Shown here: positions 1 to 64,000 of the stretch, one piece after another
Layout: every line of letters begins with the position of its first letter
How positions within the stretch are numbered: position 1 is the first letter of the stretch
NCBI RefSeq assembly: GCF_017355785.1
Contig: NZ_JAFEWE010000005.1
Span: 248,001-312,000, forward strand
Reading direction: 5' to 3'
From: Desertivirga arenae
GTDB taxonomy: Bacteria > Bacteroidota > Bacteroidia > Sphingobacteriales > Sphingobacteriaceae
DNA: 64,000 bases
The notes under the pieces: model-generated
Seen by the model: only the letters and a program-made list of their open reading frames with translations
What the model was told of the DNA's origin: nothing
Database searches by the model: none
Position numbers and translations under genes: made by a program

Positions 1-444
1 AAGATCATACCTGGGTGTAGGTAAGCCTTTCATATCACAAGGAGATCCCTTATAAATTCGCTTAAGTTGATTAAGCTCCACGTCTTCAAGAAGAATAGGC
101 CAGGCATTCTCTGCTTCCCCCGTCACAATCGCATCAAAATATTGAAGTGCTTCTTCCTCACAATAAGTGACATGAGGTCCCCCGGCAACTACAGTCTTTC
201 CTTTCTTCCGGAACTCTGTAGCTAAGTTATATGCAGCATTAGCAAAACCACTAAAAAATGAAATTGCAATAAGGTCAGCATTACTGTTTATTTCTATCTG
301 GTCTACCTGCTGATGAAACACCCGGACATCATGTTTCTCAGGGGTTATTGCAGCTAAGTGAATACCGGTTATTGGAGGTACAAAATCCCTTTCGTGTCCA
401 AACTCATATCTCTGAATATAGGCGATGATTAAATCTATTTTCAT
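1..444 (-). CDS. B12-binding radical SAM protein, N-terminal part (cut by window edge)
   Basis: Reading the minus strand from the ATG at 444..442 gives 148 open codons that run off the window at base 1, so only the N-terminal domain is visible. It begins MKIDLIIAYIQRYEFG, continues with VPPITGIHLAAITP, then a Rossmann-like stretch with VVAGGPHVTYCEEEALQYF and AIVTGEAENAWP, and ends near LPTPRYDL. This order (PP.G...A..TP, then GGPH.T..P/E-type, then GE.E..W) is typical of the cobalamin-binding domain of B12-dependent radical SAM enzymes. The CxxxCxxC iron-sulfur motif would lie beyond the edge and cannot be checked. The substrate is unknown. Such enzymes carry out methylations or rearrangements on lipids, antibiotics or tetrapyrroles. 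Confidence 0.75.
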   Translation of the reverse strand, partial: MKIDLIIAYIQRYEFGHERDFVPPITGIHLAAITPEKHDVRVFHQQVDQIEINSNADLIAISFFSGFANAAYNLATEFRKKGKTVVAGGPHVTYCEEEALQYFDAIVTGEAENAWPILLEDVELNQLKRIYKGSPCDMKGLPTPRYDL

Positions 445-668
445 TGGAATAATCTGTTTAATTATTTATGGTTCTCATTCTCGCAGTAATACCGGTTCAC
501 TTACTGCAAAGAGGATCCTGCTCACATGCTAAATTCATATGAGAATTATTTTTTTAAGAAATAAAAGGAGAATAACCGTTTAAGGTTAGAGCTACGGTTA
601 AGGCTTAAAACAAAAAGAAGCCCATCTATTGCACCGCAGGAAAAGCAGCACTAACCACATGGAGCATT

Positions 669-959
669 TTAACTTCCACTAAATGGGGTACCAAATACAC
701 CCACCGCAAGTTCTGCCCAGATCAGTACAAAAACCAGCAATAACACTGCTCCGAAAATAAACCTCTGCTTTTTATTTTTAAACTTTGCCAGGATTAAATC
801 GAGTCCAAACCCTGCCCCTAACAGCAACAAAGCAGCTATAACGAAATCGAATCCACTCCAGTTCACTTCAGAGCTAAACTGCATTGCAACCAGCTGAACC
901 AGTAATAGTAGTCCCACCACTACTACAATCCCAATTTGTCTTTTTCTTCTTGTGATCAT
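669..959 (-). CDS. small three-helix membrane protein, function unknown
   Basis: A 96-residue protein with a basic N-terminus (MITRRKRQ) and three hydrophobic segments at about 8-27, 38-57 and 68-88, so an inner-membrane protein with short loops. The C-terminus ends with WAELAVGVFGTPFSGS, an ending I associate with small conserved Bacteroidota membrane proteins, but I cannot assign a role. It stands alone between the radical SAM start (224 bp away, nothing recognised between) and the end of the large regulator gene. The ATG at 957..959 is the only good start. It is real as a gene by its clean membrane-protein profile and lack of competing frames. Confidence 0.6.
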   Translation of the reverse strand: MITRRKRQIGIVVVVGLLLLVQLVAMQFSSEVNWSGFDFVIAALLLLGAGFGLDLILAKFKNKKQRFIFGAVLLLVFVLIWAELAVGVFGTPFSGS

Positions 960-1051
960 GATAAATCAATTTGATAAACCAAAGGTAATACACATACTTT
1001 GAATTTCAAAGTAGTTTGATATAAAAATAACTATGAAAGAAAAAAACTATA

Positions 1052-3952
1052 TTAAACTCTCTCTGTCAATTTGAAATCCTTGAAGAACTCAAAGAGATTT
1101 ACTTCACCTGTTATTTGCAGCTTCTTCCTCAGCCGGTACCGGCTGATCTCTACTCCGCGGGGGGATATTTGCATCAATTGAGCAACTTCCTTAGTGGATA
1201 GGTTCATCTTCAAATAGGCACAAAGTCGAAGATCGTTAGTAGTTAAATTGGGATATGCCGATTTAATATCGTTTAGGAAATTGGTATGGACTTTATCAAA
1301 GTAAATTGCAAACTGCTCCCAGCCGCCGTCAGCCTTTTCTTCATGACTTAAAGTTTTTAGGATCTTCTTTATCTCCATTTGCGGCAGCTCATCAACAACG
1401 TGCTTATTCAGGTTACTAAGCTCTCCCTTGATCTTGTCAAGGAGTTCGGCCTTCTTCCCCAGGTGCATAGCAATAGAAGCTAATTCTGAATTTTTTGCCT
1501 CAATTTCTGTTTCAAGCTTCTCATTTTTAAGCTTAATTATCTCTTTCTCTGATTTATCAATTTCCAACTGATGCAGATATTCCAAACGTCTCTGCTCTTC
1601 TTCAAACTGCCTTTGCTGATCGAGGAATTTTTTGTGCTGCCGCTGATATATCTTATAAATAATAAATGCTATTATAAGACAGTAGATAAAATAAGCAAGC
1701 AAGGTGTTATACCAGGGGGGACTTATGGAGAACTTATAAAAAGCCGGCTCAGACTCCACTCCAAAATTATTCCTGGCTTTCACTTTAAATATGTAATCAC
1801 CATAGGGCAAATTGGTATAATCCTTTTCAGTCTTCTTAGTATAAACAGACCAGTCCTTATCAAAACCCTCCAGATAGTAACTGTATTGGATATTAGATTG
1901 ATTTTTATTGACAATAGAAGAATATTCGAAGTGAAAAGAATTTAATGCAAACTTAACTACAGGCACTTCCGACTGTTTCTTCACCTCATTCACCTCTCCG
2001 AAGTAACCTCCAAAAAGAAGAGAATCTGTTTTTCCAATTGCCTTAATCAGGCTGAATTGAACTTTTATTGAATTACTGTTACTGCTGTACTTTTCAAAGT
2101 TTATATGATAGAAACCCTTCTGCGCCCCTACCAGCACATTATTCCTGTCGATAGGATTAATATGTTCAAAGCCACTAACCAGTTTACCATTAAGCTCAGG
2201 TATATATATTAACTCAGTTTTCCCTTTTGAAAACTTACAAACACCCAGGTTCTTATCTTGGATAAACCAAATATTTCCGTCAGCATCCTCCTTCAGATAT
2301 CGTATATAAAGGCTCCCGAAAATTTTACTGAAGTAGGCAGAAGGATAGAAACGGTTATTCTTTTCATGATATTCATAAATACCACTCTCGGTGCATATCA
2401 CGATCCGGCCTTTTACCTTATACACATGATTATTATACGTCGAAGGTAAGCCCTTACTTTTAGTATATAATGAGATGACAGGCTTATTGAAATCCTTAAG
2501 GTTTATCTTATAAACTCCTTTATAGGGGTGGGAAGCCCAGATAATATTATCAGCCCCCACAGTTATAAAACGTGCCGATTCATTAAATCCTTTAATACTT
2601 CCTGCAAGTTGGTAACCTCCATGATCTGCTTTAAACACATCTATACCATGATAGTTACCAGCCAGGATAACATCAGAACCAAGCTGTTTATGTTTAAAGG
2701 GAAGAAAGTTCCAATACCCTTTGCCTGATGAGAATTGGTTCGCAGCGTTCAAACTTAAAAGAAAAGCGCCCTCGTGCTTACCCAAAAGTAAATTTCCCCC
2801 AAACTGATCCAGCCCCCAGGTTTGCCCTGCGGTATTTTCAACATACCGGGGAGTACCAGAAGCCAGACCTAAATCTTCATTGCTATTTACCGGCAAAGAA
2901 AACACTGCGCTGGACAAACCGAAAAACAAAGTATTATGTGAAATTATAGAGGAGTGCCCGGCTCCCTCTGCAAATACATCTGGATTAATATGTTTTATGG
3001 CATTGTTGCTCGCTATAAAGTCAATTCCATTATTAGATCCAATCCATAAGTTGTTATTCTGATCCTCATGGATACTTAAAATAGTACTGTTTTGCAGTCC
3101 CGAACCTTTATTAAAATTATAAATGATCCTGCCTTGCCTTGTTGCTATGTAAAGACCGTTATAGTTGGTAGCAATAACCATCAGCCCACTCTTGTCACTA
3201 AATGCCTGCAATATCTGTTTTCCTTTAAAATTTCCGGAGCCAAAGGAGGTGAGAGAATGAAGACTACTATTGGAAAGGGTAAATAAACCATGATCCATGG
3301 AGGCAAGAAGAATAGTGTCCCTGGCAAATGAAGAAACCGACGTTGTAACAAAGTTTTGAGGGAGTTTAATATACTTAGTGCTCAATCTATCCTTCTCCAG
3401 CACAGTCAGGCCTTTTTGCCTATCCTGAACTATTACTTTGTTGTTTGCGGTTCCAAGAAAGACCCATTGAGACGATGTTGGAATCGCACTAACCCTGTTG
3501 TGCCTTAACCTGAAAATTACATTGTCTGTTCTGAAATATACATCGTTACCGATAGCAACAATATCCCATATATCAGCAAAAGAACGTATTGCACCCGCAA
3601 GAAGGGGTTTTAAACTATGAAATTTTAATTTTCCATTATCAGTGGGAGAGAAATAGCCGAACTCATCCTGCCCTCCTACATAGATCCTGTTATCCTTCCC
3701 GATAGCTATTGACCTGACAATAGTTTTGTTTGGCAAGGGATATATCTTCCAGTAGGTCCCATCAAAAGTTAACAGTCCCTCATTATTAGCAAAGTAGACC
3801 AAGCCGTTTTTGTCTTGCTGAATATCCCAGTTCTGAGTTCCTCCATTATACTGTGTTTTTGGATAATTAATAATATCAGGCAGGCCAATTGGATTATTTC
3901 CAAAAGCATGCAGGTTAGTACAAATTACCAGGAAAAGGATAAGCCTGAACAT
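1052..3952 (-). CDS. membrane-tethered beta-propeller sensor with LuxR-type HTH (PUL regulator)
   Basis: A 966-residue one-component regulator. A signal peptide (1-16) leads a large periplasmic part made of repeated beta-propeller-like blades (e.g. LVYFANNEGLLTFDG, NLWIGSNNGIDF, NIWFIQDKNLGV) up to about residue 660. A Y_Y_Y-type Ig domain follows (about 680-743, YSYYLEGFDKDWS), then one transmembrane helix (about 750-767), a long charged coiled coil (770-845) and a C-terminal helix-turn-helix (about 905-945, LSTKEVAQLMQISPRGVEISRYRLRKKL read in pieces) of the LuxR/FixJ type. There is no histidine kinase or receiver domain, unlike classical hybrid two-component PUL regulators, so ligand binding outside must be passed directly to the DNA-binding end. 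It is divergent from the beta-glucan locus starting at 4130 and is its likely activator. Confidence 0.85.
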   Translation of the reverse strand: MFRLILFLVICTNLHAFGNNPIGLPDIINYPKTQYNGGTQNWDIQQDKNGLVYFANNEGLLTFDGTYWKIYPLPNKTIVRSIAIGKDNRIYVGGQDEFGYFSPTDNGKLKFHSLKPLLAGAIRSFADIWDIVAIGNDVYFRTDNVIFRLRHNRVSAIPTSSQWVFLGTANNKVIVQDRQKGLTVLEKDRLSTKYIKLPQNFVTTSVSSFARDTILLASMDHGLFTLSNSSLHSLTSFGSGNFKGKQILQAFSDKSGLMVIATNYNGLYIATRQGRIIYNFNKGSGLQNSTILSIHEDQNNNLWIGSNNGIDFIASNNAIKHINPDVFAEGAGHSSIISHNTLFFGLSSAVFSLPVNSNEDLGLASGTPRYVENTAGQTWGLDQFGGNLLLGKHEGAFLLSLNAANQFSSGKGYWNFLPFKHKQLGSDVILAGNYHGIDVFKADHGGYQLAGSIKGFNESARFITVGADNIIWASHPYKGVYKINLKDFNKPVISLYTKSKGLPSTYNNHVYKVKGRIVICTESGIYEYHEKNNRFYPSAYFSKIFGSLYIRYLKEDADGNIWFIQDKNLGVCKFSKGKTELIYIPELNGKLVSGFEHINPIDRNNVLVGAQKGFYHINFEKYSSNSNSIKVQFSLIKAIGKTDSLLFGGYFGEVNEVKKQSEVPVVKFALNSFHFEYSSIVNKNQSNIQYSYYLEGFDKDWSVYTKKTEKDYTNLPYGDYIFKVKARNNFGVESEPAFYKFSISPPWYNTLLAYFIYCLIIAFIIYKIYQRQHKKFLDQQRQFEEEQRRLEYLHQLEIDKSEKEIIKLKNEKLETEIEAKNSELASIAMHLGKKAELLDKIKGELSNLNKHVVDELPQMEIKKILKTLSHEEKADGGWEQFAIYFDKVHTNFLNDIKSAYPNLTTNDLRLCAYLKMNLSTKEVAQLMQISPRGVEISRYRLRKKLQITGEVNLFEFFKDFKLTERV

Positions 3953-4050
3953 GATTTATAATTAGTGAACTAAAAATAGAGAAAATCAGGATGAATGCCC
4001 AATGTTGTAGGTAAAAACCGCCTATACAAGCTAATTTATGGGTTTTGTTG

Positions 4051-4104
4051 TAGGTTTGTTGTACCCCTAAATTCTGCTAATACACACAAGTACCCCTACA
4101 TTTG
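4051..4104 (+). promoter_or_regulatory. promoter region of the beta-glucan locus with a tandem direct repeat
   Basis: Two copies of GTACCCCTA start at 4061 and 4090 (29 bp apart). Similarity continues after them (AAATTCTGCT against CATTTGCTT). The second copy runs into TACATTTG (4097..4104), a perfect match to the Bacteroidota -7 box TAnnTTTG, and gives a leader of about 20 bases before the ATG at 4130. Another TAnnTTTG match, TAGGTTTG, lies at 4051..4058. No good TTG -33 box is seen at the usual distance, which fits activator-dependent initiation, probably by the divergent regulator. Confidence 0.45.
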
Positions 4105-4129
4105 CTTCAACAAACCAATTAAACTAATT

Positions 4130-4960
4130 ATGAATTTAAACCCTTTACTTAGCAAAAGGTACCTTGCTGTACCGCTAATAATTGCATCGCTATTTTCAGG
4201 ATGTAAAGAAAACGAAGGAGAATTGGGAGCGGCAGCAAAAGCTGCATTTAAGGTAACTCCGGTTGCTGGAAAAGCAAACACGTATTTACTGGAAAGCACT
4301 TCCGACAATGCTTTCAGGTATCAATGGGATATCGGGGCCGGTCAGGGAATCAGAGCCGGCAAAGCAGTAGATACAGCCTACTATTTAAAGAAGGGCACCT
4401 ATGACATTAAACTTTACGCTTACGGGAATGGCGGGTACGATGTGAGTAGCCAGCAGGTTACGGTTACTAGTGATGACCTGTCTCCTATTCTCAACAATCC
4501 TGTATTTCAAAAGCTAACTGCCCACCCCTGGAAGCTTAACCCTGCCTCTTCGGCTCCGGTTATTGTAGGTACCGAAGGAAATCCGGCTGAGTACTTTCCA
4601 GGTGGTCCTCTGGCTGATTGCCAAAAAGACGACATTTATACTTTTGCTTTTGTAAACAACGACTTTAAAGCTAGTTACAATGCAAATGGTTCGACCTTTA
4701 ATGCCGGAAATATCGCACCAAACTATAGCTGTGCAGCCGACCGTTCTTACAATAACGTCAGTTTCACTTTCAGCTCTACTGTTTCCGGAGTTGGTCTTGC
4801 AACGATTACCCTGCCTGGAAATCCTCCGGCAAATTTCATTGGGGTTACCGATGTGTCTTCCAACAACTACCGTATCATTTCCATCTCAGATACAGAAATG
4901 GTATTACGTTCTGGAAAAACCAATGAGACTGTACACCAAATGAGATTTGTAGCGCAATAA
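4130..4960 (+). CDS. PKD-domain surface lipoprotein of the beta-glucan locus
   Basis: Starting at ATG 4130 gives 276 residues beginning MNLNPLLSKRYLAVPLIIAS and a lipobox LFSGC, so an exported lipoprotein. An upstream in-frame start at 3995 would add 45 residues in front of the signal peptide and is not credible. After the lipid Cys comes a PKD-like fold (YQWDIGAGQGIRAGKAVDTAYYL, then GTYDIKLYAYGNGG, written in pieces) at about residues 35-115. A C-terminal beta-rich region of unknown fold (about 120-276) follows. It lies 24 bases before susC and is the first gene of the operon. By position and fold it is a candidate surface glycan-binding protein that helps capture beta-glucan. The PKD domain of the GH16 enzyme downstream is similar in style. 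Confidence 0.75.
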   Translation: MNLNPLLSKRYLAVPLIIASLFSGCKENEGELGAAAKAAFKVTPVAGKANTYLLESTSDNAFRYQWDIGAGQGIRAGKAVDTAYYLKKGTYDIKLYAYGNGGYDVSSQQVTVTSDDLSPILNNPVFQKLTAHPWKLNPASSAPVIVGTEGNPAEYFPGGPLADCQKDDIYTFAFVNNDFKASYNANGSTFNAGNIAPNYSCAADRSYNNVSFTFSSTVSGVGLATITLPGNPPANFIGVTDVSSNNYRIISISDTEMVLRSGKTNETVHQMRFVAQ

Positions 4961-4984
4961 AGAATAAGACTAACCAATTCAATC

Positions 4985-7900
4985 ATGGAAAAAATAAAGC
5001 ATCTTATCGTATTGCTAATAACATGCTGCTTTATGCAACAAGTATTAGCTCAAAATATTACCATAGCAGGAAAAGTTACAGACAAACAAGGACTGCCTCT
5101 TCCTGGGGTATCGGTAGTAGTTAAAGGTTCCCGCACGGCAACTACTACCAGTCCAACTGGTACATTTTCCATTGCAGTACCAAAATTAGGTTCAACCCTT
5201 GTTTTTAGCTTTATCGGAATGTCAGAGCAAGAGGTGCTGGTCAATTCATCCACAGCACTTAATGTGGTGATGGGTGAAAAATCGATTACAATGAACGAAG
5301 TTGTGGTTGTAGGGTATGGTAGGCAACGCCGGGAAAGCGTAACAGGTTCAATTGCAACCGTTAACACAAAAGAACTTGTACAAAGCCCTGTTGCCGATTT
5401 AAGTAATGCGATTGCGGGACGTGTTTCGGGGGTTATTACCAAACAACCGGCAGGAGAACCAGGAGCAGACGCAGCCCAAATCTATATCCGTGGTAATTCA
5501 ACTTTCGGCAATGGAAGTATGGAACCCTTGGTAGTGGTAGACGGAATTGTCAGATCCTTTAGGGATTTCTCTCAAATGGATCCTAACGAAATTGAATCAG
5601 TAAACGTATTAAAAGATGCCTCTTCTGCGGCAATCTTCGGTGTTAAGGGTGCGAACGGTGTAATTCTTGTAACCTCAAAAAGGGGCCGTGCGGGAAAGAT
5701 GAGTGCAAGCTATTCTTTCAATTACGGTGCTTCTCAGGTTACCCGCCTGCCTAAAAATCTTGGCTCCTATGAATATGCTGTTCTGTTTAACGAAGCTAAG
5801 CTTAACGATAATCCAAACGCTACACCCGAATTTTCATTAGAGCGATTGGAAGGATTCAGAAGCGGATCTGATCGGGAACTATATCCGAATACAGACTGGA
5901 TGGATCTTGTAATGGGAGGTACTGCTCCAAGGATGCAACACAATGTTTCATTAAGCGGCGGTGCAGAGAAAGTCAAATATTTTGCTTCTCTGGGTTATCT
6001 TAATGAAGATGGCTTATACGAGTCTTTAAACTACAAACGTTATAATGTCCGTACAAATCTTGATATGCAGGTTACCGCAACTACAAAATTTGCAGTAGAC
6101 CTTGCCGGACGACTGGAAAACCGCCTTACTCCTCCATCTGGCAATATTTTCGAGCACACGATGCGGAACCCTCCTATTCTGCCTGCGAGATTTTCAGATG
6201 GACGACTGGCTAGTCCTGGTTCCTATCCAAATCCTCTGGGTTTGGTAAGTCCTGAAAGTGGCTACAACAGAACTTCCGGAAACTTTCTCTTAACGAACTT
6301 CCAGCTTACTCAAGACCTTCCCTGGGTTAAAGGCCTGTCAGTTAAAGGGGTTCTAGCGTTCGACAGAAACTTTAGTTATAATAAAGTATGGAATTCATGG
6401 GTACCCCTTTATGTTAAGAATGCCGACGGCTCCTTTGGAACTACTGCCCCAACTAAATCCTCCCTAAACAAGAATTTCGGCGAGGGTAAAGGCATAGAAT
6501 TGCAAGGTCATATTAACTACGAAAATCGCTTCGGCCAGCACGGAATTTCTGCACTCGCACTTTTCATTCAAAAAGAAAACGAGAACAGCAGCCTTTATGG
6601 TGGAAGGAATTCTTATGAAAGCTCTGCTCTTGAATTACTCAACTTTGGTCCCGCTTTAAATGAAACACTTGGAGATTTCGAAAATAAGACAGGATTAAAA
6701 AGTGCAGCATTTCGTATCAATTACGATTATGCAAACAGATACTTCCTGCAAGCAAGTTTACGTCGCGACCAATCAGAAAACTTCGCTCCTGAAAACAGAA
6801 CAGGTTACTTCCCTGCCGTTTCTGCTGGTTGGTTAGTAAGTAAAGAAGCTTTTATGAGCGGAATTAAGGCTGTCGACTACTTCAAGTTAAAAGCCTCCTA
6901 TGGTAAACTGGGAAGCGACCGGATAGGAAGCCGGTTCGGTTATTACAATAGGTATAATCTCGTAAACAACAACTACGTGTTTGGAAACACCTTGGTTAAC
7001 GGCTTAACTCCGGGAGCTATTGCTAATCCTGACCTCACCTGGGAAACTTCTACTAAGTCTGATATCGGTTTCGAATCTCGATTTGCCGGTAATCTGCTTG
7101 GTATCGACTTTACCTATTTCGCTGAAAAACGTGATGACATTTTAGCTACCCGCAGTCTGTCTGTTCCACTGTCTTTTGGAGCTGCCTTGCCCAGTGAAAA
7201 TATCGGAACGGTTAAAAATAAGGGTATTGAGGTTGCATTAAGTCACGATAACAGACTTAATAAAAATATGAGTTATTTCTTGAGGGGTAATTTCACCTTT
7301 GCAAGGAACAAAATCATTGAAGCTGCTGAAGCAGCAAATGTTCCTGAAGGTAAGAGGATCACAGGAAGGCCTAACAATGGCTATTATGGATACAAAGCCA
7401 TTGGAATTTTCAGGGATCAGGAGGATTATAATAATTCCCCGAAGCCAACAGCCTTCCTGAATTCAACAGGGCCTGGTGACATTAAATACCAGGATATTAG
7501 TGGTGCAAACGGTACTCCTGATGGCAAAATAGACGATTACGATATTACTTACCTAGGAGTTGGTCCTTTGCCTGAGATCATCTATGGTATCAATGGAGGC
7601 TTAAACTTTAAAGGTTTTGAATTTAATTTCCTTTTCCAGGGAGCTTCGAGATCGCAGCAACTTCTTACTCAAAATGCGGCATGGGCATTCTATAACAGCG
7701 GTCGTGTTACTGAAGAATGGCTTGATCGCTGGACTCCGGCAAACCCAGATGCTTCTCTTCCGCGCTTATCTCTGAATGCTAATGGCAATAATAATCTAAC
7801 CAGCAGTTTTTGGGTAAAGAATTCCAGCTACCTGCGCTTAAAGAATGTTGAGCTGGCGTACACGATAAAGAATAAATTCCTTTCCAGATACACCTCTGGA

Positions 7901-8041
7901 GGAGTAAGGATATTTGCAACAGGCCAGAATTTATTCACCGTTACTGATATTCTAAATGTGGATCCTGAGAATACTGCTGCTAACGGATGGTATTACCCAC
8001 AGCAAAAGACCTATACAGTGGGATTGAATGTACAATTCTAA
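4985..8041 (+). CDS. susC: SusC-like TonB-dependent outer-membrane transporter (beta-glucan locus)
   Basis: A 1018-residue protein with a signal peptide ending in LAQ (residues 1-22). It carries an N-terminal carboxypeptidase-D-like Ig domain (about 25-105, ITIAGKVTDKQGLPLPGVSV), the SusC signature MNEVVVVGYGRQRR, a plug domain (about 115-230, containing IYIRGNSTFGNGS and VLKDASSAAIFGVKGANG) and a 22-strand beta-barrel ending in an aromatic-rich strand (YTVGLNVQF). It imports oligosaccharides across the outer membrane using TonB energy, with SusD as the lid. It lacks an STN domain, so direct sigma/anti-sigma signalling is unlikely. The susD gene follows after 39 bases. Confidence 0.95.
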   Translation: MEKIKHLIVLLITCCFMQQVLAQNITIAGKVTDKQGLPLPGVSVVVKGSRTATTTSPTGTFSIAVPKLGSTLVFSFIGMSEQEVLVNSSTALNVVMGEKSITMNEVVVVGYGRQRRESVTGSIATVNTKELVQSPVADLSNAIAGRVSGVITKQPAGEPGADAAQIYIRGNSTFGNGSMEPLVVVDGIVRSFRDFSQMDPNEIESVNVLKDASSAAIFGVKGANGVILVTSKRGRAGKMSASYSFNYGASQVTRLPKNLGSYEYAVLFNEAKLNDNPNATPEFSLERLEGFRSGSDRELYPNTDWMDLVMGGTAPRMQHNVSLSGGAEKVKYFASLGYLNEDGLYESLNYKRYNVRTNLDMQVTATTKFAVDLAGRLENRLTPPSGNIFEHTMRNPPILPARFSDGRLASPGSYPNPLGLVSPESGYNRTSGNFLLTNFQLTQDLPWVKGLSVKGVLAFDRNFSYNKVWNSWVPLYVKNADGSFGTTAPTKSSLNKNFGEGKGIELQGHINYENRFGQHGISALALFIQKENENSSLYGGRNSYESSALELLNFGPALNETLGDFENKTGLKSAAFRINYDYANRYFLQASLRRDQSENFAPENRTGYFPAVSAGWLVSKEAFMSGIKAVDYFKLKASYGKLGSDRIGSRFGYYNRYNLVNNNYVFGNTLVNGLTPGAIANPDLTWETSTKSDIGFESRFAGNLLGIDFTYFAEKRDDILATRSLSVPLSFGAALPSENIGTVKNKGIEVALSHDNRLNKNMSYFLRGNFTFARNKIIEAAEAANVPEGKRITGRPNNGYYGYKAIGIFRDQEDYNNSPKPTAFLNSTGPGDIKYQDISGANGTPDGKIDDYDITYLGVGPLPEIIYGINGGLNFKGFEFNFLFQGASRSQQLLTQNAAWAFYNSGRVTEEWLDRWTPANPDASLPRLSLNANGNNNLTSSFWVKNSSYLRLKNVELAYTIKNKFLSRYTSGGVRIFATGQNLFTVTDILNVDPENTAANGWYYPQQKTYTVGLNVQF

Positions 8042-8080
8042 AGAGAGATCAAATTATTAATCAATTTAATTCGACAAGAA

Positions 8081-9745
8081 ATGACTTCTTTAAAATATAA
8101 ATGGGCAATAGGAGCTTTCATGCTTGCCTCACTAACTTACTCTTGTAAAGATGACGTTCTGGACATAAAACCAACCGACTTCGTTTCAGATGCAGCTGTT
8201 TTTAGCGACATCAATCTTACGAGTCAGTTTGTAACCAACATTTATTCGAGTTTGTTAAGCGGGTTCGAACGCAGGGATGCAGGGTTAGGGCAAGACTGGT
8301 CTGTAGGTTTCGGTTTACTGGACATGGCCACCGATGACATTGAAGGACACGCATCCCTCAACGTTAACTCTATTCAAAATGGGGATCTGAATCCTTCCAA
8401 CTTCAATTTCAGTATTGAAATGTGGCAGGCAAACTATATCGTAATCCGGAAAGCAAACACTCTTTTGGCACGGATAGATGCAGTACCCACAACAGATAGC
8501 AACCTGAAAGCACGATTGAAAGCCGAAGGCAAATTCCTAAGGGCATTTGCTTACCAGGAACTGATAAAAGCTTTTGGAGGAGTACCTCTCATTACTACAG
8601 AGCAAAAAGTGAGCGATGATCTTTTTGTCCCAAGAAGCTCATTTGAAGAATGTGTAAACTTCATAGTTAAAGAGTGTGATGAAGCGGCTGTTGATCTTCC
8701 TCCTGGATACTCAGACATCGAATTGGGCCATGCTACAAAAGGGGCAGCTCTTGCCTTGAAAGCTCGTGTGCTACTGTATTATGCTAGTCCCTTGCACAAC
8801 CCTGGCAATGATACTGGCAGATGGAAACGTGCTGCGGATGCTGCAAAAGACGTAATGAATTTAAATGTCTATGAGCTTTATCCAAATTACTACCGTCTGT
8901 TCCTCGACAAAGCTGGAAATAAGGAGGTGATCTTTGCAAAAAAATATGGAAGACCAGGAAGGACTCATGAAACAGCCTGGAAATTAGGAATGAGCATCCA
9001 GGCACCAGCTGTAATTGGAGGAGTATGGGGAGCCTTTCATGCTACTCAAAACCTGGTGGATTCATACGAGATGAAAAACGGTATGCTTATATCTGAACCA
9101 GGGTCCGGTTATGAGCCTCAAAATCCCTATGCTAATCGCGATAGCCGCCTGGACCAATCCCTCCTAAGAAATGGTTCTCAATGGAAAGGAGTTACCGTTG
9201 AAACTTTTGAAGGAGGAAATGCAAACATGGCATCTAATGGCGACCGCACCAAAACCGGATATGGTTTAAAGAAAATGATGGACGAGAAATATGTTACTGC
9301 AGACCAGGTGTATCAGGGAGGCGATAACGACTGGCTGTTTATGCGATACGCAGAGGTGCTACTGAATTATGCAGAAGCACAGAATGAGTTTTCACCGGCA
9401 CATAGTACCGCTTTTGATGCCTTGAACGAAGTTCGTAGAAGAGCGGGACAACCAGCATTACAAGGATTATCTCAGGCACAGCTACGAGAAAGGATTAGGA
9501 ATGAGCGAAGAGTAGAATTGTCCTTCGAAGAGCACAGGTTTTTTGATGTCCGCAGATGGAAACAGGGTTCGATATATTTCAACCAGCCTGTAAAGCGTAT
9601 GAAGATTGTGAAAAACAGTAATGGCACCTTTACTTATACCGTTGAAAATTTAGAGAACCGCATCTATAAAGAGAACTTCAATTTGCTACCAATTCCACAG
9701 ATAGAGAGGGAGAGAAATCCAAAGCTCGAGCAAAACGATTACTAA
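8081..9745 (+). CDS. susD: SusD-like surface glycan-binding lipoprotein (beta-glucan locus)
   Basis: A 554-residue lipoprotein with lipobox LTYSC (Cys22). The SusD fold is recognisable by KAEGKFLRAFAYQELIKAFGGVPLI (in pieces, about 147-170), the TPR-like helices with GAALALKARVLLYYASP, the SusD core LFMRYAEVLLNYAEAQNE, the arginine-rich ERIRNERRVELSFEEHRFFDVRRWK region and a C-terminal LLPIPQIERERNPKLEQNDY. It forms the lid on the SusC barrel and binds glycan at the cell surface. It lies between susC and a GH158-like enzyme, from which it is separated by a 125-bp gap holding a long inverted repeat. Confidence 0.95.
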   Translation: MTSLKYKWAIGAFMLASLTYSCKDDVLDIKPTDFVSDAAVFSDINLTSQFVTNIYSSLLSGFERRDAGLGQDWSVGFGLLDMATDDIEGHASLNVNSIQNGDLNPSNFNFSIEMWQANYIVIRKANTLLARIDAVPTTDSNLKARLKAEGKFLRAFAYQELIKAFGGVPLITTEQKVSDDLFVPRSSFEECVNFIVKECDEAAVDLPPGYSDIELGHATKGAALALKARVLLYYASPLHNPGNDTGRWKRAADAAKDVMNLNVYELYPNYYRLFLDKAGNKEVIFAKKYGRPGRTHETAWKLGMSIQAPAVIGGVWGAFHATQNLVDSYEMKNGMLISEPGSGYEPQNPYANRDSRLDQSLLRNGSQWKGVTVETFEGGNANMASNGDRTKTGYGLKKMMDEKYVTADQVYQGGDNDWLFMRYAEVLLNYAEAQNEFSPAHSTAFDALNEVRRRAGQPALQGLSQAQLRERIRNERRVELSFEEHRFFDVRRWKQGSIYFNQPVKRMKIVKNSNGTFTYTVENLENRIYKENFNLLPIPQIERERNPKLEQNDY

Positions 9746-9753
9746 CAAAATAC

Positions 9754-9846
9754 ATTCAGGACTTTGCTGACCTGCAGCATTGCGACAACACGCTGTCTGG
9801 TTCATTACGTGTCAGCTCTGACGCAAGTCGGCAATACTCCTGAAAT
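9754..9846. repeat. imperfect long inverted repeat between susD and the GH158 gene
   Basis: The left arm 9754..9775 (ATTCAGGACTTTGCTGACCT onward) is closely complementary to the right arm 9823..9846 (GCAAGTCGGCAATACTCCTG onward). An inner short stem ACACG/CGTGT lies at 9788..9792 and 9808..9812. RNA of this stretch would fold into one extended hairpin. There is no T-run, so it is more likely an mRNA-processing or stability element, or a small palindromic repeat, than a terminator. It fills nearly the whole susD-GH158 gap. Confidence 0.5.
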
Positions 9847-9870
9847 ACCTTCATAAAACACAACATAAGG

Positions 9871-11166
9871 ATGAACAGGAATATAGTTAGAGCAGTATTA
9901 TTTGCTTGCCTTCTATCTGGTACAGCCAGAGCCGGCGACTTTCCTATTAAACAACAAGCTGTTAAAGTTGAGGTAGTGAAAAGCGGAGTTGGATATCAAC
10001 TTTTTCGAAACGGTAAACCCTATTACGTTAAAGGCGCTGGAGGGAATAATTATCTTAGCCGCTTAGCTTCTTATGGTGGCAATTCCATAAGGACCTGGAG
10101 TACTCAAAATGCACAACAGATACTTGATTCTGCCCAAAAACACGGCTTGACTGTTTTAATGGGATTACCTGCGGTGCCTGAGCGACATGGTTTTGATTAT
10201 AACGACGAAGAAGCTGTACTAAAGCAGTTTAATAAGATCAAGGCTGAAGTTATTAAGTACAAGGATCATCCAGCCCTTTTGGCTTGGGGAATCGGGAATG
10301 AACTTAATCTTTCCTACAAGAACCCCAAGGTATGGGACGCAGTAGAGGAAATAGCAAAAATGATCCACGAAATAGATCCCAATCACCCTGCATCTACTGT
10401 CCTTGCCGGAATTAACAAGAGTGAAATTGACTATATCAAATCGAAAACAACGAGTCTCGACTTCCTCTCCATTAATACCTACGGAGGTTTGGCCGGACTA
10501 CCTGATCGTGTTACTGAGCTGGGTTGGACAGGTCCTTATATGGTAACCGAATGGGGACCAACAGGCCACTGGGAAGGACTATCCACCCAATGGAATGCAC
10601 CGGTTGAAGAAACGAGCAGTGAAAAAGCAGCAGTCTATAAAAGCAGGTATTCATATTCAATGGAGAAAGATAATTCCCGTTGCCTCGGCTCCTACGTGTT
10701 CCTTTGGGGACAAAAACAAGAGCGTACTCCAACATGGTATGGATTATTTACTGAGAAGGGTGAAGAATCAGAAGTGGTTGATGTGATGCAATACCTTTGG
10801 AAAGGCGAATACCCTGCCAACAAAGCTCCTCATATTTATTCCTTCCAACTCGATGGCAAAAAGGCAAACCTTAATGTAAAGCTGAAGCCTGCAGAAACCT
10901 ATACAGCGAAAGTCCTTGCTATAGATCCCGATAACGATAAGACAAGTTACGATTGGGAATTGCTGCCGGAAGCGACAAAAGTTGGCGAAGGCGGAGATCA
11001 TGAAGACAAACCGATAGCAAGAAGCTTCCAGTTCAGACAAATAGGCAAGGGTACCATAAGTTTTTCTTCACCTGAAAAAGAGGGCGCTTACCGACTTTTT
11101 GTATATGTTAGAGATGGCAAGAACAAGGTAGCTACTGCCAATATCCCATTCTATGTTAACCCTTAG
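9871..11166 (+). CDS. clan GH-A endo-beta-glucanase, GH158-like
   Basis: A 431-residue secreted protein with a signal peptide ending near TARAG (1-22). The (beta/alpha)8 barrel spans about 30-325. IGNELN places the acid/base Glu at residue 144 and VTEWGP the nucleophile Glu at 227, a spacing of 83 that fits clan GH-A. A C-terminal Ig-like beta domain (about 330-431) follows. Size, the two Glu motifs, the C-terminal Ig domain and the company of GH16 and GH3 match the GH158 endo-beta-1,3-glucanases known from gut Bacteroides beta-glucan loci. Family placement is by recollection, and GH2/GH5-like relatives cannot be excluded by eye. It probably cuts beta-1,3-glucan at the surface or in the periplasm; no lipobox is seen. 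Confidence 0.75.
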   Translation: MNRNIVRAVLFACLLSGTARAGDFPIKQQAVKVEVVKSGVGYQLFRNGKPYYVKGAGGNNYLSRLASYGGNSIRTWSTQNAQQILDSAQKHGLTVLMGLPAVPERHGFDYNDEEAVLKQFNKIKAEVIKYKDHPALLAWGIGNELNLSYKNPKVWDAVEEIAKMIHEIDPNHPASTVLAGINKSEIDYIKSKTTSLDFLSINTYGGLAGLPDRVTELGWTGPYMVTEWGPTGHWEGLSTQWNAPVEETSSEKAAVYKSRYSYSMEKDNSRCLGSYVFLWGQKQERTPTWYGLFTEKGEESEVVDVMQYLWKGEYPANKAPHIYSFQLDGKKANLNVKLKPAETYTAKVLAIDPDNDKTSYDWELLPEATKVGEGGDHEDKPIARSFQFRQIGKGTISFSSPEKEGAYRLFVYVRDGKNKVATANIPFYVNP

Positions 11167-11178
11167 TTTCATCTGAAA

Positions 11179-12282
11179 ATGAATGCAAATAAATTAATAA
11201 GGTTAAGTCTTTTATTCCTGCTGTTTTGTCCTTTATTAGTACAAAGCTGTAAAAAAACATCAGAAACAGCAGGGGTCACTAACCTTAGTCTTGAAGCCGA
11301 ACCACTTAATGATGGTTCAGGACTGGTTAATTTTAAAGCCTCGGCCAAGAACGCAGACCGGTATTATTTCAACTTTGGCGTGTCAGCGAACGAAGAGGGG
11401 ATGAAATCGACTACTGGCCAGGTTTCTTACAAATATACCTCCACTGGCACCTACTCGGTAAAAGTAACTGCCTATTCTTCCGACAATAAATCAGCCTCAT
11501 TTACCAGGCAAGTCTCAGTAACAGTTAATCGTACAGATGACGAAAATGTATCCCCTGATAATTATCCCGGAATGACCTTGGTTTGGAGGGATGAATTCAA
11601 TGGAACATATTTAAACACTTCAGACTGGACTTATGAAATCGGTACAGGTGATAATGGCTGGGGAAACAATGAATTGCAATACTATAAACAGGAGAACCTT
11701 TCTGTGGCAGATGGCATACTTACGATCACTGCCAAACGCGAGAGCTTCGGTGGCAAAGAGTTTACCTCTTCAAGAATAAAAACTCAGGATAAAAAGACCT
11801 TTCGTTATGGTAGAATTGACTTTAGAGCAAAACTACCTAAGGGGAAAGGAATATGGCCGGCACTATGGATGCTAGGAAATAATATAAGTACGGTGTCCTG
11901 GCCTGCAGCCGGGGAAATTGATGTTATGGAAATGGTCGGCGGCGGTGCAGGAAAAGACAATACTGTTCATGGAACCATCCATTTCGACAATAATGGAACC
12001 TATGCTAATATTGGAAAATCTTTCACTTTATCAAGTGGAGACTTCTCTGATAAATTCCATGTATTCTCGGTGATTTGGGAAGCTAACAGCATCAAGTGGC
12101 TGGTAGACGATGTAGAATTCAACACCATCGACACCTCCTCCCCTGCTTTCAGTGAGTTTAAGAATCATTTTTTCCTGCTTATTAATCTCGCAGTGGGTGG
12201 CAACTGGCCTGGAAGCCCTGATGCCACCACTGTTTTTCCGCAGAAAATGATGGTAGACTATGTACGTGTATTCCAGAAATAA
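11179..12282 (+). CDS. PKD-GH16 laminarinase-like lipoprotein
   Basis: A 367-residue lipoprotein (lipobox LVQSC, Cys24). A PKD-like domain covers about 35-118. The GH16 jelly-roll covers about 128-367 with LVWRDEFNG, GIWPALWMLG and the catalytic motif GEIDVMEM, giving nucleophile Glu246, assisting Asp248 and acid/base Glu251. The extra residue in the active-site strand (ExDxxE) is the form found in laminarinases and lichenases. The enzyme should cleave internal beta-1,3 (or mixed 1,3/1,4) glucan bonds at the cell surface, feeding the SusC/SusD pair. It begins 12 bases after the GH158-like gene and is clearly in the same operon. Confidence 0.9.
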   Translation: MNANKLIRLSLLFLLFCPLLVQSCKKTSETAGVTNLSLEAEPLNDGSGLVNFKASAKNADRYYFNFGVSANEEGMKSTTGQVSYKYTSTGTYSVKVTAYSSDNKSASFTRQVSVTVNRTDDENVSPDNYPGMTLVWRDEFNGTYLNTSDWTYEIGTGDNGWGNNELQYYKQENLSVADGILTITAKRESFGGKEFTSSRIKTQDKKTFRYGRIDFRAKLPKGKGIWPALWMLGNNISTVSWPAAGEIDVMEMVGGGAGKDNTVHGTIHFDNNGTYANIGKSFTLSSGDFSDKFHVFSVIWEANSIKWLVDDVEFNTIDTSSPAFSEFKNHFFLLINLAVGGNWPGSPDATTVFPQKMMVDYVRVFQK

Positions 12283-12309
12283 TAAAAGATTCGATAAACA
12301 AAAGAATTT

Positions 12310-14613
12310 ATGAAAAATGCAATTGCTGCAATGCTACTATTTGCAGTAACAACACACACTTTACAAGCCCAAAACAAAAGAGAAGATAAGCCAGGGTTTC
12401 ATACTGAAGTACAAGCTCTGCTATCTAAAATGAGCCTGGAAGAGAAAGTAGGCCAGATGACTCAACTAACTCTCGATGTTATTACCAAAGGCCCTGATCG
12501 TTTCAGTAGTGCTGAGCCAGTAGAACTCGACCCGGAACTAGTGAAAAAAGCATTCTCAAAGTATAAAGTTGGATCGGTACTTAATACAGCTAACAACCGG
12601 GCTCGTAGCGTAGAAGTATGGCATAAAATAATCCGCGGCATTCAGGATGCAAATAAGGGAGGTCTTGCCATTCCTGTGATTTATGGAGTTGATGCGATAC
12701 ACGGCGCAACTTATACCGCCGGAGCAACCATGTTCCCGCAGCAAATAGCCATGGCGGCCAGTAGAAATAGAGAGCTGGTATTGAAGGGTGCGGAAGTTAC
12801 AGCTTATGAAACCCGGGCAAGCTCTATTCCCTGGAATTTCTCACCGGTACTCGACCTTTGTCCTGATCCTCGCTTTCCCCGTCAATGGGAGACATTCGGC
12901 GAAGATCCTTTCCTGATCTCAGAGCTGGGCGTGCAGATGATTAAAGGCTACGAAGGACAAGACAATAAGATATCCGACCCCTTCCGTGTTGCTTCCTGTA
13001 TGAAGCATTTCCTTGGATACCAGGTCTCCGTTTCCGGGAAAGACCGTACTCCTGCTTATATTTCCGAGCAGGCGCTGCGTGAATATCATCTTCCTGCCTT
13101 TAAAGCAGCAATCGATGCCGGTGCACATACCATCATGATAAATTCAGGAATTATAAATGGGGTGCCGGTGCATGCTAATTCCGATATTCTTATTAAACTT
13201 TTAAGACAAGAGCTCGGATTCAAAGGCCTGGTGGTAACTGATTGGGGAGATATAGAAAATCTTTATCAAAGGGATAAGATAGCAAGGGATCATAAAGAGG
13301 CAATTATGATTGCTATTAATTCCGGCATCGACATGAGCATGGTCGCTTACGAATACGAAAGGTTTTGTGACAACCTGATTGAATTGGTAAAAGAAGGGAA
13401 AGTAAAAGAAGCTCGTATCAACGAAGCGGTAGGTCGTATATTAACCTTGAAGTTTGAGCTGGGGCTTTTCCAGAAAGGTTTTTCCGATTACAAGAAGTAT
13501 ACGAAGTTTGGTAGTGATGAGTTTGCAAGATCAGCATACCTCGCAGCCGGTGAGGCAATCACACTTTTGAAAAACCAGAACAGCATACTACCACTAAAAA
13601 GAAATGCTAAAGTGCTTATTGCTGGACCGAACTCCAATTCAATGCGTACCCTTAATGGTGGCTGGACCTACTCCTGGCAGGGAGAGAAAGTGGAAGAGTT
13701 TGCTTCTAAATACAACACCATCGTAGAAGCTTTCACTAAAAAAGCAGGTGCTGCTCAGGTTTCTTATATCCCCGGAGTGAGTTACAAAATGGCAGGAAAA
13801 TACTTTGAAGAATTTGAAGACCGAATGGATGAGGCTGTGAAGGCTGCATCGGCTGCTGATGTAGTAATCCTTTGTCTGGGGGAGAACTCCTACACAGAAA
13901 CACCAGGTAATTTAAGTGATCTTTATCTCTCGGACCTTCAAACTGAACTGGCAAAAAGGATTGCAGCAGCAGGCAAACCGGTAGTATTAGTTTTAAACGA
14001 AGGACGACCAAGGATCATCAGCAGAATAGAGCCTCAAATGGCAGCAGTGGTCCAAACCTATCTTCCTGGTAATTATGGAGCGGATGCTCTTGCTGATATA
14101 ATCTATGGAGACATTAACCCTTCAGGTAAACTCCCTTATAACTACCCTAAATTCCCGAACTCTCTGGTGCCCTATAACCACAAACCATCAGAAAGCAGAG
14201 AGGTAGTACAAGGAGTATATAACTACGACGCCGACTATAATCCGCAATGGGAGTTTGGCCATGGTTTAAGCTACACCAACTTCAGCTACAGCAATCTTCT
14301 TTTAAGTACTGATAAGATATCTGCAACCGGAACTATTACTGCTTCTATAGAGGTAAAGAATACAGGATCAAGAGAAGGCAAGGAAACAGTCGAACTTTAC
14401 CTTAGCGACCTTTATGCATCCATCACTCCGGACGTAAAAAGACTAAAGGGTTTCGAAAAGATAAACCTTAAGCCCGGTGAAAGTAAAACCCTGCACTTCA
14501 CTATTAGTCCGTCTCAAATGTCATTTATTGGACGAGATAATAAGCCAGTTGTTGAACCCGGAGAGTTTAAAGTAGAGATTGGCAAACTGACAAAAACTTT
14601 TACTGTTCAGTAG
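12310..14613 (+). CDS. bglX: GH3 beta-glucosidase
   Basis: A 767-residue secreted enzyme with signal peptide 1-20 (LQA|Q). It has the full GH3 layout: TIM barrel (about 35-385) with nucleophile Asp311 in VVTDWGD, an alpha/beta sandwich (about 400-630) carrying the acid/base Glu in CLGENSYTE, and a C-terminal fibronectin III-like domain (about 670-760, beginning VKNTGSREGKETVELYL). It trims oligosaccharides to glucose in the periplasm and ends the beta-glucan operon. Length and motifs match the BglX group. A stem-loop terminator follows 40 bases after the stop. Confidence 0.92.
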   Translation: MKNAIAAMLLFAVTTHTLQAQNKREDKPGFHTEVQALLSKMSLEEKVGQMTQLTLDVITKGPDRFSSAEPVELDPELVKKAFSKYKVGSVLNTANNRARSVEVWHKIIRGIQDANKGGLAIPVIYGVDAIHGATYTAGATMFPQQIAMAASRNRELVLKGAEVTAYETRASSIPWNFSPVLDLCPDPRFPRQWETFGEDPFLISELGVQMIKGYEGQDNKISDPFRVASCMKHFLGYQVSVSGKDRTPAYISEQALREYHLPAFKAAIDAGAHTIMINSGIINGVPVHANSDILIKLLRQELGFKGLVVTDWGDIENLYQRDKIARDHKEAIMIAINSGIDMSMVAYEYERFCDNLIELVKEGKVKEARINEAVGRILTLKFELGLFQKGFSDYKKYTKFGSDEFARSAYLAAGEAITLLKNQNSILPLKRNAKVLIAGPNSNSMRTLNGGWTYSWQGEKVEEFASKYNTIVEAFTKKAGAAQVSYIPGVSYKMAGKYFEEFEDRMDEAVKAASAADVVILCLGENSYTETPGNLSDLYLSDLQTELAKRIAAAGKPVVLVLNEGRPRIISRIEPQMAAVVQTYLPGNYGADALADIIYGDINPSGKLPYNYPKFPNSLVPYNHKPSESREVVQGVYNYDADYNPQWEFGHGLSYTNFSYSNLLLSTDKISATGTITASIEVKNTGSREGKETVELYLSDLYASITPDVKRLKGFEKINLKPGESKTLHFTISPSQMSFIGRDNKPVVEPGEFKVEIGKLTKTFTVQ

Positions 14614-14652
14614 CTGAATGAATTAGAGGAGGCTATTGATAATTGCTAAACT

Positions 14653-14687
14653 AAGAGGGCTGGTACTAAATAAGTACTAGCCCTCTT
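14653..14687. terminator. bidirectional rho-independent terminator
   Basis: A 15-bp stem AAGAGGGCTGGTACT / AGTACTAGCCCTCTT (one G-U pair) with a 5-base AAATA loop lies between the convergent GH3 and GH43-like genes. The A/T-rich flanks on both sides allow it to end transcription from either direction. Confidence 0.85.
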
Positions 14688-14693
14688 AATTTC

Positions 14694-15710
14694 TTATTTC
14701 ACCTGTTCAGAAACAGGCCATTTTTTTAACAATCTCTTAAGTTCTGCTTTTGTGATTGGTAACACCGTCCCGTGCCGAGGATGAAAGTCCATCGTTACTT
14801 CATTATCAATTACATGGAAATTTCTTAGATCTGATGATTGAGTAAACTGATATTTCCCTTTAGTGTACAGGTCGTACATTAGAATATATCCCTTTCCGTC
14901 GTTAAGCTTAAATACCCCCGCTCCTTCTACCGGGTCAGTAGTTTGCTGAACTTTTTCCTCTTTTAATTCATAGCCTTCTGTCAACTTATCAGACAAAGCA
15001 AGTTTTATGCCTGGTTTACCGCTTTCTCCTTTGAAAAACAGGTGAAAAAGGCCATCTTTCTCAACAATATCTGCATCTATCGCACCGGAGTTAGTAGGAC
15101 TAAAAAACAGTTGCTTGGGTTCAGTTTCAAGATCTGTAAAGTCCTCATTGGCGTATGCGTAATAAATTTTATCGGGATCATTGCCATGTTTAAGAGAAAA
15201 GTAGATCATGTATTTTCCAGCCTTAGAATCGTAAATTGTTTGAGGAGCCCAAGCCCTTTTCAATGCCTCATTTCCTGCAAAGCGCTGCTGAAAATTAACC
15301 ACGCTACTAGTCCAGTTAATCAGGTCAGTTGACTTCATTAATACAATAGCCCTATTCGAATCCCAGCCATTAGCAGATATCATATCTGTTGCCACCATGT
15401 AAAAAGTCTTGCCATCTGCGCCACGAAGGATGTGAGGATCGCGTACCCCCCCGGTTGTACTGATCTTTTCACTGCTGATCACCTCCTTATTATCGTTCAG
15501 TGCTTTAAACTTATATCCGTTGGTACTATAAGCAAAGCGAATAGCTTCTTCTGACTTTCGGTTTCCTGTGAAGTAGGTGAACAGATAGGCGGAAAATTTA
15601 TTTTTGGGACTCTTCTCCCTGGAAGAATTTTGCTGCTGTTGTCCATAAGCGTGCATCTGGGAAAAACTTAAAACCACACATAGGGACTGAAAAATGTACT
15701 TTTTGATCAT
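14694..15710 (-). CDS. GH43-like five-bladed beta-propeller glycosidase
   Basis: A 338-residue protein with a signal peptide (1-23). The three acidic residues expected of GH43 are visible: Asp91 in VRDPH (general base), an Asp in GAIDAD (212 or 214, pKa modulator) and Glu262 in PVEGAG (general acid). Short repeated blades with aromatic strands (FYMVATDM, YMIYFSL, FHLFFKG, YILMYD) fit a five-bladed propeller. The family includes arabinofuranosidases, xylosidases and galactosidases, and the exact specificity cannot be read from the sequence. It converges on the beta-glucan operon and is transcribed alone, so it may serve another glycan. Confidence 0.75.
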   Translation of the reverse strand: MIKKYIFQSLCVVLSFSQMHAYGQQQQNSSREKSPKNKFSAYLFTYFTGNRKSEEAIRFAYSTNGYKFKALNDNKEVISSEKISTTGGVRDPHILRGADGKTFYMVATDMISANGWDSNRAIVLMKSTDLINWTSSVVNFQQRFAGNEALKRAWAPQTIYDSKAGKYMIYFSLKHGNDPDKIYYAYANEDFTDLETEPKQLFFSPTNSGAIDADIVEKDGLFHLFFKGESGKPGIKLALSDKLTEGYELKEEKVQQTTDPVEGAGVFKLNDGKGYILMYDLYTKGKYQFTQSSDLRNFHVIDNEVTMDFHPRHGTVLPITKAELKRLLKKWPVSEQVK

Positions 15711-15848
15711 TTCTAAAATAATTGGTTAACCTTCACATCAACTGCGTTCTTATAATTTGAGCAGATCCGTAAAATCAATAAGTACAAAAAAAGGAATAAA
15801 TTATAAATAACAAAGGGGCCAAATAATTTAGAGAAGGGGGTAAATCAA

Positions 15849-16574
15849 CTATCCGAAGTATTTCATGATCTTTTCCAGCTCTAGCTGGATCTCCTTCTGC
15901 ATATTTTCCCCTGCTAACAAGAAAGAACTTCTCGTTGCATTGAGAGAATCTTTTTTTGTTGTTATCTCCTGGCTGATCTGATTGATCTCGCCCTTCAACA
16001 CGTTCAACCGCTGGGTAAGTGCCCTTAATTCCTCTGCCTTCTTCTGCAGATCGAGCTCTTTTTGTTCAAGTTCAGCTTTATACTGCCGGGCATGTGCGGT
16101 TTGAAAAGCGTTAAGGTCACGCCCAATTACATTTTGATATTCATGACCGGTGGAAATGAGGCGCTCCTTACTTAAGCCTGCGTTCTTGAGGATATTAAAA
16201 GCTGTAACGTACCTAAGGTTTTCATCTGCAATATCATCAATATCTAATTTCGCTTCTATAAATTCTTTGAAATCAGGTCCAGTAAATGCAGGGTTCTCAC
16301 GGTTAGCTTTATCTAATAATGCTTCGAAATAAGCTGTATGCTCGGGAAAGGGCATAGTATCGGATTGCCGAATAATAGCTGAAGCGGCTTGCGATGTTGT
16401 AGGCGGGACACTTGCAGCTGCTGTTCCTTTCCCTGGCTCATCAATAAGGGGATGCGTGGTATCTTTATCTGAAGTCGGGGGTGGAGCCTGAAGAGGATTA
16501 TTTTTAGCTACTTGCTTGCTCTTATCTTCCTCAAACTCCACAAAGGGATTCAACAAAGCCTTTAAAAAACTCAT
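15849..16574 (-). CDS. coiled-coil protein, last gene of the vWA-PP2C-kinase operon
   Basis: A 241-residue soluble protein of no recognised family. The start MSFLKALLNPFVEFEE could form an amphipathic helix. A proline/serine/threonine-rich linker covers about 25-75, a small helical domain about 78-155 (FPEHTAYFEALLDKANRENP onward), and a strong heptad coiled coil runs from about 160 to 235. No transmembrane segment is seen. It starts 9 bases after the Ppx-like gene and must be co-transcribed with the signalling module. By build it is a scaffold, adaptor or phosphorylation target rather than an enzyme. That role is inference. Confidence 0.6.
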   Translation of the reverse strand: MSFLKALLNPFVEFEEDKSKQVAKNNPLQAPPPTSDKDTTHPLIDEPGKGTAAASVPPTTSQAASAIIRQSDTMPFPEHTAYFEALLDKANRENPAFTGPDFKEFIEAKLDIDDIADENLRYVTAFNILKNAGLSKERLISTGHEYQNVIGRDLNAFQTAHARQYKAELEQKELDLQKKAEELRALTQRLNVLKGEINQISQEITTKKDSLNATRSSFLLAGENMQKEIQLELEKIMKYFG

Positions 16575-16583
16575 GCCTGATAA

Positions 16584-17582
16584 TTACTTTTTCAAACTCA
16601 ATAAAAATCCGATGGTAAAATTAGCGTCCCAGTCGAACACAAAGGTGTCGGTTTTAGTAGCGTCGGCAATAGCCTTATAGATGTTCAAGCCCGCCTGCAT
16701 TTTTTTATCTTCTCCATTATAAGAACCCGGACTTTTTAAAACCGTGTACCTCTCCTCTCCCTTCCGGTGCTGTTTAGCAAGAGTAAAAGGAACTCCACCA
16801 ATTATAAAACCTACATTTCGTTTATCTGAAGGTACTTTGGCAACAGCCTCCTTTACCTGATTGTAAACATCCTGGTCCGAAAGATTTTGCTGGAAATATT
16901 TAGCACCAGGAAGTTCCTGGCTTTTAAGAGCACCATTCTCTTCCCAGGATATCTTAGTGTTTCCTGAACCAATATCAACCATGAAAGAATTATCAATAAA
17001 GGCTGGGGGCACGGTTGCCTGAAGAGCAAACTTAGCTTCCTGATCCGGAGTCACATTATTGACCACAAAACCCATCTTCTTTAGTTCATTACTGATTGTT
17101 TTTGTCTTAGCTTCCTTCTGTGCACCAGAAGAAATAACGAAATGAACATTGTTTTTAGCTACCCCCTTATCGAACATTCCAGCAATGTACTTCTTCAAAC
17201 CTCCGCGAATGTCTTCTGTCGTTGCCAGTCCTTCATAAGCCAGAGACTCACCAAAATCTTTTGACACAATCTCCCAACGCTTCTCCTTGTCAAGATTAAT
17301 AACAAAGGAGTTAAACCCTGTTGCCCCTAATTCAACAACTCCGTTTAGAGTGCCGTTCTGCGGCTTTTCAGGTGTATAACTAAATTCTCTGGCTTCATCA
17401 GAACTTGTTTTATTATTATCCTGCGCCTGACTTTGATTTCCGGAAGCCGAACTGTCCCAACTGTTCGTTGCCCCATCCGAGGTCTCCGTCTTATTACTAC
17501 CTCCTGAATTCTTGAAGGCGAAATAACCCAAGACGGCTATTATTGCGATGATGATAAATATTCCTGCTGGTTTTAATTTCAT
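16584..17582 (-). CDS. membrane-anchored Ppx/GppA-like ASKHA-fold protein
   Basis: A 332-residue protein with one N-terminal transmembrane helix (about 8-23), a low-complexity Ser/Asn/Asp linker (25-65) and a domain from about 75 to 332. Two motifs resemble the phosphate-binding loops of the actin/hexokinase (ASKHA) fold as used in exopolyphosphatase/guanosine pentaphosphatase: GVVELGATGFNSFVIN (81-96) and FMVDIGSGNTKISW (200-213). Between them VTPDQEAKFAL (178-188) recalls the EEA segment of Ppx. The positive N-terminus (MKLK) predicts N-in/C-out, putting the domain in the periplasm. It lies 18 bases after the kinase gene in the same operon. Nucleotide, polyphosphate or peptide binding is possible. 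Confidence 0.6.
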   Translation of the reverse strand: MKLKPAGIFIIIAIIAVLGYFAFKNSGGSNKTETSDGATNSWDSSASGNQSQAQDNNKTSSDEAREFSYTPEKPQNGTLNGVVELGATGFNSFVINLDKEKRWEIVSKDFGESLAYEGLATTEDIRGGLKKYIAGMFDKGVAKNNVHFVISSGAQKEAKTKTISNELKKMGFVVNNVTPDQEAKFALQATVPPAFIDNSFMVDIGSGNTKISWEENGALKSQELPGAKYFQQNLSDQDVYNQVKEAVAKVPSDKRNVGFIIGGVPFTLAKQHRKGEERYTVLKSPGSYNGEDKKMQAGLNIYKAIADATKTDTFVFDWDANFTIGFLLSLKK

Positions 17583-17600
17583 TGTCGTAATTTTTAATTT

Positions 17601-19115
17601 CTACTTATTAGCCATTGTTATCACTACAACCCTACCGCCATCTTCGTTTGATAACAAAAGTTTTTTTCCATCTGTTATTTCCACCATTGATCCTACCGGG
17701 ATCACCTTATCTTCCGTCAGATCCTTAAGTGAACTCAGCTTCTGATTCACCAGAACCCATTTATTATTAAACCAGGTAAAGTAACCTACTGGTACTTTTT
17801 GTTCTGCCGTAAGACGTTCATTTCTCACAATGTTTCTATTCACATGCCATTGGAACAGATATTGGTTATGGTAAACCATTAATCTATGGTTCTCAGGCTT
17901 CCACACGGTTAGTTTAAACTGATAGTAAAGGTCGAGAACAGGCAATGTTCCTTTTATAGGAGTTCCGCAAAAAGGACATTTCGGCGAAGTGGAATTATCA
18001 AAAACGAACCACTTCTGGTCACAGGCTGGATTGGCACAGGGCTGCATCAAATCGGTGGTCTTTAATAGTGCCTGCTCCCACATGTCGGCATTGGGGCGTT
18101 GTTGTGGATTATGTAGGCCCACTATAAACGCCTGATCAAATAAAGCCTTCAGGTAAGGCCCAGTTATAGTATAAGGCAGCTTTGAAATATCAGCCCAAGG
18201 TAGAGCTGATTTGGGTTGTTGATCCAGTTTGGGCCTGTTTGATGCATCAGTAGGGTGTTCAATAAACAATGCTTTTTCTCCCATCGATAAAAGATCATCT
18301 TCTTCAGTGTCTAAAGAATTGATCTTTCCTCCCTTTAATGGATGGCGGTAAAGCAAGTACATATAGATCATCACTGCTAAGGCATGAAGGTCAGTGAGTC
18401 GATTAGCGTGCTTTCGACTAGGGTCACGAAGCTCAAGATGTTTTGTACTCAATACTTCAGGAGCAATAAAGTCGGCTGTTCCGATCACGTCAGGTGGATA
18501 AAGGCCTGGTACCACCAATCCATCAATATCGATTATGGTCGCATCGCGGTTTACCGGGTCAATCAGTACGTTTTTATAGGATAGATCTGAGTGAGCCAAG
18601 CCTGCTGCATGCAAGCGCTTTACGCCTCTGGCAATCTTAACTGCGATTTGGAAATAACTTAGCCAGTTTCCTAATTCAGATTCGTCTAATCTTAAGGCAA
18701 ACTGCTTATTCCTGAACTTAGCCGACGCGAACCATAAGCCCTGTTTTTCTTTCCCTTTTATCCCATCACTCGTTGCATAGCCTTTGGCGAAAAAAAAGTT
18801 CTTTCTGTACGTGGGAACAATTAAACCTATCTGACTACCCACCTGTACTACATCGGTAGGCCAGGAATAGACAGTCTTGTAATACTCCCCTCCTTCCCTA
18901 TTAAAGAAGCTGTCATAATATTGCGTTACCAATTTTGTTAAACGTTCTTTCGAATTAAAATCCTGCTTGTCCCGGTAAAAGGCAATCACGTAAGATCTAT
19001 CCGGAGCGAAGTACACGTCTTTCATTCCTCCTCGCATAGGTTCGCCATTATCAATATACTGATAACTCTTACCTGAATGTATAATTGAAGAAACTGACTT
19101 AACGTTTGTCATCAA
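17601..19115 (-). CDS. TerY-associated-type protein kinase with C-terminal zinc ribbon
   Basis: A 504-residue cytoplasmic protein. The kinase domain spans about 20-350: a glycine-rich loop near MRGGMKDVYFA (27-37), the catalytic loop HSDLSYKNVL with Asp177 and Asn182 (HSD in place of HRD), the metal site IIDIDG with Asp196 (in place of DFG) and APE at 218-220. A zinc ribbon follows with Cys360, Cys365, Cys380 and Cys383 (CX4C...CX2C), then a beta-rich tail to 504. The divergent HSD/DID motifs still hold the catalytic Asp and Asn, so activity is plausible. It sits after the PP2C gene (30-base gap). Kinase, PP2C phosphatase and vWA protein together make the triad called TerY-P in comparative genomics of tellurite-resistance-type systems. 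Confidence 0.8.
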   Translation of the reverse strand: MMTNVKSVSSIIHSGKSYQYIDNGEPMRGGMKDVYFAPDRSYVIAFYRDKQDFNSKERLTKLVTQYYDSFFNREGGEYYKTVYSWPTDVVQVGSQIGLIVPTYRKNFFFAKGYATSDGIKGKEKQGLWFASAKFRNKQFALRLDESELGNWLSYFQIAVKIARGVKRLHAAGLAHSDLSYKNVLIDPVNRDATIIDIDGLVVPGLYPPDVIGTADFIAPEVLSTKHLELRDPSRKHANRLTDLHALAVMIYMYLLYRHPLKGGKINSLDTEEDDLLSMGEKALFIEHPTDASNRPKLDQQPKSALPWADISKLPYTITGPYLKALFDQAFIVGLHNPQQRPNADMWEQALLKTTDLMQPCANPACDQKWFVFDNSTSPKCPFCGTPIKGTLPVLDLYYQFKLTVWKPENHRLMVYHNQYLFQWHVNRNIVRNERLTAEQKVPVGYFTWFNNKWVLVNQKLSSLKDLTEDKVIPVGSMVEITDGKKLLLSNEDGGRVVVITMANK

Positions 19116-19145
19116 TATTCGATTTATTATTTGCCTTTAAATTGC

Positions 19146-20561
19146 TTAGAACACTATAGCCAAGGTCCTGTCATCATGATTTCCTGTACTCCAAAAATCC
19201 ATCCAGTCAGAAAATTGCATAACGATATCGTTGTTATCCGGGTTAATATCCACTTTCACTCCATCCTCATTCTTACCCTTCAAATCATCAAGGAACTCTT
19301 TCCATTTGTTAACATCCTCGAGGTTTGCTTCGACCACAAACTTTGGATCATAAACCCCATCAGACATCAGCATCAGGTAAGAAAAGTCTTGTATTTGCCG
19401 GAAACTGAAACGTGTAGCAAACTTCTCATTTTTGAAGATCTCGGGCATTGTAATAAACCGGGTACCACCACCAAATTCCCCTACATCTATCCAATTCAGC
19501 AAAGTCACCTGAGAAAGTTCTTTATCAAGAACGGCAATAGGACAATCGCCCACCCCAAAAGAGAGAAACACATAACCCGTTTCATACTTTTTAAACAGAG
19601 TAAAGATTAGGGTACAACTAAGGTCTTTAAGAGCATGACCTGCCTTAGAAGCAAAATCCTCCAGCTTTTTATGGACATTTAAAGCTGCCTTACCAAGAGT
19701 GTTATATACAAAAAGCTTTAGTTTACCCTGACTGTCGGGTGCAGTCTTCTCGTTGTGATCCCTTAGTATCTGATCGAATTCGAGCAAGCTTTTAACGGAA
19801 TCTTCCTGTTCAAAAAAATCAACAACAGAACGGCATGCGATGTCAGAACCTTTTCTGGAAAATTTGGCACTACCTGCTCCATCACTTACAACCACAATAC
19901 TCCAACCATTTTGCAGATCTTTATAGGCGAAATCATCCTCGCGAAAAGAACCAACATTGGCATGAGATCGACCACGTTTTGACGAAGCAAGGAGGTATTT
20001 ATCTCCTAAAGGTTCAAATACCGTAATATTGTCTTCCTTCCAGTAAGGATCTTCCCTATCGCTATCCAGGTTCTTCCATAAACTCCTTGGATCAGGGTTA
20101 ATAGTTAGAGGGATTTCCTTTTCATTAAAAGGGTCTTCCTCTGCCTGTCCTTTAAGTTTATATAGGAACTTAAGTTTTATATCTCCACTTGAAGATGGGT
20201 TTCCCGTAATTTGGGCTTGCTTTTCATCAAAGCTTAATCCAGTTTCCTCCAGTCCTTCTAACCTCCATTGCTCCATATCAGTCCAACCTAATTTCTCAAA
20301 ATCGAGCTTAGCTTCATAAGATTTACCTACACTGGCATTTAGAATTCTTACCGATTGCCCCTTTATATCGGCAACCCTATCTTGTATTTTCCACTCAGCC
20401 ATAAGATGGTTCTCGGTTTGATTAATGGTGTTAACCGCCGCAACGACTTTTTCTTCCTTGATAAAACTTTCAAACAGGCCCTTCCGGTTAGAAGGAACCT
20501 GAATATTGTTTTTCCGGAATAGTTCTGTCAGCTGTTCTTTCACACTTCCTGGTTCCGGCAT
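19146..20561 (-). CDS. PP2C-family protein phosphatase with N-terminal Ig-like region
   Basis: A 471-residue protein. Residues 1-60 are helical, and about 70-140 look like a putative Ig/cadherin-like domain (LNASVGKSYEAKLDF...). The PP2C domain covers about 180-471: a GRSHANVGSFREDDF motif (197-211), metal-binding SDGAGS (226-231), a second MSDGVYD motif and a final DDRT (463-466) that supplies the last metal Asp. All key acidic residues are present, so it should be an active Mg/Mn-dependent Ser/Thr phosphatase. It follows the vWA gene by 14 bases and presumably reverses the partner kinase. No signal peptide or membrane helix is seen. Confidence 0.85.
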   Translation of the reverse strand: MPEPGSVKEQLTELFRKNNIQVPSNRKGLFESFIKEEKVVAAVNTINQTENHLMAEWKIQDRVADIKGQSVRILNASVGKSYEAKLDFEKLGWTDMEQWRLEGLEETGLSFDEKQAQITGNPSSSGDIKLKFLYKLKGQAEEDPFNEKEIPLTINPDPRSLWKNLDSDREDPYWKEDNITVFEPLGDKYLLASSKRGRSHANVGSFREDDFAYKDLQNGWSIVVVSDGAGSAKFSRKGSDIACRSVVDFFEQEDSVKSLLEFDQILRDHNEKTAPDSQGKLKLFVYNTLGKAALNVHKKLEDFASKAGHALKDLSCTLIFTLFKKYETGYVFLSFGVGDCPIAVLDKELSQVTLLNWIDVGEFGGGTRFITMPEIFKNEKFATRFSFRQIQDFSYLMLMSDGVYDPKFVVEANLEDVNKWKEFLDDLKGKNEDGVKVDINPDNNDIVMQFSDWMDFWSTGNHDDRTLAIVF

Positions 20562-20575
20562 ATCTGCAAAGGATT

Positions 20576-21214
20576 TTAAGTAACAATGTTTAACTCGGAT
20601 GGAGGCGGAGGAAGCTCTCCAATGCCTGTTACTTCTTTTCCGGCATCTTCCACCTTGGTTGAGGTAACGCCGATGGAAGCAGATACCCAGGAGAAGAACT
20701 TAGAGATGCTCTGGCTATCAGCAGTGTCGAGACTAACTACATTCTCTGTAATTTGCTTTAATAAGTTTGAGTCAGCACCGCTACCGGCAGCACATGCAAC
20801 GGTATAAGCAGTTTTCCGTTTTTTGAACTCTTCTAAGCCCGATTGCCACTCGTCGGTAGGAATTCCATCTGTCATAATGAAAACCAATGGCTTCCAGTCG
20901 CCCTTCTGCTCCTGTGTTGTTTTCGCAACCTCATTATCTATGCAAGTTGCTACCAACTTCAAAGCCTCTCCTAAACTGGTGGTACCAGTGGCTTTAATAT
21001 CTACCATTTGGAAAGAAGCCAGATCAGTTAGAGGAACAAGCTGGCGGGCTGTACTATCAAAAGTGATGATGCTGATAAAGGCAGTTTCAATAGCCTGCGG
21101 ATTTTGTCGCAGGGAACTGATCATCACCTGAACTCCATTTTTAACCGCTTCAATCGGTTCGCCAGTCATCGAACCCGATGTGTCTAATAGTAAATAAACC
21201 GGTAGTCTTCTCAT
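20576..21214 (-). CDS. terY: TerY-like von Willebrand factor A domain protein
   Basis: A 212-residue cytoplasmic vWA protein. The complete metal-ion-dependent adhesion site is visible: DTSGS (11-15), the Thr in KATGTTSLG and the Asp in MTDGIPTDEW. The proline-rich tail GELPPPPSELNIV is the ending usual for TerY-type proteins. It is the first gene of a five-gene operon with PP2C phosphatase, kinase, Ppx-like protein and coiled-coil protein, all spaced 9-30 bases. It likely recruits or presents a target to the kinase/phosphatase pair through Mg-dependent binding. No terC, terD or other tellurite-resistance genes are in the window, so the link to metal stress is by family only. Confidence 0.82.
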   Translation of the reverse strand: MRRLPVYLLLDTSGSMTGEPIEAVKNGVQVMISSLRQNPQAIETAFISIITFDSTARQLVPLTDLASFQMVDIKATGTTSLGEALKLVATCIDNEVAKTTQEQKGDWKPLVFIMTDGIPTDEWQSGLEEFKKRKTAYTVACAAGSGADSNLLKQITENVVSLDTADSQSISKFFSWVSASIGVTSTKVEDAGKEVTGIGELPPPPSELNIVT

Positions 21215-21362
21215 TTCTTGTTTTTCATTAGGTAAATGATAGAAAGCAATCTTCCAGCTCAGACCTTCAGATAGCCGTATATACTGCGTGTATAACTCTC
21301 AAGAAACTTAAAGGTTTTTAGCGAGAAGCGGTATGTTACTTCCTCCCCCCTACCCTTTTCTG

Positions 21363-22625
21363 CTAAACATGCTGTTTTATCAGCCCCTGATTCAAACAAA
21401 TCCCAAGCCCGGGCTTGTCAGATACAGGGATATAGCCATTTATAAAAGCCTCCTTCGGCGTTACTAAGTCATTACTCCAGGGAACTTCACCAAACGCGTA
21501 CTCCAGAATGCAGAAATTAGGAAGAGTGGCGCAGACAGCTACGCTTGCTGCCGTAGCAACAGGGCCACTAGGGTTGTGTGGAGCAACCTGAATATCTCCT
21601 GCCGCTTCTGCGGCTGCTGCTATGTATTTAAGTTCAAGGATCCCCCCGCAATGCTTTACATCAGGCATAATAATTCCAAGTGCCATGGTATTGATCAATT
21701 CAGCATATTCCTTTCGTCCGAAGACAGACTCTCCACCGGCAAGCGTTTGTTTGATAGATTCCTTTATTTGTTTTGTTTCCTTCGGATACTTTAAAGGATT
21801 AACTGGTTCTTCAAACCAAAATAAGTCGGCAGCTTCAACTCGCCTGGCGGTCTCTATAGATAGATTGAGATTCAGGTGACTGTGCACATCGATTAAAAGG
21901 TCAATCTCCTTTCCAATAGCCGACCGCACACCCTCAATACATTTTATTCCATGCAGAATATCTTCTTCAATTTGTGCAGGGCTTGATTTATCTAACGCTC
22001 GCATTTCATCAAAAGGCGCAAGTTTCAAGGCTGTGAATCCTTGTCTAAGGGCTTGCTCCGCATTTTTCTGGAAAGAAGCCACAGGTCTTTTCCCATTTGC
22101 ATCACGATCGTTAGTGGCCCGGTTAATATTGGCATACACTCTGATCTTATCTCTTAGCTTTCCTCCAAGTAAGGTGTGAACCGGCACCCCAAGGGCTTTT
22201 CCATTTAAATCCCAGAGCGCTTGCTCCAAACCACTAAAAACTGTCCTTTTTATTTTGGTATCTGCTATCTTAAATGCCTTCTGCCTGAAAGCCTCTAATT
22301 CAAACGGAGAACTACCCTTAAGAAAACTAAAAAGAAGGTTCAGCTCCTTTCTCACAGCAACTTCATTCCCGGGCGCAGTTCCTGCCACCGCTTGCGAACA
22401 TTCTCCCAGTCCCACCAATCCTTTATTGGTTTTCAATTCAATGAAATACCAGTTTCCCCGCTGGTTAACTTTTACAACATGAAGGCTGAGATCAGTGATT
22501 TTCAGAGCTTCATTCCCTGGATTGATCAAGGCTTTGGCATCCAGAACTGGGGATGCTAAGGGAAGCGCCGCTACCATGCCTGCGTTCTTTAAAAAATTGC
22601 GGCGTGAAGTGTTTTCAGATGACAT
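21363..22625 (-). CDS. enolase-superfamily (mandelate racemase/galactonate dehydratase-type) enzyme with Tat signal
   Basis: A 420-residue protein with a twin-arginine signal (SRRNFLK at 7-13, hydrophobic stretch to about 25). The capping domain covers about 38-150. The barrel carries LKLAPFDE, IDVHSH (Asp-x-His as in galactonate dehydratases), WFEEP, LAGGES and DVKHCG for metal binding, and APHNPSGP with the catalytic His. These point to a sugar-acid dehydratase of the mandelate racemase subgroup. Substrate is unknown; an aldonic or uronic acid released from a sulfated acidic glycan would fit. It is the last gene of the sulfatase operon, 18 bases after the sulfatase relic. Export by Tat to the periplasm is unusual for a catabolic dehydratase. 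Confidence 0.8.
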   Translation of the reverse strand: MSSENTSRRNFLKNAGMVAALPLASPVLDAKALINPGNEALKITDLSLHVVKVNQRGNWYFIELKTNKGLVGLGECSQAVAGTAPGNEVAVRKELNLLFSFLKGSSPFELEAFRQKAFKIADTKIKRTVFSGLEQALWDLNGKALGVPVHTLLGGKLRDKIRVYANINRATNDRDANGKRPVASFQKNAEQALRQGFTALKLAPFDEMRALDKSSPAQIEEDILHGIKCIEGVRSAIGKEIDLLIDVHSHLNLNLSIETARRVEAADLFWFEEPVNPLKYPKETKQIKESIKQTLAGGESVFGRKEYAELINTMALGIIMPDVKHCGGILELKYIAAAAEAAGDIQVAPHNPSGPVATAASVAVCATLPNFCILEYAFGEVPWSNDLVTPKEAFINGYIPVSDKPGLGICLNQGLIKQHV

Positions 22626-22643
22626 TGTTGTAAAATTTTAAGA

Positions 22644-23005
22644 TTAATCAAGCCTAAGACTATCTTTATTATCGTAGTGATAATTCCATTTTTTCATATA
22701 CTCGTCTGCAGGCAGAAAAGAATCACGCGCCTGCTGCAGTCTCCTTTGTAACACTTTGTCTAAGTTCTTTTGCAGTGAAGCAAACTCTGATTTACTTACC
22801 AGATTATTCAACTGGTAAGGATCTTTAAGGTTGTCATATAGCAGCCATGGACCTTTCAAATCCTTCACATAAGTGTAGCGGGCGGTTCGAATGGCACGAT
22901 ATTCCTTTCCTCCACTCAAAAAATTGTTCTCATGAAAAGGCAAGTAATACCTCCTATGATCGCAATGGCAGTCAAAGTCATCCAGGTAGCTTTTCTAACT
23001 TGCAT
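22644..23005 (-). pseudogene. sulfatase relic: signal peptide and C-terminus joined out of frame
   Basis: An ATG at 23005..23003, one base after the stop of the upstream sulfatase, opens a signal-peptide-like start (MQVRKATWMTLTAIAIIGG, then ITCLFMRTIF and a stop; 29 codons). In another frame the same DNA reads LPFHENNFLSGG and continues for about 100 codons with EYRAIRTARYTYVKD and GPWLLYDNLKDPYQLNNLV, the standard C-terminal end of a type I sulfatase. The whole catalytic core with its CxPxR motif is missing. A large internal deletion with frame change explains this better than a true 99-residue gene starting at the internal ATG 22943, although that short protein could still be made. Confidence 0.75.
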
Positions 23006-23006
23006 A

Positions 23007-24419
23007 CTAAAGGGCTTTTAACTTCAAATCCTTATATTTTCTCCGCATTGTTTCCAACTGTCCTTTGAAGCGCTTGTCACCAGCAAGATTTTTGGTTTCA
23101 TGAGGATCATTCTTCACATCATAAAGTTCTTCGTAGTTATGCTCCGTAAATAACATATACTTCCACCTACCTCCTGCTACACCTTCTACTTTTGGGATCT
23201 TAGGACTACCCTGAAACGTATGCTCATAAAAAAATTCCCGCTTCGACCTGTCCTCTTTCAGCAAATCATTTCCCTGCATGCCTTCAGAAACAGAAAGACC
23301 GGCTGCTCCAAGGATAGTTGGAGCGATATCAATATTAAGAGCTACCTGCTCTGAGACCTTTCCTTTTGATAAATTCTCCAGTGGATTGTAAATAATCAGA
23401 GGAACCCTTATTGATTCTTCATGACCATACCATTTACCTTCCAGTCCGTGCTCACCTAAATAAAAGCCGTTATCCCCCATGAAAATGACGATCGTATTAT
23501 CAGCTATACCTAATTCTTTGAGCTTCGAAACAAGCTTTCCCACAGCTTCGTCAACTCCGGTGATCAATCTGTAGTAGTTTTTCACCGACTCCTGATATAG
23601 CTCGGGACTGGAAAAAAACGTCCTCCAGCGAACTCTGGCAATATTTTCTTCTGTTTTAAAGAAATCCGGAAAGGATTCCCAATATCTCGGATCTGCAGTT
23701 TGCGGAACGGGAACCTTATTATCATTATATAAGTTCTTAAACCTATCCTGCACTATAAACTTTGGAGGATTGCCATCAAGTTCATGCGGCGCCTTGAAAC
23801 CAATAGAGAGACAAAAAGGGCCCTGCTTACCAAACTGATCCAGGAACTTTTGAATATCGCTGCTTACACTATCTGTGTTGTGAACAATTTCTCCGCTCAG
23901 GTTCTTTAGCTCATAGTCAGGTTGCACCTTTGGTGTACATGACCAATAATCAAATTCTTCAATAGGAGGCTTCAATCCCACACCATACTTGCCAATGAAG
24001 CCCGTTTTATAACCCGCCTTTTTTAGCAGGAATGGATAGGTATTTCGAACAGCTTCCTGAGAAAAGTCTGTTGTAAAATTGTTTATTTTATGTCTCGAGA
24101 CATATTGACCACTTAAAATACTGGCTCTGCTTGTGCAGCAAATAGCGGTAGTTACGTAGGCGTTTCCGAACCTGGTACCTGCATTAGCCAAACGATCAAG
24201 GTTTGGCGTTTGAATAATTGAATTTCCTGCAACCCCTAGGGCATCCCACCGATGATCATCGGTGAGAATAAAGATTATGTTGGGCTTTGCCGCCTTTGTT
24301 TGAGCGATCGCAGTAAAACCTGACAAAGCAAGGAGCAGATGTGCTCCTTGCCTCACTAACCAATGATTTATGTTTCCAAGCGTATAGAAGGAACCTTTAT
24401 TATTTTTTTGCATTAGCAC
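23007..24419 (-). CDS. type I sulfatase with CCTSR site (S1)
   Basis: A 470-residue exported sulfatase. The signal region covers 1-40 (ending TAIAQ), metal-binding Asps lie in ILTDDH (51-56), and the formylglycine motif is Cys94-C-T-S-R98, with Thr in place of the usual Pro. GKYGVG, FKAPHE and MGDNGFYLGEHG supply later active-site residues, and the C-terminal subdomain holds YEELYDVKNDPHETKNLAG. It hydrolyses a sulfate ester on a sugar; the target position is unknown. CCTSR is seen in some active S1 sulfatases, so it is probably functional after Cys-to-formylglycine conversion. The start overlaps the upstream sulfatase end by 20 bases, which indicates translational coupling. A second ATG two codons on is equally possible. 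Confidence 0.9.
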   Translation of the reverse strand: MLMQKNNKGSFYTLGNINHWLVRQGAHLLLALSGFTAIAQTKAAKPNIIFILTDDHRWDALGVAGNSIIQTPNLDRLANAGTRFGNAYVTTAICCTSRASILSGQYVSRHKINNFTTDFSQEAVRNTYPFLLKKAGYKTGFIGKYGVGLKPPIEEFDYWSCTPKVQPDYELKNLSGEIVHNTDSVSSDIQKFLDQFGKQGPFCLSIGFKAPHELDGNPPKFIVQDRFKNLYNDNKVPVPQTADPRYWESFPDFFKTEENIARVRWRTFFSSPELYQESVKNYYRLITGVDEAVGKLVSKLKELGIADNTIVIFMGDNGFYLGEHGLEGKWYGHEESIRVPLIIYNPLENLSKGKVSEQVALNIDIAPTILGAAGLSVSEGMQGNDLLKEDRSKREFFYEHTFQGSPKIPKVEGVAGGRWKYMLFTEHNYEELYDVKNDPHETKNLAGDKRFKGQLETMRRKYKDLKLKAL

Positions 24420-26247
24420 GTGTTGAAGTTAGAGATAAAAGATACCTCGCATGAGATAGATCGTAAACTGTAGAATTACTATCCGCGACTATCGTCTTAA
24501 GCTTCTCGTTAAATTGCCCCAGGTCTTTCCTTTCGACAGATAACAGGACATTGAAGGCCTGCACTCTGGCGATATTGTTAGTTGAATTAAGAGCAGACGA
24601 AATCACAGCCAGACCCTGATTTTTTTCTCCCAGTTTATATACGGCCTCTGCTGCTGCAATTCTTACGGCCTCAACCTGGTCGTTGAGCAATTCAGATACC
24701 TGTGCTTTCGCCGAAGATGCTTTTGTTCCCAATATGGTTATTCCAGTTGCTGCCCAGTAACGTACCACAGCGTCCTTATCCTTTAATCTTTTTGTTATTT
24801 CAGGTAACTGTTTCGGATCGCGACTTGATGCCAGCTCTGCTGTTTCAAGCACCCTTGCAACATCATATCCTGAAGATCTCGCGAAATCATAAGGAGCTGT
24901 ACTTTTGGCAATTTCTTCCAGCTGAGCTTCCGGAATAAAACCAATATCCCTAGTCTCGACCAGCGTTTTATGCAGCTGCTTCCGCAAACGTTCCAGATCA
25001 GCCTGATATTCCTTCTTACCGGCCAGGTTATTTATGTTATGTGGATCAGCAACAACATCATACAGTTCTTCGGATGGCTTTTCCTTCCAGAATACCAGCT
25101 GTGTTTCATTTAAAGTTCCTGCTCTATACTCCCTCTCCCAGGATTGCATAGATGGCGCCTTCCATGAATAAGCAACATGCTGGCCGTAGATCTTGTGTGG
25201 ATAATAATTCCTGATGTACCTGAAACGTTTATCTCTTAAAGACCTGATCTTATCCTCTGTCTCGTCCATCCGGCCACGAAAATTAAATGCATACTTATTT
25301 TCAGCCGGCAAAACAGGTCCTGCAAACGGTCTACCCTGCATGTACTCAGGAATTTTAATTCCTGTCAGATTTAAAATAGATGGAGCAAAATCCAGAAAAG
25401 TAACCAGCCGGTCTGTTCTGGTCCCCGGGGCTTGTGGTGCTAAATGCCTGTATTTTTCAGGAAAACGAATGATCAAGGGAACATGAAGTCCTGACTCGAA
25501 CATAAACCGTTTGCTACGAGGTAAAACACCTCCATTATCTGCATAATAAAATACAATGGTATTCTCCGCTAAACCAGCCTCTTCCAGTTCTCTAAGCAAT
25601 TTGCCGGCTTGCTGATCCATTTGCTCTACCTTGTCGTAATACAAAGCCCAGTCATGTTTCATCTCTTCGGTACCAGGATGGTAAGGCGGCACTGGGGCTT
25701 TCGAGGGATCGTGCCTTAAATCCGGCTGCTTTCCGTGGATATTGCTTTCATGCGATATATTAAGATTAAACACCGCAAAGAATGGCTGTCCCGACTTGCG
25801 GTTTTTATACGTCGCAGTATTACTCGATTCATCCCAGGCGTCCGCCTGATCTCCTGTATTATAATCCTTTTTCGCATTATTGGTAGTATAATACCCTGAC
25901 TCTCTGAGATATTTAGGAAAAAATTTGATAAAAGATGGTGAAGGATAGCTGCTTCGCATATTCTCTGTTCCCAAGGTTGTTGGAAGCATTCCCGTTATAA
26001 GTGTACAGCGGGATGGGGCACAAACAGGTGCTGTAGAAAATGCATTTTCATACAAAATACCCTTAGTTGAAAATTTGTCCAGATTGGGAGTTGTAGCGTA
26101 CTTGTCCCCATAACATCCAAGAAAGGTGCTATTATCTTCACTGACTATCCACAGAATATTGGGCTTTGCGGATTGAGATCTTGCCTGAACGCTCCAGCCT
26201 ATCACAAGAGCCAGGGCTATAATTTTTTTAAATGATGATACAATCAT
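24400..26247 (-). CDS. sulfamidase-like sulfatase with C-terminal HEAT repeats (S2)
   Basis: A 615-residue protein. Signal peptide 1-25. The sulfatase domain covers about 28-440 with VSEDNS metal site, formylglycine motif Cys76-A-P-S-R80, YYADNGG metal pair and the end motif EELYDVVADPHNINNLAG. The residues after about 455 form an alpha-helical repeat domain (RDPKQLPEITKRLKDKDAVV, AVRIAAAEAVYKLGEKNQ, TNNIARVQAFNVLL) of the HEAT type, a build known in heparan N-sulfatase-like enzymes of Bacteroidota. The extra domain probably contacts the glycan or a partner. It lies 8 bases after the preceding gene and overlaps the following one. Confidence 0.88.
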   Translation of the reverse strand: MIVSSFKKIIALALVIGWSVQARSQSAKPNILWIVSEDNSTFLGCYGDKYATTPNLDKFSTKGILYENAFSTAPVCAPSRCTLITGMLPTTLGTENMRSSYPSPSFIKFFPKYLRESGYYTTNNAKKDYNTGDQADAWDESSNTATYKNRKSGQPFFAVFNLNISHESNIHGKQPDLRHDPSKAPVPPYHPGTEEMKHDWALYYDKVEQMDQQAGKLLRELEEAGLAENTIVFYYADNGGVLPRSKRFMFESGLHVPLIIRFPEKYRHLAPQAPGTRTDRLVTFLDFAPSILNLTGIKIPEYMQGRPFAGPVLPAENKYAFNFRGRMDETEDKIRSLRDKRFRYIRNYYPHKIYGQHVAYSWKAPSMQSWEREYRAGTLNETQLVFWKEKPSEELYDVVADPHNINNLAGKKEYQADLERLRKQLHKTLVETRDIGFIPEAQLEEIAKSTAPYDFARSSGYDVARVLETAELASSRDPKQLPEITKRLKDKDAVVRYWAATGITILGTKASSAKAQVSELLNDQVEAVRIAAAEAVYKLGEKNQGLAVISSALNSTNNIARVQAFNVLLSVERKDLGQFNEKLKTIVADSNSTVYDLSHARYLLSLTSTRANAKK

Positions 26248-26255
26248 GGTGCTGT

Positions 26256-27689
26256 TTAATTTCTAGCTGGAGGAGGAACCGGCAATGGAACATAATCCTG
26301 ATTCAGGATCATCCATTCCTGCAAACGGGCTTTCAATTCTTTCTCAATTGTTGCCACTTCAGGCTTTCCTGCAAGATTGTTGAACTCATGCGGATCGTTC
26401 TTCAAATCGAAGATCTCGAACATAGGACGACTTTTGGCAAAGAACAGTTTAGCATACTTTTCATCCAGTTGTCCTTTATCGTTCTGCTCTTTTAACTTAA
26501 GCCAGAAAGGCTGACCTGCAAAATCAACAGGGTGGTAAGGAAGCTGCCACATGGCATTGTAAATCAACTTGTAATTCTTATTGAAAACGGTGCGACCCAG
26601 GTCGAAATTAGCAGTATTAGTAGGTAAACCTGATCCATGTGCTCCTCTAACGGCAAACACATACTCTCTCGGCTCTGCCTGCGAGTTGGAGAACACTGGT
26701 GTAATGCTTTTTCCTGTAAATTCTTTTGGTTTAACAACACCGGCTACTTCCAGAAAGGTTGGCGCCAGGTCTTCACCCGAAATCAAAGCCTCAGATTTTT
26801 GACCTCCTTTAATTTTCGCCGGCCACCTAACTAGTAAAGGCACATGAATTCCCAGATCGTAGAGAGTTCCCTTACCTCTTAAAAGAGCACCACCATTATC
26901 TCCCATAAATACAATCAACGTGTTTTTGGATAATCCACGCTTTTCAACTTCATCTAATAATAGGCCAACATTATGATCCAATCGCTGGATCTCCCCCAGG
27001 TAGCCCGCAAAGTCCTCTCTTAATTCCCTGGTGTCTGGCCAACCTTCCGGTAAAGTGATCTTAGAAGGATCTGGTTCAAAATTCTTTGCATTAAAAATAC
27101 GGTGAGGATCATTATAGCCTACCTGAATAAAAAATGGCTTGCCCTTCGGAACCAGGTCAGCAAACTCCCTAAACTGAGTTAAGGCATCCTCATTAGAACC
27201 GGTTTTTAAATAATCAACCCTTTTCTTAAATGTTCTCAGATCATATTTATTAAACACATCCTCCGTTTCCGGTGGTGTTGCCGAACCATCCAGGTGAAAT
27301 GTACGACCGCAAATTCCGGTGAAATATCCGGCTTTTCTCAGCACCTCAGGATACGTGACAATATCAGCAGATAAAGGTGCAGAAAAACGGCTCATACGAA
27401 TATCTATCACAGACCTGCCCGTCATGAAAGACGCTCTTGAAAGCACACATTGCGGAGCTGTAGTATAAGCCCGGTTAAATTGAATCCCGTCTTTTGCAAA
27501 CTTATCGAGATTAGGCGTTTTTAAATCAGGGTAACCATACGTGCCAAGAAAAGGCGCACTCTGGTCATCCGAAAGAATGAGGATAATATTTGGGCGGCTC
27601 TCATTCTTCTTCTGAGCTAAAGCTGTTGAAAAAACACCTATTACTGTCAACGAGACAACAAGTAGAGTTTTGAAATTAATTATTTTCAT
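26256..27689 (-). CDS. type I sulfatase with non-standard CVLSR site (S3)
   Basis: A 477-residue protein with signal peptide 1-26 (ALAQ). LILSDDQS gives the metal Asps, FMGDNGG the later Asp-Asn pair, and FEIFDLKNDPHEFNNLAGKP closes the C-terminal subdomain. The formylglycine motif reads Cys81-V-L-S-R85: Leu stands where Pro, Ala, Ser or Thr is expected. The usual GKWHLG is replaced by GRTFHLDG, lacking the Lys. Overall similarity is to the sulfamidase-like (heparan N-sulfatase) group. Either the maturase accepts this motif or the protein is less active. It is in the middle of the operon (25 bases after S4, 8 before S2). Confidence 0.82.
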   Translation of the reverse strand: MKIINFKTLLVVSLTVIGVFSTALAQKKNESRPNIILILSDDQSAPFLGTYGYPDLKTPNLDKFAKDGIQFNRAYTTAPQCVLSRASFMTGRSVIDIRMSRFSAPLSADIVTYPEVLRKAGYFTGICGRTFHLDGSATPPETEDVFNKYDLRTFKKRVDYLKTGSNEDALTQFREFADLVPKGKPFFIQVGYNDPHRIFNAKNFEPDPSKITLPEGWPDTRELREDFAGYLGEIQRLDHNVGLLLDEVEKRGLSKNTLIVFMGDNGGALLRGKGTLYDLGIHVPLLVRWPAKIKGGQKSEALISGEDLAPTFLEVAGVVKPKEFTGKSITPVFSNSQAEPREYVFAVRGAHGSGLPTNTANFDLGRTVFNKNYKLIYNAMWQLPYHPVDFAGQPFWLKLKEQNDKGQLDEKYAKLFFAKSRPMFEIFDLKNDPHEFNNLAGKPEVATIEKELKARLQEWMILNQDYVPLPVPPPARN

Positions 27690-27714
27690 AATGATGTGGA
27701 TGCTATTAAATCTA

Positions 27715-29247
27715 TCAGTCTGCGGCTACCGCTCCCTTGTTTTTACTATATCTGGTTTTATCCTTGTCAAGTACCTTTGCTTCAGGATAATTTTTATAAA
27801 ATTCTGCCTGGGCCAGTTCTGGATTATTTCTATTCTGAAATACTTTCAGCAATGGATCCCGGTTATCTGTCATCCATTTCTCAATATCCTTACGGTAGGT
27901 TTCCAGCTGCGCTTTATAAGCAGGATCTATGGCCAGATTAGTTACGTTGGAAAGATCTTTTCTCAAATCGTATAGCTCTTCAACCGCTCTGTAGCGATAC
28001 GAACGTACCCTGGCCGCAATTTCAGGATTAGTCGCTGCCGCGGCTTCCATTGCTTTTTGCGTTAAACCCTCATTGTTATTACTGTAGATGCGCTCACCAT
28101 CAGCCCAGGCGTTATAGATGTATAAATAGTGACCGTCTTGAACAGCACGCATCGGAGTGGGGCCTCCCCCCTGCTTGTAGTCAATCTGAGTGTAAACCTT
28201 ATCCCTTCCGGCTTGAGCATTACCCTTAAGCAATGGAAGGAAAGACTTACCATCCCCTTTTCCTGCCAGAGGAATATTTAACGCATCAAGAATGGTTGGA
28301 AGATAGTCTACGGTAGAAACAAAATCCTTATCATTTACAGAACCTCCTTTAACTACACCTGGCCAACGAACTAAAAATGGAGTACGGTTACTTGCATTGT
28401 AAGCATTTGCCTTTGCGAAAGGAATAGCTATTCCATTATCAGACAAGAAGATTACCAATGTATTTTCCGCAAAGCCAGATTCCTCTAATGCCTGCATTAC
28501 TTTACCGAAAGTATCATCAAGCCTACGGGTTGAGTTGAAATAATAACTCAGTTCTTCCCTAACTCCGGGAAGGTCAGAAACAAAACCAGGAACAGCAATT
28601 TCATTTGCAGCGTAAATCCTGGAAGGCTTTTCCTCTCCGTCTTTCAAAGGAATGGAAGGATTATAATAAGGACGATGAGGATCATGAGAATTCACCATAA
28701 AATAGAACGGCTTATTGTCATTCTTCCTTTCAGTAAGGAAAGCCTTAACATGTTCGTAGTATTTGGAAGGACTACGGCCATTGCCCAGGTCGCCCTGATC
28801 CGCTTCGTAATCCCAATGGAAACTCGCTTTAGGGGTAGAATGCCCCACCTTACCCAAAACGCCTACTTTGTATCCATAAGTTCGCAGTACTTCAGTTATT
28901 AACTGAGCCTTACTTTCATCCTTCATCTTATAGAACCCATTTACCCCGCTGTTATGCTCATACAAGCCGGTCATAATTATTCCACGGCTGGGTGCACAAA
29001 TTGCAGAGTTAACAAAAGCGTGGTCGATACGGAGTGACTGACCCGCGAAGCGATCAATGTTAGGGGAAATATCTTTTACCGGCGATCCGTAAACACCTAA
29101 GGTGTTACGATCAAGATCATCAGCGGTGAATAGAAGGACATTAAGCTTCCTGGCACTACCTGTTTGGGCTGAGGTTTTGGTGATTGGAATTAAGCATATA
29201 ACAGATAACGCTGCAACTACGAGGTATTTCGGAGTAATAGTTTTCAT
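27715..29247 (-). CDS. type I sulfatase, sulfamidase-like (S4)
   Basis: A 510-residue exported enzyme (signal peptide 1-28, TSAQ). LLFTADDLD carries the metal Asps, the formylglycine motif is Cys84-A-P-S-R88, VLGKVGHST gives the Lys/His region, NSHDPHRPYY a substrate-side His, and FLSDNG the metal pair. The end motif is EELYDLRKDLSNVTNLA. It is first after a 195-bp gap in the operon that holds a palindromic repeat element. The C-terminal 30 residues are Lys-rich, possibly surface-exposed. Specificity cannot be read by eye. Confidence 0.88.
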   Translation of the reverse strand: MKTITPKYLVVAALSVICLIPITKTSAQTGSARKLNVLLFTADDLDRNTLGVYGSPVKDISPNIDRFAGQSLRIDHAFVNSAICAPSRGIIMTGLYEHNSGVNGFYKMKDESKAQLITEVLRTYGYKVGVLGKVGHSTPKASFHWDYEADQGDLGNGRSPSKYYEHVKAFLTERKNDNKPFYFMVNSHDPHRPYYNPSIPLKDGEEKPSRIYAANEIAVPGFVSDLPGVREELSYYFNSTRRLDDTFGKVMQALEESGFAENTLVIFLSDNGIAIPFAKANAYNASNRTPFLVRWPGVVKGGSVNDKDFVSTVDYLPTILDALNIPLAGKGDGKSFLPLLKGNAQAGRDKVYTQIDYKQGGGPTPMRAVQDGHYLYIYNAWADGERIYSNNNEGLTQKAMEAAAATNPEIAARVRSYRYRAVEELYDLRKDLSNVTNLAIDPAYKAQLETYRKDIEKWMTDNRDPLLKVFQNRNNPELAQAEFYKNYPEAKVLDKDKTRYSKNKGAVAAD

Positions 29248-29311
29248 GATTAAGTATTTGTAAATTAGTCAGAAAGGAATTACAACACTCTCTTCCTGGG
29301 CATCAAAGCGA

Positions 29312-29390
29312 TTGTCATCAACGTAAGGAGAGATCAGGAGGACCTTACTTTGCAAGCCTCCTGTCATTCCTCCAACCGTCGGGATGACAA
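29312..29390. repeat. REP-like palindromic intergenic element, copy 1
   Basis: Outer arms TTGTCATC (29312..29319) and GATGACAA (29383..29390), then ACG/CGT, then AGGAGAGATCAGGAGG against CCTCCTGTCATTCCTCC, form a long imperfect hairpin. It shares TGTCATC, AGGAGAGATC, ATTCCTCC and CGTCGG blocks with the copy at 36171..36239, in the opposite orientation and with a different loop. It lies inside the sulfatase operon between S5 and S4. Confidence 0.7.
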
Positions 29391-29442
29391 CTGAATTTAG
29401 GAATATTAAAAAGAGCCTTTCAAGATGGTAAAGACGAAATTC

Positions 29443-31785
29443 TCAATGCCCGCTCGAAGAACTCAAATGTTCTGTTTTATACTCGATCATAATGTTGTTA
29501 AGTTTTCCTGTAAAAGTAAAAGGCACCTGATATCTGTCTGAAACAGGAGAATTTCTGTCAGCTCCAACATCAATACCATCTTTATAAACTGCAATCCGGC
29601 CTTCATAGGCCTGAATCTCACGTTCAGCTACTTTCTGATCATTTATATATAATGCTTCGGTTCCTGCAACTGCATTTCGGTTCTTTGAACCCTTAGCTGC
29701 TGTGTAATTAAACTCGAACCTTAGCTTTGATTTTCCAACAGGTACAGGAACCTTCGATTCCAGGTGTTTTACAACGCTACCGCTATTATGAGCTACAATA
29801 AACTTCCCATCTTTCAGGAAGAGACTTAATCCGTCAAATTCAGATCCCGACGCAAACAGAACACCCTGATCCTCTTTTGATCGAAGCTCAACATCTGCAG
29901 TGATACTAAAAGGTTCGCTCTGAAACTGCGGACCGCTATATGTGAGCATCTGGTCAACTCCCGGGTACAGCACCACTTTATTTTTTAAGCCAAAAGGACT
30001 ACGGGCGCGGCCGCCGGCACTATGACCATCAGCATAATCGTTTAACGGGAAAACATTATACCTGACAGCCTCTCTATCAAAGACGGCCTGCAATTCCTTA
30101 ACCTTCCCCGGATATTTTGCAGCCAGATCTAAACGTTCATTAAAGTCATCATTCAGGTTGTACAATTCCCATACGTCTTTTGCGAAATCGTCGCCCGGTT
30201 TATGAAAAACCGAAGCCTTCCAGCCATCTTTTACGATAGCCCGCTTTCCAAAAAGCTCGTAATACTGAATTGTATGGCGGTTAGGGGCTTTTGCATCTTT
30301 AAATGCGTAAACCAGGCTTGTACCTTCCACAGGCTTTTGCTCATGCCCCTTTATCACCTTTGGTATCTGTGCTCCGGTAAGTTCGTATATGGTAGGGGCT
30401 ATATCAATAACATGGCCGTATTGATTACGGATACCTCCTTTTTCAAGATCTCCTTTAGGGTAATAAACAATGAGCGGCTGATGGGTTCCTCCTTCACTGT
30501 TTGGATCTGCCTTCCAGAGGCGGAATGGCGTATTGGTAGCCTGAGTCCAGCCCATAGGCGCATCTTCAAAGGAATGCTCCGTACCAATCTTATCTATATT
30601 TCTATAAAGTTCAGAAACTTGTTTGTCTTCATCTAAACTACTGATATAACCATTTAAGCTACCGTTTGGAGAACTATGACTTGAACCATTATCTCCAATA
30701 CTAACCAGAATTATAGTGTTATCAGCCTGACCAATCTCCTTAATGTGATTAATTATGCGACCGAACTCATAATCAGCGTGAGTCATGAAGCCGGCGTATA
30801 CTTCCATAAATCGGGCGTATACCTTTCTCTGTTCGGGTGTCAGGCTGTCCCATGCCTTCACGGAAGGATCTCGGTCTGGCAAAACGGCATTTTTAGGAAT
30901 TACGCCAAGCTTTTTCTGGCGTTCGAATACTTCCTTACGGTACCAGTCCCAACCTTTGTCAAACTTGCCTTTATACAGATCACTCCATTTCTTGTCTACC
31001 TGATGAGGTGAATGAATGGCACCGGTGGCAAAATAAAGAAAGAAGGGCTTTTCCGGTTCAATCGATTTTTGGTTGCTTATGTAGCTAATTGCTTTGTCAG
31101 CAAGTAGAGTTGTAAGGTGCTTCTTGTTCGGCTCAATGTCAATCACTTTTGTATCTTCATACAAATTCGGGTGGTATTGGTCTGTGTGCCCTAACTGAAA
31201 CCCATAAAAATGATCAAAGCCGCGCCCTACAGCCCAGCGGTCAAAAGGGCCGTTTGCTGTTATTTCATGCAGGGGAGCTACATGATATTTACCTACTGCG
31301 AATGAATTATAATTATTCTCGTGCAATACTTCTGCAATAGTTGCTTTATCAGCAGGCATAATAGCATCATACCCAGGAAAACCGGTAGAGCTATAGTTCA
31401 GTATGCCCATATGAACCGAGTGGTGATTCCTGCCCGTAAGTAATGCAGCTCTTGTTGGCGAACAAACTCCCGTTGAATGAAAATTCGTAAAACGAAGTCC
31501 GTTGTTTGCCAGACTATCCAGTACGGGTGTTTGCATCAAGCCTCCGAAAGAGCTTGAAGTTCCATAACCAGCATCGTCGATAAGAAAGACGACAACATTC
31601 GGAGCCCCGGCAGGAGCTTTTCTCTTTTCAGGATGGTATTCCTCTGATTCACTTATCTTTCTTCCGATCTTCCCCTTGAAGCTTTTATCAGAAGTGAATT
31701 CCTGACTGTTCTGACCACTTGCTGTGTTCAGGACCGAAGCCATCAGAAGCGCCGCACATCCCGATTTGAAAGGTAGCTTATTCAT
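29443..31785 (-). CDS. large arylsulfatase with C-terminal beta-sandwich domain (S5)
   Basis: A 780-residue protein with a signal peptide (1-24, ASGQ). The sulfatase core (about 60-560) has FLIDDAG metal Asps, formylglycine motif Cys108-S-P-T-R112, GKYHVAP, HSPHQV and SIGDNGSS. The last about 190 residues (from ALY-type strands near LYPGVDQML) form a beta-rich domain like a lectin/laminin-G-type sandwich. This is the arylsulfatase A-like (AtsA) long form. It is a close paralogue of the 47 kb enzyme (same motifs, same Ser-Pro-Thr-Arg, same C-terminal extension). It is flanked by S6 (34 bases) and a repeat element downstream. Confidence 0.9.
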   Translation of the reverse strand: MNKLPFKSGCAALLMASVLNTASGQNSQEFTSDKSFKGKIGRKISESEEYHPEKRKAPAGAPNVVVFLIDDAGYGTSSSFGGLMQTPVLDSLANNGLRFTNFHSTGVCSPTRAALLTGRNHHSVHMGILNYSSTGFPGYDAIMPADKATIAEVLHENNYNSFAVGKYHVAPLHEITANGPFDRWAVGRGFDHFYGFQLGHTDQYHPNLYEDTKVIDIEPNKKHLTTLLADKAISYISNQKSIEPEKPFFLYFATGAIHSPHQVDKKWSDLYKGKFDKGWDWYRKEVFERQKKLGVIPKNAVLPDRDPSVKAWDSLTPEQRKVYARFMEVYAGFMTHADYEFGRIINHIKEIGQADNTIILVSIGDNGSSHSSPNGSLNGYISSLDEDKQVSELYRNIDKIGTEHSFEDAPMGWTQATNTPFRLWKADPNSEGGTHQPLIVYYPKGDLEKGGIRNQYGHVIDIAPTIYELTGAQIPKVIKGHEQKPVEGTSLVYAFKDAKAPNRHTIQYYELFGKRAIVKDGWKASVFHKPGDDFAKDVWELYNLNDDFNERLDLAAKYPGKVKELQAVFDREAVRYNVFPLNDYADGHSAGGRARSPFGLKNKVVLYPGVDQMLTYSGPQFQSEPFSITADVELRSKEDQGVLFASGSEFDGLSLFLKDGKFIVAHNSGSVVKHLESKVPVPVGKSKLRFEFNYTAAKGSKNRNAVAGTEALYINDQKVAEREIQAYEGRIAVYKDGIDVGADRNSPVSDRYQVPFTFTGKLNNIMIEYKTEHLSSSSGH

Positions 31786-31819
31786 AAGTTTTAGTATTTA
31801 ATAAAGAGATTGCAGGAAT

Positions 31820-33223
31820 TTAATCCTGCAAAGAACCTCCCTTTTGTTTCGGCGCATTTGGTGCATTTACTTTAGGAAGGGATTTTGCTAACTCAGCTTT
31901 TATGGAAGTATACTTAGGGTCCTTTGCCAAATTTTTCCATTCCTGTTTGTCATTTTCATGATCATATAGTTCCTCAGAGCCATCTTCGTACTTTATATAG
32001 CGGTATCGTTCTGTTCTTACAGAATGATTCCCTAAGCCATGAGTAGTTAGCGAGGGGTTGTTCCATTCGGTGTCTGGATTTTTTAGAAGAGGTACTATGC
32101 TGTTAGCCTCGATCCCTTTCTTTTGAGGAAGTTTTGCCAGCTCGATCAACGTGGGGTAAAGGTCCATCAGATTCACCGGCCTGTTTGAAACAGAGCCAGC
32201 TTTGGTTACACCAGGAGCAATAACGAAAAAAGGCACGCGGGTTGCTTCTTCCCAAAGTGCGAATTTGCGCCAGTGTTCTTTCTCTCCCAAATGCCAGCCG
32301 TGGTCGCCAAATAATACAACGATAGTGTTCTTGCCGTATTTGCTTTTATTTAATCCATCAAGTAACCGGCCGATTTGGCCATCGGTAAAGGTGATGCTGG
32401 CCAGATAGCCCTGGATAGCTTTTTTCCATTGGTTATTTTCTGTAATAAATTTGTGGTCGCCCTGAGGCTTGGCAATTTTCACTCCTGCTGCAGGAACATC
32501 ATTCAAGTCGTTCTCTATCACTTCCGGAAGTTGGATCTTGTCTAAAGGATACAGATCGAAGTATTTCTGAGGAACGTACCAGGGAAGGTGCGGACGTGTA
32601 AAGCCCACGGCCAAAAAGAATGGCTTCGAGCGGTCTTTGTTAAGGAAGTTCAAAGCGTGATCTACGTTTTTGTAATCACCCATATCCTCATCTTTCGCAT
32701 CTACCGGACTCCAGTCGAAGTGCGCTTTCCCGTATACCGGGCTTTGTGCTGGTTTCGGAGAAGGAACTACTTTATGATAGACCGGCCAGGAGGCAAGGTC
32801 ATTATAGGCATCATGGTAAATTTTCCCGATACCTTCAACATCGTAACCGTTAGCAGTAAAGTATTGTGGGATAGTCACCGCTTTTGATAGTACTGGTCTC
32901 CATGGCTGATCGTTGTGATAAACTCCTGAAGTAGCAGGACGAACACCGGTCATTATACTAGCCCTCGAAGGATTACATGCCGGTGCAGAGCAATAAGCGT
33001 GAGTAAAGATTTCTCCTTGTTTAGCAAGCTTATCCAGATTTGGAGTAATGACACCGGGATATCCCCCAAAAGGGCCAATCCAGTCGTTCATATCATCTAC
33101 CGCGATAAATAAAACGTTTGGTCGTTCTGCGTTTTTTTGTGCGCTTACTTTTAAGGTTGATACACTCAACAGCAATGCTGCTGACAGGTAAAGCGCCTTT
33201 TTGTTGAAACTTGATATGTTCAT
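31820..33223 (-). CDS. iduronate-2-sulfatase-like sulfatase (S6)
   Basis: A 467-residue exported enzyme, signal peptide 1-29. AVDDMNDW is the metal site form typical of iduronate-2-sulfatase relatives, the formylglycine motif is Cys83-N-P-S-R87, GKIYHD replaces GKWHLG, GFTRPHLPW carries a substrate-side His, and LFGDHGWHLGE has the Asp-His metal pair of this subgroup. The end motif is EELYDHENDKQEWKNLA. Related enzymes remove 2-O-sulfates from uronic acids, but other sulfated sugars are known substrates. In the operon 48 bases after S7. Confidence 0.88.
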   Translation of the reverse strand: MNISSFNKKALYLSAALLLSVSTLKVSAQKNAERPNVLFIAVDDMNDWIGPFGGYPGVITPNLDKLAKQGEIFTHAYCSAPACNPSRASIMTGVRPATSGVYHNDQPWRPVLSKAVTIPQYFTANGYDVEGIGKIYHDAYNDLASWPVYHKVVPSPKPAQSPVYGKAHFDWSPVDAKDEDMGDYKNVDHALNFLNKDRSKPFFLAVGFTRPHLPWYVPQKYFDLYPLDKIQLPEVIENDLNDVPAAGVKIAKPQGDHKFITENNQWKKAIQGYLASITFTDGQIGRLLDGLNKSKYGKNTIVVLFGDHGWHLGEKEHWRKFALWEEATRVPFFVIAPGVTKAGSVSNRPVNLMDLYPTLIELAKLPQKKGIEANSIVPLLKNPDTEWNNPSLTTHGLGNHSVRTERYRYIKYEDGSEELYDHENDKQEWKNLAKDPKYTSIKAELAKSLPKVNAPNAPKQKGGSLQD

Positions 33224-33271
33224 TTTATGATTGTCTTTGTTTTTCTTCGGATTGTACTCCTTTGTCCCCCT

Positions 33272-34657
33272 CTACTCTCCCCCATCATCCGCACCCCGTT
33301 GCGATTCGTATCCTGGTCTAACCCTTTTTGGCTGCCCCGGATCTGAAGGTTTCCATGCCGGTAGTTTTGCAAACTCGGCCGCGAAAGTCTTACGGATAGC
33401 TTCAGCTTCTGGAGTACCTCTTCCTTCAGGAATTGGATTTTGCTCTTCGTAATCATTCACCAGATCAAAGAAACGTCCGTCATGATAGAGCTTATAGCGA
33501 TGGTCCCTGAAGAACCTTGCAGCATTTTTGCTTGGCTGATTGTTTTGTAATGGATTGTAATGTGAGAACACCCATTGACGAGGAGTTCCTTTTTCGCCCC
33601 TGATTTGAGGCAAAATGCTATGCCCATCTGTATTCCAGTCAGCAGGTACTTTCTTTTGAATAGCATCGGCAATGGTTGGAAGGATATCAGTAAAATCAAC
33701 AAGGTCATCTGTTACATGGTCTTTATAACGACCTGTCCCCCAATTCACGATCAAAGGAACATGGTGTCCGCGGTCAACTGTTAAACCCTTGCCACCAGGC
33801 ACTTTGCTTCCATCCTTCATAGGGGTAACTACAGGTCTTCCTGTCCCATTATCCCCTGTAAAAATGATAATGGTATTTTCATAGATGCCTAGTTCCTTCA
33901 ATTTTGCAACGATCTTACCTACGTTTTTATCGCTGTAGGTAACCATATCCCTAAAATTAAGGGTATCGTTTTTATGCCTTAACTCTACACTTTCCTTCCA
34001 TCTTTTACTGTCAGGAGTTGGAAGGAACGGAGCATGTACCAAAGCCATCGGATAATAGGCAAGGAACTTCTTGTCTTTGTTCCTGGTGATAAAATCAAGA
34101 ATGTAGTTCACAAAAATATCGGGCCCAAAATCCTCATCTGTAGTTTTTACAATATTGGCGTCCCGTTCTATCAATGGTTTAGCGTAGCGCTCTCCTTTGT
34201 TCTTGCCATAAGTTAGCTGCCATAAACAATATTGGTCAAATCCAAATAAACCAGGCAGTTTGTTATTGGCCCCCAATTGCCACTTACCGGCAATGGCAGT
34301 ATTATACCCAGCCTCCTTAGCTAAATGAGCAAAAGTTTTCTGATAGGGATCAAGATAACCGAACTCTACATAGTTCTTGTAATTATATTTTCCGGTCATT
34401 ATCTGTACTCGTGTTGGAGTACATAAAGGCTGGGAAAAGCCGTAGTTGAACTTCAGGCCTTCATTAGCTAGTTTATCAAGATTTGGTGTTGGATATGTGC
34501 CACCATAGGTTCCCAAACATTCTTTTCCCATGTCATCAGCCAGAATCAAAATGATATTCGGCGTACGGTTTGAAATCTTCTTTGTTTGAGCATCTAATCT
34601 TGCCCAGATCCCGGTGGCTACTGCAGCCAGCAGAATAATTCTAAATCTTCTAATCAT
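33272..34657 (-). CDS. type I sulfatase with GKWQLG site (S7)
   Basis: A 461-residue exported protein (signal peptide 1-23). LILADDMG, formylglycine motif Cys79-T-P-T-R83, VHAPFLPTP and FTGDNGTGRP supply the active-site framework. The usual GKWHLG reads GKWQLG, so Gln stands where the catalytic-pocket His is expected. The neighbouring S8 shows the same change, so it may be a subgroup trait. The C-terminus (YKLYHDGRFFDLVNDYEEQ) is shorter than in the others. It starts 15 bases after S8. Confidence 0.86.
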   Translation of the reverse strand: MIRRFRIILLAAVATGIWARLDAQTKKISNRTPNIILILADDMGKECLGTYGGTYPTPNLDKLANEGLKFNYGFSQPLCTPTRVQIMTGKYNYKNYVEFGYLDPYQKTFAHLAKEAGYNTAIAGKWQLGANNKLPGLFGFDQYCLWQLTYGKNKGERYAKPLIERDANIVKTTDEDFGPDIFVNYILDFITRNKDKKFLAYYPMALVHAPFLPTPDSKRWKESVELRHKNDTLNFRDMVTYSDKNVGKIVAKLKELGIYENTIIIFTGDNGTGRPVVTPMKDGSKVPGGKGLTVDRGHHVPLIVNWGTGRYKDHVTDDLVDFTDILPTIADAIQKKVPADWNTDGHSILPQIRGEKGTPRQWVFSHYNPLQNNQPSKNAARFFRDHRYKLYHDGRFFDLVNDYEEQNPIPEGRGTPEAEAIRKTFAAEFAKLPAWKPSDPGQPKRVRPGYESQRGADDGGE

Positions 34658-34672
34658 CTAAGTTTCCAGGAA

Positions 34673-36121
34673 TTATGGTTTATACAATGGGTTGGGTTGC
34701 GTTGGAACCGGGGCTTTAACGTCTTTTTTCCATTGCTGGAGCTTATCATAAAGCTCTTTCTTCTTTTCGGGAAGTTTTACGGCTAGGTCGTTCGTTTCGC
34801 CGATATCTTCCTTAATGTTGTATAATTCTACCCGGTGATCCTCGTAAAATTCGAGAAGCTTGTAATCTCCTGAGCGGATAGCGCTAACAGGTCTGGTTCT
34901 AAAGATATCTTTATGACGCTTGTCGGCATTGTAGCCTTCCAGGTAGGCTGGAAAATGCCAGAAAATAGCATCACGCTTTACTGCTGGTTGTCCTAACAGA
35001 ACAGGCAGAAATGTTTTGCCGTCCAGCTGAGTATTAAGCGGCTGACTAACATTAGCGATCTGTAGTAACGTTGGATAAAAGTCTACTCCGATAACGGGCG
35101 AATCTGTTCTGGTACCCGGCTTAACTTTTCCGGGCCATCTTACAAAAAGAGGTACTCTAACACCTCCCTCATAAAGCATTCCTTTCGATCCCCGTAACGG
35201 CGGCTGGGCAGTAGCTCCTCCATATCCCCCATTGTCTGAGTAAAAAACTACAATCGTGTTTTCTTCAAGATTTAACTTTTTCAATTCATTTAATACTCTG
35301 CCTACACCTTCGTCCGCGCTCTCTAGCATGGCTGCATAAGTTGGGTTGTTATGATATTCATCTCCCTTTTTTGCTTTAAATTTTGATACCTTTTCTGGCT
35401 TACCTTGTATAGGAGTGTGAACAGCGAAATAAGACAGGTACAAGAAGAAAGGTTTTTCCTTATTCTCTGTGATGAATTTCAAAGCTTCATCAGTTAAACG
35501 ATCGGTTAAATACTCCCCTTCCTTACCCTCTGTGATACCCTCGTGAGGAGCTTTTTCTTTATTTCCTTTCCCCGTGTAGGGATAGAAATAAGAAGGAGTG
35601 CCGGGAGAACCTGCTATTACGTGATCAAATCCCTGAGCATGAGCGTCTGCTCCTTGCTTTTTTCCTCCAAGTTGCCATTTTCCAATCAGCGATGTTTGGT
35701 ATCCGGCGTTTTTAAGTTCTTCGGCAATAGTGGTAAATGCAGGGTTGAGAACCGGATTGCTTTTTACAGGAATTAGTTTTCTTTTAGTAGAATCACCTCG
35801 TTCAGACGTACCAACAGTAAATACCCCATGTCTGGGAGTATATTTACCAGTCATTAAAGAGGCCCGGCTTGGTGCGCAGTTCGGGCCAACTGAATAAGCC
35901 TGTGTAAAAACAAGACTCTGCTTCGCAAGGGCATCTATTTGAGGAGTTTCATAATATTTGCTCCCGGAAGCAACGTCTGTCCAGCCGAGATCATCCATGT
36001 ATATGAATACGATATTTGGCTTTTTATCCTGGGCTTCCAGCGATTGTGAATAAAAAATTGCAGCTGTAACCATAGCGGTTATAGCTGCAATTTTTTTTGT
36101 TTTTTGATATAATGAGTTCAT
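34673..36121 (-). CDS. GalNAc-6-sulfatase-like sulfatase (S8)
   Basis: A 482-residue exported enzyme, signal peptide 1-31 (SLEAQ). FIYMDDLGWTD metal site, formylglycine motif Cys82-A-P-S-R86, GKWQLGG (Gln for His), FAVHTPIQG, FYSDNGGYGG and the RGSKGMLYEGGVRVPLFVRW segment (in pieces) place it near N-acetylgalactosamine-6-sulfatase/arylsulfatase A relatives. It is the first sulfatase after susD, across a 140-bp gap that holds a REP-like hairpin. That gap may set a step in expression between the surface transporter and the enzymes. Confidence 0.88.
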   Translation of the reverse strand: MNSLYQKTKKIAAITAMVTAAIFYSQSLEAQDKKPNIVFIYMDDLGWTDVASGSKYYETPQIDALAKQSLVFTQAYSVGPNCAPSRASLMTGKYTPRHGVFTVGTSERGDSTKRKLIPVKSNPVLNPAFTTIAEELKNAGYQTSLIGKWQLGGKKQGADAHAQGFDHVIAGSPGTPSYFYPYTGKGNKEKAPHEGITEGKEGEYLTDRLTDEALKFITENKEKPFFLYLSYFAVHTPIQGKPEKVSKFKAKKGDEYHNNPTYAAMLESADEGVGRVLNELKKLNLEENTIVVFYSDNGGYGGATAQPPLRGSKGMLYEGGVRVPLFVRWPGKVKPGTRTDSPVIGVDFYPTLLQIANVSQPLNTQLDGKTFLPVLLGQPAVKRDAIFWHFPAYLEGYNADKRHKDIFRTRPVSAIRSGDYKLLEFYEDHRVELYNIKEDIGETNDLAVKLPEKKKELYDKLQQWKKDVKAPVPTQPNPLYKP

Positions 36122-36170
36122 ATCTGCATTTAATTTAAGTTATTCCCTGTAGCACTATCATTTGATTTTA

Positions 36171-36239
36171 TCATTCCGACGATAGGAGGAATCCTGGTAC
36201 GCCAGGTACACTTTAGGATCTCTCCTGCCGTCGGATGAC
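36171..36239. repeat. REP-like palindromic intergenic element, copy 2
   Basis: Arms TCATTCCGACG (36171..36181) and CGTCGGATGA (36229..36238), then GGAG/CTCC and ATCCT/AGGAT, with a perfect inner hairpin CCTGG-TACG-CCAGG (36193..36206). It belongs to the same family as 29312..29390 (common blocks TGTCATC, AGGAGAGATC, ATTCCTCC, CGTCGG). It lies in the susD-S8 gap. Similar TCATTCCGACG...AGGAGGAAT palindromes are, as far as I recall, widespread between genes in this group of bacteria. Confidence 0.75.
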
Positions 36240-36261
36240 AAGACAACTTAGAACCTGCGTT

Positions 36262-37716
36262 TTACTTCCAAAGCGGATTTTGCTCTAGCTTAGGATTCAA
36301 ATCAATCTCGTGTTGGGGAATGGGAAACAAATAGTGTTTTTCAGATGCTGTTTTACCAACAACCTGCAATGCCGAAATCATTCTTTTGGTCCTGATCAAA
36401 TCGAACCAGCGCTGGAATTCAAACATCAGCTCCAAACGACGCTGTTTGTACACCTCTTCCCGGAAAGCTGCTTTATCCAGATTAGCAATATCGACAGTGT
36501 TATCAGGAGTATTAATTGCTTTTCCAAAAGCCCTTCTGATCACTTTGTTGAGTGCCTCATACGCTTCTGCGGAAGGAGTCGCATTTGCCTCGTTAAGCGC
36601 CTCTGCATAGATCAGCAATACCTCAGCATAGCGGATAATAGGAATATTCTGGTTCGATTCTGTAGGGGTAAGAATGCTGGTAGGATCCCAGTACTTTGAA
36701 AATTTGGGGGTAAAAGTATACGTCCTTCCATTTGTAGGACTTATCAAGGATGTGAAAAAGGTAGTTGCCCTGCGCCTGTCGTTAGCACTATATAATCCGT
36801 ATGCGATCGAAGTAGGTTCATCAGTACCGGCTGCAGTAATTCCGGGAATACCTACCGGAGTCGCCGATGCCGCCAGACGATTTCCTAGGCCAATTCCCCC
36901 CTTACATTGTGCGGAAAAAATATGCTCCTTTCCATTCTTTGTTGCCACATTAAACACATCTGAGAAATTCTCAAATAATGCGTAGCCATAAGGTCCATTA
37001 ATTACTTCAAGTGCCTTAGACGCAGCTTTTGCCCACTCTTGCCTGGTTAAATAAACTTTTGAAAGCAAGGCTTTTGCAGCTCCACCTGTTGCACGGCCGA
37101 TGTCGTTTCCCGCATAAGTTGCAGGAAGCGCTTCCGCATCCGATAAATCCTGAATGATCTGCTGATAAACATCTTCCACCGGCGACTTGGCCACCTGGAT
37201 TTCCTCCTGCTTCAAAGAGGCGGGCGTGTGAAGAACCAAGGGTACCTCGCCCCACAACCTTACCAGGTTAAAATACAGTAAGCCGCGCAAGAACTTAGCC
37301 TCATTAACCAAACGGGTACGGAGCGTTCCATCCATATCAATCGCCGGAATTTTGTCTATTGCGATGTTTGCGCGGTCGATGGCGATATAATGTTCTTTCC
37401 AAAGCTCGTCTATACGGTCATTGGTAGTAGAATAGGTGAGCGCAGACATTGCTCTCACATCAACGTTCGTTACACGTTGACCAGCTATTACATCATCCGA
37501 CTGAACTTCAACCGCTATATTGAACAAACGGTTGTACATCATTATAGGACCGGGATTTAAACCCGCAGTATAAACACTGTTTATGGCAGAGACTGCATCT
37601 GCTGAGGTCTTGTAAAATTGCTCGGTTGTTATGATCGAATCAGGACTTTCCTCCAGTTTTGCACAGGATGTTACAGAAACAGCAGCAACGGAAAGTATAT
37701 AAAGTATCTTCTTCAT
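36262..37716 (-). CDS. susD: SusD-like lipoprotein of the sulfatase locus
   Basis: A 484-residue lipoprotein (lipobox VTSC, Cys18). The RagB/SusD features are LVNEAKFLRGLLYFNLVRLWGEVPLV (in pieces, about 135-160), GAAKALLSKVYLTRQEW, IPIIRYAEVLLIYAEALNEA, the RRLELMFEFQRWFDLIR region and the C-terminal HYLFPIPQHEIDLNPKLEQNP. It caps its SusC partner and binds the sulfated glycan or oligosaccharide at the surface. It follows susC by 18 bases. It is unlike the beta-glucan SusD in length and sequence, as expected for a different substrate. Confidence 0.95.
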   Translation of the reverse strand: MKKILYILSVAAVSVTSCAKLEESPDSIITTEQFYKTSADAVSAINSVYTAGLNPGPIMMYNRLFNIAVEVQSDDVIAGQRVTNVDVRAMSALTYSTTNDRIDELWKEHYIAIDRANIAIDKIPAIDMDGTLRTRLVNEAKFLRGLLYFNLVRLWGEVPLVLHTPASLKQEEIQVAKSPVEDVYQQIIQDLSDAEALPATYAGNDIGRATGGAAKALLSKVYLTRQEWAKAASKALEVINGPYGYALFENFSDVFNVATKNGKEHIFSAQCKGGIGLGNRLAASATPVGIPGITAAGTDEPTSIAYGLYSANDRRRATTFFTSLISPTNGRTYTFTPKFSKYWDPTSILTPTESNQNIPIIRYAEVLLIYAEALNEANATPSAEAYEALNKVIRRAFGKAINTPDNTVDIANLDKAAFREEVYKQRRLELMFEFQRWFDLIRTKRMISALQVVGKTASEKHYLFPIPQHEIDLNPKLEQNPLWK

Positions 37717-37734
37717 GATTTAAGCGTTGAATGA

Positions 37735-40700
37735 TTAAAGTGTGATATTGATTCCTCCCAGGAAAAGTTTTGCGGTTGGATACACATACTGATCCACGCC
37801 CGCACCGATCGTACTTTGTCCGTTCTTACTTACCTCTGGATCAAAGCCGCTATATTTTGTCCAGGTTGCAAGGTTCTGCGCGGTGAAGTAAAGGCGCATT
37901 TTTGCATTGTTATTTTTGGATGCAAAACGAATTGGAAGAGTGTAACCTACCGTTAAGTTTTTCAAGCGTAGGTAAGAACCATCTTCAACGTAGCGGTCGG
38001 AGTTTACAACTGCAGGATCTTCATAAGCACGAGGTATTAAATTACCACCGTTTTCAGGAGTCCAGCGTTGTAGAGCTGTAGTTGATGCATTTTGCTGACC
38101 AGAAAGGATCTCCAGCTGCTGACGGTTTTGATTGAAAATCTTATTTCCGTAGGATCCCTGGAATAAAACTGTCAGATCAAGGCCTTTATAAGAAAAGTTA
38201 TTAGTAAAACCACCCAGAAGCTTTGGCTGCGCATTACCGATAAAGAAGCGGTCGGATGTTTCGGTAATTGTATTATCACCGTTCCTGTCTACATAGCGCT
38301 GATCTCCGGGTTTATTTCTTGTAAGATATACCGGCAGTTTACTAATATCATCTGTTGATTGAAAGATTCCATTCGTTTTCAGACCGTAGAAAGTTCCTAA
38401 AGGCTGTCCAACCTGTGCAATGCTTACACCATTAATAATATACTCAACACCTTCACCCAGACTTAAAATTTTGTTTTTATTGGTAGAAAGATTCAAAGAA
38501 GAGCTCCATGTGAAATCACCCTGAAGGTTATTTGTGTTTATCGAAAGCTCTAAACCTTTATTAGATACAGTACCGTAGTTTTGAAGGGAAGTAGACTGAC
38601 CTGTAGTATATATTAATGGCACATTCAGAAGAAGGTCTTCAGTGCGTTTGTAATACCCATCAAGTACCAGATTGATTCTGTTCTTAAATAAAGAAAGATC
38701 AATGCCAGCATCATATTGCGCTGTACTTTCCCAGCTTAAATCAGGGTTAATAATACGGTTCGGAGCATATCCGATAACGGTGGTTCCATTAAAGATATAG
38801 TTATTGTTTCCTAGGGTAGCTAGCGACTGATAAGGATCTATATCTTGGTTACCAGTTAATCCGGCACTCAAACGAAGCTTCAAATTGCTGATTGCGGAAG
38901 GCAGATCAAATGCAGTTTCCTTACTAACATTCCATGCAAATGCCGCTGAAGGGAAATATCCCCATTTATTGTTAGCACCAAACTTTGAAGAACCATCGGC
39001 GCGACCTGTAACTGTAAACAAATATTTCTCCTCGAAAGAGTAATTCAAACGGGCAAGGGCCGATTTCAGCACCCAGTCGCGTGATATTGATGTAGGCTTT
39101 GAATAAGTAGCTCCACTTCCCAAATCATTGAAAGTAGTCTGTTCAGCACTGAAACCATACGATCCGGCCGTAACTCCCTCAAGGTGCATTGATTGCTCAG
39201 TATATCCCACAAGAGCGTTTATGCTATGCTTATTTCCGAAGCTCTTTACATAGTTAAGTGTATTTTCATTTAACCAGTTGGTGATCGTTCTGGTACCCAC
39301 CGATGCTTCCCCGGTAGTAATTGTGTTCGCTCCCTGATAGATAGTGCTTGGTATATATCTGTTCTCTTTATTATTAAGGATATCACCACCTACCGAAACC
39401 TTGGCCGTTAAGCCATCCACAATCTTATATTCTCCAAAAATATTTCCTAAAACCCTGTTGTTATTGCTTTGATTAGTTTCACCAGCTAAAGTAGCAATCG
39501 GGTTGCCAAGAGGTGTTTCAAACTCGCTTTGATAGGTATAAGCTCCACTTGCATCTCTAACAGAAACCGTTGGTGGCATTAACAATAGAGCTCTGACGAT
39601 GTTGTCTTTAGCGATATTGGAATTCGTCTTACTGGCAGAAAAACTCGCGCTTACTTTGAACTTGGTAGAAACATTTCTATCAAAATTGACACGTGCAGAA
39701 TATCTCTTAAAGTTGGTGTTAAACAAAATTCCATCCTGCTTATAGTAATTTCCAGTAACAGCATAATGAGTTTTATCGTCACCACCACTGATACTTAAAT
39801 TATGATTCTGGGAAGGAGCATTGGTGAAAGCCTCTGCCTGCCAATCGGTACCCTCACCCAAAGCATTTAACTGTTCTGTGGTATAATAAGCGGTTTTTCC
39901 AGCATTGATGCGAGCTTCATTTTTCAGTTCTGCCCATTGGCGGGAATTAGTTATTACATCAACTTTCTTTGTTACATCCTGCTTTCCGTAGCTCACGTCA
40001 TAGTTCACAATATTTCGTCCGGCTTTACCGCGTTTTGTAGTAATTAAAACCACACCATTGGCACCTCTTGAGCCATAAATAGCAGTTGCAGATGCGTCTT
40101 TTAATACGTCTATCGTTTCAATGTCTCCAGGGCTCAAAGTAGCAAGGGCATTCACATTCGGACCCGCAGCAGTTCCTGAACTGGCATAACCATTATTGCT
40201 TTCGATAGGGAAGCCGTCTATAACGTAAAGGGGTTCGTTTCCTGCAGTTACAGAACTTCCACCCCGAATACGGATACTTACCGGAGCCCCTGGCTGGCCT
40301 GAAACCTGTGTTACCTGAGCTCCTGCGATACTACCCTGAAGTAAACGCTCTAAAGAACTAACTGGCTGAGAAAGTACTTTCTGAGATACAGAAGCCACAG
40401 AGCCGGTTAGATCAATACGTTTTTGAGTTCCGTAACCTACTACTACTATTTCATTCAATTGATTTACGCTTTCTTTCAACGCAACAGTAACGGTTGGCCC
40501 GTTAACCACAACTTCTGTTTTTTCATAACCAATAAAGCTTACTTCAAGCGTGTAGGGAAACTTTTGTCCGGTTACGAACTTAAATGCTCCGTTAGCATCC
40601 GTATTTACTTCGTGAGTAGTGCCTTTTATATGAACGATAGCGCCGGGAAGGGTTTCTTTCGTTTTGGCGTCAATTACTTTCCCGGTTAAATTAGAATTAA

Positions 40701-40818
40701 TTAATGGGGTCGTCTGAGTTTGAGCTTGTGCTGTTTCTACATTTCCTGCATAGGCGAACAATCCTAAACATAGCAGGCTAGTCCTGGTGATACGCCAGGA
40801 TCTGGTAATTAAATTCAT
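37735..40818 (-). CDS. susC: SusC-like TonB-dependent transporter of the sulfatase locus
   Basis: A 1027-residue outer-membrane protein. Signal peptide 1-32 (TAQAQ), carboxypeptidase-D-like Ig domain (about 43-125, LTGKVIDAKTKETLPGAIV), signature LNEIVVVGYGTQKR, plug domain (about 135-250, IRIRGGSSVTAGNEPLYVIDG and VLKDASATAIYGSRGANG in pieces) and a barrel to the C-terminal strand LFLGGINITL. It is the first gene of an apparent operon reaching down to 21363 with eight intact sulfatases. The 380 bp upstream carry a palindrome and a motif-bearing promoter. No anti-sigma/sigma pair or hybrid sensor is nearby. Confidence 0.95.
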   Translation of the reverse strand: MNLITRSWRITRTSLLCLGLFAYAGNVETAQAQTQTTPLINSNLTGKVIDAKTKETLPGAIVHIKGTTHEVNTDANGAFKFVTGQKFPYTLEVSFIGYEKTEVVVNGPTVTVALKESVNQLNEIVVVGYGTQKRIDLTGSVASVSQKVLSQPVSSLERLLQGSIAGAQVTQVSGQPGAPVSIRIRGGSSVTAGNEPLYVIDGFPIESNNGYASSGTAAGPNVNALATLSPGDIETIDVLKDASATAIYGSRGANGVVLITTKRGKAGRNIVNYDVSYGKQDVTKKVDVITNSRQWAELKNEARINAGKTAYYTTEQLNALGEGTDWQAEAFTNAPSQNHNLSISGGDDKTHYAVTGNYYKQDGILFNTNFKRYSARVNFDRNVSTKFKVSASFSASKTNSNIAKDNIVRALLLMPPTVSVRDASGAYTYQSEFETPLGNPIATLAGETNQSNNNRVLGNIFGEYKIVDGLTAKVSVGGDILNNKENRYIPSTIYQGANTITTGEASVGTRTITNWLNENTLNYVKSFGNKHSINALVGYTEQSMHLEGVTAGSYGFSAEQTTFNDLGSGATYSKPTSISRDWVLKSALARLNYSFEEKYLFTVTGRADGSSKFGANNKWGYFPSAAFAWNVSKETAFDLPSAISNLKLRLSAGLTGNQDIDPYQSLATLGNNNYIFNGTTVIGYAPNRIINPDLSWESTAQYDAGIDLSLFKNRINLVLDGYYKRTEDLLLNVPLIYTTGQSTSLQNYGTVSNKGLELSINTNNLQGDFTWSSSLNLSTNKNKILSLGEGVEYIINGVSIAQVGQPLGTFYGLKTNGIFQSTDDISKLPVYLTRNKPGDQRYVDRNGDNTITETSDRFFIGNAQPKLLGGFTNNFSYKGLDLTVLFQGSYGNKIFNQNRQQLEILSGQQNASTTALQRWTPENGGNLIPRAYEDPAVVNSDRYVEDGSYLRLKNLTVGYTLPIRFASKNNNAKMRLYFTAQNLATWTKYSGFDPEVSKNGQSTIGAGVDQYVYPTAKLFLGGINITL

Positions 40819-40900
40819 AAAATTATTTGGCGTTAAGTTGACCGAAAATATGCCCGGCCAGAGTGAAAATCCTGATTTGACCTTTAAGATCTAAATTGAC

Positions 40901-40919
40901 ACATGTTTACTAAACATGT
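40901..40919. promoter_or_regulatory. perfect 19-bp palindrome upstream of susC
   Basis: ACATGTTTA-C-TAAACATGT is a 9+1+9 perfect dyad about 85 bases before the susC start codon. It lies within the long leader that the upstream promoter at 41109..41148 would produce. It could be an operator for a dimeric regulator or an RNA hairpin. There is no T-run after it, so it is not a normal terminator. Confidence 0.45.
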
Positions 40920-41108
40920 TGAGCAATAGGATCAACAGACCATCCTAGAATTTGAAGAACAAGGTGTAAAAACGGGGTTTGAGTACAAATTTTCCATCTT
41001 ACTTATAAATTATATTTCTCTAATTGTTTATTTACACACCCTGATACAACATAGATTCCCTGCTATAACCCACCCCGGTGATGATACTTACCTTTTTGTC
41101 AGCGCCTG

Positions 41109-41148
41109 CAAATATAAATCTTTTTCGCAAACTCTATAAAATTAATAG
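41109..41148 (-). promoter_or_regulatory. motif-bearing promoter of the sulfatase susC operon
   Basis: On the minus strand the element CTATTAATTTTATAGA (41148..41133) is followed after 16 bases by TATATTTG (41116..41109), a perfect -7 box. The element takes the place of the TTG -33 box, as expected of an activator site. The leader to susC would be about 285 bases. Identical spacing and the same -7 box occur upstream of the dehydrogenase gene at 56131..56170. The rest of the 40819..41199 gap holds only this promoter and the 19-bp palindrome. Confidence 0.55.
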
Positions 41149-41199
41149 ATTTAATATTCATACTAGGACACTGTTCTGATCAAGACCTAAAAAGAGAGC

Positions 41200-42792
41200 C
41201 TATTTGATAGCCTTATCCAGATCTGACTCATTTGCAGAACCAGTTTTAACAATCTCGCCTCTCAAATACTTCTCATAATATCCAACAACATCAGGTTGAG
41301 CATACTTGTATTGATCGAACAGGTAGCCTTTTCCGAACATCCTTGGGTCGTTCTGCTTTCTCAGCTCAGCTTCCAACTGCTGTTTCAACTTCTGTTTCAA
41401 GGAAGTTTGTGCTGAACTAGCTGCGAGGTTATTTAAACAGAAAGGATCTTTTTTAATGTCATATAACTCCTCGCCTCCTTTTTTTGCAAAGGAAAGTTTC
41501 CAATACTCGTCATTCTCATTCTTACGATGAGCTTGCAGAATGCTTGTCTTTGTTGGACTCCCATCAGTATCCCTGTAACCTGTTTCAGGATTACCGCAAG
41601 GCCAGCGTGAAGGTTCGTAGTTAACAGCCAGAAAATAACCATCTTTTATAATTGCCCGAACAGGGTAACCTTCATCATTTGGTCTCCCGATGTCTGTACG
41701 TTCTCTTCCCAGAAGTACATGATCGCGGTTCTTATCGGGGATGGACGATTTTAAAAGGTTGAGAATAGATTTTCCTTCAATCGCTTGCATTCCCGATGAG
41801 CTTTGATCAACCCCTGCCAACTCCAGAAATGTAGGAGCAAAATCAATAAAGCTCACAAAATCTTTCACCTTCCTTCCAGGAGATTTGATGCCATTTTTCC
41901 AGTAAATAGCTAAAGGAAGATGATTAGCCTTCTCATATACATGTCCCTTAACACGCGGGAAAGGCATCCCATTATCTGAAGTAACCACAATAATCGTATT
42001 GTCAAGCTCACCAGACTTCTCCAAAAGGTCCAGGATCTTACCCAGATACTGGTCAAAATATTCTACCTCGTAAGCATAGTCAAGCAAATCATTCCTAACC
42101 TGTGCGTTATCAGGCCAGGTAGGCGGTACCTTCACCTGACTTATATCTTTTTTTCCTTTGCTTATTCCGGAGCCATATTCGTAAGCACGATGCGGTTCGT
42201 GGCCGCCATACCAAAAGCAGAAAGGCTTGTCAGAAGGCTTTTCCTGCAGGAATTTCTCAAAATTAGCAGCATAATTAATAGGAGAAATTTTATCTGTTGG
42301 CGTCTGGACCTTAATTTCACTGTATGCCTTACCTGTCAATTGCCTTTGCTTCCCATTCCCGTCTACCGCAACACCGGGTCCCCAACCTTTTCCTGTAAAA
42401 GCAGTTGTATATCCGTTTTGCCCTAATACTTCTACAAAGCTGGCAAATTTGGCCGGGAAGTAAGAATTATGATTAGCAGCCTCTTCAAGTTGCCATGGAT
42501 TCCAGCCTGTTAAAATACTCGCTCTTGAAGGCGAACATTTAGCATTAGGAGTATAAGCATTTTCAAACAGGATACCTTCCCGCGCTATTCTGTCAAAGGC
42601 TGGTGTGTTCACATAGGAGTAACCAAAACCATATGCGCTAAAAAATTCAAGAGAGGCATCATCTGCAATACAAAACAGAATATTGGGATGCTTTGTCTCT
42701 TTGTTCTGGGCTGAAATAATCCCGGGAAGACAAAAAAACAGGGTAGTAACTGAAACGCTTACTGCTTTAAAGATTCTATCTGCTACGGCCAT
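41200..42792 (-). CDS. type I sulfatase, sulfamidase-like (S9)
   Basis: A 530-residue exported enzyme, signal peptide 1-29 (ISAQ). FCIADDAS metal Asps, formylglycine motif Cys86-S-P-S-R90, FTGKGWGPG, GGHEPHRAY and VTSDNGMPFPR, then EELYDIKKDPFCLNNLA. The C-terminal about 70 residues after that motif extend beyond the usual end. It is the last of a three-sulfatase operon (S11-S10-S9) and overlaps S10 by 17 bases, suggesting coupled translation. It ends about 50 bases before the upstream promoter of the susC operon. Confidence 0.88.
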   Translation of the reverse strand: MAVADRIFKAVSVSVTTLFFCLPGIISAQNKETKHPNILFCIADDASLEFFSAYGFGYSYVNTPAFDRIAREGILFENAYTPNAKCSPSRASILTGWNPWQLEEAANHNSYFPAKFASFVEVLGQNGYTTAFTGKGWGPGVAVDGNGKQRQLTGKAYSEIKVQTPTDKISPINYAANFEKFLQEKPSDKPFCFWYGGHEPHRAYEYGSGISKGKKDISQVKVPPTWPDNAQVRNDLLDYAYEVEYFDQYLGKILDLLEKSGELDNTIIVVTSDNGMPFPRVKGHVYEKANHLPLAIYWKNGIKSPGRKVKDFVSFIDFAPTFLELAGVDQSSSGMQAIEGKSILNLLKSSIPDKNRDHVLLGRERTDIGRPNDEGYPVRAIIKDGYFLAVNYEPSRWPCGNPETGYRDTDGSPTKTSILQAHRKNENDEYWKLSFAKKGGEELYDIKKDPFCLNNLAASSAQTSLKQKLKQQLEAELRKQNDPRMFGKGYLFDQYKYAQPDVVGYYEKYLRGEIVKTGSANESDLDKAIK

Positions 42793-44308
42793 TTTCTTTT
42801 AGTGTTTTTAATGCTGCTGCAAGTTCAGCTACTATTTCAGGATGTTTCATGGCAACGTTATTTGTTTCGCCAATATCTGTTTTGAGATTGTAAAGCTGAG
42901 CTTCGGGATTGTTTCCGAGCTCTATTCTGGCACCGGGGTTCACTTTTGCGCCATCTTTAGGTTCTATATACTTCCATTCGCCTTTAATAAGGGCAAGTGT
43001 TCCGGCATGCTCTACTAAACTTTCTCTTCCCTTAACAGACTTTCCAAGTAAAACCTGCAATTCATCAAAACTATCAGGAGCGTCAGCGGGACTTAATTTT
43101 TGCTTAGTCAAAGAAGCGAAGGAAGCAAAAAGGTCAACCTGACTAAGAAGTGCATCCGAGGATGTACCAGGCTTGATAACGCCGGGCCACTTAATGAAAA
43201 AAGGAACCCGTGTTCCGGCATCAAAAATGCTGTATTTACCTCCCCGTAATGGTCCGGCAGGTTTGTGTCCGTTCAATTTCTCCACAGCTTCATCCTGGTA
43301 CCCATCATCCAGCACAGGACCATTATCGCTACTGAAAATTACAATAGTATTCTTACTTAAACCCAGACTGTCAAGCGTTTTCAGCACTTCTCCTGCACAC
43401 CAATCTAATTGTAACAAGGCATCTCCCCGTACACCGAGGCCACTTTTCCCGGCAAATCTTGAATGAGGAATACGCGGCACATGGATATCGTGAGTAGCAA
43501 AATAAAGGAAAAATGGGTTCTGCTTGTTATCCTGGATAAAATGCTTTGCCTTCGCAGTTAACACATCCGCAATATCCTCATCCACCCAACGCGCAGATTT
43601 TCCTCCGCTCATATACCCGATCCGGCTAACGCCATTCACAATAGTTTGATTATGGCCTCTTGAGGGTTTTACCTTAAGAAGCTCCGGATTATTTACTCCC
43701 GTAGGCTCGTTTCCAACCGGGGCCTCATAACTCACCAGAACAGGATCATTCTTATCCAGATTCACGATATGGTGGTTTTCTACATACACACAAGGTACGC
43801 GGTCGCCAGTAGCAGGAAGGATATAAGAATAATTAAAACCCAGTTCCAGTGGTCCAGGCTTTATCTCTCCATTCCAGTCAGGTCCCGATGCAGGCCCTAA
43901 TCCCAAATGCCATTTACCTACAACGCCACTAGTATATCCTGCTCTTTTCAGGAGGCCCGCAATAGTAAGTCTTGCTGTATCTATTATTAATGACGCATTT
44001 CCCGGAGCCACCTTCGTCCCTTCCTTTCTCCATGCATACTGCCCGGTGATCAAAGAATATCGGGAAGGGGTACAGGATGCTGATGAGGTGTGAGCGTTGG
44101 AAAAGCGTAAGCCCTGCTTCGCAATCTTGTCTAAATTTGGGGTCTTTATTTTGCTTGCCCCATTAGCACTGATATCACCGTAACCCACATCATCTGCGTA
44201 GATAAGGACGATATTTGGTTTTGTCGCGGTACTTTTTTGAGCAAGCGCTTCCGATATTGAAGACGCCAAAAGTGCAAAAAACAAGTATTTATAAGAAGTT
44301 TTGATCAT
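42776..44308 (-). CDS. arylsulfatase A/GalNAc-6-sulfatase-like sulfatase (S10)
   Basis: Starting at the ATG 44308 gives 510 residues with a standard signal peptide (MIKTSYKYLFFALLASS...EALAQ). An ATG seven codons earlier (44329) is possible but puts LPNILS before it. YADDVGYGD metal site, formylglycine motif CTPSR (Cys79 from this start), GKWHLGLG, HDIHVPRIPH, FSSDNGPV and RGGKYSIFDAGTRVPF (in pieces) are all canonical. AQLYNLKTDIGETNNVA ends the C-terminal subdomain. It lies 62 bases after S11 with this start and overlaps S9. Confidence 0.88.
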   Translation of the reverse strand: MIKTSYKYLFFALLASSISEALAQKSTATKPNIVLIYADDVGYGDISANGASKIKTPNLDKIAKQGLRFSNAHTSSASCTPSRYSLITGQYAWRKEGTKVAPGNASLIIDTARLTIAGLLKRAGYTSGVVGKWHLGLGPASGPDWNGEIKPGPLELGFNYSYILPATGDRVPCVYVENHHIVNLDKNDPVLVSYEAPVGNEPTGVNNPELLKVKPSRGHNQTIVNGVSRIGYMSGGKSARWVDEDIADVLTAKAKHFIQDNKQNPFFLYFATHDIHVPRIPHSRFAGKSGLGVRGDALLQLDWCAGEVLKTLDSLGLSKNTIVIFSSDNGPVLDDGYQDEAVEKLNGHKPAGPLRGGKYSIFDAGTRVPFFIKWPGVIKPGTSSDALLSQVDLFASFASLTKQKLSPADAPDSFDELQVLLGKSVKGRESLVEHAGTLALIKGEWKYIEPKDGAKVNPGARIELGNNPEAQLYNLKTDIGETNNVAMKHPEIVAELAAALKTLKENGRSR

Positions 44309-44370
44309 TGATAAAATATTAGGAAGCATAAAAAAATACAGGGAGGGATCCCTGTATTTGAAGCTAATTT

Positions 44371-45849
44371 TTACTCTCCGGCTTGGCGACGCTGCCTGCC
44401 TTCCACCTGTACTACTTTAGGCTCTAAGGGATATCCCTTTTTCAGCAAAGCTGCCAGTGCTGCTACCTGAGCTTTAAATTTTTCGTCTTTTGCCAGGTTG
44501 GTAAATTCTTCCGGATCCTTCACATGGTCATAAAGTTCAACACCCGCTTTTCCATGATCCCACTCTGTATATCTGAAACGCTCAGTTCGTACGCTTCTTC
44601 CAAAGATTTGTCCTCGTTTTACTTGTGTATAAGCTGCCTTATCCCATTTTGCATCTCCTTTTTTCAGCAGAGGTGTAAGACTCTTACCTTCTAAATCAGA
44701 AGGAGCTTTCAATCCGCTAAGTTCAGCTAAAGTTGGATATATGTCTACCAGCTCTACAGTACGGGGACTGGATTTCCCCGGAGCATAACCAGGAGCTGAA
44801 ATAATTAAGGGAACCCTGGCTGAATTTTCGAATAAGCTCTGTTTCATCCATTGTCCATGCTGACCAACATTGTAACCATGGTCGCTCCATAGAACAATGA
44901 TGGTATTGTCTGATAATTTTAAACGATCTAAAGCATCCAGCACCTTTCCAACCTGGGCATCCATAAATGAAATAGAAGCATAATAAGCTCTTAAGGCTTC
45001 ACGCTGTTTTGCTTCATCTAATCCCCAGTTTGCAGGCCTGGTAAATAAAGCTGGCTCTGGAATATCATCCCAGTCGTTAGGCGTTTTCTTTGCCAAGGGT
45101 ACTGTTTCTACCGGATACTGATCAAAATATTTCCTTGGAGCCACATATGGAGTGTGAGGCCTGAAAAAGCCAACTGCTAAAAAGAATGGTTCATTCTTTT
45201 TTTCTTCGAGAATTCTGATTGCTTCCTTAGCAATTAAACCATCCGTTTGTTCCTCATCGGTACCGTCGGCAATATGATAACAAAGGGCACTTCCCAGAGG
45301 TCGGTCCGGAGTAAGATTAATAATCTTTGACTCCTCAACTTTATCTCTACCTTTCGGATTGAATCTTTGTACCCAGGAAATAGAATCATCTAGTCCATTG
45401 GTTCCTATCTGCCCTGGAACCCCATAATGATATATTTTGCCTACCCTTGCGGTGTAGTAATTATTGTTTTTAAATAATTGAGGAAGAGTTACAACATCCG
45501 GAAGAATTTTACGAAAGTGCGTTTGCAGTTCGTATATACCTGTAACATCCGGACGGTGCCCCGTAAGTAACGAAGAACGGCTTGGACTGCAAAGAGGAAA
45601 TTGAGTATATGCTTTATCAAACCTTACACCCCGTGCAGCAAGACGATCGATGTTTGGAGATTTAACATAGGTATTCCCAAAAGCACCAAGATCATTATTC
45701 AGATCGTCTATGGCAATAAACAGTACGTTAGGTTTCTTTTTCTGATTCTGGCCACTCGCATTGCTGTTCAAAGCAAAAAGACCAAGAGCGATGCATACCG
45801 CTGGCTTTAACGAACTCGCAAGGCTGCTAATCAATGTATTAGTTCTCAT
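44371..45849 (-). CDS. iduronate-2-sulfatase-like sulfatase (S11)
   Basis: A 492-residue exported enzyme, signal region 1-34 (ASGQ). AIDDLNND, formylglycine motif Cys87-S-P-S-R91, GKIYHYG, GFFRPHTPYVAPRKYF and LWSDHGYNVGQHGQW follow the iduronate-2-sulfatase pattern with Asp-His in the late metal site, as in S6. VELYDHVKDPEEFTNLA is the end motif. It is the first gene of the S11-S10-S9 operon. Its leader of about 200 bases starts from a motif-bearing promoter at 46048..46076 and contains a 40-codon open frame (45907..46029). Confidence 0.88.
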   Translation of the reverse strand: MRTNTLISSLASSLKPAVCIALGLFALNSNASGQNQKKKPNVLFIAIDDLNNDLGAFGNTYVKSPNIDRLAARGVRFDKAYTQFPLCSPSRSSLLTGHRPDVTGIYELQTHFRKILPDVVTLPQLFKNNNYYTARVGKIYHYGVPGQIGTNGLDDSISWVQRFNPKGRDKVEESKIINLTPDRPLGSALCYHIADGTDEEQTDGLIAKEAIRILEEKKNEPFFLAVGFFRPHTPYVAPRKYFDQYPVETVPLAKKTPNDWDDIPEPALFTRPANWGLDEAKQREALRAYYASISFMDAQVGKVLDALDRLKLSDNTIIVLWSDHGYNVGQHGQWMKQSLFENSARVPLIISAPGYAPGKSSPRTVELVDIYPTLAELSGLKAPSDLEGKSLTPLLKKGDAKWDKAAYTQVKRGQIFGRSVRTERFRYTEWDHGKAGVELYDHVKDPEEFTNLAKDEKFKAQVAALAALLKKGYPLEPKVVQVEGRQRRQAGE

Positions 45850-46047
45850 CGGGTTAAAATATATTGTGTTAATTCTTTTACAATCTTTAAATCACTCGAT
45901 GAAATCTTACACTAACAAGCAGGGGACTTCTCTTTCCGTATTCTGGTACCCGAAAGAAAATGGAGGAATAGCTAAAGCTGAAATAACAGGATACTTTTTA
46001 GTATCAATTTCTAATACTACTAACTTCATTATGAGTGATTGGCAGGG

Positions 46048-46076
46048 CTAAGATACAAAATCTATAAAAAAAGTAG
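46048..46076 (-). promoter_or_regulatory. motif-bearing promoter of the S11-S10-S9 operon
   Basis: Minus strand: CTACTTTTTTTATAGA (46076..46061), 5 bases, then TATCTTAG (46055..46048), a near match to TAnnTTTG. The following TGCCAATCA and TCATAA blocks are shared with the promoter at 49403..49430, so the two are duplicates or under the same constraint. They differ from the 41 kb and 56 kb promoters in the distance between element and -7 box. Confidence 0.5.
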
Positions 46077-46078
46077 AT

Positions 46079-46939
46079 TTATTTTTTCTTTCTGCCGCTC
46101 AACCACAATAAGGAATTGATAATCATCCTATTTTGAACCTCATTATCAAAGGTATAGGAAAGGGTTTTATTCGTATTATCAAACTTATGCTCGTAGTCAA
46201 TATCGTTATGGCCCATGTTTACATAAACCATCTTATACTTTTTATTGGACCATACAACCGGATAATATCCGCTTTGCCAGATCTCATGCTTTTTAGGACC
46301 TGTACCAAGGGGAAAACTGCTGGAATCTATTGCAAGTAAAATGCTGATATCCGGATTCAGTCGCAGGTCATTCTCCCATCGGTACCATTCATTCGGCGAG
46401 GCTTTGAATGTATGCGGTAACCGGCGAGTAACAGAATGTTTCTTATCTACTACACGTAGAATAGCAGATGTAGGACGCCAGGTATTACTACCATAATTTC
46501 CTGAGCCTAAAAACTCGTTATGATACCAATCCCAGTTCTGAGGGTATGAAGAAGGCGTAAGGGCAAAGGCTGAGAAATGAAAGCCCATCCAGGCCCCACC
46601 CTTCTTCATATAGTTTTCAAAGTTTAGCCGTTGCTGCGGGTTATCAGGTCTCGTATCTAAAAATAATACAACCTGATATTCTGATAAAAAGTCCGGATTA
46701 AGATTATTCCAGTTTGATGTTGTATCATAACTAAATCCCTGCTTTAATCCAATCTTGGGAAACCACTCATTGGCCTCATGCACAAAACTGATATGCGCCT
46801 GATCGTTTTTAGCAGTAAAAAATGCAATTACCTTAAACCGTGCTTTTTTTTCTTTAGTCACAGCTTGCAGACTAGAAAAAACAAGGCTGAATGTAATAAA
46901 AAGCACATACAAGAAATGGGGCGTCCACCGCTTATTCAT
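46079..46939 (-). CDS. ThuA-like domain protein
   Basis: A 286-residue exported protein (signal peptide about 1-28). The ThuA/class I glutamine amidotransferase-like fold is seen in FKVIAFFTAKNDQAH, YQVVLFLDTRPD, GGAWMGFHFSAFA, HSVTRRLPHTFKASPNEWYRWE (in pieces), KYKMVYVNMGHNDIDYEH and the C-terminal NSLLWLSGRKKK. ThuA-like proteins often accompany glycoside-degrading loci of Bacteroidota; the biochemical role is unsettled. It lies 103 bases after the S12 sulfatase on the same strand and may share its transcript. Confidence 0.85.
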   Translation of the reverse strand: MNKRWTPHFLYVLFITFSLVFSSLQAVTKEKKARFKVIAFFTAKNDQAHISFVHEANEWFPKIGLKQGFSYDTTSNWNNLNPDFLSEYQVVLFLDTRPDNPQQRLNFENYMKKGGAWMGFHFSAFALTPSSYPQNWDWYHNEFLGSGNYGSNTWRPTSAILRVVDKKHSVTRRLPHTFKASPNEWYRWENDLRLNPDISILLAIDSSSFPLGTGPKKHEIWQSGYYPVVWSNKKYKMVYVNMGHNDIDYEHKFDNTNKTLSYTFDNEVQNRMIINSLLWLSGRKKK

Positions 46940-47042
46940 CAGGTTTAATTTGATAGTTCATGTAATGTTACGAAAACTATCTACATCAAACAAAACCACA
47001 TTGAGCCAAGTCACTGCATTTGAGGCGCCCCGTTAAAAATGC

Positions 47043-49382
47043 TTATTCTCCGCTGGCACCAGTATTACTCGTCACCGGTCTTGGTGCATTCTTCGGATAG
47101 TTTATCGTTACCTTCTTGAGCTTACCATTAAAGTTGAATGGAACGACATACTTGTCTGACACTGCTTCTGAAAGATCCCGGCCAACGTCTGTTCCGTCTG
47201 TTTTACTTTGACCAAAAACAGTGGCTTGTGCACGTGTGAAAACCCTCTCTGCTACTTTTTCATTATTAATGAAAAGCGTTTCTGTTCCGGCAGCCTCAGC
47301 GCTTGGTTGCTCTGCAAATTTGTATTCAAGTTTAAAGCTGGCACGACCCTTAGGTAAAGGCTTATCAACAACCAGATGACTGATCTTATTTCGACTTTTG
47401 TGCGCGTACTGGAATTTTCCTTCTTTCAAAAACAAGCTTATCCCAGATCCTTCTCCTCCGATAGCAAACAAAACACCTTCTTCCTTGCCTGAAATTAATT
47501 CAGTTTCTGCAGTAACATTGAAAGAACGACCATTATATAGCGGATTATTTACACCTACCAGGTGATTAACTCCAGGGAAAAAAGTAATTGTTTCATGATT
47601 ACCATAAGCGCTACGGTTTTGAGGAAGATCCACTTGTGAGAAATCCTTCAGAGGATAAACATTGTACTTCTTCGCTTCCTGGTCAAAAAGCCCCTGAAGT
47701 TCTTTCAGCTTTTCGGGATACTTTGAAGCTAGATTTATCCTTTCGTTAAAATCGTCGTTGAGATTGTAAAGTTCCCAGACATCTTTGTTGAAATCCGTTC
47801 CCGGTTGATGAAGTGTACCTGCTTTCCATCCATCTTTGTAAAGCGAACGACTTCCGGCAATTTCATAGTACTGGATAGTATGCCTGGATGGAGCTTTAGC
47901 TTGATCTATTGTATAAGCAAGGCTCGTCCCTTCAATAGGTTCCTGTTTATACCCATTTATTACTGCCGGTACCTGAGCTTTCGCCAACTGTAAAGTTGTA
48001 GGCAATACATCTATTACGTGACCATACTGATTGCGAATTCCCCCTTTATCTTTAATTCCCTTTGGATAGAAAAGAATCAATGGATTGCGGGTACCGCCTT
48101 CTGTATTAGCATCGGTTTTCCAGTATTTGAAAGGAGTGTTTGCTGCCATTGCCCAACCTTGTGGGTAATCTGTATTAGATTCGTCCGTACCAATGATATC
48201 CCGGGCATTTAAAATTGCGTCGATCCTCGCTTCTCCTTGCAACGCATTTACCTGAGCATTCACCGTACCTGTTTGGGTTCCCCCCTTGCTTGCTCCGTTA
48301 TCTCCGAGAACTACAGCAACAATGGTATTGTCTAACTGATCAATCTGCTCAAGGTAATTAATAACACGACCGATTTCATAGTCAGTATAACTGTAAAACG
48401 CAGCATAAACTTCCATAAAATGAGCAAAGGCTTTTTGCTCCTTCTCTGAAAGCGTGTCCCATGCCTTAATTGCAGGATTAGGATTTCTCTCAGGAAGGAT
48501 TGCATTCGCCGGAATTACCCCCAACTTTTTCTGACGCTCGATAACCAGTTCCCGGTATTTATCCCAGCCAAAGTCGAACTTCCCTTTATATTTATCGATC
48601 CACTCTTTAGCCACCTGGTGTGGTGAATGGGTTGCTCCTGTAGCGAGGTAAAGAAAAAACGGCTTCTCGGGGTTACCCGACTTCTGATTTGCGATGTATT
48701 TTATTGCCTTGTCAGCGAGCAATTCATTCAAATGTTTGGTATTTGGTTCGATATCGATCTTCGTCTGGTCTTCCCAAAGTTCAGGATGCCATTGGTCTGT
48801 AGCGCCAGGATGGAAACCATAAAAATGATCAAAGCCACGACCAGTAGGCCAGCGATTAAATGGTCCGGCTTCAGTGTTCTCATTCACAGGTGTTAAATGC
48901 CACTTGCCTAAAGCGAAGGTATTATAGCCGTTTTCACGAAGAATCTCTGCAACAGTAGCCTTCTCAAAAGGAATACGTGTATCATAGCCCGGAAAATCAA
49001 CTACAGCAGGGGTAAGTAGACCTACGTGAGCAGAATGATGATTTCTACCCGTAAGTAGTGCAGCCCGCGTAGGTGAACAAATGGCCGTGGTGTGAAAATT
49101 GGTAAAACGTAAACCCCGATTGGCAAGCTTTTCAAGGTTCGGGGTTTCTACTAAACCACCAAAGGCGGTAGTTGCTCCAAAGCCAGCATCGTCGATTAAG
49201 ATCCAAACCACATTGGGAGCACCAGGAGCAGCCTTCTTGTTATATTCGGTCTTATAAGGTGCAGATTCAGATAGGGTCTTACCTATTTTCCCCTTGAAGG
49301 GCTGTTGAGGACTATTTTGTGAATAAGCAAAGTGGGCTGTTGCTAAAATAATAGCAGCCGAAACAGATAATTTGTTACGCAT
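47043..49382 (-). CDS. large arylsulfatase with C-terminal beta-sandwich domain (S12)
   Basis: From ATG 49382 this is a 779-residue exported enzyme (MRNKLSVSAAIILATAHFAYSQ signal in pieces). An ATG six codons upstream (49400) is possible. However, the likely -7 box at 49403..49410 puts transcription start at about 49396, inside that longer version, so the shorter is preferred. ILIDDAG, formylglycine motif CSPTR (Cys102), GKWHLTP, HSPHQV and VLGDNGAS are intact, and about 190 C-terminal residues form a beta-sandwich like that of S5. S5 and S12 are clear paralogues. Confidence 0.9.
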   Translation of the reverse strand: MRNKLSVSAAIILATAHFAYSQNSPQQPFKGKIGKTLSESAPYKTEYNKKAAPGAPNVVWILIDDAGFGATTAFGGLVETPNLEKLANRGLRFTNFHTTAICSPTRAALLTGRNHHSAHVGLLTPAVVDFPGYDTRIPFEKATVAEILRENGYNTFALGKWHLTPVNENTEAGPFNRWPTGRGFDHFYGFHPGATDQWHPELWEDQTKIDIEPNTKHLNELLADKAIKYIANQKSGNPEKPFFLYLATGATHSPHQVAKEWIDKYKGKFDFGWDKYRELVIERQKKLGVIPANAILPERNPNPAIKAWDTLSEKEQKAFAHFMEVYAAFYSYTDYEIGRVINYLEQIDQLDNTIVAVVLGDNGASKGGTQTGTVNAQVNALQGEARIDAILNARDIIGTDESNTDYPQGWAMAANTPFKYWKTDANTEGGTRNPLILFYPKGIKDKGGIRNQYGHVIDVLPTTLQLAKAQVPAVINGYKQEPIEGTSLAYTIDQAKAPSRHTIQYYEIAGSRSLYKDGWKAGTLHQPGTDFNKDVWELYNLNDDFNERINLASKYPEKLKELQGLFDQEAKKYNVYPLKDFSQVDLPQNRSAYGNHETITFFPGVNHLVGVNNPLYNGRSFNVTAETELISGKEEGVLFAIGGEGSGISLFLKEGKFQYAHKSRNKISHLVVDKPLPKGRASFKLEYKFAEQPSAEAAGTETLFINNEKVAERVFTRAQATVFGQSKTDGTDVGRDLSEAVSDKYVVPFNFNGKLKKVTINYPKNAPRPVTSNTGASGE

Positions 49383-49402
49383 TTTATGAATGATTGGCAA
49401 TG

Positions 49403-49430
49403 CGAAGATATAAATCTATAAGGTTTATAG
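49403..49430 (-). promoter_or_regulatory. motif-bearing promoter of the S12 sulfatase
   Basis: Minus strand: CTATAAACCTTATAGA (49430..49415), 4 bases, then TATCTTCG (49410..49403), a near match to TAnnTTTG. Sequence after it (TGCCAATCA, TCATAA, then ATG) matches the S11 promoter. Because the box is so close to 49400, it supports the start codon at 49382. Confidence 0.5.
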
Positions 49431-49609
49431 GAAATATATATGGCCATTTTTTTAATGCATTTTTTAACAAAAAACCCGGATTTATATGAAGTTAGGCTCT
49501 CAAAGAAATCTTGAGCTTTAGATACCTTTTTTTTACAAAGTTATTCTAACAAAATCGGATTATGATTTGCGAGATTATGACAAACGATTTTAGCCTGATC
49601 AGGAGATTT

Positions 49610-49930
49610 TCAATCCTTTAATAGGTTGTAAACCTCCCTCATAAAAATAGCCTCTTCCATCACTTCATTCAAACACTTCCACTCCTCCCAGGTGAAGGCC
49701 ATAGAAATATCACTGCAGGGGGTGTTTATTATTGCGCGATTCACTTTATCTGGAAAAGGGAAAGAACAATCTTCGTACCGCAGGGCTGCCACCGCTTCCT
49801 TAAACAGTGTGAACTTTTCTGCGCTGAAATTCAAAAGCAGGTTATTATGCCATAAGTAGTATTGGTTGCAGTGCATGCAATAGTTGACAGTAATATTTGA
49901 TTTGCTACTCAGAAGTCTCGTTTGACACAT
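49610..49930 (-). CDS. conserved Bacteroidota protein (DUF6686-like), function unknown
   Basis: A 106-residue soluble protein. VNYCMHCNQYYLWHNNLLLNF (in pieces) near residues 16-36 has a CxxC and aromatic residues, possibly a half zinc knuckle. It continues with an alpha/beta tail ending FMREVYNLLKD. I recall such a build as a Bacteroidota family of unknown function (DUF6686), but the name is uncertain. It stands alone, with 137 bp to the next gene. The leading MCQTRLLSSK may be a late or an early start; no alternative ATG is better. Confidence 0.6.
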   Translation of the reverse strand: MCQTRLLSSKSNITVNYCMHCNQYYLWHNNLLLNFSAEKFTLFKEAVAALRYEDCSFPFPDKVNRAIINTPCSDISMAFTWEEWKCLNEVMEEAIFMREVYNLLKD

Positions 49931-50067
49931 GCCTTTCGATCTATTTTTATGATTAATGCAGATGCAGCAAATATATATTATTTAGACTAATTTTAAATAG
50001 TAGGACAAGTAAAAGTAAAAGTTCTCTATTCGTCGGGCGGTTAGGGCAGTGTTTATGATAAGAGTAT

Positions 50068-50643
50068 TTAGACTTTTAAAATTCCTCGGAAAGCCCTTGC
50101 TGCATAGTAAGACTGAGCCCCATTGTGATACACAAAGACTTGACCGTAACGAAAATCACCAAATATAGCTCCTCCATGCTTTCGGATTGCTTCGGGTGTT
50201 TTTAACCAACTGGATGTCTTGGCATCAAAATGCCCGAGTTTCTGTAACTCTCTGTATTGCTCCTCATCCAAAAGTTCAACGCCCATTTCTGCGGCCATAT
50301 CCACAGCACTATTTTCGGGTCGATGTTCTTTTCTTGACTCGAGCCCTTCCCTATCATAACAAACGCTTCTGCGACCTTTGGGACTTTCCGCAGAACAATC
50401 GCAAAAGATATATTCATTGCTAGCATCATCATACGCGATCACATCCGGCTCTCCTCCTGTATTTTCCATTTCATCCAATGACCATAACTTCTCCGTATTT
50501 CCTGCCAGCTTTGCCTCAACATCTACCCATTCAATTCCTTTGTGGCGGTTTTTATTTTTTTCAAAGCGAGACTTTAAAATCTCAAGAAGATCTCTGGTTT
50601 GCTTGGGTGATAATTGTTTTTTATTACTGCTCATATCAATCAT
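50068..50643 (-). CDS. DUF4256 family protein
   Basis: A 191-residue cytoplasmic protein, possibly starting three codons later at the second Met (MIDM|SSNKK). Recognisable family features are LSPKQTRDLLEILKSRF, GIEWVDVEAKL, LWSLDEMENTGGEPDVI, FCDCSAESPKGRRSVCYD, and the C-terminal GGAIFGDFRYGQVFVYHNGAQSYYAARAFRG (in pieces). This is the DUF4256 pattern, found widely in bacteria, role unknown. It is divergent from the DUF6266-like gene. No operon partner. Confidence 0.85.
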   Translation of the reverse strand: MIDMSSNKKQLSPKQTRDLLEILKSRFEKNKNRHKGIEWVDVEAKLAGNTEKLWSLDEMENTGGEPDVIAYDDASNEYIFCDCSAESPKGRRSVCYDREGLESRKEHRPENSAVDMAAEMGVELLDEEQYRELQKLGHFDAKTSSWLKTPEAIRKHGGAIFGDFRYGQVFVYHNGAQSYYAARAFRGILKV

Positions 50644-50888
50644 AGTTTATATAAAGTTGTCACTAAAAAAGTCAGCTGCCTATTCAACAGTAAATCGATG
50701 AATGATTGCCACCTTTTATATGATTTAGAACCGATTTAATTTTTTAACTTCTGTAAGATAATATAAATTTCTCCTGTTCAACTCCCCTGCCAGCCCTGTA
50801 AAATTAACAATTACATATTAACTATTACTTGAAAAATATAAGAAGCTTTCACCCCCAAACTTGTAATTTCAAGGAGGGAACAGGGGCA

Positions 50889-50921
50889 TAACGCGGTAAT
50901 AACCCGGACCTAGCGCGGTAA
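50889..50921 (+). repeat. three tandem 11-bp repeats upstream of the DUF6266-like gene
   Basis: TAACGCGGTAA (50889..50899), TAACCCGGACC (50900..50910) and TAGCGCGGTAA (50911..50921) are head-to-tail 11-mers, one per helical turn. They are GC-rich in an AT-rich gap (50644..51034) between divergent genes. A Bacteroidota -7 box TATATTAG lies downstream at 50998..51005, giving a leader of about 25 bases for the plus-strand gene. The repeats are candidate operator sites for either divergent gene. Confidence 0.5.
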
Positions 50922-51034
50922 ATTTCGCGAGAGGAACGAATTAAGGACAAGTTAATCTTTTATTAACTACAGGTTTTTATTAATTTCTTTTTATACTTAT
51001 ATTAGCATTATTGTTTAACGTTAAATCCTTAATT

Positions 51035-51676
51035 ATGGCAAGACAAAAAAACGGACCAAATGGTCCCTTTTACGGAAAATGCGGATCAGTTGTGGGAAGC
51101 AGTTGGAGAGGGGTTGATTATCTCCGGGGACTCCCTAAGAGAAGAACGACACCGCCAAGTGAAAATGAGGCGGCGAATCGAACCCGGTTTGGCTTCACTC
51201 AAACATGGTTAAATCATGTTGGAGCTTTTCCATCCATCGGGTTTGCAAATTTCTCACCTACAAAAACCTGGCAAAACATGATGATGTCCTGGAATTCAAA
51301 AAATGCAGTAACAGGAGAAGCTCCAAATTTTAGGATCGATTACTCTAAGGTGTTGTTAAGTGACGGACCACTACAAGAGGCTACTAACCCATCGGTTAAG
51401 GTGACCGCAGAAGGTGAATTTATCCTATCATGGGAGACTATTTATCGTCGTAAAGCAAAACAAACAGACGAGCTACTATTTATTGCAATTTGTCCCTTAT
51501 CACTAGATTCATTTTTCAGTGCGGGACAAAGCAATCGCGATAATGGAAATTTCAAAGCTACGATACCTGAATTTTTAAAGGGCTGTAACGTAGAAGTATT
51601 TATGGCATTTTGCTCAAGAGACCGTAAAATTGCTTCCAGATCACAATATTTGGGAAATCTCGAGGTGCCTTCATAA
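51035..51676 (+). CDS. DUF6266 family protein
   Basis: From ATG 51035 this is a 213-residue protein. The start MARQKNGPNGPFYGKCGSVV, then GSSWRGVDYLRGLPKRR, is the hallmark N-terminus of the DUF6266 family, common in multiple copies in Sphingobacteriaceae. An in-frame TTG at 51011 would add 8 residues without family support. The rest is beta-rich with WNSKNAVTGEAPNFRIDYSK and LLFIAICPL. No signal peptide. The function is unknown; the basic N-terminal part hints at nucleic-acid or structural binding, which is inference. A clear terminator follows. Confidence 0.82.
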   Translation: MARQKNGPNGPFYGKCGSVVGSSWRGVDYLRGLPKRRTTPPSENEAANRTRFGFTQTWLNHVGAFPSIGFANFSPTKTWQNMMMSWNSKNAVTGEAPNFRIDYSKVLLSDGPLQEATNPSVKVTAEGEFILSWETIYRRKAKQTDELLFIAICPLSLDSFFSAGQSNRDNGNFKATIPEFLKGCNVEVFMAFCSRDRKIASRSQYLGNLEVPS

Positions 51677-51707
51677 GCCTAAAATAAGTTTGGTTAAAAG
51701 GATTTTC

Positions 51708-51755
51708 ATAGCAATGTGAAGGCCTGCCGTGAGTCGACCCTTGCATTGCTATTTT
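51708..51755 (+). terminator. rho-independent terminator after the DUF6266-like gene
   Basis: ATAGCAATG (51708..51716) pairs fully with CATTGCTAT (51744..51752), with a further GAAGG/CCCTT stretch inside, and a TTTT run follows at 51752..51755. Confidence 0.75.
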
Positions 51756-51792
51756 AAAACGTAATGAAATTTCTAAATTCATCATCCTCACA

Positions 51793-51827
51793 AAAGAAAA
51801 AACCGCTTCTACTTTTGATAGAAACGG
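51793..51827 (-). terminator. terminator of tRNA-Lys
   Basis: On the minus strand CCGTTTCTA pairs with TAGAAGCGG (one wobble) around a short loop (51827..51803), followed by a T-rich run (51802..51793). It lies 10 bases after the tRNA 3' end. Confidence 0.75.
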
Positions 51828-51836
51828 CTACTTTTT

Positions 51837-51912
51837 TGGTGACCTGGGAGAGATTCGAACTCTCGACCCACTGATTAAGAGTCAGTTGCTCTACCAACTG
51901 AGCTACCAAGTC
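51837..51912 (-). tRNA. tRNA-Lys (anticodon CTT)
   Basis: Full cloverleaf on the minus strand: acceptor GACTTGG/CCAGGTC (one G-U), D arm GCTC...GAGC, anticodon arm ACTGA-CTCTTAA-TCAGT with anticodon CTT, T arm with GTTCGAATC, and encoded CCA (51839..51837). The body without CCA is 73 bases (51912..51840). Confidence 0.97.
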
Positions 51913-52015
51913 ATTAATGCAAACTAAAGCAATTTTAATCAAATTTTGTAATAAAATTTTTCTTTGCTTTTTTTGATTAGGGAATTTTTCAATAACAGTA
52001 TATATTTTTACTTGA

Positions 52016-52447
52016 TTATGAGCCAATTACAGAAGGTTCCCTCTCAGCTTTTGCCTTTTTAAATACCCAATATCTAATAAGTGGATAGTTGAAACTATAA
52101 GATATCAATAGATCTACAGCAATTCGACTAATCTTGTAATCAAGACCCGAACTCTCTGTTACGAAAAACGTACCTGCCGATTTTAACAAAACGCTTCCTC
52201 CAATTACTACAGAAAATTTTAATAGCTGGCTTTTGAGAGAGTGATGAAAATCTTCTTCTGAGTTAAAGGCCCAACGCCTGTTTAATGAAAAATTTATCGC
52301 AGCTCCAATGATCCCGCTTACTACAATAGAAATGGTGTACTTAACAAAAAACACCTCTGTTAGCGTTACCATTATTGCATAATCAGACAACCCACCAGAT
52401 AAGGCTGAAACTTGTGCCTTTCCAAAAGTTAATAAGGCTTTCCTCAA
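52016..52447 (-). CDS. GtrA family membrane protein
   Basis: A 143-residue inner-membrane protein with four hydrophobic segments (about 18-36, 41-60, 78-97, 108-128). The GtrA signature is INFSLNRRWAFNS between helices two and three, and the C-terminal YPLIRYWVFKK. GtrA-like proteins are linked to moving lipid-linked sugars or lipids across the membrane. Its start overlaps the stop of the CDP-alcohol phosphatidyltransferase gene by 4 bases, so the two are translationally coupled. It is the last gene of a four-gene operon. Confidence 0.85.
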   Translation of the reverse strand: MRKALLTFGKAQVSALSGGLSDYAIMVTLTEVFFVKYTISIVVSGIIGAAINFSLNRRWAFNSEEDFHHSLKSQLLKFSVVIGGSVLLKSAGTFFVTESSGLDYKISRIAVDLLISYSFNYPLIRYWVFKKAKAEREPSVIGS

Positions 52448-53163
52448 TGTATTAAGCCTTTCTCCTCTGTATCTCTTTTGTCGCCTGCCTTCAACAGGTT
52501 TGAGGTATCTTTCAAGTTTAGAATAAACAACATTAGCGAAATTACTATAGCTGGGTATTGAATGATACGGGAGTAAAACACTTCTGCAATAAGGATCAGA
52601 GCAATGATAACACGCAATTCAGTAGGACCTACAGCCCCTGAGTCTATAGTATAACGATCTGTAATTTTATATCGCAGCTGTGAAATCAATATCGCCCAGC
52701 CGTACAAAGTAACAAATAAAAAACCTAACCATTTATAGGGTTCTGTTGCATAAATGTAATATCCCATGCCTATGGAAACAGTGCTCAGCCAATCCATGAT
52801 AATGTCAAGGGCAAAGCCGTACCACTTTCTAGATTTGTTCCTGTAGAAGGCCAGGCGACCATCCAGCGAGTCTCCAAGCCAGTTGATCGCTAAGCCAGCT
52901 ATCCCAAGTAGAAGCCAGATTGAACCTATATATGATGCAGTTAAAAAAGCAAGAAACACGATGGCCGAACCGACTCCGCCTAAAAAAGTCAGGAAATCAG
53001 AACTTATGTAAGCTGGTATCTTTTTTACCAGCAATAGAATGGTCCTTTGTTCAGCCTCTCTAAGGAGGTTTGTTCTCTTTCTATCACCGAACACCCTTAA
53101 GCGGCTAGCGACGTTGTCTAAAATTTCTTCTTCTTTTATATTTTGAGGCTCTGCCAATAGCAT
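52444..53163 (-). CDS. CDP-alcohol phosphatidyltransferase family protein
   Basis: A 239-residue membrane protein with about six hydrophobic helices. The catalytic motif of the family reads DSLDGRLAFYRNKSRKWYGF then ALDIIMD: Asp98, Asp101, Gly102, Ala105, Gly116, Asp120 and Asp124. The usual AR pair after DGxx is AF here. The enzyme joins an alcohol to a CDP-diacylglycerol-type donor to make a phospholipid; inositol phosphate, glycerol phosphate or another head group cannot be decided. The N-terminal 45 residues are cytoplasmic and charged. It precedes GtrA with a 4-base overlap and follows the DUF4833-like gene by 77 bases. Confidence 0.85.
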   Translation of the reverse strand: MLLAEPQNIKEEEILDNVASRLRVFGDRKRTNLLREAEQRTILLLVKKIPAYISSDFLTFLGGVGSAIVFLAFLTASYIGSIWLLLGIAGLAINWLGDSLDGRLAFYRNKSRKWYGFALDIIMDWLSTVSIGMGYYIYATEPYKWLGFLFVTLYGWAILISQLRYKITDRYTIDSGAVGPTELRVIIALILIAEVFYSRIIQYPAIVISLMLFILNLKDTSNLLKAGDKRDTEEKGLIH

Positions 53164-53240
53164 TAATTTTACTTTTTACGATATCGATAAAAAAGGAATA
53201 GATGAGCTTTCGCTTACTTATTTTAACAACATACATGACT

Positions 53241-53894
53241 TTAAATATCTATGCGATGAGTTAGAGAGCGCCCTGTTTTCACGTCCACTCCTGTTAAATC
53301 AACATAATCAACTTTTGGAAGGCATATACTACCCTCCTTCACTCTTACAAAAACTTTGTTCAAAACAAGTTCCCTTTGGCCAACATTTGCATGCACATTG
53401 TATTCATGTCCCTCTTTCAGCAAGTACAAAGGCAATTTCGGATAAGCTGCGAACCGGAGCTCATGATTGCCATTGCCAATTGATTTAGAACGCAATCCAT
53501 AAGCCAGTCGCCGTTGAATTGATGTTAGCTCTTTAACCTGGCCCTTATCAGCAAACTTTATCCAAAAAACATTGACGGGGTCTTCCGCATCAACCTGCCC
53601 ATCTTTAATATTTAGTTGATAAACAACAGTATTTGCATCGGGATCCCGCTGTAAATAAAACAGCATGTTGTTCACGCCCCGCGGCACAGGGAATTTATCA
53701 CTATCACTTTTATAACTAAAAATTGTTTTCGAATTATTACTGAACGAATTAGGGGCTATCAGTAACAGCATAAGAAGAAGCGCCGTTCTGGCAAGTCTGA
53801 CGCCTCTTCGTTTATATGCATTCTTAACAACCAAAATGGCTTTATTTAATCGCCCTGATCTAACCAGGAAGTTAACGATAAGTAAAATAAGCAT
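53241..53894 (-). CDS. DUF4833-like exported protein
   Basis: A 217-residue protein. The first about 50 residues contain two hydrophobic stretches (MLILLIVNFLV and LARTALLLMLLLIAPNSFSNN), the second reading as a signal sequence, so the true start may be an internal one near residue 30. The mature part is beta-rich: GVNNMLFYLQRDPDANTVVY, VFWIKFADKG, ELRFAAYPKLPLYLL, VYVRVKEGSI-like strands. I recall this pattern as DUF4833, a Bacteroidota family. A periplasmic or surface role is likely. It lies 5 bases after the PhyH gene. Confidence 0.65.
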   Translation of the reverse strand: MLILLIVNFLVRSGRLNKAILVVKNAYKRRGVRLARTALLLMLLLIAPNSFSNNSKTIFSYKSDSDKFPVPRGVNNMLFYLQRDPDANTVVYQLNIKDGQVDAEDPVNVFWIKFADKGQVKELTSIQRRLAYGLRSKSIGNGNHELRFAAYPKLPLYLLKEGHEYNVHANVGQRELVLNKVFVRVKEGSICLPKVDYVDLTGVDVKTGRSLTHRIDI

Positions 53895-53899
53895 CTTAC

Positions 53900-54706
53900 T
53901 TATTTTACTATACCAGCAAAGCGTTGATAAAATACGGTAGGGCTATTCTCATGTTTGGGTTCGTACTTACCTGCTATAATAGGCACATAAATTACCCTTC
54001 TCCGGCTATCTTCGCCTATTACTTCTGATTTTGCAACCCGATGCCACAAGCGTCCATCATGAACTGTCAGATCACCGGCAGAAGGAATCACTGCTACTTC
54101 ATTAGGATCTTCATCATGATCCAAAAAGTATTTTTTCCTGAATAGGAACTGGTATAAGCTTTGGTTGTGGGTACCGGGAATGATTCGCAACCCTCCATTT
54201 TCAGGCAGAAGATTACTTAAATGAATCCCTACATTGAGCATTGGGTTTACTCTGCCGCCATAAAAGATATCTCTCAGGCCGTCTGTATGCCAACCCATCT
54301 TGGTAAACTTACTTTCAGGGCCGTTAACATAGTGATTGAAGACCATCCCATCTTTTTCTTTATCGCCAATTCTCGCCCCCGAACCTGCCAATTCCAGCAA
54401 TGATTGCAATCGGGGATCTAATAGCAATCCGCTTAGGGTTGGATGATGCTGATTTATAAATGCAAAACGTTGAACAAGAGTAGATCCGTCAAGGTCTTTG
54501 CCATACTTGATGGGCACGCCATTTACTTTTTTCACATCTTCGGCGATCCATTTTCTTTGAACTTCCTTGGAAGCTTCTACTATAGAGGCTACTGTATTCT
54601 GAGTTATAAAATTTTTAAAATGGATAAATCCATTAGTATTGAAGAATTCTTTTTGTTCTGCTGTCAGCGATTCTCCTAAAGTGAATTGTTTATAGGCTGT
54701 TGCCAT
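53900..54706 (-). CDS. phytanoyl-CoA dioxygenase (PhyH) family Fe(II)/2-oxoglutarate oxygenase
   Basis: A 268-residue cytoplasmic enzyme with the double-stranded beta-helix fold. The iron triad is His140 and Asp142 (GWHTDG) and His222 (GRLWHRV), and an Arg cluster (236-238) follows that would hold 2-oxoglutarate. NGGLRIIPGTHNQS is the typical PhyH strand. Such enzymes hydroxylate lipids, fatty acids or small molecules, and some cleave sulfur esters or sulfonates. It heads a four-gene operon with DUF4833-like, CDP-alcohol phosphatidyltransferase and GtrA genes, so a lipid substrate is most likely. The promoter at 54858..54882 carries the shared 16-bp element. Confidence 0.88.
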   Translation of the reverse strand: MATAYKQFTLGESLTAEQKEFFNTNGFIHFKNFITQNTVASIVEASKEVQRKWIAEDVKKVNGVPIKYGKDLDGSTLVQRFAFINQHHPTLSGLLLDPRLQSLLELAGSGARIGDKEKDGMVFNHYVNGPESKFTKMGWHTDGLRDIFYGGRVNPMLNVGIHLSNLLPENGGLRIIPGTHNQSLYQFLFRKKYFLDHDEDPNEVAVIPSAGDLTVHDGRLWHRVAKSEVIGEDSRRRVIYVPIIAGKYEPKHENSPTVFYQRFAGIVK

Positions 54707-54857
54707 GATCTTAAAATGTTAGGGGTTATTTGTATTGAAATATTCTTATTGTAAAGCCAGATACACCGCTTGAAGAGGTGTTATTAGCAACAACAACAGA
54801 TCTTTGAGAAGCTGTACAGATAGAATTTCCTGGTGTTATTAAATTTCATTATACTTT

Positions 54858-54882
54858 CAAACATACTCTATAGATTTAGTAG
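54858..54882 (-). promoter_or_regulatory. motif-bearing promoter of the PhyH/CDP-alcohol operon
   Basis: Minus strand: CTACTAAATCTATAGA (54882..54867), 1 base, then TATGTTTG (54865..54858), a perfect -7 box. A second TATGTTTG lies at 54899..54892. Leader to the ATG about 145 bases. This is the only notable content of the 357-bp gap 54707..55063. Confidence 0.45.
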
Positions 54883-55063
54883 TCTATAATGCAAACATAG
54901 AAAAAATTCTTTTTGTTTAAATAACTTTAATGAAAATTTAAAGAAAAATTTAATTGACTTCTGACGATGGAAGAATGAACGGATTTAACCGCAAATAAAA
55001 CAACCGCAATAAGAATTGAGCTCTTAACTTTTGGGCACCAATATGCTTCTTACTCCCAAAGTT

Positions 55064-55843
55064 CTACTGCAGCTTATATATGCCTGCGGCAGCATTCTCA
55101 ATAAGATTTTTAGGGAGCAAACGCGTAGCAAAGGCCGAAATAAAGTTGGTTGGCCCAGGAATTACTTCTGCCCTCCCCTTCAGCATCCCCCTTACCGCGA
55201 ACTCTGCAACCTCTTCAGGCTTCATGTTAAATGCCTGGGCCATTTTACTTAAGGCATTCAATCCGGCACGTTCTGCAAAACCAGTATCTACAGGCCCAGG
55301 ACAGATGCAGGTAACAGAAATTGGCCCTTCCCTCAATTCGTGACGAAGGGCACGAGTAAAGGACAGTACAAAACTTTTTGAGGCAGCATAGAGGGCTAAA
55401 GTGGGAACAGCCTGATAAGCTGCAGTACTTGATACATTCAGTATATACGATTTCGAGTGCTTTTTGAGGTAAGGAATGATATAATGGCTTAGCTCAACTA
55501 GAGTATTCACGTTCAGTTGAACCATGTTCAGTTGTTCGGTCAAATCCAGCTCCGAGAAGTCTCCCCAGAGTCCATATCCCGCATTGTTTACAAGTACTGA
55601 AACTTCAAAATTATTAAAAGATAGCCAGTTGGCAACACCTTTCGCTGCTTCACGCTGTGATAAGTCAGTTACAAAGTATTCAACAGAAATCCCATACTTT
55701 TGTATAAGTAACTCTCGTAGTAGCTTTAGCTCATTTTCAGATCGCGCAACAAGCAATAAGTTATAATTTCTTCTGGCCAGAGAAAATGCAATTGCGCGGC
55801 CTATTCCTTTACTTGCTCCGGTAACTAATGCAAAATTTTTCAT
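55064..55843 (-). CDS. short-chain dehydrogenase/reductase (SDR)
   Basis: A 259-residue classical SDR: cofactor motif TGASKGIG (8-15), VARSEN pattern after beta-2 that suggests NADP, NNAGYG (86-91), catalytic Ser at 138/139, Tyr152 and Lys156 (YAASK), and PGPVDTGF after beta-6. The C-terminus has hydrophobic/amphipathic stretches (FISAFATRLLPKNLIENAAAG), so it may touch the membrane. 3-ketosphinganine reductases and other lipid-modifying SDRs share this build, but the substrate is not readable. It is monocistronic, with a leader of about 285 bases that contains a long hairpin. Confidence 0.88.
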   Translation of the reverse strand: MKNFALVTGASKGIGRAIAFSLARRNYNLLLVARSENELKLLRELLIQKYGISVEYFVTDLSQREAAKGVANWLSFNNFEVSVLVNNAGYGLWGDFSELDLTEQLNMVQLNVNTLVELSHYIIPYLKKHSKSYILNVSSTAAYQAVPTLALYAASKSFVLSFTRALRHELREGPISVTCICPGPVDTGFAERAGLNALSKMAQAFNMKPEEVAEFAVRGMLKGRAEVIPGPTNFISAFATRLLPKNLIENAAAGIYKLQ

Positions 55844-55975
55844 AAAATTTTTAAAGGTAAACGCTCCTGACGGTGCTTAATAAAAATGAGAAATTGAAGG
55901 CCCTCATCACTTAAACCGAAATAAACGCCACTGTGTTAATACTAATATCAGCAGAATTTGTTGAGTTCAATTGTA

Positions 55976-56021
55976 TCTTACATCAAGTGCAGCAGAATAA
56001 TCTGCTGCTTAAGATGTAAGA
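55976..56021. repeat. long two-part hairpin in the SDR leader
   Basis: TCTTACATC (55976..55984) pairs with GATGTAAGA (56013..56021), and inside it GCAGCAGA (55989..55996) pairs with TCTGCTGC (56001..56008) around ATAA. The 4-base flanks AAGT/TTAA form a symmetric internal loop. It lies in the predicted 5' leader of the SDR gene (transcript starting about 56124). It has no T-run, so it may be a leader structure or protein-binding site. Confidence 0.6.
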
Positions 56022-56130
56022 GCCTGCATTGCCGAAGATTGGCGTTGAAATCCTTAGAAATGAGGAGTAACTAAGGTTGGCTTTGCAGGAATATTCTCAA
56101 TCAAAAAGAAGCGTTCTAGCATTGTCGGAG

Positions 56131-56170
56131 CAAATATAAAGGATAAAATCAAATTCTATAGATTTTATAG
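56131..56170 (-). promoter_or_regulatory. motif-bearing promoter of the SDR gene
   Basis: Minus strand: CTATAAAATCTATAGA (56170..56155), 16 bases, then TATATTTG (56138..56131), a perfect -7 box. Spacing, -7 box and the NTTTG just after the element are the same as at 41109..41148. The 647-bp gap 55844..56490 holds this promoter, the hairpin at 55976..56021, and the plus-strand promoter near 56260..56293. Confidence 0.55.
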
Positions 56171-56259
56171 AATAAATTTAACTGTCCTGTCCTATCCTGC
56201 AAATTACCAAAACAAAAAAAGCATTAAAGCGCTACTTATTTTTAACATTTAACAATTAA

Positions 56260-56293
56260 TCTATAGAAGTAATAGGATATTTTTATAGGTTTG
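56260..56293 (+). promoter_or_regulatory. probable promoter of the orphan susC, with half element
   Basis: Plus strand: TCTATAGA (56260..56267), then 18 bases, then TAGGTTTG (56286..56293), a perfect -7 box. Only the right half of the 16-bp element is well matched. Leader to the susC ATG about 190 bases. Confidence 0.35.
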
Positions 56294-56490
56294 CGTCATA
56301 ATTTTTCATTATGGAAAATCAATCAATAAAAATGCAGGTTCAGATTTTATTTAAATCCAAGATCTACTTTCAGCGATGTTGTCGTAAAAGGTAGATAGCT
56401 CTCTCATCCTCCAATTGTTAGCTTCTGCTTCTGGAGCCTCTTCTTAATCAACCCTTCCAACAGGAAGTTTTATTACCAATCTATTTAAAA

Positions 56491-59400
56491 ATGGTTTTCG
56501 CACACTCAAAAAACAGTGTTAGGCTGTTTAGTGGCTTTTTTTTGCCCAAATTTTTAATTGTACTATTAACAATTATAGCTACTGAAGCTATCGCTACGTC
56601 CATGAAACAGGTTATTACAGTAAATGGAACTGTTAAAGATGAAAAAGGCGAGCCTCTGCCAGGGGTAAGCGTGCATTTAGGCGGCTCTAAAGCAGGTACT
56701 ACCACTGATTTAAACGGAAATTTCAAAATCAATGTACCTGATAACTCTGCCGTACTTGAATTCAGTTTTCTCGGGTTTCAAACAGAAACAATCAAAATCG
56801 GCAGTCAAACAACGCTGAATATTATCCTTAAAGGAAATGCAACATCTCTAAATGAAGTAGTTGTGGTTGGATACGGAACTCAGCGTCGCTCTGATATACT
56901 TGGAGCGGTATCCTCCTTTGATGTAAAACGAATTGAGGAAAAACCTATAACCCGCATCGAGCAGGCTTTGATCGGACAGATGCCCGGAGTACAAGTACGC
57001 CAGCAATCTGGTACTGCGGGGGCAGGTTTAAGTATTCTTGTCAGGGGTAGTGGTTCTATAACTGCAGGAAATGAACCACTTTATGTGATCGACGGCTTTC
57101 CTTTGGATGTTGCAAGTCAGAATTCAAACGGAACCTTTACTGAAAACCCCTTGAATAATATCAGCCCAAATGATATCGAAAGTATTCAGGTTCTTAAGGA
57201 TGCAGCAGCCGGTGCAATTTATGGCTCGCGAGCGGCGAATGGGGTAGTGATCATAACTACAAAAAGAGGAAAAGCCGGAAAGGTTAACATTTCCTTTAAC
57301 GCCAATACTGGTCAAAGCCAAGTAGCAAAAAAGCTCGATATATTAAGTCCCGAAGAATGGGTTGCAATGGCTACAGACGTTGCCAACTCCAACTGGGTCC
57401 GTTCAGGGACAGGCAGAACTGCTAGTCAGACAAATGCGGAAAGGAGAGCTATATTAGGTCTTGCTGCCACAGATTATAACATCACATATATGCCAGACGA
57501 GAGGTGGGCAATAGCTGGTCACCCAGGTTTAACTTACGTAGACTGGCAGGATGAAGTTTACCGGAAAGCACTCTTTCAAAACTATCAGTTATCTGCTTCA
57601 GGAGGTGCCGAAAATGTAAACTACTTTATCTCCGGTAACTATTTAAATAATCAGGGAACCCTTATCCAAACAGATATCAAGACATATGGACTTAGAGCTA
57701 ATGTAGAAGCCAGAGCATCTAAAAAACTGAAATTTGGAATTAACCTGTCACCAAGTTATTCTGAAAACAACGCTGCTGATGCAGAAGGCAAAGACAATAT
57801 TCTAATGAATATGGCAACCCTAACGCCGGTTGTAGAAGAGGCGGCAGGGTTAAACACCAATGCAGGAGAGTACAGCAACTACAATTGGGCGACAGCCCGC
57901 TTATCCAGTCCTGTTGCCTACCTGAATAATACCACCAACTTTATAAAAACAACCAGGATTCTATCCTCCATCTATGGCGAGCTTGAAGTAATACCAGGTT
58001 TAAGATTAAAATCTACTGTTAATTATGACGACTATGGTGTAAACACAAAGAGATACATCTCTGACTATGTAGCAGCGGGCGGTGCAACTGAAAGGATCAC
58101 TAATCCTGGTAAGAATGCAAGCGGCGCATATAACGTAAGTAAGAAGCAGAACTTCCTTAACGAAAATACGCTTAGCTTCGATCGGACTTTTGCAAAAGAT
58201 CATCACCTTACCTTATTGGGAGGGATATCTTACAACTATATACACCGTGAGGTTTCGAACCTGAGCACCGCTGGTGGATTTGCTAACAATATCGTTACCA
58301 CCATCAATAACGCTATTCCAAATACCGCTGGTGTAACGGTTAATGGAAATACTACAGAAAGTAACAATACTCTTTTCTCGGTATATGGTCGTGTGCAATA
58401 TGGATTTAAAGACAGGTACCTCATTTCCGGAACTATAAGGAGAGATGCTTCATCCAAGTTCGGTCTGGAGAATCAATGGGGCACCTTTCCTTCAGCCTCA
58501 ATAGGTTGGAGAGTTTCGCAAGAGCCCTTCTTTGAAGATGTGAAAGTGATCAGTGATTTGAAATTCCGTTTAAGCTGGGGTAAATCTGGGAATAATAACA
58601 TTGGTGATTATAACTCTATGCCTTACTTCAGAAGTAACAATTACAACTTTGGGGGCAATACACCAGTGGTTGCTAACGGCCAGGTTTTGTCAGGGCCTGC
58701 TAATCCCGCCCTTAGATGGGAGACTTCAAACACCTACAATGTGGGTATTGACCTTTCTGTTCTTAAGAACCGGATAACATTTATTGCTGATGCGTATACA
58801 AGGAAAAGCACCGATCTTTTATTAAATCTGCCGATCTATGCTACGAGCGGATTCAACACCAGCCTAAGTAATATTGGAAAAGTAAGTAACAAAGGACTAG
58901 AGCTAGGCTTAAATAGTAATAATATTGCTAAACGGAAATTCAGCTGGTCCACCAGTGCCAATATAGCCTTTAACAAAAACGAGGTGTTATCGCTTCGTGG
59001 AGATAATGCACCTATCTATATTCCATCAGCATATAGTTCCAGTGTTACTCCCTACATCCTTCAGCCCGGTTTACCTATGTATAGTTTCTATGTAACAAAG
59101 GTTATCGGTATTTTATCGGCAGAAGACATCGCCGATCCTAAAGTGGCTAAGCTGGCAAATCAAACTATCGGAGACGCTAAGTTTTTTGACGCTGATAACA
59201 ATGGAGTGATTAATGCTAACGATCGTGTGATTGGGGGCAGACCAACGCCTAAATACACCTGGGGAATCACTAATACATTGAAATACGGCAACTTTGACCT
59301 TTCTGCTCATATCTACGGTCAGCAGGGAGGCCAGCTTCTATCCTATTTTGGGCGAGCAATTGACTTCTCCGGATCTACATCTGCAAATATACTTGGGCTA

Positions 59401-59760
59401 TGGAGAGAGCGTTGGACTGCTGAAAACCAAAACTATGGTGCCGTTCGTGGAAAGTATGGAAGCAACTATGATTCCCCACAGGTAACGTCTGACTGGATTT
59501 ACTCCAGTGATTTTTGGAGGGTTCAGAATATTACACTTGGGTACAATTTGAAAAATGCTTTAAAAACTAAAGCGTTTAATGCTGCCCGGGTATATGTTTC
59601 TCTGCAGAACTGGTTTGGTAAGGACAAATATTACGGAGGTGCGAACCCAGAAGCTCAGAATACAAACACAAGTGGAGATGCCAGTTTCCCTGTTCCAGGT
59701 GATTACGGATCTATGCCATTAAGTAAGACAGCAACCTTTGGTGTAAACTTCTCATTCTAA
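56491..59760 (+). CDS. susC: SusC-like TonB-dependent transporter (orphan pair)
   Basis: A 1089-residue outer-membrane protein. The signal segment is long (1-37; hydrophobic core FLIVLLTIIATEAIATS). A carboxypeptidase-D-like Ig domain (about 43-125, VNGTVKDEKGEPLPGVSV), LNEVVVVGYGTQRR, plug (SILVRGSGSITAGNEPLYVIDG and VLKDAAAGAIYGSRAANG in pieces) and barrel to TFGVNFSF follow. It is longer than the other two SusC proteins of the window. The susD gene comes 10 bases later and no enzyme gene is linked, so the cargo is unknown. Confidence 0.95.
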   Translation: MVFAHSKNSVRLFSGFFLPKFLIVLLTIIATEAIATSMKQVITVNGTVKDEKGEPLPGVSVHLGGSKAGTTTDLNGNFKINVPDNSAVLEFSFLGFQTETIKIGSQTTLNIILKGNATSLNEVVVVGYGTQRRSDILGAVSSFDVKRIEEKPITRIEQALIGQMPGVQVRQQSGTAGAGLSILVRGSGSITAGNEPLYVIDGFPLDVASQNSNGTFTENPLNNISPNDIESIQVLKDAAAGAIYGSRAANGVVIITTKRGKAGKVNISFNANTGQSQVAKKLDILSPEEWVAMATDVANSNWVRSGTGRTASQTNAERRAILGLAATDYNITYMPDERWAIAGHPGLTYVDWQDEVYRKALFQNYQLSASGGAENVNYFISGNYLNNQGTLIQTDIKTYGLRANVEARASKKLKFGINLSPSYSENNAADAEGKDNILMNMATLTPVVEEAAGLNTNAGEYSNYNWATARLSSPVAYLNNTTNFIKTTRILSSIYGELEVIPGLRLKSTVNYDDYGVNTKRYISDYVAAGGATERITNPGKNASGAYNVSKKQNFLNENTLSFDRTFAKDHHLTLLGGISYNYIHREVSNLSTAGGFANNIVTTINNAIPNTAGVTVNGNTTESNNTLFSVYGRVQYGFKDRYLISGTIRRDASSKFGLENQWGTFPSASIGWRVSQEPFFEDVKVISDLKFRLSWGKSGNNNIGDYNSMPYFRSNNYNFGGNTPVVANGQVLSGPANPALRWETSNTYNVGIDLSVLKNRITFIADAYTRKSTDLLLNLPIYATSGFNTSLSNIGKVSNKGLELGLNSNNIAKRKFSWSTSANIAFNKNEVLSLRGDNAPIYIPSAYSSSVTPYILQPGLPMYSFYVTKVIGILSAEDIADPKVAKLANQTIGDAKFFDADNNGVINANDRVIGGRPTPKYTWGITNTLKYGNFDLSAHIYGQQGGQLLSYFGRAIDFSGSTSANILGLWRERWTAENQNYGAVRGKYGSNYDSPQVTSDWIYSSDFWRVQNITLGYNLKNALKTKAFNAARVYVSLQNWFGKDKYYGGANPEAQNTNTSGDASFPVPGDYGSMPLSKTATFGVNFSF

Positions 59761-59770
59761 AATTTTAATT

Positions 59771-61264
59771 ATGCGATCTATTATTTCTATTCTATCCATA
59801 TTTACTCTTATCGCTTTCAGCGCATGCGATAAGGAACTTGATCAGCAGCCTGTATCGAATGTTACAGAAGGTAACTTTTATAAAAATAGCAATGACTTTG
59901 TTCAGGCAGTAAACGGCTCCTACGCACAGCTTAAAAATTATCCACTCCAGGCATTGTGGCTTGGGGAATTAAGAAGTGACAACTTAAATGTGTTAAATGC
60001 AGGGAATCGAGACTGGCAAGGTATCCGTGATTTTCTACCTACGATCTCGACAGTTGGTTTTGTGGTTAATAGCTGGAATAATAACTTTAACGGGATCTTC
60101 AACGCAAATTCGGCGATCAGTGCAATTGATGAGAAAGGTTCAGTAATAACAGACGCAGCGCTTCGTAGCCGTCTGACCGGAGAAGCTCACTTTCTTCGGG
60201 CTTTTTATTATTTCCAACTCGTTCGTCTATACGGAAAAGTTCCTTTAATCGAGAAACCAATGACAGCTTCAGAAGCTGCTTCTGTCCCACGCAGTCCGGT
60301 TGCCGATGTGTATGATCTTATTATCAAAGACCTGCAATTTGCTGCTCTTAACCTCCCTCCTTCTTATACCGGGGCAAATGTGGGAAGAGCAACATCATGG
60401 GCAGCAAAAGGTTTGTTAGGGTTAGTATACCTTACCAAATCAGGCCCTACTTATGGAGTCGACGGCCCAGGATTGAATTCTAACGAATATGACAAAGCTT
60501 TAAAACTATTTAATGAAGTTATAGATAGTAAACAATTCGAATTCCTTTCAGACTACGCTTCGATCTTCTCCTATACGAACGAGAATAACAAGGAAGTAAT
60601 TTTCGATGTGCAATTCATGAGTAGCGGCAATGGAACAAACTTTCCGAACCAGTTGGTACCGGTGCCTTACTTTACCAGTATTGGCCTTTCCAATGCTTAT
60701 GGTAATGGCTTCGGAGCAAGCAACTTCAGTATATCGAGAGACTTGATATCAAGCTATGCGGCCGGAGGAAATGATATCAGAAGGACTTTTAACATCAACT
60801 CTACGTATAATGCTAACAGCACATTTATAAAAAAATACCTGGATGTGAGCAAGCGGGGTGTAAATGGAACAGACTGGCCTATTAATTTTATTGTTTTAAG
60901 ATATACTGATATCCTTTTAATGAAAGCCGAAGCTATTTTACATGGTGGCGGCGGAACTCAAGCTGAGGTTGACGAAATAGTTAACAGAGTAAGGACGAGA
61001 GCAGGTATCGGGTCTATTCCTCTTACAAATGTTAACTTAAATACCTTGATGGAAGAGCGCAGGAAAGAATTTTTGGGTGAAGGTTTACGCTGGAACGACT
61101 TGATCAGAGAAGGTCTTGCAGTTACAACTTTAAACAGCTGGATCGCAAAGGAGCAGATCACTACCATTAAAACGGTTGTTCCTGACTACATTATTTACCC
61201 AATTCCTTCAGGGGAGTTGTTTATTAAGCCAGGCTTATATGAACAAAACAAGGGATACAATTAG
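59771..61264 (+). CDS. susD: SusD-like lipoprotein (orphan pair)
   Basis: A 497-residue lipoprotein (lipobox FSAC, Cys19). SusD features: LTGEAHFLRAFYYFQLVRLYGKVPLI (in pieces), GRATSWAAKGLLGLVYL, NFIVLRYTDILLMKAEAIL, MEERRKEFLGEGLRWNDLIR and the final YIIYPIPSGELFIKPGLYEQN. It forms the complex with the SusC just upstream. A hairpin terminator 23 bases after the stop ends this two-gene operon. Confidence 0.95.
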   Translation: MRSIISILSIFTLIAFSACDKELDQQPVSNVTEGNFYKNSNDFVQAVNGSYAQLKNYPLQALWLGELRSDNLNVLNAGNRDWQGIRDFLPTISTVGFVVNSWNNNFNGIFNANSAISAIDEKGSVITDAALRSRLTGEAHFLRAFYYFQLVRLYGKVPLIEKPMTASEAASVPRSPVADVYDLIIKDLQFAALNLPPSYTGANVGRATSWAAKGLLGLVYLTKSGPTYGVDGPGLNSNEYDKALKLFNEVIDSKQFEFLSDYASIFSYTNENNKEVIFDVQFMSSGNGTNFPNQLVPVPYFTSIGLSNAYGNGFGASNFSISRDLISSYAAGGNDIRRTFNINSTYNANSTFIKKYLDVSKRGVNGTDWPINFIVLRYTDILLMKAEAILHGGGGTQAEVDEIVNRVRTRAGIGSIPLTNVNLNTLMEERRKEFLGEGLRWNDLIREGLAVTTLNSWIAKEQITTIKTVVPDYIIYPIPSGELFIKPGLYEQNKGYN

Positions 61265-61286
61265 TTGAGCACTTATATAAATGGTA

Positions 61287-61313
61287 AAAAGCAGGAGTAA
61301 AACTTCTGCTTTT
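61287..61313. terminator. terminator after the orphan susD
   Basis: AAAAGCAG (61287..61294) pairs with CTGCTTTT (61306..61313), with AGT/ACT continuing inside across one mismatch. It lies between convergent genes, and the A/T flanks allow use in both directions. Confidence 0.8.
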
Positions 61314-61332
61314 GCTGTTTTTAGGGTAAATA

Positions 61333-61626
61333 TTAAACAAAACAGTCTATGTAGTCGAGCGCCATGTGGATAAGTAGCCCTAAAGCCACCAACCTAAATC
61401 TGGGTACAAAAAACATTACAGCATAGATGATGATGGCGATATAAGAATGAAGTGGATGAAAGCCAACGCTGCAACGGTTAGGGTCATAGATCGGATTTGC
61501 AAGCAAATGATCCAGGTCTACTGCCATGGTAGCTATCATTATCAGCCAGGTCTTCAGAAGTGATCTTCTAAAAAACAGAAAGGCAACAATGGCCGGGATT
61601 ATAAAATGAAGAAGTATATGAAACAT
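61333..61626 (-). CDS. small membrane protein, DUF6122-like (possible metal-binding hydrolase)
   Basis: A 97-residue protein with three to four hydrophobic helices. Conserved polar residues VDLDHLLANPIYDPNRCSVG (in pieces), HPLHS and HMALDYIDC (Asp, His, Cys) resemble the metal site of small membrane-bound hydrolases of the YdjM/DUF457 type. I recall DUF6122 as the Bacteroidota name. It is convergent with the orphan susD, and a TACTTTTG -7-like box lies upstream at 61644..61651. The substrate is unknown. Confidence 0.7.
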   Translation of the reverse strand: MFHILLHFIIPAIVAFLFFRRSLLKTWLIMIATMAVDLDHLLANPIYDPNRCSVGFHPLHSYIAIIIYAVMFFVPRFRLVALGLLIHMALDYIDCFV

Positions 61627-61745
61627 GTGCTGCTTACAAATCGCAAAAGTAAGGATTGTTGTTTATTTAGGAGACTTTGCTATAAATATTGAATAAGATC
61701 CATTGAGCAGACGGCTTAAATGGGTATACTGAATTGAGAAAATGA

Positions 61746-62765
61746 TCAGAAGGTCCGCATCGGACAGGTCACTTTGTACTTATTGTTCAAAAATAGTCCC
61801 AGCACAACCTCGTGTGTTCCGTTAGTTACAGAATTTAGTTCAGAAACAGTCCGGTCATAAGCGTAACCTACGGAAAGAAGCGAGCTGATATTGAAGCCAG
61901 CCAGTGCAGAATAAGAGTCCTTATGACGGTAGCCCGCACCCAACCAAAAACGGTCTTTGAAAGCAAACTTAGCGTTAGCATCGAAATTTAAGGGCGCAGC
62001 AGCTACCTTTTTCAATAAAGCAGAGGGAATCATGGTTATACTTTCAGAAAGAAAAAGCTTTACGCCTCCCGTAAGATAATAGTGAGGCACACTTTCACTC
62101 TGATAATTTACAGAAGTAGAATTATTGTTATAATCCTGTTTCAGCAATTGCTTGACTGATAGACCCAAGTAATAGCCTGAAGTATACGCCCATAACCCTA
62201 AAGAAAGATCGGGCTTAATCTGCCGTACATTGTTACTGGCAATTGCTGGATCAATGGCACTAGAGCCAAGGGTTATATCCTGAACATTTAAACTATTTGC
62301 ATTTATACCAGCAGCTACACCTACAGCAAGATTTAATTTATAGCTGATGCCCAAATGGTAAGCGTAACTTAGGTTGATATTAGTTTGAGATATTTGTGCG
62401 GCTTTATCCTTCATAATAGATATTCCCACTCCATGATGAGGCTCTGCGGCCCTGTAATTTAGAGTAAAAGATCTGCTCATTGGATTGGAATAACTCCCTG
62501 CAGACATAGACGCAGCGTCGCCTTGCAAAAATCGGCGACCTATAGGTAAATTAGCAGTAAAAAAGGAAGTTACAGGAGCTCCCTCCAGTCCTGTCCATTG
62601 TTGCCTGTGACCAACTTTTACGTCTGCATAATTCTCAATTCCACTCACTGCAGGGTTGAGCAGATAATTATTCAGTACATATTGGGTGTATTGAGGCAGC
62701 TGCTGAGCTTTAGCAGAAAGCTCAAGAACCAGAGTAAATACGAATAGAATTAATAGCTTTCTCAT
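61746..62765 (-). CDS. PorP/SprF family type IX secretion membrane protein
   Basis: A 339-residue outer-membrane protein with signal peptide 1-20 (AKAQ). The start QLPQYTQYVLNNYLLNPAVSG is the hallmark of PorP/SprF proteins, followed by VGHRQQWTGLEGAPVTSFF and alternating beta-strands (FKDRFWLGAGYRHKDSYSALAGF, SVGYAYDRTVSELN) to the C-terminal LGLFLNNK. SprF-like proteins help secrete or fix partner adhesins through the type IX system; the partner is usually a large gliding-type protein next door, but none is present here. The stand-alone copy may serve a partner elsewhere. Confidence 0.92.
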   Translation of the reverse strand: MRKLLILFVFTLVLELSAKAQQLPQYTQYVLNNYLLNPAVSGIENYADVKVGHRQQWTGLEGAPVTSFFTANLPIGRRFLQGDAASMSAGSYSNPMSRSFTLNYRAAEPHHGVGISIMKDKAAQISQTNINLSYAYHLGISYKLNLAVGVAAGINANSLNVQDITLGSSAIDPAIASNNVRQIKPDLSLGLWAYTSGYYLGLSVKQLLKQDYNNNSTSVNYQSESVPHYYLTGGVKLFLSESITMIPSALLKKVAAAPLNFDANAKFAFKDRFWLGAGYRHKDSYSALAGFNISSLLSVGYAYDRTVSELNSVTNGTHEVVLGLFLNNKYKVTCPMRTF

Positions 62766-63077
62766 TTACATCAAATATTCGAAACGGCTCCTGCTATAAT
62801 TATTCGGGAGCTGTACATAAGGAATCCAATATTTTCCTCAATCACCTTGGTTAGTTACAATGTTTCTACCCTCCTAATGTAATGAATATCAATAGAAAAA
62901 CAGCCATTAAAACCTGATTTCAGGTATTTTATTCAAGCCCACGAATTAGAATAATTTCGGTTTAAGAACATCAACGGTACTGTTAAGTTTTCTGGTGCTA
63001 TAATTGTATTAAAAATTTGAACTGATATTTCGTTTTCATCATTTTTTCATCTTTACACTCTACCTTGGCACCCTCAT
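62766..63077. other. intergenic gap with no recognised element
   Basis: 312 bases between the divergent PorP/SprF gene and the unknown 160-residue gene. The stretch is AT-rich. I see no strong hairpin, repeat or full -33/-7 promoter pair, although both genes must have promoters here. Confidence 0.4.
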
Positions 63078-63560
63078 ATGGCTAATACTTCTCAAATACT
63101 GCAGTTAAACCGGTTTCGATTTCGGGAAAAATTCTCGGTAGAGGACTGGATAAGAATAGGTTTTATTCCCTCCAGGTTCAGTAAATTGAAACAGCTTGAG
63201 GACTATATCAACAACTGCATTGGAGACATTATGATCCTTCCTGAAATTCCGGCAGTCAGAAGAAAAATAATTTCCCATTATATTGTAGAGTTGGAAAAAG
63301 TAGGAATTAATAATCAAGAGCGTTTACTAGCCTATATTTACATGAATGAGGTGGGCAGGATTTGCGGATTGAATCTGGAAAAGAAATTAGATTACTGGAT
63401 TTTTGGATTGCGAGGCCTCGCATTTTATTATTTGAAGCCTCTATTCTATAAACGAAAGAAGAAAATCAGGGATTTGATGAATGCTGCCTCTCCTCAATTC
63501 GAAAATTATTTCGAATTGGTGCGAAAAAAAGCGCTTCTACTTGAGGAGATAGGCTTGTAA
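63078..63560 (+). CDS. uncharacterised cytoplasmic protein
   Basis: A 160-residue protein, rich in Arg/Lys and aromatic residues, of no family I recognise. It is mostly helical: FREKFSVEDWIRIGFIPSRFSKL near the start, a middle segment RKIISHYIVELEKVGINNQERLLAYIYMN, and LGLRGLAFYYLKPLFYKRKKKIRDL-like amphipathic stretch near residues 108-135. No signal peptide. The basic amphipathic helix could bind membrane or nucleic acid. It stands alone upstream of the tRNA-Gly/Leu operon. The ATG is well placed and the frame is long and clean, so a real gene is likely. Confidence 0.55.
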   Translation: MANTSQILQLNRFRFREKFSVEDWIRIGFIPSRFSKLKQLEDYINNCIGDIMILPEIPAVRRKIISHYIVELEKVGINNQERLLAYIYMNEVGRICGLNLEKKLDYWIFGLRGLAFYYLKPLFYKRKKKIRDLMNAASPQFENYFELVRKKALLLEEIGL

Positions 63561-63676
63561 AAGGCCTTTAAAAACGTAAATTGTTCTTCTATCTCCCATA
63601 TTTTTTCTTTTAAAAAAATTAAACTTCTCTTTTTCAAGCAATAAGAAATCGACTGGTCCACTTTTTCAAAAAACCC

Positions 63677-63706
63677 TTGACTAGTGTATTATTATATCTA
63701 TATTTG
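63677..63706 (+). promoter_or_regulatory. consensus Bacteroidota promoter of the tRNA-Gly/Leu operon
   Basis: TTG (63677..63679), 19 bases, TATATTTG (63699..63706): an exact match to TTG-N19-TAnnTTTG. The transcript would start about 63713, 26 bases before tRNA-Gly. Confidence 0.85.
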
Positions 63707-63738
63707 CACTCCCAATCGCGTTAAACGGTAGGGAAAAT

Positions 63739-63814
63739 GCGAAAGTAGCTCAGTTGGTAGAGCACAACCTTGCCAAGGTTGGGGTCGCGAGTTCGAATCT
63801 CGTCTTTCGCTCCA
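63739..63814 (+). tRNA. tRNA-Gly (anticodon GCC)
   Basis: Acceptor GCGAAAG/CTTTCGC, D arm GCTC...GAGC, anticodon arm AACCT-TGCCAAG-like loop with GCC, T arm GTTCGAATC and encoded CCA (63812..63814). Body 63739..63811. Confidence 0.97.
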
Positions 63815-63847
63815 AAAGGTTCTTCTTCCGATCTTTCGGAAATACCT

Positions 63848-63936
63848 GCTCGGGTGGTGGAACTGGTAGACACGCAGGACTTAAAATCCTGTGACCCTTA
63901 AAGGTCGTGCGGGTTCGATTCCCGCCCCGAGTACCA
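63848..63936 (+). tRNA. tRNA-Leu (anticodon TAA)
   Basis: Acceptor GCTCGGG/CCCGAGT, anticodon arm CAGGA-CTTAAAA-TCCTG with anticodon TAA, a long variable arm (GTGACCCTTAAAGGTCGTGC region) typical of leucine tRNAs, T arm GTTCGATTC and encoded CCA (63934..63936). Confidence 0.97.
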
Positions 63937-63938
63937 GT

Positions 63939-63980
63939 AAAACGGGAAAGTTTGTTAAAGCCGGCTTTCCCGTTTTTTTT
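63939..63980 (+). terminator. terminator of the tRNA-Gly/Leu operon
   Basis: AAAACGGGAAAG (63939..63950) pairs with CTTTCCCGTTTT (63965..63976), followed by further T residues to 63980. Confidence 0.85.
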
Positions 63981-64000
63981 ATCAATACTCATTAATATTT

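Follow-up and report, generated by a model that had tools for sequence, protein, structure and literature searches.

The locus raises the question of why genes for a vWA protein, a PP2C-family phosphatase and a protein kinase (together referred to as the triad) lie beside genes for a Ppx-like membrane protein and a coiled-coil protein, and whether the five products could act together. The window, i.e. the whole stretch of 64,000 nucleotides that was analysed, contains these five open reading frames at positions 15849-21214. They are all encoded on the minus strand, head to tail, and are referred to below as vWA, PP2C, kinase, PPX (the 332-residue Ppx-like protein) and CC (the 241-residue coiled-coil protein). 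The intergenic gaps are 14 bases (vWA-PP2C), 30 bases (PP2C-kinase), 18 bases (kinase-PPX) and 9 bases (PPX-CC), in agreement with the initial annotation, which had described the genes as spaced by 9-30 bases. The five genes are flanked on the same strand by a GH43-like gene downstream and a gene for an enolase-superfamily enzyme upstream.

By their sequences, the first three genes are a TerY-P triad. The corresponding Pfam matches are VWA (3.3e-15), PP2C_2 (3.3e-31) and Pkinase (1.6e-10). The vWA protein (20576..21214, minus strand; 212 aa) is of the TerY type and has no TerY_C match. Its MIDAS residues are D11, S13, S15, T79 and D116, of which S15 is found in 21 of 22 aligned rows and the other four in all 22. 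In the phosphatase (19146..20561, minus strand; 471 aa), the residues D209, D227, G228, D339, D401 and D464 are invariant across the 26 aligned rows. The kinase (17601..19115, minus strand; 504 aa) is of the Ser/Thr type, has a TTG start with ATG as the next codon, and shares 59-78% identity with the other kinases that were retrieved. Its residues H175, D177, N182, D196 and E220 are present in all 28 rows, as are cysteines 360, 365, 380 and 383, which form a C-terminal Cys4 zinc-ribbon-like motif (residues 360-383; 17967..18038, minus strand); the protein has a further C-terminal region besides. The triad with its MIDAS, PP2C metal and kinase residues had been recognized in the initial annotation, and all of these residues are present and conserved across the aligned relatives. 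The TerY-P triad of vWA, PP2C and kinase was reportedly described as a component of Ter operons by Anantharaman and colleagues in 2012 (cited in PMC4978471). Its usual setting is in large stress operons, next to tellurium-resistance genes, and to our knowledge it has no settled biochemical job. A TerY-P cluster in H. pylori is mentioned in passages of a published study (PMC4978471).

Five other genomes carry this set of genes in identical order, which makes six with the window genome. These represent four contexts, namely the window, genome G054, the metagenome-assembled genome (MAG) ES-bin-54 and three Segetibacter loci. When the flanks were compared (open reading frames of at least 100 residues), the five genes were the only ones common to the four contexts; the three Segetibacter loci have flanks in common with one another. 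Two weak matches (34% and 29% identity) were the exceptions in this comparison. The five-gene set goes beyond chance, because its order recurs in five other genomes and in four contexts without other common genes. The distance between PPX and CC is 5-11 bases in all six loci, and the gap between triad and PPX ranges from 18 to 1,860 bases; the largest gap belongs to a Segetibacter MAG (L025), where an opposite-strand open reading frame parts the kinase and PPX genes.

To place the triad in its wider context, kinase matches were collected from Bacteroidota genomes. They occur in 11 of 395 genomes of the phylum sample and in 14 of 201 genomes of the order sample, both counts including the window genome and the latter also G054. 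All 22 other kinase loci were fetched. Within the fetched stretches, TerD is found at 21 of them, a second vWA type at 21 and a TerY_C-type vWA at 20, with labels assigned by similarity to the copies at one reference locus (L082), whose TerD matches PF02342 at 2.3e-71 and whose long vWA matches TerY_C at 1.1e-49; PF02342 directly confirms TerD at three of the 22. The sole other kinase locus without TerD is located on a 6-kb contig. TerD adjoins none of the six five-gene loci, and none of TerD, TerC, TelA, a second vWA or a TerY_C-type vWA is encoded beside the window triad. For four of these six genomes (three metagenome assemblies and one isolate, Segetibacter aerophilus), the search detected no TerD at any place in the assembly. 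In the remaining two, the window genome and G054, TerD is encoded elsewhere. TerY_C (PF15616) is present in only one of the six, G054, away from the triad, and is absent from the window genome. The TerD genes of the window genome lie on another contig only, in the order TerC - 320-aa protein - TelA - TerD - TerD and without a triad; the window kinase has a single match in this genome. The earlier remark that TerC and TerD genes are not nearby is thus true locally, and the proposed stand-alone character of the system is borne out by the four genomes in which TerD was not found.

The fourth gene encodes a membrane-anchored protein (16584..17582, minus strand; 332 aa) that, on its predicted structure, has the Ppx/GppA ASKHA fold. 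Hydropathy indicates a single transmembrane helix at residues 7-23 (17514..17564, minus strand; residues 5-24 in the model) after an N-terminus of six residues. The fold domain covers residues 74-332 (16587..17363, minus strand) and is predicted to be extracytoplasmic, based on the model and on export of its relatives. The match of PPX to PF02541 (Ppx-GppA) is sub-threshold (E 0.11; 12.4 bits against a gathering score of 27); two of its lipoprotein-type relatives reach 29.3 and 16.3 bits, and a relative with a Sec signal reaches 38.5 bits. A sequence search of the PDB yielded weak matches only. The AlphaFold2 model, built from 16 sequences, has a mean pLDDT of 75.6 and a pTM of 0.68, with pLDDT below 50 at residues 1-4, 25-63 and 115-119. 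It matches the Aquifex Ppx structure 1t6c with a Foldseek E-value of 3.2e-14 and a VIA-align Z-score of 21.9 (3.1 A over 251 residues). Structure prediction therefore upholds the initial description of a transmembrane, Ppx/GppA-like ASKHA protein. Three Ppx enzymes appear among the PDB titles of the fold matches as Glu-to-Ala mutants. Like the exopolyphosphatases of Aquifex (1t6c) and H. pylori (6pc0), PPX has this fold (over residues 76-332) and the same Glu and Asp positions, but it differs from them by an identity of only 11-18%, a transmembrane anchor or signal, GNTK in place of GGGSTE, and the sub-threshold PF02541 match. The next structural matches after Ppx/GppA are the ecto-NTPDases (GDA1/CD39; e.g. 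Legionella NTPDase1), which are extracytoplasmic enzymes of the same fold class and match less well than Ppx (Z 18.4); in Pfam, PPX has no GDA1/CD39 match at E-values up to 1.

In a profile alignment, TPDQEA of PPX corresponds to TPEQEG of Aquifex Ppx, and DIGSGNTK to DQGGGSTE. We take the Glu residues of these Ppx motifs to have catalytic roles. E182 (17037..17039, minus strand) aligns with the second Glu of TPEQEG, presumably the catalytic E119 of the Aquifex enzyme, and K210 within DIGSGNTK (16953..16955, minus strand) takes the place of the Glu that ends GGGSTE. Among 48 aligned PPX rows, Glu at position 182 and Asp at position 203 are invariant, and position 210 is Lys in all 45 exported-type rows and Glu in all cytosolic rows, a comparison group of three. 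The alignment includes six rows (five distant exported-type proteins and L068) that are not independent in this respect, because they were picked by a motif containing residue 210. The 48 rows leave out L053 (incomplete), L063 (a near copy), L100 (the same gene as L064), and, except for G054 (as L099) and the window, the short loci of the first scan, several of which duplicate genes of the second scan. A less biased set of 30 loci (L106-L135) shows the same division: 24 have a signal or transmembrane N-terminus, judged by eye, together with Lys in an NTK, STK or TTK ending, and six have no signal and Glu. Half of these 30 loci repeat known genes; the 15 new ones comprise ten exported-type proteins with Lys and five with Glu. 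The L119 entry was read through L066, which is the same gene, and the counts cover the 30 loci only. The window genome itself encodes two further Ppx proteins above the PF02541 cut-off, with Glu and without a visible signal. In the clade of transmembrane and lipoprotein forms of PPX, the P1 loop is also non-canonical (VVELGATGFNSF). Ppx-fold domains appear to be exported in Bacteroidota with a consistent change of the active site.

The side of the membrane on which the domain resides is suggested by the N-termini of the relatives. Four of them, with 42-48% identity, have lipoprotein-type (lipobox) N-termini ending in ...FFSC or ...CFSC, and more distant ones have Sec-type signals ending in, e.g., ...SFAQ, ...PAYAQ or ...SFSQ (all judged by eye). 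The transmembrane-anchored members have a very short N-terminus, followed by the helix and a long polar linker. In 33 of 36 transmembrane rows, among them the window protein, the segment preceding the helix carries a higher net charge than the segment following it. Lys and Arg counts alone make the N-terminal side richer in 14 rows, equal in 14 and poorer in eight; the five-gene proteins are among the equal or poorer ones and have basic residues after the helix. Since these counts are unclear for the five-gene rows, the relatives are the main basis for orienting the window protein. Their lipoprotein- and Sec-type signals, together with the six-residue N-terminus of the window protein, point to a Ppx domain outside the inner membrane, and an extracytoplasmic (periplasmic) location is most likely.

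The fifth gene encodes CC (15849..16574, minus strand; 241 aa), for which neither a signal nor a transmembrane segment was seen by eye. It consists of a short N-terminal segment (MSFLKALLNPFVEF), a low-complexity linker, a small conserved domain and a C-terminal coiled coil. The small domain (approximately residues 95-160; 16095..16292, minus strand), with the pattern P.F.G.D..EF..., was delimited by profile comparison and alignment. Profile comparison relates distant versions of CC to it (probability 96%, E 3e-9, a score to which coiled-coil bias may contribute in part), and the small domain common to them is visible in the alignment. CC belongs to no Pfam family at curated cut-offs.

PPX and CC are widely found without the triad. 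A genome-contig scan retrieved 30 PPX relatives, of which four are accompanied by the triad and 26 are not, within stretches of up to 8 kb on each side and on contigs that are short in some cases. A CC relative is present at 26 of the 30 loci, a gene for a coiled-coil protein with two TM segments (about 369 residues) at 21, and neither at four. The gene for this two-TM protein is the third gene (X) of the CC-X-PPX loci. Among the 395 genomes of the phylum sample, the PPX profile matches 15, eight of them strongly, and only the window genome has PPX beside the kinase. In the order sample, the kinase and a strong PPX match occur together in four genomes (G000, G054, G164 and G167), far apart in two of them; the two scans for PPX relatives overlap in genomes. 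As a test, the initial annotation had proposed that PPX and CC should stay with the triad across Bacteroidota, and that their occurrence mostly without it would refute the reading. The 26 triad-free loci speak against this expectation, and the triad was rejected as a general partner of the pair. Judged by gene context, Ter operons are the normal setting of the triad, and PPX-CC is not its general partner.

The triad-free arrangement of Pedobacter, Sphingobacterium and Chitinophaga, in the order CC-X-PPX, resembles the window set in its homologous PPX and in a CC that is homologous by profile. It differs in order, in the absence of the triad and in the two-TM third gene, for which a search of the six five-gene genomes gave no match; in that search the Mucilaginibacter galii protein was itself one of the query rows and served as a positive control only. 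For this third protein, a relationship between the M. galii type (X28) and the Pedobacter type is only tentative (hhalign probability 69%, E 4.4e-5). The protein was also tested as a relative of PspA/ESCRT-III. Its AlphaFold2 model is weak (pLDDT 62.4), and Foldseek returned nothing at E-values up to 0.001 and long-helix matches only, Vipp1 and ESCRT-III among them. Neither Pfam nor NCBIfam offers a convincing family for the TM coiled-coil proteins or the CC relative.

The phylogenetic reconstruction of PPX (48 rows) unites the proteins of the six five-gene loci in one group (84/91; branch not starred) and joins them with their sister, the PPX of M. galii, in a starred group (100/100). The M. 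galii locus has the order CC - TM coiled coil - PPX. The kinase tree (28 rows) likewise recovers the kinases of these six loci as a single clade (100/98). One group in the one tree and one clade in the other suggest that the triad was probably joined to PPX-CC in a single event. In this history the triad would have arrived, the gene for the TM coiled-coil protein would have been lost, and the order would have turned into triad-PPX-CC.

With a chance not far below even, the five genes encode one inner-membrane unit, in which a TerY-P switch is joined to an exported-Ppx module. The phospho-switch would have left the Ter operon, probably once, before joining this module. For the kinase substrate, the PPX ligand and the coupling across the membrane, we infer the following scheme. 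Inside the cell, kinase and PP2C would control how far a partner is phosphorylated, and the metal-binding vWA protein would serve as an adaptor; the likeliest partner would be CC or a complex that CC builds on the inner-membrane face. Outside, the anchored Ppx-fold domain may bind a phosphate-rich ligand, e.g. polyphosphate or nucleotides, and perhaps hydrolyse it slowly, and so report or condition the state of the envelope. In this way a compact set of five genes might connect signals across the envelope. A weakness of this scheme is that PPX, with only six cytoplasmic residues, has little to signal with; the interrupted gene order in L025 and the occurrence of the pair without the triad also count against it. 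Since its cytoplasmic part is tiny and the likely TM bridge is missing, a different reading retains a smaller but appreciable share of the probability: two modules on one transcript, in which the triad would still act in trans for a Ter-type stress response, while PPX-CC would be a separate envelope pair. The triad-free TerD-TerD-TelA-TerC locus of the window genome and its one kinase match fit such a division, as does the tight spacing of PPX and CC next to a variable triad-PPX gap. It is opposed by the five-gene order held in four contexts and by the four genomes in which TerD was not found, although three of these are metagenome assemblies.

The remaining alternatives are less probable than a division into two modules. 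PPX might be an active periplasmic exopolyphosphatase or apyrase, with the triad merely controlling its production. The modelled resemblance to Ppx and to ecto-NTPDases and the invariant Glu182 and Asp203 would suit an enzyme, but the second Ppx-motif Glu is replaced by Lys in every exported-type row and the P1 loop departs from the canonical form, and this reading is considered improbable. A cytoplasm-facing ASKHA ATPase or ppGpp sensor that serves as the kinase substrate, as proposed in the initial annotation, has the correct fold, the adjacency of the genes and the basic residues after the helix of the five-gene members in its favour. It was nevertheless dropped as the leading idea and is probably wrong: signal-type N-termini on relatives place the same domain outside, and in most rows the N-terminus resembles a signal anchor, its net charge exceeding that of the segment after the helix, which leaves this model very unlikely. 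Slightly lower still is the probability of a phage-defence cassette. TerY/TerD systems have been linked to anti-phage or suicide responses in passages of two studies (PMC3710099, PMC4978471), and the distribution across genomes is patchy. However, none of the five genes has a Pfam match to a nuclease, helicase or toxin family, and PADLOC matches only the kinase domain (best 1.6e-6) and, weakly, coiled coils, with nothing for vWA, PP2C and PPX.

Compared with the triad of Ter operons, the window set has all three proteins with their conserved motifs and the Cys4 kinase, but it lacks adjoining TerD, TerC, second vWA and TerY_C-type vWA genes and is joined to PPX-CC. The theme of a kinase, a PP2C and a stand-alone vWA is also described for actinobacterial GAP1-N2 systems in passages of PMC7159879. 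These share the membrane-proximal setting; as described there, they are confined to actinobacteria and have GTPases/GAP1 as partners, and those passages name no Ppx-fold protein. A literature search at the level of titles and abstracts and of passages of PMC4978471, PMC7159879 and PMC3710099, with the key Ter survey outside its scope, returned no exported Ppx protein and no link between triad and Ppx. The triad itself is known from earlier work, but within the literature covered by this search neither its separation from TerD nor its joining to an exported Ppx-fold protein was encountered.

In this set the triad is pared down to a single gene each for vWA, PP2C and kinase, plus two partners, in several genomes in which TerD was not found. 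In so reduced a gene set, only a handful of proteins need be considered as the substrate of the triad. The exported Ppx fold in turn raises the question of the role of a polyphosphatase fold in the periplasm. More speculatively, and with rather doubtful prospects, the exported Ppx/GppA-fold family with Lys for Glu may comprise extracytoplasmic receptors for phosphate ligands, one of which may have been wired, in a single lineage, to a Ser/Thr kinase-PP2C-vWA switch. If true, this would constitute a form of trans-envelope phospho-signalling unlike the two-component and PASTA-kinase kinds.

Relatives of the Ppx-fold gene of the five-gene set are found in other contexts. In 21 of the 30 loci obtained for them by scanning genome contigs (L029-L053 range), a further gene is located between the coiled-coil gene and the Ppx-fold gene. 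The encoded protein is strongly conserved and contains two hydrophobic segments and long helices; a convincing family for it was not found in Pfam or NCBIfam. Two loci from two genomes of one genus (L097 and L098) each encode two copies of the exported Ppx-fold protein several kilobases apart (5914-6870 and 11644-12552 in L097), all with lipoprotein-type signals. Ppx-fold relatives at L062, L063 and L067 carry a Sec signal and an additional N-terminal region, which in the L062 protein yields sub-threshold TPR matches.

In one Segetibacter MAG (L025), a 515-aa ORF on the opposite strand (6190-7737) separates the kinase gene from the Ppx-fold gene. In the window, a short ORF (22644-22943) that by eye resembles the C-terminal end of a sulfatase adjoins a sulfatase-like gene (23007-24419) and is possibly a gene remnant.

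The D. arenae genome has a Ter locus apart from the five-gene set (contig C12, 772000-791500). It encodes two TerD proteins, TelA, TerC, a 320-aa protein and, judged by eye, one PRTase-like and one HAD-like protein; no vWA, PP2C or kinase gene was seen there.

In the alignment of 28 triad kinases (residues 29-48 of the window kinase; gene 17601-19115, minus strand), the usual position of the ATP-binding lysine (VAIK) is occupied by an aromatic residue in all 28, a placement that may be shifted by one residue. The residue immediately following is Arg (22 kinases) or Lys (6), and the glycine-rich loop holds an invariant lysine, K32. This arrangement may resemble that of WNK kinases.
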